A DNA stretch of 39,476 nt, taken from contig JAAYVH010000081.1 in NCBI GenBank assembly GCA_012517255.1, forward strand, positions 1 to 39,476. The letters run 5' to 3'. Below, piece after piece: positions 1 to 39,476 of the stretch. A program made the translations under genes and the position numbers. The stretch is from Chthonomonadales bacterium (GTDB taxonomy: Bacteria > Armatimonadota > Chthonomonadetes > Chthonomonadales > CAJBBX01). The notes below the pieces were generated by a model that was not told where the DNA came from, did no database searches, and worked only from the letters and a program-made list of their open reading frames with translations. The stretch's first letter is position 1; each line of letters begins with the position of its first letter.

Positions 1-56
1 ACCCGGTCGGTAGGTTCGCCCCGAACGGCGCGCATGATCCGCTCACGTCCGGTCAC
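1..56 (-). CDS. URO-D family methyltransferase, N-terminal fragment (runs off left edge)
   Basis: Only 18 full codons are visible. They begin with GTG at 56-54 and read VTGRERIMRAVRGEPTDR. This is the standard opening of the uroporphyrinogen-decarboxylase-like superfamily (MtaA/CmuA-type methyltransferases and HemE relatives), and it closely resembles the opening MTGRERILRHLSDEPVDHL of the complete URO-D gene at 22095. The GTG overlaps the nuoM stop as GTGA, so the gene is probably translationally coupled to the end of the complex I operon, where nuoN would normally be. Whether it is a corrinoid methyltransferase or a true heme decarboxylase cannot be decided, because the zinc-ligand region lies outside the window. 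Confidence 0.7.
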   Translation of the reverse strand, partial: MTGRERIMRAVRGEPTDR

Positions 57-1666
57 GGTGCGGCCTCCTGAACCGGCCCGCCAGCCGCCTGCACCACGCC
101 GTCGGCCGCTTGCCTGACGGACGACCGCGCTGACGCCACCGGCTTCACCGCGCCGATCATCCTCAGCCACGGCGCAGGATAGCAGCCAAACCAGAGCACC
201 AGGACCGCCAGCGGAACCAGCACCAGCTTCTCGCGAAGCGCAAGGTCCGGCAGGAGCCCGACCTCGGAATGCTTCACCGGACCGCAGAACGCGCGCTGGA
301 ACAGCCACAGCATGTAGGTGGCCGACAGCACCATCCCGAGAGCCGACAACGCGGCGTAGACCGGGCCGCTGGTCTTCGACAGGAAGGCGCCCTGCAGCAC
401 GAGATACTCGCCGATGAAGCCGTTGGTCAGCGGCAGCGCAGCCGATGAAAAGGCGGCAAGCAGGAAGAAGGCGGACAGCAGCGGCATCACCCGTCGCACT
501 CCCCCGAATGCCGCAATCTCCCGCGTGTGACGCCGATCGTAGAGCATGCCTACCAGGAAGAACAGCATGCCGGTCGAGACCCCATGGTTCACGCTCTGTA
601 TGATGGCCCCGCTCAGGCCCAGCTCGTTGAAGCTGAACACGCCGAGCATGACTATGCCGAGATGGCTGACGCTGGAATACGCAACCAGCTTCTTCATGTC
701 CGGCTGCACCGTGGCCACAATCGCGCCATACAGTATGCCGACCACGCACAGCGCCAGAAAGAGCGGAGCCGACTGGGCCATCTGCTGGGGAAACAGCGGC
801 ATGCAGAACCGGATGAAACCGTAGACACCCATCTTCAGCAGGACACCGGCCAGAATCACGCTCCCGGCGGTTGGAGCCTCGACATGGGCATCCGGCAGCC
901 AGGTGTGAAACGGGAACAGCGGCACCTTGACCATGAAGGCGAGCGCAAAGGCAGCGTATACCCACATCAGCGCGCGGGCATCGAGCGCGGCCAGAGCCTG
1001 TCCAGCCGGCGCTGTCGGCGTCATAAGTTCCGTAAGGCTGAAGCTGCCGGTCTGCACAAACAAGTAGACAATGCCAACCAGCATCAGCACGCTGCCGACA
1101 AACGTGAAGATGAAGAACTTCACGGCCGCATACACGCGCCGCTCGTGTCCCCAGATGCCGATCAGGAAGTACATCGGGATGAGGACCAGTTCCCAGAACA
1201 CGTAGAACAGAACCAGATCGAGGGCGCAGAACACGCCCATCATGGCGGCCTCAAGCACGAGCAGGAACACCATGTATTCCCGGGGTCGGCGATCGACGCG
1301 CGTCGAATAGATAACGCACAGAAGCGTGAGGAAGGCAGTAAGCAGGATCAGCAGGAGGCTCATGCCGTCCACGCCGACGTCGTACCGGATACGGAAGTCC
1401 GGGATCCAATCGGCGAAGAACCGCAACTGGAAGCCCGGCCGCCCCGGCGTGAACAGCGTCCATGCGTACAATGCCAGAAGCAGCTCCACGGCAGCGGCGG
1501 CGATAGCGATCGGGGCCGCGCTCGACGATGGAGCCTTGGCGCCCGCATCCACGCCCTTCTGGGCTTCGCCTCGCGCCGAACTGGCCGGAGCGAACATGAC
1601 GATGAGCCCACCGAGCAGCGGGAAGAAGATGAGCAAGCTCAGGATGTTGTTCTCGAGCAGGCTCAT
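53..1666 (-). CDS. nuoM: NADH-quinone oxidoreductase subunit M (proton-pumping membrane subunit)
   Basis: This 537-residue polytopic inner-membrane protein is an antiporter-like subunit of the complex I membrane arm that moves protons during quinone reduction. Family hallmarks are visible: FWELVLIPMYFLIGIWG with the conserved buried Glu, the HTWLPDAHVEAPTAGSVILA loop and LLKMGVYGFIRF. Length is close to the usual 500-odd residues. The extra length sits mainly in an Ala/Ser-rich linker after the first membrane helix (about residues 28-52). The start overlaps the nuoL stop by four bases (ATGA, 1663-1666). Downstream, its stop overlaps the GTG start of a URO-D gene rather than leading into nuoN. 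The identification is firm. Confidence 0.97.
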   Translation of the reverse strand: MSLLENNILSLLIFFPLLGGLIVMFAPASSARGEAQKGVDAGAKAPSSSAAPIAIAAAAVELLLALYAWTLFTPGRPGFQLRFFADWIPDFRIRYDVGVDGMSLLLILLTAFLTLLCVIYSTRVDRRPREYMVFLLVLEAAMMGVFCALDLVLFYVFWELVLIPMYFLIGIWGHERRVYAAVKFFIFTFVGSVLMLVGIVYLFVQTGSFSLTELMTPTAPAGQALAALDARALMWVYAAFALAFMVKVPLFPFHTWLPDAHVEAPTAGSVILAGVLLKMGVYGFIRFCMPLFPQQMAQSAPLFLALCVVGILYGAIVATVQPDMKKLVAYSSVSHLGIVMLGVFSFNELGLSGAIIQSVNHGVSTGMLFFLVGMLYDRRHTREIAAFGGVRRVMPLLSAFFLLAAFSSAALPLTNGFIGEYLVLQGAFLSKTSGPVYAALSALGMVLSATYMLWLFQRAFCGPVKHSEVGLLPDLALREKLVLVPLAVLVLWFGCYPAPWLRMIGAVKPVASARSSVRQAADGVVQAAGGPVQEAAP

Positions 1667-3675
1667 CGCATACCCGCCTGGATCAACGCGTAGGCCAGCA
1701 CGATCAACGCGCCCGCGATCATAGTCTTGGCGTAGAACCGAACGTAGCCCGATTGGCCTCCCCTTGCGATCTCCGCCAGGAACGCCGTAACCACGCCTAC
1801 GGCGTTCACCAGTCCGTCCACGAAGCCCTTGTCAATCCAGCGCGCCACAAACCCGGCGAAACGTCCTCCGCCCTGCACAAACACTGCATTGGCCGCAGCG
1901 TCCGCATACCACAGGTTTGCCGCCGCCCGATAGATGGGTTGCGTGGCCTTCACCGTTGCGGGCAGGAGTTCGGCAGATGGGGCCCTCCTGTACGCCGCCG
2001 CGCCGGCAGCCATGGCGGCGATGGCGATCAGCGCGCCCAGAGCAAGGCCCACGCCATGGGGTATGGCCTCATGCACATGGAGCATGTCGGCGCCGGGCAG
2101 GACGGGTTCGAGGAAGCGCTCGAACGCGTTGCCCCACGGCGTGCCGATCAGCCCGCCGACGACCGACAGAGCCGCGAGGATGATCAGCGGCAACAACATC
2201 GAGGGAGGAGACTCGTGGGGATGATGAGCATCCTCGGGCAGGCGCGGAGCGCTCCAGAACGTCTTGGCCATCAGACGGGTCATGTAGAAGCCGGTCACGA
2301 ACGCAGTGAACGCACCGACGGCATACATGAACATGCCGATGGACGGTATGCCGGATGCAAACGCGAGGATCGCGTCCTTGCTCCAGTAGCCTGCGAGACC
2401 CGGAAAACCGGATATTGCGGCCCACCCGATGAGCATGGTCCAATACGTCACCTTCATGTACCGCCCGAGCCCGCCCATTCGCCGCATGTCCTGCTCGCCC
2501 GATAGACCGTGGATCACCGAGCCTGCGCCAAGAAACAGCAGCGCCTTGAAGAACGCATGCGTCGTCACGTGGAACATCGCGGCGCCGAAGGCCCCAGCTC
2601 CGCAGCCAAGGAACATGAAGCCGAGCTGCGAGACCGTGGAGTAGGCCAGAACCTTCTTGATATCGGTCTGCGTCAGGGCTATGGTGGCAGCGAACAGGGC
2701 GGTGAAGAGGCCCACGGCGGCAACCACCAGCAAGACCACGGGAGCCTGCGCGAACAGGACCGACATTCGGGTCACCATGACCACACCGGCTGTGACCATG
2801 GTGGCTGCATGGATGAGCGCAGACACAGGCGTAGGACCGGCCATGGCGTCCGGCAGCCAGATATGCAGGGGGAACTGCGCCGACTTGCCGCATGCACCAA
2901 GGAACAGCAGCGCGCTGATGAGACTGGCAGTCGCGACAGTGAGAGGACCGCTCAATGTCTCGCCCCGCGCGGCAAGGTCCAGGATGCCGCGTCCATCGGC
3001 AGTGTGGAACGAAAGCGTCCCGAACACTGCGAGCGACGCCAGTATCCCGAGCATGAAACCCACGTCGCCTACACGGTTCACGATGAACGCTTTGTTGCCG
3101 GCCTTGGCGTTCTCCTCATCGTCGAACCAGAACGAGATCAGGAGGTACGAACACAGCCCGACGCCTTCCCAGCCGACGAACATCAGCAGCAGGCTCTCGC
3201 CAAGACACAGGACGAGCATGGCGAAAATGAACAGGTTGAAGTAGGCGAAGAAACGGGGATAGTCCCGGTCGTGGCTCATGTAGCCCGTCGCATACAGGTG
3301 GATCAGTCCGCCGACTCCCGTGACGATCAGGCACATTAGCACCGATAGCGGATCCACCAGGGCAAGGAACTGCACCGAGACTGGTCCGACCTCGATCCAG
3401 GGCATCCGGTCCATCAGCGGAACTAGCGAGGCCACGGCCCGTCGCTGCTCCGGCTCCAGACGAAGCAGCTCCAGGAGCACGAACACGCTGATAACGAACG
3501 ACAGAAGCACTACGGCGGTGGCCAGCGTGCCCACCACTCGCCGTCCGCGCGCATCACCGAGAGTGCGCACCAATCCGCCACCCCAGAACATGATCAGCAC
3601 GAAGCCGATCAACGGCAGGCCAGGGATGGCCCACACGATGGGCGCGATAGCGAGGTCCTGCAAGGGGGCGTTCAT
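1663..3675 (-). CDS. nuoL: NADH-quinone oxidoreductase subunit L (proton-pumping membrane subunit)
   Basis: This 670-residue protein is the distal antiporter-like subunit of complex I, carrying the long lateral helix in its C-terminal part. Motifs seen include LLMFVGWEGVGLCSYLLISFW with the essential Glu of the pumping channel, NKAFIVNRVGDVGFMLG, and HIWLPDAMAGPTPVSALIHAA followed by TMVTAGVVMVTRM. Multiple hydrophobic helices continue to the end, and the last helix (FYAKTMIAGALIVLAYALI) fits the anchoring end of the lateral helix. The length is slightly above the E. coli protein. The start overlaps the nuoK stop by four bases (3672-3675) and the stop overlaps nuoM, so it is a middle gene of a tightly coupled operon. 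Confidence 0.97.
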   Translation of the reverse strand: MNAPLQDLAIAPIVWAIPGLPLIGFVLIMFWGGGLVRTLGDARGRRVVGTLATAVVLLSFVISVFVLLELLRLEPEQRRAVASLVPLMDRMPWIEVGPVSVQFLALVDPLSVLMCLIVTGVGGLIHLYATGYMSHDRDYPRFFAYFNLFIFAMLVLCLGESLLLMFVGWEGVGLCSYLLISFWFDDEENAKAGNKAFIVNRVGDVGFMLGILASLAVFGTLSFHTADGRGILDLAARGETLSGPLTVATASLISALLFLGACGKSAQFPLHIWLPDAMAGPTPVSALIHAATMVTAGVVMVTRMSVLFAQAPVVLLVVAAVGLFTALFAATIALTQTDIKKVLAYSTVSQLGFMFLGCGAGAFGAAMFHVTTHAFFKALLFLGAGSVIHGLSGEQDMRRMGGLGRYMKVTYWTMLIGWAAISGFPGLAGYWSKDAILAFASGIPSIGMFMYAVGAFTAFVTGFYMTRLMAKTFWSAPRLPEDAHHPHESPPSMLLPLIILAALSVVGGLIGTPWGNAFERFLEPVLPGADMLHVHEAIPHGVGLALGALIAIAAMAAGAAAYRRAPSAELLPATVKATQPIYRAAANLWYADAAANAVFVQGGGRFAGFVARWIDKGFVDGLVNAVGVVTAFLAEIARGGQSGYVRFYAKTMIAGALIVLAYALIQAGMR

Positions 3676-3983
3676 AGCTTCAGCAGGTCCGCCTCGTCGA
3701 GGTCAATGGTCTCGCGCGTTCGGAAGAGCGAGACGATGATCGCGAGACCGATGGCTACCTCGCCCGCCGCGACGGCGATGATGAGCATGGTGTAGATCTG
3801 CCCTCCCACATCGCCGAAGTGACGCCCCAGAGCTACAAAACCCAGGTTGGCAGCATTGAGCATGATCTCGATGCACATGAACACGACGATCGGGTTGCGC
3901 TTCGTTGCCACGCCGGCAACGCCGATGCAGAACAGCACCGCAGACAACAGCAGATAGTGTTCGGTAGGAACCGCAAAGCTCAT
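3672..3983 (-). CDS. nuoK: NADH-quinone oxidoreductase subunit K
   Basis: A 103-residue protein with three membrane helices, homologous to mitochondrial ND4L. It forms part of the proton path between the quinone site and the antiporter subunits. The two membrane-embedded glutamates are present at E39 (in FMCIEIMLNAAN) and E75 (in AAGEVAIGLA), matching E36 and E72 of E. coli with a constant shift of three. Length matches the family. Its start lies one base beyond the nuoJ stop and its stop overlaps nuoL (ATGA), so it is cotranscribed with both. Confidence 0.96.
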   Translation of the reverse strand: MSFAVPTEHYLLLSAVLFCIGVAGVATKRNPIVVFMCIEIMLNAANLGFVALGRHFGDVGGQIYTMLIIAVAAGEVAIGLAIIVSLFRTRETIDLDEADLLKL

Positions 3984-3984
3984 C

Positions 3985-4506
3985 TCAGAGCTTCCTCTTC
4001 GCCAGAACGATCGCGCCGACAGCAGCCATCAGCAAGACGATGGACGCGACCTCAAATGGGAACAGCCACGGCAGCTCGGGATCGAACAGCGCGAAACCGA
4101 CGGCCTGCGCGGTGCCTCCCTGCGCCAGGGTCTTGGCCGTCGCCTTGCCGGCATGAAGACCTGACTTCCAGACCCCGGTTCCCACGAAGAGCGCCGCCAG
4201 GCCCAGGCTCATGGCGATCCCGAGCGCCCAGCCAAGGCCGGCTGCGTCCATCTTCTGCGCTCCGCCGAGATTCAGCAGCATGATCACGAAGACGAACAGC
4301 ACCATGATGGCCCCGGCATACACCACCACCTGCACTGCTGCCACGTACTGAGCCGACAATGAAAGGAACATCCCCGCGAGCAGCAGCATATGTGCCACGA
4401 GGAAGAGCGCGCTTCGCAGGGGATTCCGCGAGGTAATGACCAGCAGCGCGCATGCGACCATCGGCACCGCTAGCAGCCAGAATATGAGAACTCCGGGTCG
4501 CATCAC
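3985..4506 (-). CDS. nuoJ: NADH-quinone oxidoreductase subunit J
   Basis: A 173-residue, five-helix membrane protein (ND6 homologue) of complex I. The family pattern is recognisable: ITSRNPLRSALFLVAHMLLLAGMFLSL, then QVVVYAGAIMVLFVFVIMLLNLG, the pi-bulge helix involved in coupling quinone reduction to pumping. The C-terminal helix ends in LAKRKL. Its ATG overlaps the nuoH stop by four bases (4503-4506). In most bacteria nuoI lies between nuoH and nuoJ. Here there is no room for it, so the [4Fe-4S] subunit I must be encoded elsewhere if this enzyme is canonical. Confidence 0.95.
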   Translation of the reverse strand: MMRPGVLIFWLLAVPMVACALLVITSRNPLRSALFLVAHMLLLAGMFLSLSAQYVAAVQVVVYAGAIMVLFVFVIMLLNLGGAQKMDAAGLGWALGIAMSLGLAALFVGTGVWKSGLHAGKATAKTLAQGGTAQAVGFALFDPELPWLFPFEVASIVLLMAAVGAIVLAKRKL

Positions 4507-5639
4507 AGGCTCTGCGTTCCCCCCATCAGGGGTTTCGGTTTCTCAGGCTTCGGCGGGATGCGGCTCCCCGCACTCGGATCCGTCCTGTAGGCGCTCATCG
4601 CAGCGGCGAGCATCAGGGCAACCAACGCCACCGGCAGCAGACGCATCCAGCCGAACCGCATGAGCTGGTCGTAGCGGAACCTAGGCAACGTGCTCCGGAC
4701 CCACACGAACGCGAAGATCAGAAGCAGCACCTTGCCCGCAAACCAGAGAGGCCCGGGGATGAAGCCGAGAACCGGATGGATCGGATCCCAGCCCCCGAGC
4801 CATAGAACAACCGCTACGCAGGAACCGATTACCACCGCGGCGTACTCGCTCATGAAGAAGATAGCGAACTTCATCGAGGAGTACTCGGTCTGATATCCGG
4901 CCACCAGCTCGGACTCGGCCTCGGGCAGATCGAAGGGCGCACGATTGGTCTCGGCAACCGCGGCGATCGCGTAGACCCCCGCGGCAACCAGCCCGAACGG
5001 AAACAGACCGAGGATGTTCCAGTGCATGATGCCCCCGGTCTGACTTTGGACGATCTGCACAAGACTCATCGAGTGGGACATCAACACCGCCATCAGGACG
5101 CCGAGACTCAGAGCCAGCTCATACGAGATGGCCTGAGCGCTCGATCGCAGCGCGCCCAGCAGCGAGTACTTGTTGTTGGATGACCACCCGCCAAGGATCA
5201 GCCCATATACCTGCAGCGAGGCCAGACCAAGGACCCAGAGTATGCCAACGTTGATGTCCGCCGCCACCAGCGTAAGGGGCCGGGTCTGGCCGCCCCCCAT
5301 GTCCACCCGAAAGTCCCCAAGGGGAATGAGGGCGGCCGCCACCAGCGGCGGCATCATGGAGATGGCCGGCGCCAGGTAGAAAATGCGCCGATCCACATTG
5401 CTCGGCAGGATGTCCTCTTTGAAGAACAGCTTGATCCCGTCAGCGATCGGCTGCAACAGACCGCGCGGACCGACGCGATTGGGCCCGAGACGGTCGTGGA
5501 TCAAGCCCAGCGTGACCCGCTCAAACCAGGTTAGCACCGGCACCGCCAGCAGAACGGTGGCAAGCATAAGACCCAGGGCGACGTACGGCGCGACCGCCAC
5601 GAGGTCGAATGGTCCGAAGCTGATGTTGGGTATGGTCAT
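4503..5639 (-). CDS. nuoH: NADH-quinone oxidoreductase subunit H
   Basis: A 378-residue membrane protein (ND1 homologue) that forms much of the quinone-binding cavity at the junction of the two arms of complex I. The conserved stretch ERVTLGLIHDRLGPNRVGPRG followed by QPIADGIKLFFKED is present near residues 40-75. NRAPFDLPEAESELVAGYQTEYSSMKF, spanning a conserved acidic loop, appears near two thirds of the length. The C-terminus carries a Pro/Lys-rich tail of about 20 residues. The start overlaps the nuoG stop (5636-5639) and the stop overlaps nuoJ, leaving no space for nuoI. Confidence 0.97.
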   Translation of the reverse strand: MTIPNISFGPFDLVAVAPYVALGLMLATVLLAVPVLTWFERVTLGLIHDRLGPNRVGPRGLLQPIADGIKLFFKEDILPSNVDRRIFYLAPAISMMPPLVAAALIPLGDFRVDMGGGQTRPLTLVAADINVGILWVLGLASLQVYGLILGGWSSNNKYSLLGALRSSAQAISYELALSLGVLMAVLMSHSMSLVQIVQSQTGGIMHWNILGLFPFGLVAAGVYAIAAVAETNRAPFDLPEAESELVAGYQTEYSSMKFAIFFMSEYAAVVIGSCVAVVLWLGGWDPIHPVLGFIPGPLWFAGKVLLLIFAFVWVRSTLPRFRYDQLMRFGWMRLLPVALVALMLAAAMSAYRTDPSAGSRIPPKPEKPKPLMGGTQSL

Positions 5640-7858
5640 CGCCCGACCTCACCGGCGAGGGCGCTCGCCCATCGCACTCCCCCATCGCCAAGGGCATCCG
5701 GGCCGCATCCGGCGTATAGCGGAACCCTTGCGGCGATGTCTGCCAGAACCTCGCGAGAACTGGCATAGTGGATCTCCGTGCCCAGACGAGCGGCAATCTG
5801 GGCCGCGATGCGCCATTCCTGACGCACGCCTGCAGGCGGATCATAGGCCTTCCAGAAGCGCTGGACCCGACCCTCAACGTTGGTGTAGGTCCCGTTCCGC
5901 TCTGCAACGCTCGTTACCGGCAGCACCACGTCCGCCATCTGCGCCGTCTTCGTCAGAGAAAGATCCGTGACTACGAGGAACGGGCACGATTCGAGGGCGC
6001 GCACGGCAGCCGCCGGATCGCTGTAGCGAGTGGCCAGATCGAGACCGCTGATCCAGAGAGCCGCGATGTCTCCTTGCGCGACTGCAGCGAGTATCTCCGC
6101 GCTATTGCGCCCCGCCGGATCGGCTTGCTCGTAGCCAGGCAGCCAGGTCGGCGCAATGCCGAGATCGCGCGCGCCCTGCTCGTTGACTTCCATTGCAGGC
6201 ACCTGAACCACGCCATGGACGCCGGCCGCGGACAGCGCAGCCGACAGTGTCTGCAGGATATCAGGGAGCTGACGGTTTGTGCGCGCTGCCTCGCCGATCC
6301 AAACGGCGACGGAGCGCCCATCGCTTGCGCCCTTGCCGGCTTCGAACAACGTGAGCGCGAGTCGCCGCACCGCTTCAGCATCCGCACCCTGTTCTGTCAC
6401 GGCGCTCTCGGCTTTCGCCGCCAACTCGGCGGGAACGGCAGTTCCGTCTCCTCCCTGTCGCAGAACCTCGCCCAACAGCCGCAGCGCGACTTGGAGCTCT
6501 CCTCCCTCATCATGCCGAACGCGGACGGCGGAGATGGGCGCGAGGCTCGAGGGCCGTTCGTCCTCCGCGGTACCATGACGTGCCACCGAAGCGATCGTAA
6601 GCGCCCCGCGCCGCCAGCCCTTGCGCACCCGCAAGTACGCCATCGGCTGTTCCCACGCCATGTCACATCCAAACGAGATGAACAGCGACAGCCCCTCGAG
6701 CTCGACGAGCGACATGGGGGCTCGGGCCACCTGTCCCTGCCCGACGCCGATAACCGGTTCTGCATCGAACGAGGGGCCCACACGGTGATCGAGATCCGAG
6801 GACCCCAGCACCTCACGGAACAGGCGCTGCATCACAAAGAGGTCTTCGTTGCTGGACCGAATGCCGCCGAGGAACGCCGATTTCCGACCGGCCTGCCCCA
6901 GCTCCTCCGCAACGCGGCGAATGGCCTCGTCCCAGCCAACCGCCTCGAACCGATTTCCGCGACGCACGAGAGGGGTCGTGAGGCGATCCGGACCCGAGAG
7001 GTAGTCCATGCCGAACTTCCCCCGGTCACACGTCCACTCCTCGTTCACATCCTCATTCAGGCGCGCGTTCACCCGCACGAACCGTCCCGCCCGATGATCG
7101 AGCTTGATGTTGCAGCCGTTGGAGCACTCAGTGCAGATGGACTTCTGCGTCATCAAGTCCCAGGGCCTGCCCCGGAAGCGGTAGGAACGTGACAGCAGCG
7201 CTCCAACGGGACAGAGCTCGATGGTGTTGCCGGAGAAGAGAGAGGTGAACTGCTCGCCTGTGCGCACGCTGACTTCCATGTCGGCGCCGCGCTTGAGGAA
7301 GCCCAGCTGAGCGTCCCCCGCAATGTCCTCGGCGAAGCGGGTACACCTCGCACAGTGTATGCATCGCTCCCGATCGAGCACGACATGCTCGGACAGCGGG
7401 AAGGCCTTCGGCAGGTGTCGCTTTTCCTCGACATAGCGCGTCGTGGGCGGGCCGTAGTGCAGCGTGTTGTTCTGAAGCGGGCACTCGCCGCCTCGATCGC
7501 AGATGGGGCAATCGAGCGGGTGATTGATCAAGAGGAACTCTAGAATGCCCCGCCGAGCCTCGATGATGGCGGGCGTCTCGGTCTCGATCACCATCCCCTC
7601 GCCAGCCGGCAGACTGCACGATGTCTGCGGTTTCGGCATCTTCGCCAAGGTCACGGAGCCGTCCGGGTTTTTCCGAGGCGAAGCGACTTCCACCAGGCAC
7701 ATGCGGCAGTTGGCTCCGGCTTCCTTGGAGAGCCGCGGATGGTAGCAGAAGTGAGGGATCTCAACGCCGATCCGGCGGGCCGACTCGATGATCATCTCCC
7801 CGGCAGGCACCTGAAGGGGCGTCCCGTTGATGGTTATGTTGACGAGGTCAGATGCCAC
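5636..7858 (-). CDS. nuoG: NADH-quinone oxidoreductase subunit G (iron-sulfur, molybdopterin-oxidoreductase fold)
   Basis: A 740-residue peripheral-arm subunit that relays electrons from NADH towards quinone. All cluster ligands can be read. The N-terminal [2Fe-2S] uses C38, C51, C54, C81. Cluster N5 uses H113, C117, C120, C126. Cluster N4 uses C166, C169, C172, C216. A further C-x2-C-x3-C-x27-C set (C242, C245, C249, C277) matches the N7 cluster found only in some bacterial enzymes. The remainder is a molybdopterin-oxidoreductase-like domain, usually cofactor-free in complex I. The C-terminal region with VVTDLSLTKTAQMADVVLPV and RNGTYTNVEGRVQRFWKA is typical. The start lies six bases after the nuoF stop. 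Confidence 0.97.
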   Translation of the reverse strand: MASDLVNITINGTPLQVPAGEMIIESARRIGVEIPHFCYHPRLSKEAGANCRMCLVEVASPRKNPDGSVTLAKMPKPQTSCSLPAGEGMVIETETPAIIEARRGILEFLLINHPLDCPICDRGGECPLQNNTLHYGPPTTRYVEEKRHLPKAFPLSEHVVLDRERCIHCARCTRFAEDIAGDAQLGFLKRGADMEVSVRTGEQFTSLFSGNTIELCPVGALLSRSYRFRGRPWDLMTQKSICTECSNGCNIKLDHRAGRFVRVNARLNEDVNEEWTCDRGKFGMDYLSGPDRLTTPLVRRGNRFEAVGWDEAIRRVAEELGQAGRKSAFLGGIRSSNEDLFVMQRLFREVLGSSDLDHRVGPSFDAEPVIGVGQGQVARAPMSLVELEGLSLFISFGCDMAWEQPMAYLRVRKGWRRGALTIASVARHGTAEDERPSSLAPISAVRVRHDEGGELQVALRLLGEVLRQGGDGTAVPAELAAKAESAVTEQGADAEAVRRLALTLFEAGKGASDGRSVAVWIGEAARTNRQLPDILQTLSAALSAAGVHGVVQVPAMEVNEQGARDLGIAPTWLPGYEQADPAGRNSAEILAAVAQGDIAALWISGLDLATRYSDPAAAVRALESCPFLVVTDLSLTKTAQMADVVLPVTSVAERNGTYTNVEGRVQRFWKAYDPPAGVRQEWRIAAQIAARLGTEIHYASSREVLADIAARVPLYAGCGPDALGDGGVRWASALAGEVGR

Positions 7859-7864
7859 TGCCGA

Positions 7865-9160
7865 TCAACCGATCCCAGGCACCGAGTCATCCCCCACGGG
7901 GGAACGACCGTGCTCGATCCAATAGTCGTATTCCTCGCGAAACCGCTGAATGCTGGCCCGTATCGGCCACGATGCGGCATCACCCAGCGGGCAGTAGGAT
8001 CGCCCGTCTATGTTGTTGCAGATGCTCAGCAAGAGATCGACGTCCTCGGGACGGCCCTGGCCTGCAGTGATTCGCTGGAAGATGCGATACATCCAGCGGG
8101 TGCCTTCTCTACACGGCGTGCATTTCCCGCACGATTCATGGGCATAGAACCTGGCGGTCACGTGCATCAGCTTCACGATGTCGGTGCGATCGTTGAACGC
8201 CATGAAGCCGCCGGAGCCCAGCATGGTACCCGCCGCCATGCACGATTCGTAGTCCAGCTTCACGCCACGGCACTGCTCAGCGGTCAAGATCGGAACCGAG
8301 GACCCGCCGGGTATCACGGCCTTGAGATCTCCTCCCACGACCCCGCCCGCAAGGGCGATCAGCTCCTCCAGCGGAGTGCCCAGTTCGATCTCGTAGTTGC
8401 CCGGCTTCGCAACGTGCCCGCTGACACTGAATAACTTGGTGCCCTTGGACCGCTCGGTGCCCATGGAAGCGTACCATGCGCCGCCTCGCGCCAGAATGTG
8501 CGGCACGGTCGCGTAGGTTTCCACGTTGTTGATCAACGTCGGCCTCTGCCACAGGCCTGAAATCACCGGCAGAGGCGCGTGGGGCGGTTTGGCGCGCGGC
8601 TGCCCCCGCTCCCCCATCAGACTGCTCATGAGCGCGGTCTCTTCGCCGCACTCATAGCTCCCTGCGCCCATATGAACGTGCAGATCGAACCGATGTCCCG
8701 ATCCGCACACGCTCTCGCCGAGATAGCCCCTGGCATAAGCCTCGTCAATCGCTCGCCGCACCGCGCGCGCCGACTCGAGGAACTCGCCCCGGATATAGAT
8801 GTAGCCGGTGGAGGAGTTTGTGGCATATCCCGCAATCGCCAGCCCCTCGACAACCATGTGGGGCAGACGGAGCATGAGTTCACGATCCTTGAAGGTACCG
8901 GGTTCGCCTTCGTCGGCGTTGCAGACCACATAGCGTTCGGTCGGCTGATCGGCCGGGATTCCAGACCACTTGATCCATGTCGGAAACCCTGCGCCGCCGC
9001 GTCCGCGCAGTCCCGACGTCTTGACCTCGCCGATCACGTCGGCCCGACTCATCGTCACTGCTCGGGCAAGGCCCTGGTACCCGCCCACCGACTCGTAGAC
9101 GTCCATCCGCTCGATGCCCGGGACGTCGCGATGCTCAAACAGAACCCGAAGCTCACCCAT
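7865..9160 (-). CDS. nuoF: NADH-quinone oxidoreductase subunit F (NADH- and FMN-binding)
   Basis: This is the NADH dehydrogenase subunit that oxidises NADH with FMN and passes electrons to cluster N3. Visible motifs are GLRGRGGAGFPTWIKW (FMN/NADH site), CNADEGEPGTFKDRELM, and the N3 ligand set SCGKCTPCREGTRW with a fourth Cys in GRSYCPLGDA. In-frame starts exist at TTG 9187, ATG 9175 and ATG 9160. I chose 9160 (431 residues, starting MGELRVLF) because a GGGA lies six bases upstream and the length fits the family. It overlaps the end of nuoE by eight bases in a different frame. The function is secure and the exact start is not. Confidence 0.95.
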   Translation of the reverse strand: MGELRVLFEHRDVPGIERMDVYESVGGYQGLARAVTMSRADVIGEVKTSGLRGRGGAGFPTWIKWSGIPADQPTERYVVCNADEGEPGTFKDRELMLRLPHMVVEGLAIAGYATNSSTGYIYIRGEFLESARAVRRAIDEAYARGYLGESVCGSGHRFDLHVHMGAGSYECGEETALMSSLMGERGQPRAKPPHAPLPVISGLWQRPTLINNVETYATVPHILARGGAWYASMGTERSKGTKLFSVSGHVAKPGNYEIELGTPLEELIALAGGVVGGDLKAVIPGGSSVPILTAEQCRGVKLDYESCMAAGTMLGSGGFMAFNDRTDIVKLMHVTARFYAHESCGKCTPCREGTRWMYRIFQRITAGQGRPEDVDLLLSICNNIDGRSYCPLGDAASWPIRASIQRFREEYDYWIEHGRSPVGDDSVPGIG

Positions 9161-9764
9161 CGGCGGTCCCGTCATGGCGTCGTGCAAGCTGGACCTTCAC
9201 GATCTGGTCAGCCTGCGTCACCGCCTCGGTGTCCTGGATCTGACGTATCTGCTCCACCAGAGCGTCCACCTTGTCCGGCGTTACGTTCCCAAAGTAGCGG
9301 CCGCCGACCTGCACCACGGTGCCGGCTTCGCACCAGTTGAGGCATTCCACCTCCGCGAGGCTGAACTCTCCGTCGGGCGTCGTCTGGCCCACCTTGATGC
9401 CGAGCTTCTCCTCCAGCGCACGCAGCGTATCTGCTGCTCCCAGGACGGCGCACGTGAGGCACGTACACACCTCAAGATGCCGACGACCGCGCCGACCGAG
9501 GTTGTACATCGTATAGAACGACGCCACCCCCTCGACCTCAACCGGCGGACAGCCCAGACGCTCGGCAACCTCCTTGATGGCCTCTGCCGGCAGAGATCCG
9601 CCGTACTCTCGCTGAGCGATCCATAGCGCCGGCAGCATGGCGCCCCGACGATCCGGATAGTGGCTCACGATCTCCTCGAGCTCCGCCACTGCCTCCGGCG
9701 AGAAGCGCCCTGAGACGGTGTCCATGGGCCGGTCGCCGCCCCCGGAATGGCCGTTTGCAGCCAT
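9153..9764 (-). CDS. nuoE: NADH-quinone oxidoreductase subunit E ([2Fe-2S] thioredoxin-like)
   Basis: A 203-residue subunit holding the off-path [2Fe-2S] cluster N1a. Ligands are C100 and C105 (CTCLTC), C141 and C145 (CLNWC), matching the C-x4-C and C-x3-C pattern of the 24-kDa family. The helical N-terminal part, with YPDRRGAMLPALWIAQREYG and VEGVASFYTMYN, is also diagnostic. An N-terminal extension of about 14 residues is rich in Gly and may be absent if translation starts at M14. The start shares one base with the nuoD stop (TAATG at 9766-9762), pointing to coupled translation. A C-terminal tail of roughly 25 residues follows the conserved domain. Confidence 0.96.
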   Translation of the reverse strand: MAANGHSGGGDRPMDTVSGRFSPEAVAELEEIVSHYPDRRGAMLPALWIAQREYGGSLPAEAIKEVAERLGCPPVEVEGVASFYTMYNLGRRGRRHLEVCTCLTCAVLGAADTLRALEEKLGIKVGQTTPDGEFSLAEVECLNWCEAGTVVQVGGRYFGNVTPDKVDALVEQIRQIQDTEAVTQADQIVKVQLARRHDGTADG

Positions 9765-11020
9765 TATCGGTCTATCTCCCCCAACACAATGTCAATGCTG
9801 CCGATGATGGCAACGACATCGGCAACCAACCTGCCCTCGCACATGCGGGAGAGCGCCTGCAGGTTCATGAAGGACGGCGCGCGCAGATGCATGCGCCACG
9901 GATAGTTGCTGCCGTCGGAGACAACGTAGAACCCAAGCTCACCCTTCGGCGACTCCACGGGCACGTAAGCCTCTCCTGCCGGCGGCGTGATGCCATGGGT
10001 CCAGAGCTTGAAATGGTGGATCACGGCCTCCATTGAGCGATCCAGCTCTGCGCGGGCAGGCGGCACCACCTTCAGGTCGTCCACGTTGGTGGGGCCGTCG
10101 GGCATGCGCTCGATGGCCTGCTTCGCGATCTCCCTGCTCTGGCGCAGCTCCGCCATGCGAACGCGGTAGCGGTCATTCACGTCGCCGAACTCGCCGGTCG
10201 GCACGCCAAACGAGAACTCTTCGAATCCTGAATACGGGCTCGCCTTCCGCACATCATAGGCCACGCCTGAGGCTCGCAATGTCGGGCCGCTCACTCCGAG
10301 ACCGAAGCACTCCTCGGCGCTGATCACGCCGATGCCTTGCGTTCGTTCACGCCATATGGGGTTCTGATCCAGCAGCGTCTCGTATTCATCCACGCGGCGA
10401 GGGAACTCGTCGAGGATTGCCTTGCATCGCTCGAAGAACCCATCGGGAACGTCGCCTCGCAGACCGCCCGGGATGATCCAGGATGGCATCAACCTGACGC
10501 CAGAAAGCATCTCCGTCAGGTCCAGCAGCTTCTCGCGCTCGCGGAATGCGTAGAAGAAGACCGTCATCGCCCCGATATCCAGGGCATGGGTGCCCAGCCA
10601 TACGAGATGGCTCGCCATGCGCTGGATCTCCGACAGCAGCACCCGCAGATAACGACCGCGAGGCGGCGGCTCGACCCCCAGGAGCCGTTCGACACTCAGC
10701 GAGAATGCGAGGTTGTTGATATGGGCGGAGACGTAGTCCATGCGGTCTGTGATCGTAACCGCTTTCACATACTGCTGGAACTCACCCTCTTTCTCGATGC
10801 CCGTATGGACATAGCCGATGTGCGGTGTGACCCGGACGATGACCTCTCCGTCAAGCTCGAGGACGAGACGCAACACACCGTGCGTCGAAGGATGCTGCGG
10901 CCCCATGTTAATGACGAGCGTGCTCTCATCAACCGGGTCAATCTCGATTCCCTGCGACACCAGCGCCGCATTGCGCTCCGGGCGCGGCTTGCCGAACGGT
11001 AACCGGGACAGGACGCTCAC
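9764..11020 (-). CDS. nuoD: NADH-quinone oxidoreductase subunit D (49-kDa, quinone-site subunit)
   Basis: This subunit, homologous to [NiFe]-hydrogenase large subunits, forms the quinone-reduction site together with NuoB. The hallmark GPQHPSTHGVLRLVLELDG lies at residues 40-58. HIGYVHTGIEKEGE, DRMDYVSAH and the C-terminal ESPKGELGFYVVSDGSNYPWR and FMNLQALSRMC follow. The frame stays open upstream to 11167, but GTG at 11020 overlaps the nuoC stop as GTGA and gives 418 residues, the family length, so I take that start. The partner NuoB, which holds cluster N2 facing this subunit, is not encoded in the operon. Confidence 0.95.
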   Translation of the reverse strand: MSVLSRLPFGKPRPERNAALVSQGIEIDPVDESTLVINMGPQHPSTHGVLRLVLELDGEVIVRVTPHIGYVHTGIEKEGEFQQYVKAVTITDRMDYVSAHINNLAFSLSVERLLGVEPPPRGRYLRVLLSEIQRMASHLVWLGTHALDIGAMTVFFYAFREREKLLDLTEMLSGVRLMPSWIIPGGLRGDVPDGFFERCKAILDEFPRRVDEYETLLDQNPIWRERTQGIGVISAEECFGLGVSGPTLRASGVAYDVRKASPYSGFEEFSFGVPTGEFGDVNDRYRVRMAELRQSREIAKQAIERMPDGPTNVDDLKVVPPARAELDRSMEAVIHHFKLWTHGITPPAGEAYVPVESPKGELGFYVVSDGSNYPWRMHLRAPSFMNLQALSRMCEGRLVADVVAIIGSIDIVLGEIDR

Positions 11021-11673
11021 TCGATTTCGTCCGCCGTACGCCCGAAGAACCCTTCCCCGGGATGCTGAACGACCTTCTCGCCAACCGACGGTCCATAGGT
11101 GCCGTTGGGGAACTGCACGCGCTCGCCGCCGAGCGGATAGTCTTTGCGCTGGGGATGCCCGATCCAATCGTCCGGCATCAGCAGTCTTCGCAGGTCAGGG
11201 TGACCGTCGAACCTGATCCCGAACATGTCGTAGATTTCGCGTTCGGGAAACGCTGCCCCCGGGAAGATTCCCGTGACGGTCGGGACCACGGGATCGTCGG
11301 CCGGAACGGGTACCTTCACGAACAGGCGTCTGCCCGAACCCATCTGCGATCGCGGATCGTGAATGGACAGCAAGTTGTAGACCACTTCGAATCGGTGCGC
11401 CTTGCCCAGAATGGGACTGCCCGTGCCGGGATCGAGGTAGTCCACGCCCAGGCACTCGTAGAAGAATCGGTAGGCCAGCGAAGGTTCGTCGCGCAGATAC
11501 TGGAGCGTCTCCTGGATCGAGGAGCGGTCAACGACGAGCCAAGCATCGTTCCCGTTCTCCAGAATATCCAGCACTGCATGGGGAAGCGCAGCCTGGACCT
11601 TGCGAGCGTCATCGGCAGCCGTAAGGCCCGCGTCGGCGCCGGCATCCGTCGCCATCCGGCTCTCCTCGGTCAT
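11017..11673 (-). CDS. nuoC: NADH-quinone oxidoreductase subunit C (30-kDa subunit)
   Basis: A 218-residue peripheral-arm subunit that packs against NuoD. The signature EREIYDMFGI lies at 144-153 and is followed by FDGHPDLRRLLMPDDW and KDYPLGG (177-183), exactly as in the 30-kDa family. The N-terminal 25 residues are poorly conserved and acidic or Ala-rich. It is a stand-alone NuoC, not the NuoCD fusion of enterobacteria. The ATG overlaps the nuoA stop by four bases (11670-11673). nuoB, which normally lies between nuoA and nuoC, is therefore absent without any remnant. Confidence 0.95.
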   Translation of the reverse strand: MTEESRMATDAGADAGLTAADDARKVQAALPHAVLDILENGNDAWLVVDRSSIQETLQYLRDEPSLAYRFFYECLGVDYLDPGTGSPILGKAHRFEVVYNLLSIHDPRSQMGSGRRLFVKVPVPADDPVVPTVTGIFPGAAFPEREIYDMFGIRFDGHPDLRRLLMPDDWIGHPQRKDYPLGGERVQFPNGTYGPSVGEKVVQHPGEGFFGRTADEIE

Positions 11674-12158
11674 GCGGCCTTCCTTGCGCCGCTCGGCAGA
11701 CTGACCGGCCCCGAGTTCTCGTTGCCGAACCGAATGGGCGGCCTGGCAGCCTTCGCTTTACCGAGCGCCTTGGAGCTCGCATCGTCCTCTGTACCCCACT
11801 CCAGCGAGCCGGTTCCCACGACGTAGAAGTACGCGATCAACAGGATTCCCACGAAGATGCCCATCTCCGTCAACAGGAACATGCGCTCTGCGCGGCTACC
11901 GAGCTCGAACGTTACCGCCCACGGATACAGAAACACCGTCTCCACGTCAAAGATGATGAACAGCATGGCGACGAGATAGAAGCGGATGGGGAATCGGTCG
12001 CGAGCCGACCCTACCGGCGTCATGCCGCACTCGTAGGTAGTCTCCTTGAACCTCGTTGGCTTCTTGGGACCGAGGATGAGCGATCCGACGACCATAGCGC
12101 CTGCGATGATCGCAGCGATCACAACGGCAACCAGCAACGGTATGTATCGTCCCAGCAT
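11670..12158 (-). CDS. nuoA: NADH-quinone oxidoreductase subunit A, with C-terminal extension
   Basis: A 162-residue, three-helix membrane protein (ND3 homologue) at the arm junction. The matrix-loop Cys motif TTYECGMTPVGSARDRFPIRFY and the helix FIIFDVETVFLYPWAV with conserved acidic residues are present. After the third helix (EMGIFVGILLIAYFYVVGTGSLEW) there is a charged, low-complexity tail of roughly 40 residues that the usual 120-residue NuoA lacks. It is the first nuo gene, 41 bases after the ppk1 stop on the same strand. I see no convincing Shine-Dalgarno; the nearest GGAG is about 14 bases upstream. Cotranscription with ppk1 is possible. Confidence 0.94.
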   Translation of the reverse strand: MLGRYIPLLVAVVIAAIIAGAMVVGSLILGPKKPTRFKETTYECGMTPVGSARDRFPIRFYLVAMLFIIFDVETVFLYPWAVTFELGSRAERMFLLTEMGIFVGILLIAYFYVVGTGSLEWGTEDDASSKALGKAKAARPPIRFGNENSGPVSLPSGARKAA

Positions 12159-12199
12159 TGTTAGGCGCAGGCTCCGATGTATCTCTTGGGGTCCGTAGT

Positions 12200-14281
12200 T
12201 TACCCTAGCGAAACGTTCCCGTCATCGCCGGCATTGTCAATGAACCATTCCTGGGCGCTGATACGCTTCTCGACATCCGTGCCGCAACGCTCATAGGTCC
12301 CATCAGGCCGGAGAACGCGCGCTTTTGCAGTATCGGAGAGGTAAGCAGGCAAGTATACGTCGGCCAGCCAACGGAGGTGCCCGGAATCCTCGACGGGGAA
12401 CAGCGTTTCAACGCGCCGATCGAGGTTGCGCGGCATCAGGTCTGCACTGCCAAGCCAGACCTCCTCTGCACCATCGTTCCAGAAGTAGTACACGCGATCG
12501 TGCTCGAGGAACCGGCCAACAATGCTGCGCACCCGGATGCTCTCGCTGAGACCCGGCACGCCCGGCACCAGGCAACAGCTTCCTCGGACGATAAGGTCAA
12601 TGTCGACTCCCGCCTGGCTTGCCGCATAGAGCTGCTCTGCACACTGGAAGTCAGTCAAGGAGTTCATCTTGAAGACCATGCGGGCGCGCCTCCCCGCATG
12701 CGCATGGGCGATCTCACGCTTGACGCGTTCCATGAGTCCCGCTCGAATGCCTTTCGGCGAGACCATCAGCTTGGCATAGCTGCGGGGAGCGCTGTAGCCC
12801 GTCAGAACGTTGAAAAGCGCCGTAACGTCGTCCGCGATCACCGGGTCGCAGGTGAACAGCCCGAGATCGGTGTACAGGAGCGCGGTCTTGGCGTTGTAGT
12901 TGCCAGTGCCAAGATGGACATACCGGCGAATGCCGTCACCCTCCTTGCGGACCACCATCAGCAGTTTGCAGTGGACCTTCAGCGAGACATCGCCGTACAC
13001 CACATGCGCGCCGGAGGCTTCCAACACGCGCGCCCACTCGATATTGTTCTCCTCGTCGAAGCGAGCTTTGAGCTCCACCATCACGGTGACCTGCTTGCCT
13101 TTGTCACTCGCGTCCTTCAGCGCGGCGACGACGGGTGACTGGCTGCCAACCCTGTAGATGGTCTGCTTGATTGCGAGCACGTCGGGATCGTTGGCGGCAG
13201 CCTGCAGGAACTCGACCACGGGCACGAAGCTGTCAAATGGATGATGCATCAACACGTCGCGTTCGCGGATAGCCGCGAAGAGATCGCCCTGCAGACGCCT
13301 CGGCGTCCGAGGCCGTAACGGCCTGTCCTTCAGATCTGGGCGGTCAATGGCCATGAGGTCCATCAGACAGCTAAGACCGAGAACGCCCTCGCTGCGGTAG
13401 ACATCCCGCCGGTCAATCTCGAGGTTCTGGACCAGGATGCCCTCGATCTCCTCGGGCATCGTGGAGCATATCTCGAGCTGAGAAACGCTGCCGAACCGCC
13501 GGCGCATCAGTCCCCGTTCGATCGTCTGCAACAGATCGCCGGCCTCGTCCTCGCGAATCTCGAAATCAGCGTCGCGAACGATCCGAAAAGGATAGCTCGC
13601 CACAACATCCAGACCGCAGAAGAGCTTCGTCAGATTGGCAGCGACAAGCTCTTCAAGCCACACGAAGACGTACGCCGGCCGGTTCCGGCGGCGTCCGCCT
13701 GAGCTCGAGGGCTGATCCGCCGGCACCAATCGCGGCAAGACCTGGGGGATCTTCACGCGGGCGAACCGCTCTTCGCCCTTCGGCGTCCGCACCACGACGG
13801 CAAGGCTGATGCTCAGGTTCGAGATGTGCGGAAACGGATGGGCCGGGTCCACTGCCAGAGGTGTCAGAACCGGGTAGACAACGGTGTCGAAATAGCGCTG
13901 CACCCTCGCCCGACTCCGATCATCCAACTGCTCATAGCCAAGCAGATGGATGTCGTGCTCCGCGAGGAGAGGCTGAAGCTGCCCGCTGTACACCTGCCAT
14001 GCCTGATGCCGCATGGCTACGACACGCTCGCGAATCTCCTCGAGCTGCTCGGCCGGGGTCATGCCGTCGCGCGATGGCTCCGAGAAGCCTGCTTCCACCT
14101 GCTCCTGCAGTCCCGACACGCGGATCATGAAGAACTCGTCCAGATTGCTGTGGACGATGCTCAGGAACTTCGCGCGCTCAAGGGGCGGATGATCGGGTGA
14201 GGCAGCCTCCTCGAGTACACGCAAGTTGAACTCGAGCCAGCTGACCTCCCGGTTGAAGAACCGCGTTGCTGTGTCAGCCAT
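12200..14281 (-). CDS. ppk1: Polyphosphate kinase 1
   Basis: A 693-residue cytoplasmic or membrane-associated enzyme that reversibly polymerises the gamma-phosphate of ATP into inorganic polyphosphate. N-domain motifs FFNREVSWLEFNLRVLEEA and HSNLDEFFMIRVSGL are present. The phosphohistidine is H437 in VHCKL and the second catalytic His is H594 in FLEHDRVYYFWN. Both are shifted by two from E. coli H435 and H592. The nucleotide-loop regions KQTIYRVG, MVELKARFDEENN and HLGTGNYNAKTA are intact. The frame is open to 14362, but ATG 14281 has AGAAGG about six bases upstream and gives the family length. It lies upstream of nuoA in the same direction. Confidence 0.96.
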   Translation of the reverse strand: MADTATRFFNREVSWLEFNLRVLEEAASPDHPPLERAKFLSIVHSNLDEFFMIRVSGLQEQVEAGFSEPSRDGMTPAEQLEEIRERVVAMRHQAWQVYSGQLQPLLAEHDIHLLGYEQLDDRSRARVQRYFDTVVYPVLTPLAVDPAHPFPHISNLSISLAVVVRTPKGEERFARVKIPQVLPRLVPADQPSSSGGRRRNRPAYVFVWLEELVAANLTKLFCGLDVVASYPFRIVRDADFEIREDEAGDLLQTIERGLMRRRFGSVSQLEICSTMPEEIEGILVQNLEIDRRDVYRSEGVLGLSCLMDLMAIDRPDLKDRPLRPRTPRRLQGDLFAAIRERDVLMHHPFDSFVPVVEFLQAAANDPDVLAIKQTIYRVGSQSPVVAALKDASDKGKQVTVMVELKARFDEENNIEWARVLEASGAHVVYGDVSLKVHCKLLMVVRKEGDGIRRYVHLGTGNYNAKTALLYTDLGLFTCDPVIADDVTALFNVLTGYSAPRSYAKLMVSPKGIRAGLMERVKREIAHAHAGRRARMVFKMNSLTDFQCAEQLYAASQAGVDIDLIVRGSCCLVPGVPGLSESIRVRSIVGRFLEHDRVYYFWNDGAEEVWLGSADLMPRNLDRRVETLFPVEDSGHLRWLADVYLPAYLSDTAKARVLRPDGTYERCGTDVEKRISAQEWFIDNAGDDGNVSLG

Positions 14282-14339
14282 GTTCGCCTTCTGATGGCTC
14301 GACCGAGTCGGCGACGTGTCACCGTCGCATGGCAATGTC

Positions 14340-14381
14340 GGCCGCCTGGCATCATGTCCCATGGCGTTTGCCTAGGCGGCC
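14340..14381. repeat. Inverted repeat at the end of the oxidoreductase gene
   Basis: GGCCGCCT at 14340-14347 and AGGCGGCC at 14374-14381 are perfect 8-base inverted arms around a 26-base loop. The right arm covers the last codons and stop of the Gfo/Idh/MocA gene. No U-run follows on the minus strand, so it is at best a weak or Rho-assisted transcript end before ppk1. Confidence 0.3.
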
Positions 14382-15391
14382 ACGCCGACACCGGCGGCGG
14401 CGTAGATGTCACGCAGCGCTTCCACCGAAGCCAGAGCGTCGCGGCCTGTCACGATGGGCTGGCGCCCTTCGCGGATCGCACCCACGAAATCGGCGGCGAT
14501 GTTGGCGTGCCCTTGAAGACTGATAGCCATGGCCTCTGCGCGTCCGCCCAGCTTGGCTTCAGCTTCGCTCACTTCGTCCGTGTGATCTGCCCCGCCATAG
14601 CCAAAGTGGACCACGGCGGCGTCGTCGAACGCCGCGGATCCCTCCGTACCGAATACTTCGATCCGGGTGCACAGAGGCGGATTGCAGCAGGTTGTGGCTT
14701 CGATGACGCCGCGGGCACCGCATTCAAAGCGCACAACCGCCATCAGGAAGTCCTCGGCTTCCATGCGATGCGCCTGCGTCTCGGCGACGGCGTATTCAAC
14801 TCGGGTCACGCGTCCTGCCATCCAAATCAGATGATCGAGCGCGTGCAGGGCCTGATTGGCAAGTACTCCCCCGTCCAGTTCCCATGTTCCGCGCCACCGG
14901 CTGCTATCGTAGTAGGACTGGTCGCGCCACCACTTGATGTAGGCGGAACAGGAAAGCAGGCGTCCCAGCCGGCCTGTCCGACAGGCTTCGGTGACCAGAC
15001 GCGGCCCCCGGTAGGTGCGACGCTGAAGAACGCACGACAGAACGAGGCCTCGCCGCTCGCACGCTTCGACCAGCTCTCGGGCGCGGTCCGCATGCACGTC
15101 GAGCGGCTTCTCGCACAGCACATGCAGTCCTGCATCCGCGGCGACCAGGCCCTGCCGCGCATGCAATCCCGACGGCGTGCAGATGTCCACCGCGTCAATA
15201 ACGCCGGAGCGGACCATCTCGCCGACATCGGAGAAGGCCTCGCAGCCGTATTCGGCGGCGGTCTCTCGCGCACGATCCATGATCGCGTCACAGACCGCGC
15301 CGATGCGCGCCCCCTCGATGTCTTTCCACACAGACAGATGAGCCTGCCCGATGGCGCCGCAACCGACGACGCCGATACGTACCGGGTCCAT
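14372..15391 (-). CDS. Gfo/Idh/MocA family NAD(P)-dependent oxidoreductase
   Basis: A 339-residue cytoplasmic dehydrogenase of the glucose-fructose oxidoreductase/inositol dehydrogenase family. The Rossmann motif GCGAIG lies near residues 10-15 and the CEKPLD motif, with the catalytic-region Lys, at 93-98. A C-terminal alpha/beta domain follows, containing LWELDGGVLANQALHALDHL-like family sequence in which the conserved His of this class can be seen. Substrate is probably a sugar or cyclitol, but the sequence does not say which. The ATG shares one base with the stop of the upstream HNH-repeat gene (TAATG), implying coupled translation. Three glycine-rich turns at the C-terminus end in VGVAA. 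Confidence 0.88.
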   Translation of the reverse strand: MDPVRIGVVGCGAIGQAHLSVWKDIEGARIGAVCDAIMDRARETAAEYGCEAFSDVGEMVRSGVIDAVDICTPSGLHARQGLVAADAGLHVLCEKPLDVHADRARELVEACERRGLVLSCVLQRRTYRGPRLVTEACRTGRLGRLLSCSAYIKWWRDQSYYDSSRWRGTWELDGGVLANQALHALDHLIWMAGRVTRVEYAVAETQAHRMEAEDFLMAVVRFECGARGVIEATTCCNPPLCTRIEVFGTEGSAAFDDAAVVHFGYGGADHTDEVSEAEAKLGGRAEAMAISLQGHANIAADFVGAIREGRQPIVTGRDALASVEALRDIYAAAGVGVAA

Positions 15392-16035
15392 TAGCCGGAG
15401 ACACCCCCAGTCCTTCGTCGAAGGCCGACACGACGTCGGCGAATGGCAACATCCCGAGCATCGAGGCCAGCGGCCTCAAGGGCTGCATTCCAACTCCCAA
15501 ACAGACGGCGCGCCGCGGAGATGAGGGCTGCATCCGCATCCTCGACCGCCGCTGCATTCAGCGCCTCGCCGCGCGACCGCCTCCGTCTGATCCCTGCGAC
15601 CACCAACTCCTCGGTCCATCTCCGGTAGCGTCCGATACGCTCACATTCGACGCCGGCAGCCGCCAGGGCGTTGCGCCACGACCCAAAGCGTCGGCGCCGA
15701 CATGCCGCCGCCGCCAGCCCCGGAGCGCGCATCACGACTCCGGTCCATGACAGATCGCCGCCTTCCTCCGCAATCTGGCGTATCGCAGCCACGACGGACT
15801 CGCGGGTCCAGCGCCTGCGGCGTCTGTACTCCGCCTCGACGCCAGCTTGTTCGAGCGCTTCCGACCATGACCCGACGCACCGTTCGGCGGCCCTGAGCAA
15901 TGCCAGGTTCCACTCGGCGACGCCGCTATACGACAGGTCACGTCCCGTCGCATGGGCCGACTGTATCGCCGCCAAGACTGCCTGCTGTGTCCATTTCCTT
16001 TGTCGGGCCAATGCAGATTGCTTGCCTCGGAACAC
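15391..16035 (-). CDS. Arg-rich protein of three HNH_repeat-like (homing endonuclease-associated) repeats
   Basis: The protein has three tandem repeats of about 62 residues. Each opens with [RK]-[KR]-W-T and closes with GSW-x2-AL-x2-AG; from the upstream GTG the GSW cores lie at residues 64, 127 and 189. This matches my memory of the Pfam homing-endonuclease-associated repeat, a small helical DNA-recognition module. No HNH, LAGLIDADG or GIY-YIG catalytic motif is present. Arg-rich linkers (RRRRRW, CRRRRF) and a basic C-terminus suggest nucleic-acid binding. GTG at 16062 would give 223 residues but puts the start inside the tRNA promoter. GTG at 16035 (214 residues) has AGGGA eight bases upstream, so I prefer it. 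It overlaps the oxidoreductase gene by one base. Confidence 0.75.
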   Translation of the reverse strand: MFRGKQSALARQRKWTQQAVLAAIQSAHATGRDLSYSGVAEWNLALLRAAERCVGSWSEALEQAGVEAEYRRRRRWTRESVVAAIRQIAEEGGDLSWTGVVMRAPGLAAAACRRRRFGSWRNALAAAGVECERIGRYRRWTEELVVAGIRRRRSRGEALNAAAVEDADAALISAARRLFGSWNAALEAAGLDARDVAIRRRRVGLRRRTGGVSG

Positions 16036-16055
16036 GACGCTCGTCCCTGGGGTTA

Positions 16056-16085
16056 TTGACACGCCGCCACGGCGATGCGTATACT
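16056..16085 (+). promoter_or_regulatory. Sigma70-type promoter of tRNA-Asn
   Basis: TTGACA at 16056-16061 and TATACT at 16080-16085 are separated by 18 bases, and the tRNA starts 33 bases after the -10. The -10 overlaps the palindrome GTATAC (16079-16084), so a TATACG hexamer is also presented on the minus strand towards the HNH-repeat gene. Confidence 0.85.
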
Positions 16086-16118
16086 TATGGCGTCAGAGGC
16101 GAGTTTCCTGCCTCCCGT

Positions 16119-16193
<75 letters not shown>

Positions 16194-16233
16194 CAATCTA
16201 GCCGGCGGAAGGTCCGCGGGCATCCGTTCCGAA

Positions 16234-16263
16234 GCCCGAGAGCACTCGCTCTCGGGCGTTTTC
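16234..16263 (+). terminator. Rho-independent terminator after tRNA-Asn
   Basis: A perfect 10-bp stem, GCCCGAGAGC (16234-16243) with GCTCTCGGGC (16248-16257), has loop ACTC and is followed by GTTTTC. It lies 40 bases downstream of the tRNA and is the clearest intrinsic terminator in the window. Confidence 0.88.
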
Positions 16264-16339
16264 TGTTCCCCCCAACCCGACATTCTTGCCGCCGCGCGCG
16301 GACCACGCCCCCCGTACCGGGAGCCCCTCTGCAGGGCCG

Positions 16340-16369
16340 TTGACGGTGACGCGCCGCCATCGCCATAAT
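16340..16369 (+). promoter_or_regulatory. Probable promoter of the ABC importer operon, leaderless type
   Basis: TTGACG (16340-16345) and CATAAT (16364-16369) are spaced by 18 bases. The ATG of the ATPase begins only eight bases after the -10, so the expected transcription start falls on or next to the A of the ATG. No Shine-Dalgarno precedes the start. Confidence 0.6.
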
Positions 16370-16377
16370 GCCGTGAC

Positions 16378-18000
16378 ATGACCGAGGATCCCGTCCCGGC
16401 CGTGCAGATGGCCGGCATCACCAAGACGTACCCCGGCAACGTCGTTGCCAACGATCACGTTTCCCTGCAGGCGCGGCGCGGAACCATCCATGCCGTTGTC
16501 GGCGAGAACGGCGCCGGCAAGTCCACGCTGATGGGCGTGCTGTATGGGGCGATCCGACCAGACGAAGGCAGGATCCGGCTCGACGGAGTCGAAGCGCACA
16601 TTCGCACTCCAGCCGACGCCCTGCGCCTCGGTGTCGGCATGGTGCCCCAGCATTCGTCGTTCATACCGGCCCTGACGCTTGTTGACAACGCGATCCTCGG
16701 TTGCGAACGCGCGCGGGCAGGCGTTCTGGACCGACGGAGAGCGATAGCCGAGCTTGATCGTCTGGCAGAGGAGCTTGGCGTTCGGATCCCGTGGCGGGCA
16801 CGAGCGGCGGATGTGTCGGTCGCGATCAGGCAGAAGGCCGAGATCGTCAAGACGCTCTACCGCGGCGCCCGGGTGGTGATCCTCGATGAGCCCACAGCGA
16901 TGCTCGCTCCTCAGGAGACCGATGCTCTGTACGCGATCCTGCGGCGTCTCGCGGCATCTGATCGAACCGTGCTTATTGTCACGCATCGCCTCCACGAGGT
17001 GATGGCCCATGCCGCCCGGGTGACGGTCCTCCGGCAGGGACGGCTCGTTGTCGAGACGGACACCGCCGCGACGAGCGTGTCTGAGCTGGCTGCGCTGGTC
17101 GTGGGAGGTTCGGCACGTCCGATGTCGGCGGTGCCGCTCACGGGAGGCGATGCCGCTCCCATGGTTGGCGACGCTCCTCCGAATGACGCGGACACCATGC
17201 TTCCTCCTCGCGACCCCTGGAGTCGGGGCATCGAGCAGACCGTCCGCTTGCCGGTCCTGGAAGTTCGTCAACTCGAGTTGCCACGCCACAGGGCCGACTC
17301 CGTAGCCCTGGTGGACTTCGAGGTGCTGGCTGGCGAAGTCCTTGGCGTCGCAGGGGTTGACGGAAGCGGCCAGCGGGAGCTCGCGGAGATGATCCTTGGC
17401 ACGCGCCCTTGCACCGTTGGCAGGATTCTGGTGAACGGGCGCGACGTCACGAGACTTCCCGTTGCGAAGCGGCTCGCTGCCGGGCTGGCCTACTGCCCGG
17501 AAGACCGGCACCGCGACGGACTGATCATGAACTTCAGCGTGGCCGAGAACCTTTTGCTCGGCCATCAGTGGGACAGTCGGCTGGGCGGCGGGAGGACTAT
17601 ACGGTGGCGGCGTGTCCTTGAACACGCCGACCGGCTTTGCCGACTGCATCACGTGCGACTGGCATCGGTAACCGACCCTGTCTCGTCCCTCTCGGGGGGA
17701 AACCAGCAGAAAGTACTGATCGCGCGGGCGCTGGCGGTGCCGCCGGCGATCCTCGTAGCCTTACAACCAACGAGAGGCCTTGACATTCAGGCGTCCCAGG
17801 ACACCTTCGAGAGCATCAATGCAGCTCGCGCGGCAGGCATGGGCGTTCTCTTGTTCTCTCTTGATCTCGACGAGATTCTGGCTGTGTCCGACCGGATCGC
17901 TGTGATGTACGCGGGCCGTCTCGCAGGCATTCTGACGCGCGCCGAGGCCGACAGGTCGCTGCTGGGTCACATGATGACAACGGGTTCGGCGTCGCCATGA
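16378..18000 (+). CDS. ABC importer ATPase with two nucleotide-binding domains (nucleoside/simple-sugar type)
   Basis: This 540-residue cytoplasmic ATPase belongs to the RbsA/YufO-like group that powers nucleoside or sugar uptake with two BPD_transp_2 permeases. Domain 1 has Walker A GENGAGKST (42-50), Walker B VVILDEPT (166-173) and His VTHRLHE. Domain 2 has the family's usual degenerate Walker A (GVDGSGQRE, 326-334), an intact LSGGNQQK signature (438-445) and ALQPTRGLD, where Gln replaces the catalytic Glu. Unusually, the domain 1 signature reads VSVAIRQK (146-153) instead of the normal LSVG-x-QQ type. A Pro/Asp-rich linker of about 45 residues joins the domains. Its TGA overlaps the ATG of the first permease. 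Confidence 0.93.
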   Translation: MTEDPVPAVQMAGITKTYPGNVVANDHVSLQARRGTIHAVVGENGAGKSTLMGVLYGAIRPDEGRIRLDGVEAHIRTPADALRLGVGMVPQHSSFIPALTLVDNAILGCERARAGVLDRRRAIAELDRLAEELGVRIPWRARAADVSVAIRQKAEIVKTLYRGARVVILDEPTAMLAPQETDALYAILRRLAASDRTVLIVTHRLHEVMAHAARVTVLRQGRLVVETDTAATSVSELAALVVGGSARPMSAVPLTGGDAAPMVGDAPPNDADTMLPPRDPWSRGIEQTVRLPVLEVRQLELPRHRADSVALVDFEVLAGEVLGVAGVDGSGQRELAEMILGTRPCTVGRILVNGRDVTRLPVAKRLAAGLAYCPEDRHRDGLIMNFSVAENLLLGHQWDSRLGGGRTIRWRRVLEHADRLCRLHHVRLASVTDPVSSLSGGNQQKVLIARALAVPPAILVALQPTRGLDIQASQDTFESINAARAAGMGVLLFSLDLDEILAVSDRIAVMYAGRLAGILTRAEADRSLLGHMMTTGSASP

Positions 18001-19085
18001 TCAGTCTCGCCCGTCGCGTCGTAGCTAACCGCACAGCCGCCGCACTGGCGTTGGCCCTTGGGGCAGCCGTGGTGATCATTGCAGCCGCCGGGCAGAATCC
18101 AGCCGAAGCGTTGTCTGCCATGCTGGCAGGCGCCATTGGCGACTTCCCCGCGGCAATCCGCAGCACGATCGAGACAGGCCAACCTGTGCTTCCCAACGAG
18201 GCTCTGCGATCGCTTGCCAAAGCCACCCCCCTGCTGCTGAGCGGCCTCGCCGTCGCGCTCGCTCTAAGGGCAGGGCTCTTCAACATCGGCGCCGAGGGTC
18301 AGATTCTCGTCGGGGGCTTCGCGGCGGCCATCGTGGGCGGGAACCTCGCGGGACTGCCGAACTGGATCCATCTGCCCCTCGCCCTGGCGGCGGCCTGCAC
18401 ATGCGGGGCGGCGTGGGCGGCCATCGCCGGATGGCTGAAGGCGTGGCGCGGAACGCATGAGGTGATTGTCACCATCATGCTGAACTATGTCGCCATTCAG
18501 CTCACGCACTACCTCGTGAACGGTCCCGCGCGTGATCCTGCCAGCCTCGCCCCAGCCACACGCCTGGTCCAGCCCTCGGCCCGGCTCTGGGCACTTGAGG
18601 GAGGCACCAACTTCTCGGCTGGCTTCCTGATCGCGCTCGTCGCTGCGGCTGGCTATGCCCTCCTCTTCGCACGGTACCGTCTTGGGTTTGAGATCCGAGC
18701 GGTGGGAGCCAACTCAGACGCCGCGCGAGCATCCGGCATTGCCATCGGCCGAACGATGGTGGTGGCCATGGCCTTCTCCGGAGCCCTGGCCGGTCTGGCC
18801 GGAGCCATCGAGGTGCTGGGAGTTCACCGAAGATACCTCGATGCTTTTTCGCCCGGTTACGGTTTCGATAGCATCGCCGTGGCCCTGCTTGGCAACCTTC
18901 ACGCCGGAGGGATCATCGCATCGGCGTGCCTGTTCGGCGGCATATCCAGCGGCGCCGTGCATATGGAAGCGTTCACGCATACGCCGCGCCAGATCGCAGG
19001 CGTCATCCAGGCGGTGATCATCCTCGCCGTAGCGGCTCGGGCCTATGGCCAATGGCGGTCTCGCCGCACCGAGGCGCCTCGATGA
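17997..19085 (+). CDS. ABC importer permease 1 (BPD_transp_2, NupP/YufP-like)
   Basis: A 362-residue inner-membrane permease with about ten hydrophobic helices. The cytoplasmic coupling region GFEIRAVGANSDAARASGIAIGRTM is typical of branched-chain/nucleoside/sugar permeases, as is NIGAEGQILVGGFAAAIVGG in the first half. The ATG overlaps the ATPase stop (ATGA, 17997-18000) and the stop overlaps the second permease (19082-19085), so the three genes are one translationally coupled operon. The ATPase and permease types suggest a purine-nucleoside or related importer. Substrate cannot be fixed because no binding protein is encoded nearby. Confidence 0.92.
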   Translation: MISLARRVVANRTAAALALALGAAVVIIAAAGQNPAEALSAMLAGAIGDFPAAIRSTIETGQPVLPNEALRSLAKATPLLLSGLAVALALRAGLFNIGAEGQILVGGFAAAIVGGNLAGLPNWIHLPLALAAACTCGAAWAAIAGWLKAWRGTHEVIVTIMLNYVAIQLTHYLVNGPARDPASLAPATRLVQPSARLWALEGGTNFSAGFLIALVAAAGYALLFARYRLGFEIRAVGANSDAARASGIAIGRTMVVAMAFSGALAGLAGAIEVLGVHRRYLDAFSPGYGFDSIAVALLGNLHAGGIIASACLFGGISSGAVHMEAFTHTPRQIAGVIQAVIILAVAARAYGQWRSRRTEAPR

Positions 19086-19945
19086 ACGGCGACACGGGCT
19101 TCGCAATCCTCGCGGCCATGAGCGTACGCCAGGCATGCCCTCTGATCATAGCAGCTCTGGGCGGCGTCATGTCGGAGCGCGCCGGAGTGGTGAACATTGC
19201 GCTCGAAGGCATCATGCTCTCAGGCGCATTCGTAGGAGTGTGGGCGGGCCAGGCCTGGGGTCCGGCTGTCGGCATCATGGCCGCCCTGATGATCGGCGCG
19301 GCGACAGGCGGGGCCCATCTGGCGTTCACACAGGTGCTCCGGATGAACCATGTTGTGAGCGGCGTCGCCATCAACCTGCTGGCGCTCCATGCCTCCACGT
19401 TTCTGCTCAGAGCCTTCTTCAACCAGGCGGACCCGCCGCGACAGGCGAAGCTCGCCGAGACTGTCTCCATGGGGTGGTTCATCGCTTTCGCGTTCATGGC
19501 GCCGTTCGCGCTCCACCTGTTGCTCTATCACACAGCGTTCGGCCTCAGGCTCCGCGCGGTCGGCGAAAGCGCCGCGCGGACGCGCCTGGCCGGAGTGTCG
19601 GCGGTTGGCCTTCGCGCATCGGCAGTCGTGGTGTCGGGCATGCTCGCGGCCTGTGCGGGAGCCTACCTGTCCATGGCGCTCGTGGGCAGGTTCACCGACG
19701 ACATGGTGAGCGGACGGGGTTTCATCGCTCTCGCTGCCGTCATCTGCGGCCGATGGACCCCCGTAGGGGCCATGCTCACCTGTTGCGTGTTCGGCTTCTT
19801 CGATGCGCTCCAGCTCCAGCTTCAGGGGACCGTCGCGATCCCGTCGGAGTTCCTGAGGGTCATCCCCTACGTGCTGACCATCGTCGTCGCACTGGTGATC
19901 CGCTCATCGCCGCCTGCGGATCTGGGGTCGGCAGCCCAGGACTAG
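19082..19945 (+). CDS. ABC importer permease 2 (BPD_transp_2, NupQ/YufQ-like)
   Basis: A 287-residue inner-membrane permease that pairs with permease 1. The N-terminal MSERAGVVNIALEGIMLSGA and the coupling segment LRLRAVGESAARTRLAGVS are diagnostic of the second-permease subfamily (COG1079-like, from memory). An open frame continues upstream to 18926, but ATG 19082 overlaps the stop of permease 1 as ATGA and gives the family length, so I use it. The operon ends here. The next gene is convergent and begins 37 bases later, with only a weak 5-bp inverted repeat between them and no obvious intrinsic terminator. Confidence 0.92.
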   Translation: MNGDTGFAILAAMSVRQACPLIIAALGGVMSERAGVVNIALEGIMLSGAFVGVWAGQAWGPAVGIMAALMIGAATGGAHLAFTQVLRMNHVVSGVAINLLALHASTFLLRAFFNQADPPRQAKLAETVSMGWFIAFAFMAPFALHLLLYHTAFGLRLRAVGESAARTRLAGVSAVGLRASAVVVSGMLAACAGAYLSMALVGRFTDDMVSGRGFIALAAVICGRWTPVGAMLTCCVFGFFDALQLQLQGTVAIPSEFLRVIPYVLTIVVALVIRSSPPADLGSAAQD

Positions 19946-19982
19946 CAGTGCGCACCGAGGAGCGACGCCCCCGATACTGCGC

Positions 19983-20486
19983 CTACTCAGCCGGGCCCAC
20001 CCACTGCTGCGGGTCGAAACTGAGTCTGGCCCTACGTCCCGGTTGAGCCGGAATCAGCTCGGCCACTTTGCGCCGCGGAGCCGCTACGTAGGTCTCATAG
20101 ACGTCCACCCGAAACGGCCTGCCGAAGACCCGGACCGCGTCGCGCTCCACCTGCACGGTCACCCGTGCCATCATCCATCGCGTCATGTTGGCGCCGCATC
20201 GCAACTCGATCACATTCGGCGGGTGAACGATCACGCGCACGGCCAGCAGACGCGTGCGGTAGCGTTTCGTGAGCATCTCGCAGAAGGTTCGGATGCGCTC
20301 ATCGCCATCGGCGAGCGGACCGACGCCCAGGTTTCGGACCACCTCCGCCGAGGTCGGTTCCCAGCCATCCATGCCCGACGGATCGGCATCGAACCGGGGC
20401 AGGCGTGCCAGCCCGGCTATCATCAGCGCGCCCAGCGTGCCGAGAAGGGCGGCCCATCCTACCCCGTGTCTTAGCTCCGCCATCAC
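19983..20486 (-). CDS. Small membrane-anchored protein of unknown function
   Basis: I do not recognise this 167-residue protein. It has one N-terminal hydrophobic helix (about residues 9-27, GWAALLGTLGALMIAGLARL) followed by a soluble, Arg-rich domain of about 140 residues predicted to face the periplasm or exterior. No cysteine pair, catalytic triad or repeat stands out. Starts at 20486 or the adjacent ATG 20483 are equally possible. It lies 46 bases downstream of the Tat-signal oxidoreductase on the same strand, so the two may be cotranscribed. High GC and few antisense alternatives support it as real. Confidence 0.6.
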   Translation of the reverse strand: MMAELRHGVGWAALLGTLGALMIAGLARLPRFDADPSGMDGWEPTSAEVVRNLGVGPLADGDERIRTFCEMLTKRYRTRLLAVRVIVHPPNVIELRCGANMTRWMMARVTVQVERDAVRVFGRPFRVDVYETYVAAPRRKVAELIPAQPGRRARLSFDPQQWVGPAE

Positions 20487-20532
20487 GCCTCCGTGGCGGC
20501 CCCGATTGCCCGACCGTGTTCCTCCGTCGGAA

Positions 20533-21981
20533 CTACACCCTGTCGGGAACGACGAAGGGCGTCCGGTACTGCCGGGTCAGCATCCGGTTGGCCTCTTCAT
20601 CGCCGACAAAGCGCTCTGAACGAGCGTCAATGCTCAGCCGTCTTCCCAGACGGTAGGTTGCCGACTCGAGCTTGATGCCGTTGGCTGCCAGATGATCCTC
20701 AAACCGACCAAACGTCTCCCATACTTCGGCGTTGCCTCCGCCCAGCTTGGCCGACTTGCCGCTGAACGGTTCATCTGTGCCCAGACGGAACGAGATGTTG
20801 CCAAGGTGGCACAGCGCTGCCGAAAGGTGACCTTCCTCGACGTCGCAGTTCAGGTCCCTGACCTTCCTGCTCCGCACGGCTTCGATGAAGTTCCTATGAT
20901 GGTTGCCGCCGCCGTCGAACTTCACCTTCTGGTTGCCGAGCAGGTCGTAGGCAACGGCGGAGCTGTAGCTGTTGGAGACCACAATCCCTTCGGTGCCGTA
21001 CCAGATGTTGCCGACACGAGCGCCGCGTAGATCGTTCGTCGGCAAACCCCGGACTTCGAAGACGATCCACGCATCGTCATACTCAAGGAACGTGAGCTCG
21101 GTATTGGGGGTCTCGCCGTCATCCACATAGCCGAAACGTCCGCCGATCCCGAGCGCCGACTTCGGCAATGACCTCTTGTTCAGGCCCCATCGGGCCTTGT
21201 CCATCTCGTGCACTCCCTGGTTGCCGATGTCCCCGTTACCGTAGTCCCATTGCCAATGCCAATCGTAGTGGAATCGTTGCCGCATCACCGGCTTCTCGGG
21301 TGCAGGACCCAGCCACAGGTTGTAGTCCACCGTTGCCGGCACGGCCGTCGGAGCCGTCACCTTGCCGATCGAGTCACGTCGTTTGTAGCAGAGGCCGCGC
21401 GCGAGATACACCTTGCCGATGCCGCCCTTGTGGATGTAGGCGATGGCGTCGCGCATGCCCTTGTTGGACCTGCTTTGCGTCCCAACCTGACAGATCCGCC
21501 CGTATTTGCGGGCGGCCTCCACCATCCGCCTGCCCTCCAGAACGTTGTGACTGGCTGGCTTCTCGATGTAGACGTCCTTCCCAGCCTGCATCGCCCAGAT
21601 CGCAACCAGCGCATGCCAGTGGTTGGGAGTGGCCGAGGAGATGCAGTCAATGTCCTTGCGGTCGAGTAACCGCCGGACATCCTGAACCGTCTCGGGCGTC
21701 TTCTTGCCGGCTTTCTGAACGATCTCGAGAGCAGGCCCGAAACAGGCAGTATCGGCGTCGCAGATCGCGACGATCTCCACGTCATCCATCGCGGAGTAGG
21801 CGCTCACGTGGCTCCGCCCCTGCCCATGGACGCCGACAACCGCGATGCGAAGGCGTTCCGACGGACTGACGGTCCTCTGGCGCCGGGCAGTAGGCTCTGC
21901 GGAGACCGATGCCCCGACCGCCGTTACAGTTAGCGCAGCCAACGAGTCCTCGATAAGTCGCCTGCGCGACAACCTCTCCAT
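20533..21981 (-). CDS. Tat-exported Gfo/Idh/MocA family oxidoreductase
   Basis: This 482-residue protein begins with a twin-arginine signal (S5-R6-R7-R8-L9, then hydrophobic AALTVTAVGASVSA), so it is probably exported folded with its nucleotide cofactor. The Rossmann motif GVHGQG lies at 50-55 and IEKPASHN around 139-146 is the family EKP motif. NHWHALVAIWAMQAGKDVY and GNGDIGNQGVHEMDKARWGL are typical of the exported subgroup common in Planctomycetota and relatives, whose members act on glycosides or sugars by redox chemistry in several studied cases. A strong AGGAGGAA lies about seven bases upstream of the ATG. Its substrate is unknown. Confidence 0.9.
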   Translation of the reverse strand: MERLSRRRLIEDSLAALTVTAVGASVSAEPTARRQRTVSPSERLRIAVVGVHGQGRSHVSAYSAMDDVEIVAICDADTACFGPALEIVQKAGKKTPETVQDVRRLLDRKDIDCISSATPNHWHALVAIWAMQAGKDVYIEKPASHNVLEGRRMVEAARKYGRICQVGTQSRSNKGMRDAIAYIHKGGIGKVYLARGLCYKRRDSIGKVTAPTAVPATVDYNLWLGPAPEKPVMRQRFHYDWHWQWDYGNGDIGNQGVHEMDKARWGLNKRSLPKSALGIGGRFGYVDDGETPNTELTFLEYDDAWIVFEVRGLPTNDLRGARVGNIWYGTEGIVVSNSYSSAVAYDLLGNQKVKFDGGGNHHRNFIEAVRSRKVRDLNCDVEEGHLSAALCHLGNISFRLGTDEPFSGKSAKLGGGNAEVWETFGRFEDHLAANGIKLESATYRLGRRLSIDARSERFVGDEEANRMLTRQYRTPFVVPDRV

Positions 21982-22063
21982 GCCTGATTCCTCCTCGCGA
22001 TTCGTCTATCCACTCCGGTTATTCGCCGTGCGTGGCGTCAACTCCTCGTTCTTTGTTTTGGGC

Positions 22064-22069
22064 TATACT
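22064..22069 (+). promoter_or_regulatory. Candidate -10 element upstream of the URO-D operon
   Basis: TATACT lies 25 bases before the ATG in a 113-base divergent intergenic region. No good -35 is visible at 16-18 bases upstream, and there is no clear Shine-Dalgarno before the ATG. It is supported mainly by identity with the -10 of the tRNA, cold-shock and GlcD promoters. Confidence 0.4.
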
Positions 22070-22094
22070 CTGCCGAGCATAGAACAGATCAGCC

Positions 22095-23132
22095 ATGACC
22101 GGTCGCGAACGCATACTACGCCACCTTTCGGACGAGCCGGTGGACCACCTCCCGTGCATGCCGATCACCATGCAGTTCGCATCGCGATATGCCGGCGTGC
22201 CGTACAGCCGATATGCGCAGGATGGCCGTGTGCTCGCCGAAGCGCAGGTTAGGGTGGCAAGCGCCTTCGGTTTCGACCACGTAAGCGCGATCTCGGACCC
22301 GGCCCGCGAAGCCTCGGATCTCGGCGCTGCCGTCGTGTTTGCACATGATACGCCGCCAGCCATGGACGGAACGAACCCGCTGATCGCCGAACGATCTGAT
22401 CTGACGTCTCTTCTCGACAGGCACAGCGTATGCGGGCCGCGCATGGAGGATCGCCTTGTCGGCATCGCGGCGCTCCGAGAACGCGTCGGCGACGAGCTGC
22501 TCGTCGAGGGCTGGATCGAAGGCCCGTGTGCCGAAGCTGCCGATCTGCGAGGCATCAACACGCTGATGACCGACTTCGGCGACGATCCCGCGTTTGTTCG
22601 CGATCTGTTTGAGTTCGTTCTGCAGCTCGAGCTCGGTTTTGCCCGGCGGCAGATTGAGGCCGGCGCCGACATCATCGGTATTGGCGACGCGGCCGCCAGC
22701 CTTGTTGGGCCTGCAATCTACGAGGAGTTCGTGCTCCCCTTCCAGATCCGTATGGTGGACGGCGTCCACGCGATGGACGCTCTGGTCCGTCTGCACATCT
22801 GCGGCAACACGCGCCGTGTTCTGCGCTTCATGGGTCAGACCGGCAGCGACATCGTTGATCTGGATTACCCGTCGTCCATGGCGGAAGCACGTAGCGCGAT
22901 GGGTTCCCGCCAGATGCTGCTCGGCAACATTGATCCGGTGCGCGTGCTGCAAGACGCGACGGCCACCATTGTCTACGAGAGCATCGCCGCGTGTCACGCC
23001 GAGGCCGGTCCGCGATACATCGTCGGAGCAGGCTGCGAGGTCACGCGAGACACACCCCACGAGAACGTGCATGCGCTGGTGCGCTATGGCCGCGAGCATG
23101 GTCCTGGCGACCAATCCCATATTCTCAAGTGA
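22095..23132 (+). CDS. URO-D superfamily protein, probable methyl-corrinoid methyltransferase
   Basis: A 345-residue TIM-barrel protein. The MtaA/CmuA-type zinc ligand set is present: H234 and C236 in HICGNT and C314 in GAGCEVTRDTPHEN. The PMRQAGR-type motif of true uroporphyrinogen decarboxylase is absent, so methyl transfer between a corrinoid protein and a thiol or folate acceptor is more likely than heme synthesis. The next gene, a RACo-like activator of corrinoid proteins, supports this. No corrinoid-binding protein or substrate-specific methyltransferase (MtaB/MttB type) is encoded in the window. The stop lies five bases before the activator ATG. Confidence 0.85.
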   Translation: MTGRERILRHLSDEPVDHLPCMPITMQFASRYAGVPYSRYAQDGRVLAEAQVRVASAFGFDHVSAISDPAREASDLGAAVVFAHDTPPAMDGTNPLIAERSDLTSLLDRHSVCGPRMEDRLVGIAALRERVGDELLVEGWIEGPCAEAADLRGINTLMTDFGDDPAFVRDLFEFVLQLELGFARRQIEAGADIIGIGDAAASLVGPAIYEEFVLPFQIRMVDGVHAMDALVRLHICGNTRRVLRFMGQTGSDIVDLDYPSSMAEARSAMGSRQMLLGNIDPVRVLQDATATIVYESIAACHAEAGPRYIVGAGCEVTRDTPHENVHALVRYGREHGPGDQSHILK

Positions 23133-23137
23133 GCCAT

Positions 23138-24658
23138 ATGACCGACAAGAACGACGCTGAAGTGCGTTTGATGCCGATCGGCGCGGTACTGCACGTACCG
23201 ATCGGCACACCCATGCAGGACTTCCTCTTTGAGCAAGGCGTGGAGTTTCCGTGCGGCGGCAATGGACGCTGCCGCGGCTGCAAGATCCGCCTCGTGGCGG
23301 GTGAAGCAGCCATCAACGACGCTCAGCGAGAGCATCTCAGTGAGATCGAGCTCACCAACGGCTGGCGTCTGGCCTGCCAGTGTCGCGTCGAAGGAGACGT
23401 AACGATCGAGCTCCGCCAGTGGGACGCGAGCATCCTCACCAACGAGAGCGAGTTCTCGTTTCAGCCGCAAGAGGGGCTCGGCATCGCCGTTGACATTGGG
23501 ACCACCACCGTCGTGGCGCAGTTGCTCGATCTTTCGACCGGACACGTGCTCGCCGTCAAGACTAGCCTCAATCCGCAGGCCCGCCATGGCGGCGACGTCA
23601 TGAGCCGAGTCCAGTTCGCTGTGGCAGACGGCGGCCTGCCGATTCTGCGCGATCTCATCCGTCACGAGGTCGCCCGTCTGATCAAGATGCTTATGGCGAC
23701 AAGCGGAGCAGACGTCAGCCGACTGCGCCGCATCGCGCTCGTCGGCAACACCGTGATGCACCACCTTTTCGGCGGCGTGGACATCGAGCCTCTGTCCCAC
23801 TACCCGTTCGAGCCCGTGAATGACGGCCTGCTTCGCATGACGCCGCACGATCTGGGTTGGGATCTCCCTGACCGGGTCCGCGTCGAGTTTCTCCCCTGCC
23901 TCGGAGGCTTCGTGGGGAGTGACGTACTTGCCGGCATTCTCGCCACGGGCATTCACCGAGGCGACAGGCTTCAGGCACTGGTGGACCTCGGGACCAACGG
24001 CGAGATCGTGCTCGCCACGAAGGACCGACTGATCTGCGCCTCTACCGCAGCAGGGCCGGCGTTCGAGGGCGCCCGAATAGCGGCGGGTATGCGCGCATCG
24101 ACCGGGGCCGTCTGGCGCGTGCGGGCGAACAACGGCGCTCCGCATTGCGAGATTCTGGGCAATGCGGAACCGCGCGGCATCTGCGGCAGCGGCCTTGTTG
24201 ATGCCGCCGCGGTGGGCCTTGACATCGGAGCCATCAAACCCAGCGGACGCCTTGCCAGTGGCGACTCCTGGCCTCTCTGCGGGTCGGTAGCGCTGACCCA
24301 GACCGACATCCGGCAACTCCAGCTGGCCAAAGGCGCTATCGCGGCAGGCATACGGATCTTGCTCAACCGTTGGGGCGCATCGTTCGATGACGTTCACCGG
24401 CTGTACCTCGCTGGCGCCTTCGGCAACTACGTCGATCGCGAGAGCGCCCGCCGCATCGGACTCCTCCAGATGCCTCTGGATAAGGTGGCGCCGTCCGGCA
24501 ACACGGCGTTGCTGGGCGCGAAAATGGCGCTGTTTGACACCACGGACGGTGAACAAACATATGCGGCCATCCGGAGCATGTCGGAGCATATCGGACTGAA
24601 CGAGGATCCCCAGTTCCAGGACATATACGTCGAGGAGATGCTGTTTCCGGACGCCTGA
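23138..24658 (+). CDS. RACo/RamA-like ATP-dependent reductive activator of corrinoid proteins (ASKHA domain)
   Basis: This 506-residue protein has an N-terminal plant-type [2Fe-2S] domain (C39-x5-C45-x2-C48 and a fourth Cys in ACQC, about 80-82) fused to a DUF4445 ASKHA ATPase domain. Phosphate motifs IAVDIGTTTVVAQLLDL, VGNTVMHHLFGG, VDLGTNGEIVL and YLAGAFGNYVDRESA are visible. Characterised relatives use ATP to drive electrons uphill and return inactive Co(II) corrinoids to Co(I). The open frame extends to 22991, but ATG 23138, five bases after the URO-D stop, gives the ferredoxin domain its proper N-terminus. Coupling to the URO-D gene argues for shared service of a methyl-corrinoid pathway. 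Confidence 0.9.
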   Translation: MTDKNDAEVRLMPIGAVLHVPIGTPMQDFLFEQGVEFPCGGNGRCRGCKIRLVAGEAAINDAQREHLSEIELTNGWRLACQCRVEGDVTIELRQWDASILTNESEFSFQPQEGLGIAVDIGTTTVVAQLLDLSTGHVLAVKTSLNPQARHGGDVMSRVQFAVADGGLPILRDLIRHEVARLIKMLMATSGADVSRLRRIALVGNTVMHHLFGGVDIEPLSHYPFEPVNDGLLRMTPHDLGWDLPDRVRVEFLPCLGGFVGSDVLAGILATGIHRGDRLQALVDLGTNGEIVLATKDRLICASTAAGPAFEGARIAAGMRASTGAVWRVRANNGAPHCEILGNAEPRGICGSGLVDAAAVGLDIGAIKPSGRLASGDSWPLCGSVALTQTDIRQLQLAKGAIAAGIRILLNRWGASFDDVHRLYLAGAFGNYVDRESARRIGLLQMPLDKVAPSGNTALLGAKMALFDTTDGEQTYAAIRSMSEHIGLNEDPQFQDIYVEEMLFPDA

Positions 24659-24685
24659 GTCACGAACACGTCACAGGAGGACACC

Positions 24686-25228
24686 ATGATCACACGCGAG
24701 GAACTCGAGCGTGCACGAGAGCGGGCGCGCGAGTATCTCCGGCGCGCCTGCATCGTGCTGACGCCACAGGAGTCCGCCAACATCGAGGTGGCGGACTTTG
24801 GCCTGGGCGAGCTCGACAAGACCGGGCTTGAGATCGTGACCTATGTCAACACCGCCCGGTGTTGCGCCAAGGAGCTCGTGATGTTTCCGCGGCAGACATG
24901 CCCCGAGCACATGCACCCACCTGTTGAGGGCGAGCCCGGCAAGGAAGAGACTTTCCGATGCCGCTGGGGCGTCGTGTACCTCTATCTCCCGGGCGAGCCG
25001 ACGCCGAATCGAGCCTGCTCGCCCCCGCCTGCGCCCGACGGGGCCTACACGGTCTTTCGGGAGGTTGTCCTGCATCCGGGCGAGCAGTACACCTTGCCGC
25101 CGCATACGCTGCACTGGTTTCAGGCCGGTCCCGACGGAGCCATTGTGTCCGAGTTCTCGACGACCAGTCGCGACGAGCTAGACATCTTCACTGACAAGCG
25201 GATCGCTCGAGTGCCTGTCGTCTCCTAG
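24686..25228 (+). CDS. D-lyxose ketol-isomerase (YdaE-like cupin)
   Basis: A 180-residue cupin enzyme interconverting D-lyxose and D-xylulose (and D-mannose and D-fructose weakly in some relatives). Similarity to Bacillus YdaE, recalled from memory, is strong along the whole length: AKELVMFPRQTCPEHMHPPV, KEETFRCRWGVVYLYLPGE, TLPPHTLHWFQAG and SRDELDIFTDKRI. Likely metal ligands are H75, H77, E88 and H143. An excellent AGGAGG lies seven bases before the ATG. It follows the corrinoid activator by 27 bases on the same strand, an unexpected partner for a one-carbon pathway, and hints that the operon handles a sugar-derived substrate. Confidence 0.9.
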   Translation: MITREELERARERAREYLRRACIVLTPQESANIEVADFGLGELDKTGLEIVTYVNTARCCAKELVMFPRQTCPEHMHPPVEGEPGKEETFRCRWGVVYLYLPGEPTPNRACSPPPAPDGAYTVFREVVLHPGEQYTLPPHTLHWFQAGPDGAIVSEFSTTSRDELDIFTDKRIARVPVVS

Positions 25229-25237
25229 CGGGCCCGC
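25228..25237. repeat. Perfect palindrome after the isomerase gene
   Basis: GCGGGCCCGC is a perfect 10-base palindrome directly at the isomerase stop. It lacks a loop and a T-run, so it is not a typical terminator; it could be a protein-binding site or chance in this GC-rich DNA. Confidence 0.25.
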
Positions 25238-25273
25238 GTAGCGACGCCGCCGTACCAGAACCGGGAGGCGAGC

Positions 25274-26188
25274 ATGAACACCGCGGTTGCCGGCGCCACA
25301 GGTCTCATCGGCCGATCGGTATGCGTTGCGCTGGCGCAGGCCGGCCATACGGTCAGCGCCCTTGTGCGAAACGCGTCCCGCGCCGCACAGGCCATCACGC
25401 ATCCGGCCGTGTCGCTGGTGGAATGGGATCCCATGGTCGCCGGCGCATGGGAAGAGGTCGTCGGCAAGGCAGACGTCGTGATTAACCTGGCCGGCGAGCC
25501 CATCGCGGCAAGGCGATGGAACGCTGACATCAAGAAGCGCCTGCGCAGCAGTCGCCTGGATACCACCCGGGCCCTCGTTCGCGCCCGAGCGGACTCGGGT
25601 GCGCGCGGCGGGGTGCTGATCAACGCCTCAGCGGTCGGCTACTACGGCGACCGCGGCGATGCACAGATCGCCGAGGACACGCCTCCCGGCAACGACTTCC
25701 TCGCTCAACTCTGCGCTCACTGGGAAGGCGAAGCCCTTGCGTGCAGGGAGCTAGAAGCCCGTGTGGTACTGCTCAGACTCGGCATCGTGCTCTCGCGCGA
25801 CGGCGGAGCTCTAGAGAAGATGGTGAGGCCCTATCGGTGGTTCGTCGGCGGTCCGATAGGGACGGGTCGCCAGTGGGTTCCGTGGGTCCACATCAACGAT
25901 GTGGTGGGTATCACGCTCTGGGCCGTCGCCGACGATAACCTTCAGGGCCCTGTCAATGTCTGCGCGCCGAATCCCGTTAGAATGCGGGACTTCGCGACGT
26001 CACTGGGAATCGTTCTCAGGCGGCCTGCCCTGTTCCGCGTTCCCCCCGCGGCGCTGAAGCTGGCCGTCGGCGAGATGGCGGAGGCGCTGCTCGCAAGCCA
26101 GCGTGTCGTTCCCCACGTGGCAATGGAGGCGGGCTATGAGTGGCAGTACACGCTCCTCGAGCCCGCGCTCCATTCAGTACTCCGGTGA
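25274..26188 (+). CDS. YfcH/TIGR01777 family NAD(P)-binding epimerase-like protein
   Basis: A 304-residue extended short-chain dehydrogenase-like protein. The N-terminal VAGATGLIGRSV is the nucleotide-binding glycine motif. VINLAGEPIAARRWNADIKKRLRSSR, SAVGYYGDRGD with the Tyr region, and VPWVHINDVVGITLWA are diagnostic of this family, with the C-terminal DUF1731 segment (ALLASQRVVP) at the end. Members are widely conserved but their physiological substrate is uncertain; some are annotated as sugar-nucleotide epimerases. GGGAGG lies about eight bases before the ATG. It starts 45 bases after the D-lyxose isomerase stop and may be cotranscribed. Confidence 0.9.
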   Translation: MNTAVAGATGLIGRSVCVALAQAGHTVSALVRNASRAAQAITHPAVSLVEWDPMVAGAWEEVVGKADVVINLAGEPIAARRWNADIKKRLRSSRLDTTRALVRARADSGARGGVLINASAVGYYGDRGDAQIAEDTPPGNDFLAQLCAHWEGEALACRELEARVVLLRLGIVLSRDGGALEKMVRPYRWFVGGPIGTGRQWVPWVHINDVVGITLWAVADDNLQGPVNVCAPNPVRMRDFATSLGIVLRRPALFRVPPAALKLAVGEMAEALLASQRVVPHVAMEAGYEWQYTLLEPALHSVLR

Positions 26189-26196
26189 CGGCCAAT

Positions 26197-26230
26197 CGGA
26201 AGCTGGATCAGGCTAATAGCTGCGCTTCCG
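26197..26230. terminator. Possible bidirectional hairpin between convergent genes
   Basis: CGGAAGC (26197-26203) and GCTTCCG (26224-26230) can form a 7-bp stem with a 20-base loop between the YfcH-like gene and the convergent small membrane protein. No T-run follows, so termination is only a suggestion. Confidence 0.3.
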
Positions 26231-26386
26231 GGTCATGGCGTTCAAGATGAGCCAGAGGACCCCGACCACGATGGCTGCCGAAATGATCGTCCCGAGCAGA
26301 TGCTTGATGATGTAGTTCACGATGGAGATCGCGATAATAACGACAATCGCGATCATCACAATGCGCCAGACTGAGCTGTTGTTCAT
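26213..26386 (-). CDS. Small two-helix membrane protein, unknown function
   Basis: A 57-residue protein that is almost entirely hydrophobic. VWRIVMIAIVVIIAISIVNYI forms a first helix (about 6-26) and LGTIISAAIVVGVLWLILNAM a second (about 31-51), ending in a basic TRKRSY tail that should stay in the cytoplasm. The open frame extends upstream to 26572, but ATG 26386 has AGGAGG eight bases before it, so this is the likely start. It resembles short PspC-like or DUF-type envelope proteins only in general character. It faces the YfcH-like gene and diverges from the NIL-domain gene. Confidence 0.7.
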   Translation of the reverse strand: MNNSSVWRIVMIAIVVIIAISIVNYIIKHLLGTIISAAIVVGVLWLILNAMTRKRSY

Positions 26387-26561
26387 GGTCGGTGCCTCCT
26401 GAGCCGAGGAACGCTGCCGTTCACTGTCACCGGCACTACGGCGCTGAAGGTACCATGGTTTCAGGGATCCGCCATCCCATGCAGGGCTCAGACGCAGGAG
26501 CGCGGCGCTTGCCTGGCGAACCCCACACTGCCCCGATTCCAGCGGCACAGGAGACATACCC
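26387..26561. other. Divergent intergenic region without recognised element
   Basis: This 175-base stretch separates the small membrane protein (minus) from the NIL-domain gene (plus). Both genes have good Shine-Dalgarno sequences at its edges. I see no clear promoter hexamers or hairpin in it, although promoters for both genes should lie here. Confidence 0.4.
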
Positions 26562-26816
26562 ATGGCTGTCATTCAGGTGCGCATCGCCACACGCACACCC
26601 GATCAGGCTAATGAACCGATCGTTCATCGCATCGGCCACGACTTTCGCGTGGTCACCAACATCCGACGCGCTCAGATCAGCGAAGAGGGAGGCTTCCTCG
26701 ACATTGACATCGAGGGCGCCCTGCCCGAAGTCCAGCGCGCCATCGCGTGGCTTCAGACGACCGGGCTCAGCGTGTCGGCTCAACAGCGATCGGTCGGCGA
26801 TGGCAGCAATCTCTAG
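26562..26816 (+). CDS. Stand-alone NIL-domain protein
   Basis: An 84-residue ferredoxin-fold protein. The pattern NEPIVHRIGHDFRVVTNIRRAQI, then GGFLDIDIEGALPEVQRAIAWLQTTGLSV, matches the NIL domain, which is otherwise found at the C-terminus of methionine ABC transporter ATPases and in some 4Fe-4S proteins, where it senses or binds amino acids or sulfur compounds. Here it occurs alone. CAGGAGA lies eight or so bases upstream of the ATG. It precedes tlyA by 24 bases on the same strand, so the two may be cotranscribed, but no functional link is known. Confidence 0.75.
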   Translation: MAVIQVRIATRTPDQANEPIVHRIGHDFRVVTNIRRAQISEEGGFLDIDIEGALPEVQRAIAWLQTTGLSVSAQQRSVGDGSNL

Positions 26817-26840
26817 ACCTCGCAGACCAGCGAGGGCCAC

Positions 26841-27602
26841 ATGAGCGACCCAACAGCCGAGCGCCTGGACCGCGCTCTCGTCGCGCGCGGTCTTGCCCCC
26901 ACGCGTGAGCGAGCCCAGATGCTCATTCGCGGCGAAGCTGTGACCGTGGATGGGCAAGTGGTGACGAAACCAAGCCATCCCGTTGGATGCGACTCCGAGC
27001 TAGCGGTCATCGGCGAGGTCCTGCCCTATGTCGGTCGCGGCGGGGTCAAACTGGAGGAGGCGTTGAGGCGCTTCCGCGTCAACGTGTCAGGCGCCCGCTG
27101 CCTCGACATCGGAGCTTCCACAGGCGGCTTCACAGACTGCCTGCTCCAGCGTGGGGCCGCGCACGTCGTGGCCCTGGACGTGGGACACGGTCAGCTCCAC
27201 GACTCGCTGCGCAAGGACCCGCGCGTTACCAGCATGGAGCGTGTCAATGCCCGCCATATCACCGCCGACCAGTTCGACGCGCCGTTTGATATCGTGGTGG
27301 CTGACGTGTCGTTCATCTCGCTCACCCTCGTACTTCCGCCTGCCGTGTCTGTTCTCAAGCCCGGCGGCTACCTGATTGCGCTGATCAAGCCCGAGTTCGA
27401 GGCCGGGCGCGATGCGGTCGGGGAACGGGGAGTTGTGCGCGATCCCGAGGCCATCCGGCAGGCTCGCGACCGCGTGAGTCGATGTGCTGTCGAGGACCTT
27501 GGATTGACGAAGCTCGGCATCATACCCTCGCCGATCATCACCGGCGGCAACAGGGAGTACCTCGCCTGCTTCCGCCGACCGAAGGAGGCGCCGTCAACGT
27601 GA
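26841..27602 (+). CDS. tlyA: TlyA family rRNA 2'-O-methyltransferase (hemolysin A-like)
   Basis: A 253-residue protein with an N-terminal S4 RNA-binding domain (about residues 7-65, RLDRALVARGLAPTRERAQMLI) and a C-terminal FtsJ/RrmJ-type SAM methyltransferase domain. YVGRGGVKLEEAL, LDIGASTGGFTDCLLQRGA and DVGHGQLHDSLR carry the SAM site. IVVADVSFISLTLVLP, LIKPEFEAGRDAVGERGVVRD and TGGNREYLACF complete the family pattern. Characterised TlyA methylates 2'-O of specific cytidines in 16S and 23S rRNA. Its TGA overlaps the GTG of the downstream hydrolase gene (GTGA), coupling the two although their functions seem unrelated. Confidence 0.93.
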   Translation: MSDPTAERLDRALVARGLAPTRERAQMLIRGEAVTVDGQVVTKPSHPVGCDSELAVIGEVLPYVGRGGVKLEEALRRFRVNVSGARCLDIGASTGGFTDCLLQRGAAHVVALDVGHGQLHDSLRKDPRVTSMERVNARHITADQFDAPFDIVVADVSFISLTLVLPPAVSVLKPGGYLIALIKPEFEAGRDAVGERGVVRDPEAIRQARDRVSRCAVEDLGLTKLGIIPSPIITGGNREYLACFRRPKEAPST

Positions 27603-29881
27603 GGAGCATGCTCGCAGCGATGATCGTCCTTTGCGCAGCCCCCATAGCCGGGGCTCCCCCGCGTCTGCCGTCAGGTCCTCTGCCCGACGGCCTGGGCGTG
27701 AACATCCATTTCACGACGCCGCAGCCCGGCGAGATGAAGATGCTCGCTGACGGCGGCTTCACATGGGTCCGCATGGACTTCGACTGGAACCAGGTGGAGT
27801 ACGAGCGAGGCCGGTACCGCTTCGATGCCTATGATGTTCTCATGAAGGCCCTCGAGGAACACCGCATCCGTCCGATCTTCATCCTCGACTACGTTCACAG
27901 ACTGTATGACAACGCGCAGTCGCCCCACACCGACGAAGCCATCGCGGCGTTCGCGCGCTTTGCCGCCGCGGCGGCCAAACACTACCAGGGGCGCGGGGTG
28001 CTCTGGGAGATGTACAACGAGCCCAACATCACGCCCTTCTGGCGCCCCACGGTCAACGTACAGGACTACATACGCCTGGCCACCGCCACGGGGAAGGCCA
28101 TTCGGGCCGCTGCGCCTAAGGAAGCATATATCGGACCGGCCACCTCGACGATAGACTGGCGTTTCCTCGAAGAGTGCTTCCGCGGAGGGCTGCTTGAGCT
28201 CTGGGACGCCGTTTCGGTCCACCCGTATCGCCCGACGCCGCCCGAGACGGTCATTCCCGAGTATGCCCGTCTGAGGGCGTTGATCCGCCGGTACGCGCCG
28301 AAGGGCAAACGCATTCCCATCATCTCGGGCGAGTGGGGCTACTCCGCGGCGTGGGGCGGGATGGATGCGGACAAGCAAGGCAAGATGCTGCCGCGCCAGT
28401 GGCTGACCAACATCGCATGCGGCGTGCCGCTATCCATCTGGTACGACTGGCACGATGACGGCCCAGATCCGAAAGAACCCGAGCACCACTTCGGCACCGT
28501 GCTGCACCCATACCTCAAGGATCGGACGCCGGTCTACGATCCAAAACCGGCCTACATCGCGGCCCGGACGCTCGCCTCGGTCCTGCGAGGATTCCGATTC
28601 GACAAGCGCCTGGTGGTTGGTCCACCCGAGAACCACGTCCTGCTCTTCAAACGGGGACGGGAGGTTCGTGTTGCCGCATGGACAACGCTGGCGGGAGGAA
28701 ACGAGATCGTGCTGCCCGCTAGCCCGGGCACACTGAGGCTGACCGATCACCTCGGCAAATCGCTGCCGCCCGTAACCGCAGCGGGTCCGGGAGCTCGGCT
28801 CAGACTGGCTGATGCACCGGTGTATATTGTGCCGGAGGGACGTAACCGTGCGCTCGAGGCAGCCGGCGCCTGGGAGGCTCTGCCGCCCGAAATCGTGACC
28901 GCATACCGTCGTACGCTCACCGTACAGGCCAGGCTCCCCGCATGGGCCGGAGGCCCGCGCACCGCGAGCAAGACGGCCGCGCTGAGCCGCTCGGCAGAGC
29001 CGATCGAGACACAACTCGCACTGAAGATGGACCAATGTGCGCCCATCGTTCAGGCTACACACGTCGTAGTCTCGAATCCGCTCGTCGTGGAGATGGAACC
29101 TCCCATCGGCGGCCGAGCGCAGATCACCGTCGAGAACCCGGCCGGAGCGCCATTCAGCGGCGCTGTCGAAGTGGGCTTCGACGGCTCTGCCGGCACGAGT
29201 CGCCGAGCGCCGCTCCGGTTCAGATCCGGTCAGACGCTGGAGCGGCTTTCGGTTCCGGCGCCAGCCATGCCCCCCACGGGTCTGTCCATCGCCGTCAGGA
29301 TCCTCGATTCCCAGAGCGTCACCGTTCTCAGCATCCCTCGAGCCCGCTACGTGCCGGTGGCGGGATTTGGCGATTTCGCCTCCGGCAAAGCCCCGGAGGC
29401 GTTCACGATCCTCGCCGACGGAGATCCCAGGGTCGTGTCGTCCCAGACACTTGTGCCAGGGTTGCCGTCTGACGGCCCCCCGGCGCCGGGCGTTTCCGCC
29501 GTACGACTCACCTACCGCTTCGAGCAAGGCTGGAAGTTCGTGCGCGTCACCACCCAGGACAGCAGGCTGCTCCCCATCGAGGGGCGTCCGAGGGCGCTGG
29601 GAATGTGGATCCATGGCGACGGCAAGGGCAACATCCCCCGGATCCGCTTCGTGGACCGTAGCGGCCAGACATGGCAACCGGATGGCAGCCCCATCGTGTG
29701 GACCGGCTGGAAGTGGTTCGTTTTCCCTCTCGACGGAACGCGCTCCGGGCGCTGGGGCGGCGCAGATGACGGCGTGATCCACTATCCGATTCGCTGGGAC
29801 TCCCTGTTCCTGCTGGACAGCGCAGGGGCCAGAGCAACCGAAGGCGAGATCCATTTCGCCGCACCCACTCTCATTTATTGA
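27599..29881 (+). CDS. Secreted clan GH-A glycoside hydrolase with C-terminal accessory domains
   Basis: This 760-residue protein opens with a Sec-type signal (VRSMLAAMIVLCAAPIAGA). The hydrolase domain covers roughly residues 25-350. E141 in MYNEPN is the likely acid/base and E245 in ISGEWGY the likely nucleophile, the clan A arrangement after beta-strands 4 and 7, as in GH5 and GH39 relatives. The family cannot be named with certainty. The remaining 400 residues lack the catalytic motifs, and the last 150 (GMWIHGDGKGN, GWKWFVFPLDGT) look like a carbohydrate-binding jelly roll. GTG 27599 overlaps the tlyA stop and has AGGAGG ten bases upstream. ATG 27608 is an alternative. Confidence 0.82.
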   Translation: MRSMLAAMIVLCAAPIAGAPPRLPSGPLPDGLGVNIHFTTPQPGEMKMLADGGFTWVRMDFDWNQVEYERGRYRFDAYDVLMKALEEHRIRPIFILDYVHRLYDNAQSPHTDEAIAAFARFAAAAAKHYQGRGVLWEMYNEPNITPFWRPTVNVQDYIRLATATGKAIRAAAPKEAYIGPATSTIDWRFLEECFRGGLLELWDAVSVHPYRPTPPETVIPEYARLRALIRRYAPKGKRIPIISGEWGYSAAWGGMDADKQGKMLPRQWLTNIACGVPLSIWYDWHDDGPDPKEPEHHFGTVLHPYLKDRTPVYDPKPAYIAARTLASVLRGFRFDKRLVVGPPENHVLLFKRGREVRVAAWTTLAGGNEIVLPASPGTLRLTDHLGKSLPPVTAAGPGARLRLADAPVYIVPEGRNRALEAAGAWEALPPEIVTAYRRTLTVQARLPAWAGGPRTASKTAALSRSAEPIETQLALKMDQCAPIVQATHVVVSNPLVVEMEPPIGGRAQITVENPAGAPFSGAVEVGFDGSAGTSRRAPLRFRSGQTLERLSVPAPAMPPTGLSIAVRILDSQSVTVLSIPRARYVPVAGFGDFASGKAPEAFTILADGDPRVVSSQTLVPGLPSDGPPAPGVSAVRLTYRFEQGWKFVRVTTQDSRLLPIEGRPRALGMWIHGDGKGNIPRIRFVDRSGQTWQPDGSPIVWTGWKWFVFPLDGTRSGRWGGADDGVIHYPIRWDSLFLLDSAGARATEGEIHFAAPTLIY

Positions 29882-29898
29882 TCAGGAGGACAACAAAG

Positions 29899-31005
29899 TT
29901 GGCCACATTCAACGGCCTCGGTATGGGGCTGCACACCATCAGTCGGCTGTCGGACGCCGAGACACGTTCGATCTGCGCCGAGAACCCCGATGGCTCCAAA
30001 GGCAGGGCGGCTATGGCGATGCCCCCTGTGGACGAGAACGGCAACCCGCGCGGCGCCGCGCGTGAACTCGGGCAAGGATGGAAAGTGCGGCCATGCATCA
30101 CGCTCGACCCGCATGCCACTGTCACTCTCGCCGACATCACGGGCCCCGGGGCAATCCAGCACATCTGGATCACCGTCGCGCCAGAATGGTGGCGTCGCAT
30201 CGTGCTTCGGTTCACGTGGGACGACGAGGATACGCCGTCCATCGAGACACCGCTGGGCGACTTCTTCTGCATGGGCTGGTGCCAGCGAGCCAACGTGAAC
30301 TCTCTGCCCATCGCCGTCAACCCTGCCGGCGGGTTCAACTCCTACTGGGAGATGCCGTTTCGCAAGAACGCCCGCATCACGGTCGAAAACCTCTGGGATG
30401 AACCCTGTCACGGGTTCTTCTACCAGATCACCTACGCGCTCACATCGGTCCCCGACGATTGCGCCTATCTGCACGCCAGTTGGCGCCGCAGCAACCCCCT
30501 GCCATATGCGACGGAGCACGTGATCGCTGAGGGAATACGGGGCCACGGTCACTATGTCGGCACCTATCTGGCCTGGCAACCCAACAACTGCGGATGGTGG
30601 GGCGAGGGCGAAATCAAGTTCTACATGGACGGCGACACGGACTTTCCGACAATCTGCGGCACAGGCACGGAGGACTACTTCGGCGGCGCGTGGGATTGGG
30701 AGCAGCCGGCCGGGCAGTACTGTATCTACTCCACTCCATTCCTTGGCATGCCGCAGGTCATCACTGCCGGCGCCGAGGGCATGTACCGGAGCCAGCAACG
30801 GCACGGCATGTACCGCTGGCACATCATGGACCCGATCCGGTTCAAGTCAGACCTCAAGGTCACGATTCAGGCGCTCGGGTGGCGCTCGGGCGGGCGATAT
30901 CTGCCGCTGCGCGACGACATCTCGTCCCTCGCGGTGTGGTACCAGGCCGAGCCTCACGCGCCGTTCCCGGCGCTGCCAGACAGGAACCATCTCGAAGTCA
31001 TCTAG
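29899..31005 (+). CDS. DUF2961 family protein (GH172-type glycosidase)
   Basis: A 368-residue protein of the DUF2961 family, now classified as GH172. Characterised members act on fructofuranose- or arabinofuranose-containing glycans and form jelly-roll oligomers. Diagnostic sequence includes ISRLSDAETRSICAENPDGSKG at the start and the GTGTEDYFGGAW block near residues 254-265 with E258. DPIRFKSDLKVTIQALGW lies near the end. The start is TTG at 29899, chosen because AGGAGG lies nine bases before it. The upstream in-frame TTG at 29878 would include that Shine-Dalgarno. No signal peptide is visible. It follows the GH-A gene by 17 bases, so the two probably process one polysaccharide. Confidence 0.88.
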   Translation: MATFNGLGMGLHTISRLSDAETRSICAENPDGSKGRAAMAMPPVDENGNPRGAARELGQGWKVRPCITLDPHATVTLADITGPGAIQHIWITVAPEWWRRIVLRFTWDDEDTPSIETPLGDFFCMGWCQRANVNSLPIAVNPAGGFNSYWEMPFRKNARITVENLWDEPCHGFFYQITYALTSVPDDCAYLHASWRRSNPLPYATEHVIAEGIRGHGHYVGTYLAWQPNNCGWWGEGEIKFYMDGDTDFPTICGTGTEDYFGGAWDWEQPAGQYCIYSTPFLGMPQVITAGAEGMYRSQQRHGMYRWHIMDPIRFKSDLKVTIQALGWRSGGRYLPLRDDISSLAVWYQAEPHAPFPALPDRNHLEVI

Positions 31006-31015
31006 CGCGCCGACT

Positions 31016-31055
31016 GACGCTGCGTAGCCTCCCATGGCGGACGCTACGCAGCGTC
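31016..31055. terminator. Strong bidirectional hairpin between convergent operons
   Basis: GACGCTGCGTAGC (31016-31028) and GCTACGCAGCGTC (31043-31055) are perfect 13-bp inverted arms around a 14-base loop. Three further base pairs can form inside after one mismatch. The right arm covers the last four codons and stop of the GNAT gene. There is no T-run, so termination may be Rho-assisted or by RNA-structure protection in both directions. Confidence 0.65.
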
Positions 31056-31538
31056 GATGTCGCCCTCCATGGGCTCGCCGAGCTGATCCTCGGTGAGCCG
31101 ATAGTAGATCCATTCATCGAGCCGGCGCGCGCCGGCTTTCTCGTAGAACGCCTGCGCCTGCGTGTTCCAGTCGAGACAGCACCACTCCATGCGCCCGCAC
31201 CCTCGGGCTGCCGCCAGCCTCCGGGCATGGCCGAATAGCGCAGACCCAATGCCGAGCCCCCTTGCGCTGGGCAATACGAAGATGTCCTCCAGGTACAGCG
31301 TTGGCTTGGCAAGGAACGTCGAGTACGTGAAGTAGAGGATGGCGTAGCCCACGGCCTCGCCGTTCCCCTCGGCGAGCCACGCCTCGAACCGCGGTCGAGG
31401 TCCCCATCCGTCCCGGATCAGTCGGGCCTCAGCCTGAGCATCGGGAGGCGGCAGTTTCTCGAACTTGGCAAGCGCCCTGATGAGCCGCAAGAGGGCGGGA
31501 GCATCGTTGCGTCTGGCTCGGCGTATTCTGATCCTCAC
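31044..31538 (-). CDS. GNAT family N-acetyltransferase (diamine acetyltransferase-like)
   Basis: A 164-residue GNAT enzyme that should transfer acetyl from acetyl-CoA to an amine. The acetyl-CoA pyrophosphate loop is ARGLGIGSALF (about 93-103). YLEDIFVLPSARG before it and WCCLDWNTQAQAFYEKAGA after it match the SSAT-like (spermidine/spermine or thialysine acetyltransferase) branch. The conserved Tyr-containing C-terminal strand (WIYYRLTEDQL) is present. The ATG overlaps the stop of the LarA-like gene by four bases (31535-31538), so it is the last gene of the Ntn hydrolase/LarA-like/GNAT operon. Its substrate there is unknown. Confidence 0.88.
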   Translation of the reverse strand: MRIRIRRARRNDAPALLRLIRALAKFEKLPPPDAQAEARLIRDGWGPRPRFEAWLAEGNGEAVGYAILYFTYSTFLAKPTLYLEDIFVLPSARGLGIGSALFGHARRLAAARGCGRMEWCCLDWNTQAQAFYEKAGARRLDEWIYYRLTEDQLGEPMEGDIDAA

Positions 31539-32839
31539 GTCGTGGCGCCAACCGGGACACCAAGATTGAGTGGCTCAGGCCCCGCCACGACCTCTAGATC
31601 ATTGCGCGCCCTGGCTTCGTCCAACAGGGGAGCGGATACCTGGAGCAGGTGAACTGCCTCGGTGTTCCTGATGCGAACAACACGCACGGCAGTCCGGTCA
31701 CCCCGACCGCACATGCCGATCGCCGCGCGCACCGCCGATTCGGCATCTTCGAGTACTATGGGAATGCCTCCTCGCCAGGCTCCCCCCTCCTGACTCGTCC
31801 GATGGTTGGTGCATGTCACGGCAAGATCGGTCTGTTCCATGAGCCGCCGCGTTACAATGTCGGCCAAGCCCAGTCCGGCCGCATTGCCATGAGTGCGATC
31901 GGTCAGCCCCAGCGCCACCACCATCCGCGTGTTCGGGCCGTCCCACTCGGTCTCAGGAACCGAGGGCATGCGTACCCTACCCAGGACGTGCGTGTCCATG
32001 CCGGTCCCGCTGATATCCTTGCCCATCTCATCCACAATCAAGACATCCACATTGTCGAACGCCAGTCGCGGCGCTATCCGTCGTGCGCGTTCCAGCAATG
32101 CCTGTTCCTGCGCGCGCCCGATGCCGTCAGCAGGAACATGCTCGATACTCGCGGTTCGACCCCGCTCGTTTTCGATGATCGCCACGCCCCCGACGACGTT
32201 GCCCGCCTGGACGAGCCGCCTGCCCACCTCGGGCATGATATGACGCAGTCCGTCGGCGCCGAACCGATGAATGGCGTCCGCGCCCTGCCGTTTGCCAAGC
32301 CCGATAGCGCACATCTTGCACAGCCCGCTCTCGATGGGTCCCTTGAAGTCGGTGTGATGCTTGATCCGGTTCACCACCACGACCGCATCGGCCTCCGCTG
32401 CGTAGCGGTCAAAGTAGATCGGGTACCCGTCATCGAGCGCCCCTAACTGCACCACGTCCATGGTGGCCCGTATGGGCACGCCCATGGCATCCTCTGTCAC
32501 GCCGTAGCCGGCCAGGATGCCCCTCTGCCCTTCAGCGGTCGCGCCGCCATGGCTGCCCATGGCCGGCACAATGAATGGACGGACGCCTCCATCCACCAGA
32601 ACGCTCACGACCTCGCGAACGATCACGGGCAGGTTGTCGAGTCCTCGACTGCCGACCCCAACGGCGACACTGGCGCCCGGCTTCATACGCGGATCATCGA
32701 GAAGCGATCGGGCTGCCGCCCGCGCGGACGCCCCAACGTCCTGCAGCGGCGGCTCTTCCGTGAGGTACCGAACGGTCCATACTTCAGGCAGAGCGATATC
32801 GGGGAAATCGAAGGCACGGGTGTTGATCGTCAGTTGCAC
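31535..32839 (-). CDS. LarA-like (DUF2088) protein, lactate racemase domain family
   Basis: This 434-residue protein resembles LarA, the nickel-pincer lactate racemase, and related 2-hydroxy-acid racemases or epimerases. The N-terminal domain shows VGVGSRGLDNLP and FIVPAMGSHGGATAEGQ (H97). The segment NRIKHHTDFKGPIESGLCK (158-175) contains candidate pincer-contact His/Lys residues (H161, H162, K175), a tentative alignment. Length matches LarA. Pincer-cofactor genes larB, larC and larE are not in the window, and many relatives act on other hydroxy acids, so lactate should not be assumed. It lies 60 bases after the Ntn hydrolase and overlaps the GNAT gene. Confidence 0.8.
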   Translation of the reverse strand: MQLTINTRAFDFPDIALPEVWTVRYLTEEPPLQDVGASARAAARSLLDDPRMKPGASVAVGVGSRGLDNLPVIVREVVSVLVDGGVRPFIVPAMGSHGGATAEGQRGILAGYGVTEDAMGVPIRATMDVVQLGALDDGYPIYFDRYAAEADAVVVVNRIKHHTDFKGPIESGLCKMCAIGLGKRQGADAIHRFGADGLRHIMPEVGRRLVQAGNVVGGVAIIENERGRTASIEHVPADGIGRAQEQALLERARRIAPRLAFDNVDVLIVDEMGKDISGTGMDTHVLGRVRMPSVPETEWDGPNTRMVVALGLTDRTHGNAAGLGLADIVTRRLMEQTDLAVTCTNHRTSQEGGAWRGGIPIVLEDAESAVRAAIGMCGRGDRTAVRVVRIRNTEAVHLLQVSAPLLDEARARNDLEVVAGPEPLNLGVPVGATT

Positions 32840-32899
32840 GGGGGCAACTCCTTTAGTGACAGTAGTCGGATGGGTGTCGCGACAGGGCGCAGTCCCGGT

Positions 32900-33856
32900 C
32901 TATGGTTCGTCGAGCGTGACGGTCGGACCTTCGTGCAGGGTCACCCCCGATGCGTCGCCAACGGCCCAAAGCCACTGGCGACCCGGGGCGTCGAAGCCTT
33001 CCCGCGTGGCAGCCGCCCCGAACTCACCGGCGGCCGACAGGGCAATGCATGCGGCGCCATGGGCTTGATGCTCCGGTCGCTTGCGAAGCAGATAGCGGAT
33101 GGCCTCTTCGCAGGCGTGCTGCGGGCTGAGCCCTGATTCCATGAGCATCACGACACGATAGGAGAGGCAGACCTTCATGATCTCGTCGCCGTTGCCCGTA
33201 GCCGCTGCGGCGCCCACATCCTGGTCTGCGTACAACCCTGATCCTACGATCGGCGAGTCTCCGACGCGCCCGGGCAGCTTCCACGCGAGTCCCGAGGTGG
33301 TGCAGCCAGCCGCGAGTCGTCCGCCGGCGTCGAGCGCGCAGAGCCCGATCGTGTCATGGGACGGTTCGTCCATCCGTTCGGAGTCAAGACCAAGGTCGAG
33401 CCCGGCTCCATCGAAGTGAGCGACGTCTGGCATGCCATGCGTGGCGACCCATTCGCGCCATCGTCGCCGGCTCTCCTCGGTCAGCAGATCGGCGTCCTCG
33501 AACCCGGCCGCAAGCGCGAAACGCCGAGCATTGCCGCCTACCAGCATAGAGTGAGGCGTCCGCTCCATCACGGCTCGAGCCACGGAGATGGGTCTGCGGA
33601 TCCCGGTGAGCCCGCCAACGGCTCCCGCGCCGTGGGTCGGTCCATCCATAATCGCTGCATCCAGCTCCACGACCCCCTCGGCGTTCGGCAGGCCCCCGTA
33701 TCCCACGGACTGCACCGACGGATCCTCTTCCGTGACGTTGGCCCCCCGTTCAATGGCGTCCAGCGCGCTGCCCCCTGAAGCCAGCACCTGCCATGCCGCC
33801 TCACAGGCCGGAACTCCGAACCGCCACGTCGCGACCACAACCGGCCCCGCTGCCAT
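32900..33856 (-). CDS. Glycosylasparaginase / isoaspartyl peptidase family Ntn hydrolase
   Basis: A 318-residue N-terminal-nucleophile hydrolase. The autocleavage site HDTIG puts the nucleophile at T169, which would be exposed after processing into alpha and beta chains. SALDAIERGANVTEEDPSVQSVGYGG and GGLTGIRRPISVARAVME are typical of the glycosylasparaginase branch, which releases N-acetylglucosamine from asparagine. VGDSPIVGSGLYADQDVGAAAATGNGD carries the substrate-site residues. Relatives acting on isoaspartyl peptides or asparagine cannot be excluded. No signal peptide is evident. GGGAGGG lies about ten bases upstream of the ATG. It is the first gene of a three-gene operon and diverges from the cold-shock gene. 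Confidence 0.9.
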   Translation of the reverse strand: MAAGPVVVATWRFGVPACEAAWQVLASGGSALDAIERGANVTEEDPSVQSVGYGGLPNAEGVVELDAAIMDGPTHGAGAVGGLTGIRRPISVARAVMERTPHSMLVGGNARRFALAAGFEDADLLTEESRRRWREWVATHGMPDVAHFDGAGLDLGLDSERMDEPSHDTIGLCALDAGGRLAAGCTTSGLAWKLPGRVGDSPIVGSGLYADQDVGAAAATGNGDEIMKVCLSYRVVMLMESGLSPQHACEEAIRYLLRKRPEHQAHGAACIALSAAGEFGAAATREGFDAPGRQWLWAVGDASGVTLHEGPTVTLDEP

Positions 33857-33919
33857 ACTCGCTTGCCCTCCCCATTCGTCTGGTCTTTAGTGCGGCTAAC
33901 ATCGTTTGCGCCCGGGTGA

Positions 33920-33948
33920 TTGACACCCTCATAGCCGAGTGTTATACT
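33920..33948 (+). promoter_or_regulatory. Near-consensus sigma70-type promoter of the cold-shock gene
   Basis: TTGACA (33920-33925) and TATACT (33943-33948) are separated by exactly 17 bases. Transcription should begin near 33955, giving a short 5' UTR of about 50 bases ending in a GGGAGG ribosome site before the ATG. Confidence 0.9.
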
Positions 33949-34004
33949 TCACGTTACGTACTATTCGTAAGCCGCACCCAGGCGGCAGGGAGGCGTAACC
34001 GAGC

Positions 34005-34208
34005 ATGTCAACAGGGCGCGTAAAGTGGTTCAACGATGCCAAAGGCTATGGCTTCATCGAGACCACCGAGGGTAAGGACATCTTCGTCCATTTCTCCGCT
34101 GTACAGATGGAAGGCTTCAAGACTCTTCAGGAAGGCCAGAAGGTGACGTTCGACATCGTGGACGGCGCCAAGGGACCGCAAGCCGCGAACGTCAGACTCG
34201 AGAGCTGA
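34005..34208 (+). CDS. csp: Cold-shock domain protein (CspA family)
   Basis: A 67-residue single-domain OB-fold protein that binds single-stranded RNA and DNA and acts as an RNA chaperone. Both RNA-binding motifs are intact: KGYGFI (13-18) and DIFVHF (25-30). The C-terminal GPQAANVRL is canonical. It is a single-gene unit with a near-consensus promoter and GGGAGG nine bases before the ATG. Such strong signals fit high expression. The 5' UTR is much shorter than that of E. coli cspA, so a cold-responsive thermosensor of that type is unlikely. Confidence 0.97.
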
Positions 34209-34219
34209 CCCACGCCGGA

Positions 34220-34253
34220 TGGCCTGTGCGACTGGCTCAGACACCCGCCAGGC
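34220..34253. terminator. Possible hairpin downstream of the cold-shock gene
   Basis: GGCCTG (34220-34225) and CAGGCC (34248-34253) can pair 12 bases after the cold-shock stop, extended by ATG/CAT with a one-base bulge. A second inverted repeat, TGCGC/GCGCA, lies at 34313-34329. Neither is followed by a T-run, so the end of the convergent transcripts is uncertain. Confidence 0.3.
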
Positions 34254-34347
34254 CCATGTCACTCAGGAGTTCGTTCCGCCCCGATTCTGCCAGAGCCCGC
34301 CGCCCAGGCATCTGCGCCAACGTTGCGCACGTCTGGCCGCAGTAGCG

Positions 34348-35508
34348 TTACCGGCGGGCTCCGTCACCCAGCGCCCAGGCCCCCACGAACGCAGGGAACA
34401 CCAGGTTGCCGCCGAGGAGCACGACCGGCAGCCATGCCAGCGGGTTGAACACAGCGAATACCGCGACGATGGCCGCGCTGACCCCGAACGCAATGATGAT
34501 CGAGCGTGATAGGGCCTCCTGAGACGCTGCAGCGAACACGTACATCACCCCGGCTAGCCAGAAGCACACCACCGACATCATCACGAGAATCGCGCCGATC
34601 GGAACCGTCGGGCGCGATCGGGCAGACACCGGAGCCACCATAAGTTCGGATCGCGCAGGCCGAAGCCATCCGGTGAGCGATGCGAAGGCGCCGGCCAACG
34701 CCCCGGCAATCGGCAGCCCAAGGATGTTCACGACGTTCCAGTCCCACGGCGCCCACCCGTCTCCGGCGCTCGTCGGCTTCGCCGCGTCGAGTATGACAAC
34801 CAGCAAGGAGACCATAAGCAGCGCAGCCATCAGCGTGATGGCCGATCGCATGCCTGTGCGCGCCCTATCCGAGCGCTCGGCAGGCTCGCGCCATGGCTCC
34901 GCTGCCAGGCTCTCGAACTTGGCGCGCAGACGGGCGTTCACGGGGTCCATCTGGATCGCCAGCGTGTAGTAGGCAAGAGCCTGATCCGGTCTGCCCCGGA
35001 AACGGCTGATGTCTCCAAGGATCTCATGCGCGACAGGGTTGCGCCGGTCCAGTTCCAGCACAGCCCGACAGATGGCAGCGGCCTCGTTCAGGCGCATCCT
35101 CGCCATGGCCGCTTGAGCATCAGTCAGCAGGCGGCCAATGGCATAGGTCCGGCTGGCCTCATAGGCAGCATCCTTGCGGGCGCCATGCGATGTGCCCGAG
35201 GGTCTATCGCTCGCCTGTTTCGATGGGCGCGGGTTGGTACTCGACGTCCTTGCCGACGACGATGCTCGGGGCGAGCCGGTTGTGGCGCTTCGCATCCGCG
35301 CTAGCTTGAGCTCGGAGTCGTAGCTGGCGCGGCGTTCGGCATCCCCGAGAACGCGATAGGCCTCGTTGATCGCCTTGAACCGCTCGGCCGCGTTGGGAGA
35401 CCGCGCCACGTCAGGATGCCACTGCCTGGCAAGCTCACGAAACCGCTTCTTGATCTCCTCGGCAGTGGCTTGCGGCGACAGTCCGAGCGTTTCGTAGTGG
35501 TTGGGCAT
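34348..35508 (-). CDS. Membrane J-domain protein with TPR-like repeat region
   Basis: A 386-residue protein. An N-terminal J domain (about 4-66) keeps the essential HPD at 31-33, so it should stimulate an Hsp70 ATPase. A Ser/Thr/Pro-rich linker follows (about 75-110). A helical stretch with AICRAVLELDRRNPVAHEILGDISRF and ALAYYTLAIQMDPVNARLRAKF resembles two tetratricopeptide repeats (about 135-205). Four membrane helices form the C-terminal part (about 219-380). There is no Gly/Phe region or zinc domain, so it is not DnaJ itself but a specialised type III J-protein. It begins 20 bases after the GspF-like gene. Confidence 0.85.
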   Translation of the reverse strand: MPNHYETLGLSPQATAEEIKKRFRELARQWHPDVARSPNAAERFKAINEAYRVLGDAERRASYDSELKLARMRSATTGSPRASSSARTSSTNPRPSKQASDRPSGTSHGARKDAAYEASRTYAIGRLLTDAQAAMARMRLNEAAAICRAVLELDRRNPVAHEILGDISRFRGRPDQALAYYTLAIQMDPVNARLRAKFESLAAEPWREPAERSDRARTGMRSAITLMAALLMVSLLVVILDAAKPTSAGDGWAPWDWNVVNILGLPIAGALAGAFASLTGWLRPARSELMVAPVSARSRPTVPIGAILVMMSVVCFWLAGVMYVFAAASQEALSRSIIIAFGVSAAIVAVFAVFNPLAWLPVVLLGGNLVFPAFVGAWALGDGARR

Positions 35509-35528
35509 GACGCAGTCCGCCTTCGGGC

Positions 35529-36770
35529 CTACCCGCCCAGACCCGATGCATAGCCAGCATAGAACCGGACGATTGCCATACCAACCATGAAGGCGACGCA
35601 GAGATAGACCACCGTGGCAAACACATGAGAGTACTGATAGGCTCTCGTCTCCGCCTCGCTCTCCAGATGGTCGGCTACCTTCTCCATCATATAGTCCAGG
35701 TTGCCCGTCTGCTCGCCCGTTCGGAGCATGTCCAGAACGATCGGACTCAGCGAACCGGTACGTGCGAAGGCGCTGGACAGGCTCTCGCCTCGCTCAACGG
35801 CCTCCAGCGCGCGCCGGGACCCCTCCATGATCTGCGCGCTTCCGCTGGCCTCAGCAGCCGCCTGGATCGCGGTGGACATGGGCAGGCCAGCCCCGTACAG
35901 CGCCGAAAACGCCCTCCCGAACCGCGTCAACGCGAACCCCCGCGAGACCCCGCCGATCCCCGGTATGGCATGCTTGATGGATTCCAGCACTCGCCGCGCA
36001 CCGGGCGACCGGTACAGGACAGTCCGGCTAAGGATGATGCCGCCGATCACCCATCCGACTATAACTGCCAGAACCACCACGGTATCCATCAGGTAGTCGC
36101 CGCCCGTGTAGGCCGATTTCCCCATCGAGCCGATGATCAGCTTCGAGATGGCAGGCATGCCGTCGGCAAAGAACGACTTCCCCAGAATGAACAGCGCTGA
36201 GAACGCCACCAGCTTCGGATACAGAGTCGCCCGGCTGATCGTCCGCCGGAGGGCCAGCTCCTTCTCCAGGTAAGTCGCGAGGCGGTCCAACGTGCTGTCG
36301 AGGCCGCCCGAATACTCGGCCGCACGGATCATGGCCAGTTGCAGATCGGTGAAGGCATACCGATGGCGCTCCATGGCCTCCGACAATCGGCCCCCTGCCA
36401 TTGTATGCGTTTGACAGTCGCGAAGGATGCCCCGCAGGCGGGCGTTCCGCGTCTGAGCCTCGCATGATGAGAGCGCCTGAAACAGCGGCAAACCCGCGCC
36501 GATAAGCGTTGCGAGCTGGCGGTAGAACATGGCGGCATCACGCAGCGGTATGCCCGAGACAACCGGGTAGATGACTTCGCGAGCGGCGTCGGAGAGCATC
36601 GAACGAGCGGGAGCGGCCTCGTTGGCAGGCATCTCGACGGGCCGGATCCGCTCCACGTCGAGCCCCTGAGACCTTAGCTTGCCCACGGCAAGGGCGCTGC
36701 TCGCAGCCGCGATTCTCCCCTCGATCGGCGCCCCCGATCGCGTTCGCGCTGTATAGACGAACTCCTTCAT
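35529..36770 (-). CDS. Type II secretion / type IV pilus inner-membrane platform protein (GspF/PilC family)
   Basis: This 413-residue protein has two T2SSF domains (about 70-195 and 275-398), each followed by hydrophobic helices. FVYTARTRSGAPIEGRIAA and the Leu-rich LRSQGLDVERI at the N-terminus, IPLRDAAMFYRQLATLIGAGLPLFQAL, the paired RFGRAFSALYGAGLPMSTAIQ and the final FMVGMAIVRFYAGY helix fit the family. It anchors the assembly ATPase in secretion or pilus machines. No ATPase, pilin or secretin gene is adjacent, which is unusual. It lies in a tight run with an ankyrin-type gene upstream (21-base gap) and the J-domain gene downstream (20-base gap). Confidence 0.9.
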   Translation of the reverse strand: MKEFVYTARTRSGAPIEGRIAAASSALAVGKLRSQGLDVERIRPVEMPANEAAPARSMLSDAAREVIYPVVSGIPLRDAAMFYRQLATLIGAGLPLFQALSSCEAQTRNARLRGILRDCQTHTMAGGRLSEAMERHRYAFTDLQLAMIRAAEYSGGLDSTLDRLATYLEKELALRRTISRATLYPKLVAFSALFILGKSFFADGMPAISKLIIGSMGKSAYTGGDYLMDTVVVLAVIVGWVIGGIILSRTVLYRSPGARRVLESIKHAIPGIGGVSRGFALTRFGRAFSALYGAGLPMSTAIQAAAEASGSAQIMEGSRRALEAVERGESLSSAFARTGSLSPIVLDMLRTGEQTGNLDYMMEKVADHLESEAETRAYQYSHVFATVVYLCVAFMVGMAIVRFYAGYASGLGG

Positions 36771-36791
36771 CGGGTCACTCGGTCTGTGCCG

Positions 36792-37085
36792 CTATTCCTT
36801 GCCGCCGTGCCGCTCGATGACCTGAATCAGCTCTGCGTCATCTCGATCCCTGGCCTGCCGGAGCGGCGTTCGCCCCTGAGAGTCGCGGACGTTGACCAGG
36901 CCTGGCTTGGCCGAGAGAAGCCGATCCACAATGGCGGCGTCGCCGTCGTTCATTGCGTTCTGAAACTCCTGAACCTCCGTGGAGCTCGGCTGGGCGGGCT
37001 TTGGTCTGCCGCAGCCCACCGGTCCGACCGTCACCAACGACACGCCAAGCACTGCACCCACCAGAATGAGCCGTACCACCCGCAT
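36792..37085 (-). CDS. Small ankyrin-repeat putative lipoprotein
   Basis: A 97-residue protein. A hydrophobic N-terminus (VVRLILVGAVLGVSLVTVGPVGC) ends in a Cys at residue 25, close to but not exactly a lipobox, because Pro sits at the -3 position; it is a likely lipoprotein or at least an exported protein. The rest contains one to one-and-a-half ankyrin repeats (VDRLLSAKPGLVNVRDSQGRTPLRQA and a following helix). ATG 37085 is favoured because GGGGGG lies six bases upstream. GTG 37094 is an alternative. It lies between miaB and the GspF-like gene on the same strand; function unknown. Confidence 0.7.
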   Translation of the reverse strand: MRVVRLILVGAVLGVSLVTVGPVGCGRPKPAQPSSTEVQEFQNAMNDGDAAIVDRLLSAKPGLVNVRDSQGRTPLRQARDRDDAELIQVIERHGGKE

Positions 37086-37141
37086 GAGCGCCACCCCCCA
37101 CCACGATCTTCATCATTGTACACGACGTTGTCGTCCGCGGG

Positions 37142-38518
37142 TCATGCTTCGCGACGTTCAGGCACCCCGACCAACCCGGTCAGGCCGCCCTCGGTCACCC
37201 GCACCGACACGAGCTCCCCCGCGCGAATCGCGTTAGGCCCGTCCATCTCGACATGCGTCGTCTTGAACGTCCGCGTATGACCGGTCACTCGCCGATCGTT
37301 GCGACTGCTGCGTCCCTCAACGAGTACCTCCTGCACCGTGCCCACCAGCGAACGATTGATCTCCTCGGAGATTCCGTTCTGGAGGGCGATCAGCGCGTTC
37401 AACCGCTCTATCTTGATGCGATGGGGCACCTGACCTTCCATCTCAGCCGCAGGCGTGCCTCGGCGAGGCGAATAGGCGAACATGAAGGCAGCATCAAAGC
37501 GCGCTCGCCGCACGAACTCCATCGTGGCTTCGAACTGCGCATCCGTCTCGCCGGGAAAGCCGAGCATGATATCAGTGGTCACCGCGACTCCTGGCACGGC
37601 CTCACGGAGCCGGCAGAGCAGGTTCCAGTACCTTTCCACCGTGTAGCCGCGCCGCATCCTCCTGAGCAAGGCATCGTCAGCGGCCTGAAGCGGCAAGTGG
37701 ACGTGCTCGCACACGGCAGGCACCTCGGCAATGGCGGCAATGACATCCTCGGTGAAGCCTCTCGGATGCGGCGACGTGAAGCGGATTCGTTCGATGCCCG
37801 GAATGTCGCCGATCATGCGCAGTAGTTGCGCAAAGCTTGTCCTTTCGGGCAGACCGCGGCCGTAGGAGTTCACGGTCTGACCAAGGAGCGTCACCTCCCG
37901 GGTCCCCGCCAGGGCCAACGATCGGATCTCCCGCACGATCTCGTCGGCGGGCCGGCTCCTCTCCTTGCCCCGTGTCAGGGGGACGATGCAAAACGTGCAG
38001 TAGCGGTCGCACCCGTACATCACCGGCACATAGGCCCGCAGCTTGACGGGGCGTCCGACTGCGCGTAGCGGCACCGTCGCTCCTTCTCCCGGCGCAGCAG
38101 AACGATCCAGATGGACCGCCGGACGGTGCGGCAAACCGGGCCTCTGACGGTTCGCCAGCACATCCTCGATGTAGGACGGGATTTCCGATGCGCGCCCCGG
38201 CCCGACGATGAGGTCAACAGACGGCGCCCGCCTGCCGATCTCCTCGGCCTCAGCCTCGGCCATGCACCCGCACACCGCAATCACCATGTGTGGATGAAAT
38301 CGCTTCGCCTCCGCCAGCTCGCCAAGCTTGCTGTAGACCTTATCCTCTGGCTTGCGCCGAACCGAGCAGGTGTTCAGGAGCACCACGTCCGCATCGCACG
38401 CGGCGCCGACCATCTGATAGCCCGCCTGCTCCATGAACAGGGCCATCTGTTCGCTATCGTCTTCGTTCATCTGGCACCCCCACGTGAGGATGTGGAAAGT
38501 GCCGCGTTGTGTTTCCAT
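37142..38518 (-). CDS. miaB: tRNA-2-methylthio-N6-dimethylallyladenosine synthase
   Basis: A 458-residue radical-SAM methylthiotransferase that adds a methylthio group to i6A37 in tRNAs reading codons that begin with U. The auxiliary cluster uses C15 (ILTWGCQMN), C51 (LNTCSVRRKPEDK) and C85 (CGCMAE). The radical-SAM triad is C170, C174 and C177 (GCDRYCTFCIVPLTRGKERSR). A C-terminal TRAM domain (about 385-450) follows. The open frame runs to 38731, but ATG 38518 has GGAG three bases before it and removes a tail that lacks homology. Gaps to the downstream ankyrin-type and GspF-like genes are 56 and 21 bases. Confidence 0.95.
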   Translation of the reverse strand: METQRGTFHILTWGCQMNEDDSEQMALFMEQAGYQMVGAACDADVVLLNTCSVRRKPEDKVYSKLGELAEAKRFHPHMVIAVCGCMAEAEAEEIGRRAPSVDLIVGPGRASEIPSYIEDVLANRQRPGLPHRPAVHLDRSAAPGEGATVPLRAVGRPVKLRAYVPVMYGCDRYCTFCIVPLTRGKERSRPADEIVREIRSLALAGTREVTLLGQTVNSYGRGLPERTSFAQLLRMIGDIPGIERIRFTSPHPRGFTEDVIAAIAEVPAVCEHVHLPLQAADDALLRRMRRGYTVERYWNLLCRLREAVPGVAVTTDIMLGFPGETDAQFEATMEFVRRARFDAAFMFAYSPRRGTPAAEMEGQVPHRIKIERLNALIALQNGISEEINRSLVGTVQEVLVEGRSSRNDRRVTGHTRTFKTTHVEMDGPNAIRAGELVSVRVTEGGLTGLVGVPERREA

Positions 38519-38589
38519 GGTCTCCGATTCTAGCGCAATCTGCGCTCCCTCACCTGCGCGTCCGCCTCTCGCCGGTCCCCGCGGGACGG

Positions 38590-38595
38590 TATACT
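38590..38595 (+). promoter_or_regulatory. Candidate -10 of the GlcD gene, leaderless type
   Basis: TATACT ends six bases before the ATG at 38602, so transcription should start at or next to the start codon. I see no good -35 at the right spacing and no Shine-Dalgarno before the ATG. Confidence 0.5.
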
Positions 38596-38601
38596 GCACC
38601 C

Positions 38602-39476
38602 ATGCAGTCCACTCTCCGAAACCCGTACCGCACCGCCGTTGAGCAGTGCATCCGCGATCTACAGGCAGCACTCGGAGAGGACGCCATTCTGACCAGACCT
38701 GCCGATCTGCTCGCCTACGATGGCGACGCATATCCCATGGCTCGCCAGACGCCCGCCGCGGTGGCTCTGCCGGCTACGACCGAGCAGACCGCCGCCGCCG
38801 TTCGCCTCTGCGCGCGCTACGGAATACCCTTTGTGCCGAGGGGCGCCGGGACCGGGCTATCGGGCGGCGCTACGCCGTTGCCCGATAGCGTCGTCATCTC
38901 GACGGCCCGCATGAACAGGATTATTGCGACCGACATTCCCAACCGTCGCGCGCTTGTGGAAGCGGGCTGCACCAACATATCCATCAGTGATGCGGTCGCG
39001 GCTTACGGCCTGCATTACGCGCCTGACCCGTCGAGCCAGGGAGTCTGCACTATCGGCGGCAACATTGCCGAGAATGCCGGCGGTCCTCATACGCTGAAGT
39101 ACGGTGTTACGGTCAATCACGTAACCGGATTGACTCTGGTCCGCCCATCGGGTGACGTGGTGCGCCTCGGCGGCATGGCAGAAGAGCCAAGCGGGTACGA
39201 CCTGGTCGGCCTCACCGTCGGGTCGGAGGGCACCTTCGGCATCGTCACCGAGGCCATCGTGAAGCTGACGCCGGTTCCGGCGGCAGTCCGAACCCTCCTC
39301 GTGGTCTTCGGTACCGTGGAGGCGTGCACACGAGCCGTCGTTAAGGTCCTTGCATCGGGCGTCATCCCCTGCGCACTTGAGATGATCGATCGCACCATCC
39401 TCATGGCGATCGAGGACGCGTTCCACTTCGGTTTCCCGCGAGAAGCCGGGGCGGTGCTGACCGTCGAAATAGACGG
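38602..39476 (+). CDS. FAD-linked oxidase of the GlcD family, N-terminal part (runs off right edge)
   Basis: The first 291 residues of an FAD-binding PCMH-type oxidase, as in glycolate oxidase subunit GlcD and D-lactate dehydrogenases. The FAD pyrophosphate motif is PRGAGTGLSGGAT (79-91). YAPDPSSQGVCTIGGNIAENAGG (139-161) and YDLVGLTVGSEGTFGIVTEAIVKL are further family landmarks. It oxidises 2-hydroxy acids such as glycolate or lactate with FAD and passes electrons to quinone or a partner subunit; the substrate cannot be told. The ATG at 38602 has no Shine-Dalgarno but lies six bases after a TATACT box. The C-terminal half is beyond the window. Confidence 0.9.
   Translation, partial: MQSTLRNPYRTAVEQCIRDLQAALGEDAILTRPADLLAYDGDAYPMARQTPAAVALPATTEQTAAAVRLCARYGIPFVPRGAGTGLSGGATPLPDSVVISTARMNRIIATDIPNRRALVEAGCTNISISDAVAAYGLHYAPDPSSQGVCTIGGNIAENAGGPHTLKYGVTVNHVTGLTLVRPSGDVVRLGGMAEEPSGYDLVGLTVGSEGTFGIVTEAIVKLTPVPAAVRTLLVVFGTVEACTRAVVKVLASGVIPCALEMIDRTILMAIEDAFHFGFPREAGAVLTVEID

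Follow-up and report, generated by a model that had tools for sequence, protein, structure and literature searches.

A gene in the Chthonomonadales contig analysed here encodes a protein which consists of three tandem HNH_repeat modules (PF18780) and lacks a nuclease. We think it rather probable, judging from sequence comparisons, that this is a DNA-binding protein, likely a transcription repressor or activator which would act by occupying its site. Each PF18780 module would be a small helical unit. The three modules would lie along a single DNA site, one sub-site being read per repeat, and the whole array would recognise one fixed sequence; occupancy of this site, without any nuclease, would then repress or activate transcription. 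The gene appears to have been long retained as a single copy in its order of Armatimonadota. Throughout, the window denotes the whole stretch of 39,476 nucleotides which was analysed.

The protein and its repeats

The gene and its three modules are positioned as follows.

15391..16062, (-), stand-alone protein of three HNH_repeat modules; 223 aa when read from the first GTG, with the GTG at codon 10 as another possible start
15820..15999, (-), repeat 1, residues about 22-81; from the alignment with relatives and the predicted helices
15628..15816, (-), repeat 2, residues about 83-145; best Pfam stretch 86-139
15442..15624, (-), repeat 3, residues about 147-207; from the profile match, the alignment and the predicted helices

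The whole 223-aa protein matches PF18780 with E 1.8e-16 and 60.7 bits at a cut-off of 26 (Pfam). Three stretches are found at E<=1, two of them at E<=0.01. The profile search thus returned a match, and the three HNH_repeat-like modules of the original prediction stand. Scored singly in a search of the genome, repeat 2 reaches 28.5 bits and repeat 3 reaches 28.1 bits, both above the cut-off; the weakest of the three, repeat 1, is below it (16.5 bits). The tandem repeats are regularly spaced at about 62 residues. The motif [GESD]SW..AL..AG occurs in three copies in the protein versus 0 of 20000 letter shuffles. Pfam domains other than PF18780 are not found above cut-off in the 223 aa. As had been claimed, the protein is Arg-rich, with 38 R and 2 K versus 22 D+E; counted from repeat 1 onward the pI of the window copy is 11.4. 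In its own 4.77 Mb assembly the gene is the sole site above the PF18780 cut-off, and one further match is located on contig C104 (E 1.16).

The real start of the window protein may be later than codon 1. The GTG at codon 10 is preceded by AGGGA, and in many relatives a Shine-Dalgarno sequence is positioned immediately ahead of the RKW of repeat 1. For this reason the long N-termini of some ORFs, including L041/L048 and L057/L069, are probably non-coding.

The repeat protein has no match to NCBIfam families at E<=0.1, and the PADLOC models of anti-phage defence yield 0 families at E<=0.1. PHROGs contributes one family, phrog_22655 (function unknown), at E 1.6e-12.

Search for a nuclease

At E<=1 Pfam shows no match to any HNH family in the 223-aa protein. 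In the same genome the PF01844 (HNH) profile has three matches at E<=1, 0 of them on the contig of the window; among the several existing HNH models, PF01844 was the one with which the contig was searched. A regular expression for HNH/GIY-YIG-like cores was run over all six frames of the window; its 17 hits are loose HNH-like ones, and 0 lie inside the repeat ORF. A nuclease detached by a frameshift was not found: the contig has no PF01844 match and the core matches are loose, none being within the ORF. The claim of a nuclease-free protein is supported by both lines, i.e., Pfam on the protein and PF01844 on the contig.

Position-specific conservation of the repeats

A phmmer search provided 47 ORFs. 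The 40 above 100 bits were used for the analysis of neighbours, and 36 of these 40 entered the ortholog alignment (A1). L042, L044, L049 and L051 were excluded from it because phmmer splits their match, so that they may have another number of repeats; the match is also split in L041 and L048, but these two were retained. All 36 aligned orthologs (36/36) have a PF18780 match. The window copy is divergent, sharing 39-47% identity with the other 35 rows.

When the repeats of the 36 orthologs are compared individually, the nearest neighbour of 107 out of 108 repeats is the repeat at the same position in another protein. Mean same-position identities are 52.5, 64.1, and 55.9% for repeats 1, 2, and 3, i.e., repeat 2 is the most conserved; repeats at different positions share 35-41%, including those inside one protein. 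The 107 repeats nearest to a same-position repeat indicate that the repeats most likely diverged before the families split and that their order has been kept since. Such position-specific repeats are more in keeping with a fixed, asymmetric target than with a coat that is uniform, and it is from this conservation that we infer sequence specificity.

The original prediction had proposed either a regulator or a nucleoid protein, and these data bear on the choice. A non-specific nucleoid-associated protein would coat DNA by means of its basic residues. The 38 Arg and the pI of the window copy agree with this, as do the mean net charge of the orthologs (+9.7) and a short, stand-alone protein without widely fixed neighbours. 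However, over the 36 orthologs the net charge ranges from -3 to +23 and the lowest pI is 6.0, and each repeat keeps a signature of its own, a feature superfluous in a uniform coat. We thus regard the nucleoid half of the proposal as unlikely, although of all alternatives it survives best; the regulator half is supported, indirectly, by the helix-turn-helix (HTH) and methylase partners of PF18780 described below.

Selection was estimated in 14 ortholog pairs. In the nine unsaturated pairs dN/dS is 0.041-0.166, i.e., selection is purifying. The other five are saturated or nearly so: L073/L075 (dN/dS 0.034, ps 0.749), L076/L077 (pn/ps 0.17), L077/L078 (pn/ps 0.20), and the window copy paired with L060 (pn/ps 0.59) or L063 (dN/dS 0.269 at ps 0.712).

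Distribution within the Armatimonadota

PF18780 is present above cut-off in 33 of 61 genomes (relatives, own genome included) and in 0 of 14 control genomes. At E<=1 the figure rises to 56 of 61, which means little as 10 of the 14 controls also match at this level (13 of 14 at E<=10); the usable figure is 33/61.

A profile built from the 36 orthologs, which stem from 35 genomes, was searched in 291 Armatimonadota genomes. At E<=1e-5 it matches 26 of the 31 genomes of the order Chthonomonadales, with one match apiece (families f1 9/12, f2 1/2, f3 16/17). In the phylum as a whole 98 of 291 genomes match, of which 35 supplied profile rows and 63 are independent of the profile. No match at this threshold is found in 193 genomes, including five of the order. 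Matching genomes outside of the order have one to five matches each, some of which are fragments of one array.

The five misses in the order differ in kind. In G001 two flank-bearing contigs end on either side of the expected site, and in G021 the flank contig ends about 2.4 kb before it (positions inferred in both cases). Completeness is 78% for the assembly of G002 and 64% for that of G014. The miss in G004, which is 97% complete in 740 contigs, is unexplained.

A contig search with the divergent window protein recovered five haloarchaeal loci, and presence elsewhere is under-sampled by this query. Further, relatives of the repeat protein are present in 12 viral contigs and 2 plasmid records. 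In the free gene tree, which has long branches, the window copy joins G005 and neither f1 nor f3 forms a clade. Yet enforcing clades is not rejected for f1, f3 or the order (AU p 0.196, 0.118, and 0.0764, respectively). Non-rejection, with a p for the order as low as this, is no proof of vertical descent, which we presume for the order as a whole.

Viral and plasmid relatives, patchy presence in the phylum and a tree without family clades are what one may expect of a relic or free-rider of a homing or phage element, retained via repeated transfer and not because of a function. Against it stand the purifying selection in nine pairs, the single match per genome of the order, and ppk1 alongside the gene in five loci of family f1. 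Further, a search of 50,697 phage records with the ortholog from the same-order genome G015 was negative at E<=1e-5, and the contig has no PF01844 match. Set beside the mobile, sporadic spread of HNH homing endonucleases, the distribution is not sporadic in the order and is patchy in the phylum. As the profile matches most genomes of the order once each, the gene has little resemblance to a homing relic in decay, and we consider such an origin of its persistence quite unlikely. As to the domesticated homing-endonuclease module of the original prediction, the three modules, the lack of a recognised nuclease and the pattern to be expected of a domesticated gene (single copies, purifying selection, fixed repeat order) are borne out. 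Descent from a homing endonuclease is possible; alternatively, PF18780 may be a general DNA-binding module which also serves nucleases.

Partners of the repeat in other proteins

PF18780 is joined to several domains elsewhere. An HNH nuclease accompanies HNH_repeat in L038 (PF01844, Pfam), and a Haloplanus plasmid protein combines HNH_repeat with HNH_2, which scores 21.1 bits and just reaches its cut-off of 21. A Cro/C1-type HTH_3 domain is C-terminal to HNH_repeat arrays in two viral contigs (L088 3577-4512, L089 4004-4963). An HNH_repeat array with a C-terminal Cro/C1 HTH recurs on a Brevibacillus plasmid, in a protein whose annotation is HTH transcriptional regulator (L103 1060-2439). In an N6/N4 DNA methylase family of relatives one PF18780 is located C-terminally (L010 160-1728, L014 67-1689; Pfam), and here it is possibly a methylation-targeting module. 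The clear domain partners of PF18780 act on DNA, and this points to DNA binding by the repeat protein. A role as a regulator is most likely, given the joining of PF18780 to Cro/C1 HTH domains and a DNA methylase elsewhere.

Proteins made of the repeat alone are known from viral contigs (L087, L092, L095; Pfam) and from haloarchaea (L036, L037; by reading) as well. Thus the repeat-only architecture is not unique; what is notable is the order-wide, single-copy ortholog group.

Additional arrangements were observed. L007 7-1707 and L006 1444-2352 show, by reading, the same combination of methylase and PF18780. In the viral contig L098 (2039-2773) a sigma70 region 4-like HTH, below cut-off, is followed by HNH_repeat. 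The haloarchaeal L034 (5965-7617) has six HNH_repeat stretches and a C-terminal part without Pfam match.

Neighbouring genes and upstream regions

In the window the repeat gene is surrounded by the following features.

14372..15391, (-), Gfo/Idh/MocA oxidoreductase (PF01408 E 1.9e-27, PF22725 E 4.9e-25)
12200..14362, (-), polyphosphate kinase 1, ppk1 (TIGR03705 E 1.4e-253)
16119..16193, (+), tRNA-Asn(gtt) (ARAGORN)

On from the repeat gene the order is Gfo/Idh, ppk1, and then nuo genes. At the junction GGCTAATGGAC the last A of the stop TAA of the repeat gene is the first base of the Gfo/Idh ATG, a one-base overlap. The tRNA-Asn(gtt) is divergent from the repeat ORF, 56 bases apart. Both neighbours had been described correctly: the TAATG coupling exists, with Gfo/Idh verified by Pfam, and so does the adjacent tRNA-Asn, verified by ARAGORN.

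At 9764-12158 of the window nuoA, nuoC, and nuoD are aligned in series, the best nuoA match being under its NCBIfam cut-off. Because the ORF of nuoA overlaps that of nuoC, there is no nuoB between the two.

A different picture emerges when other loci are examined. Gfo/Idh follows the repeat gene in three of the nine gene-bearing genomes of family f1 (G000, G005, G006). Clustering of neighbours shows none within 4 kb in the other six gene-bearing f1 genomes or in other families, and Gfo/Idh is excluded as a general partner. A tRNA-Asn adjoins the repeat gene in two of 41 loci, the window and L060; L055-L058 are among the loci which end near the gene on one side, so that part of the flank is outside of the tRNA survey. 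As 39 of 41 loci are without adjacent tRNA-Asn, it is excluded as a conserved partner. No tRNA was found in 34 further loci, of which 29 span about 3 kb at most and five, from haloarchaea, about 12 kb. Neither Gfo/Idh nor tRNA-Asn defines the function of the protein; both are lineage-limited. In part of family f1 ppk1 is a conserved neighbour: it is on the same strand downstream of the repeat gene in five loci (G000, G005, G008, G010, G011), and this supports orthology within the family.

Neighbours kept beyond single families were not prominent in the clustering, except for a few broad groups at variable distance and strand. For the cultured thermophile Chthonomonas calidirosea T49, of a species which the NCBI taxonomy assigns to Chthonomonadales (Armatimonadota), the genes are described as dispersed and non-operonic, and the same is said of Fimbriimonas ginsengisoli. 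Consequently, absent neighbour conservation tells little here.

A narrow form of the preferred explanation, overlapping with it, is a local regulator solely of the coupled Gfo/Idh gene. The one-base overlap and the three genomes in which Gfo/Idh follows the repeat gene would agree with this; its restriction to these three makes so narrow a role very unlikely.

Upstream of the orthologs 27 of 35 regions, picked as non-redundant, were compared, L055 at the end of its contig having been excluded at the outset. No shared operator was found among the 27; a Shine-Dalgarno sequence is the only clear common signal. The real data are represented by the top result out of four runs, against two runs for each of five shuffles, a bias in their favour. 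At width 10 the information content (IC) is 8.55 versus 7.45-8.0 in shuffled sequences, and Shine-Dalgarno accounts for many rows. At width 16 it is 9.85 versus 8.65-9.7, which is not convincing.

Predicted structure

An AlphaFold2 model from a 16-row alignment has a mean pLDDT of 84.1. It consists of three modules of five helices each, with helix three directly continuing helix two (model residue numbers are protein numbers minus one). Structure prediction, recommended in the original prediction, thus yields three repeated helix sets. The relative placement of the modules is unsure because pTM is 0.50. Foldseek against the PDB gives 0 matches at E<=0.001, and by sequence solved relatives are limited to three matches (E 0.32-1.4). 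Among predicted viral structures there are 0 matches at E<=0.001, the best being an uncharacterised Siphoviridae protein (E 1.8e-3, probability 1.00). The best likeness of a module, Z 4.2, is to the N-terminal HTH domain of a TetR protein, with an rmsd of 3.6 over 53 residues; the same Z is reached by a ribosomal small-subunit protein which we take to be uS15. For the predicted module, Z values up to 4.2 are too weak for a fold assignment.

A binder of structured RNA (rRNA, tRNA or mRNA) is the least probable of the alternatives: the weak resemblance to a ribosomal protein and the tRNA-Asn in two loci speak for it, yet so low a Z may reflect a mere common arrangement, 39 of 41 loci have no such tRNA beside the gene, and the clear domain partners act on DNA.

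Comparison with known systems

In the literature searched a single paper mentions PF18780/HNH_repeat, a modelling study which has it in one row of a table (PMC8078820); others may exist. The conserved single-copy, repeat-only group would be a simple test system for what PF18780 binds. If its DNA code were known, it would be easier to understand how nucleases, phage-borne regulators and methylases which carry the repeat are directed to their targets.

PF18780 (homing endonuclease associated repeat) owes its name to an association with nucleases; the window protein matches it above the curated cut-off, yet is found without a nuclease. An HNH homing endonuclease has a catalytic HNH in or beside the protein. 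Here none is seen by Pfam on the protein or by PF01844 on the contig. The NUMODs of phage homing endonucleases are described as modular DNA-binding regions tethered to nucleases, and I-TevI also represses its own gene through DNA binding (PMC3943268). In contrast to the window protein I-TevI retains its nuclease; the likeness is in the modular design, by description.

In plants AP2 is a DNA-binding domain common to homing endonucleases and transcription factors (PMC3794426). It is a different domain, likened to PF18780 by description. Tentatively, one may go further and envisage an ancient Armatimonadota transcription factor made exclusively of homing-endonuclease-type repeats, domesticated before the families split, with one module per operator sub-site, as a bacterial counterpart of AP2. 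We hold this to be possible, though doubtful. If true, the protein might serve as a scaffold which reads DNA module by module, through a code from repeat to base that could be deciphered.

The bacterial parallel is WhiA, a conserved regulator related to homing endonucleases (PMC3781837, PMC11701221). WhiA keeps a homing-endonuclease domain together with an HTH, whereas the window protein has repeats of the DNA-binding type only.
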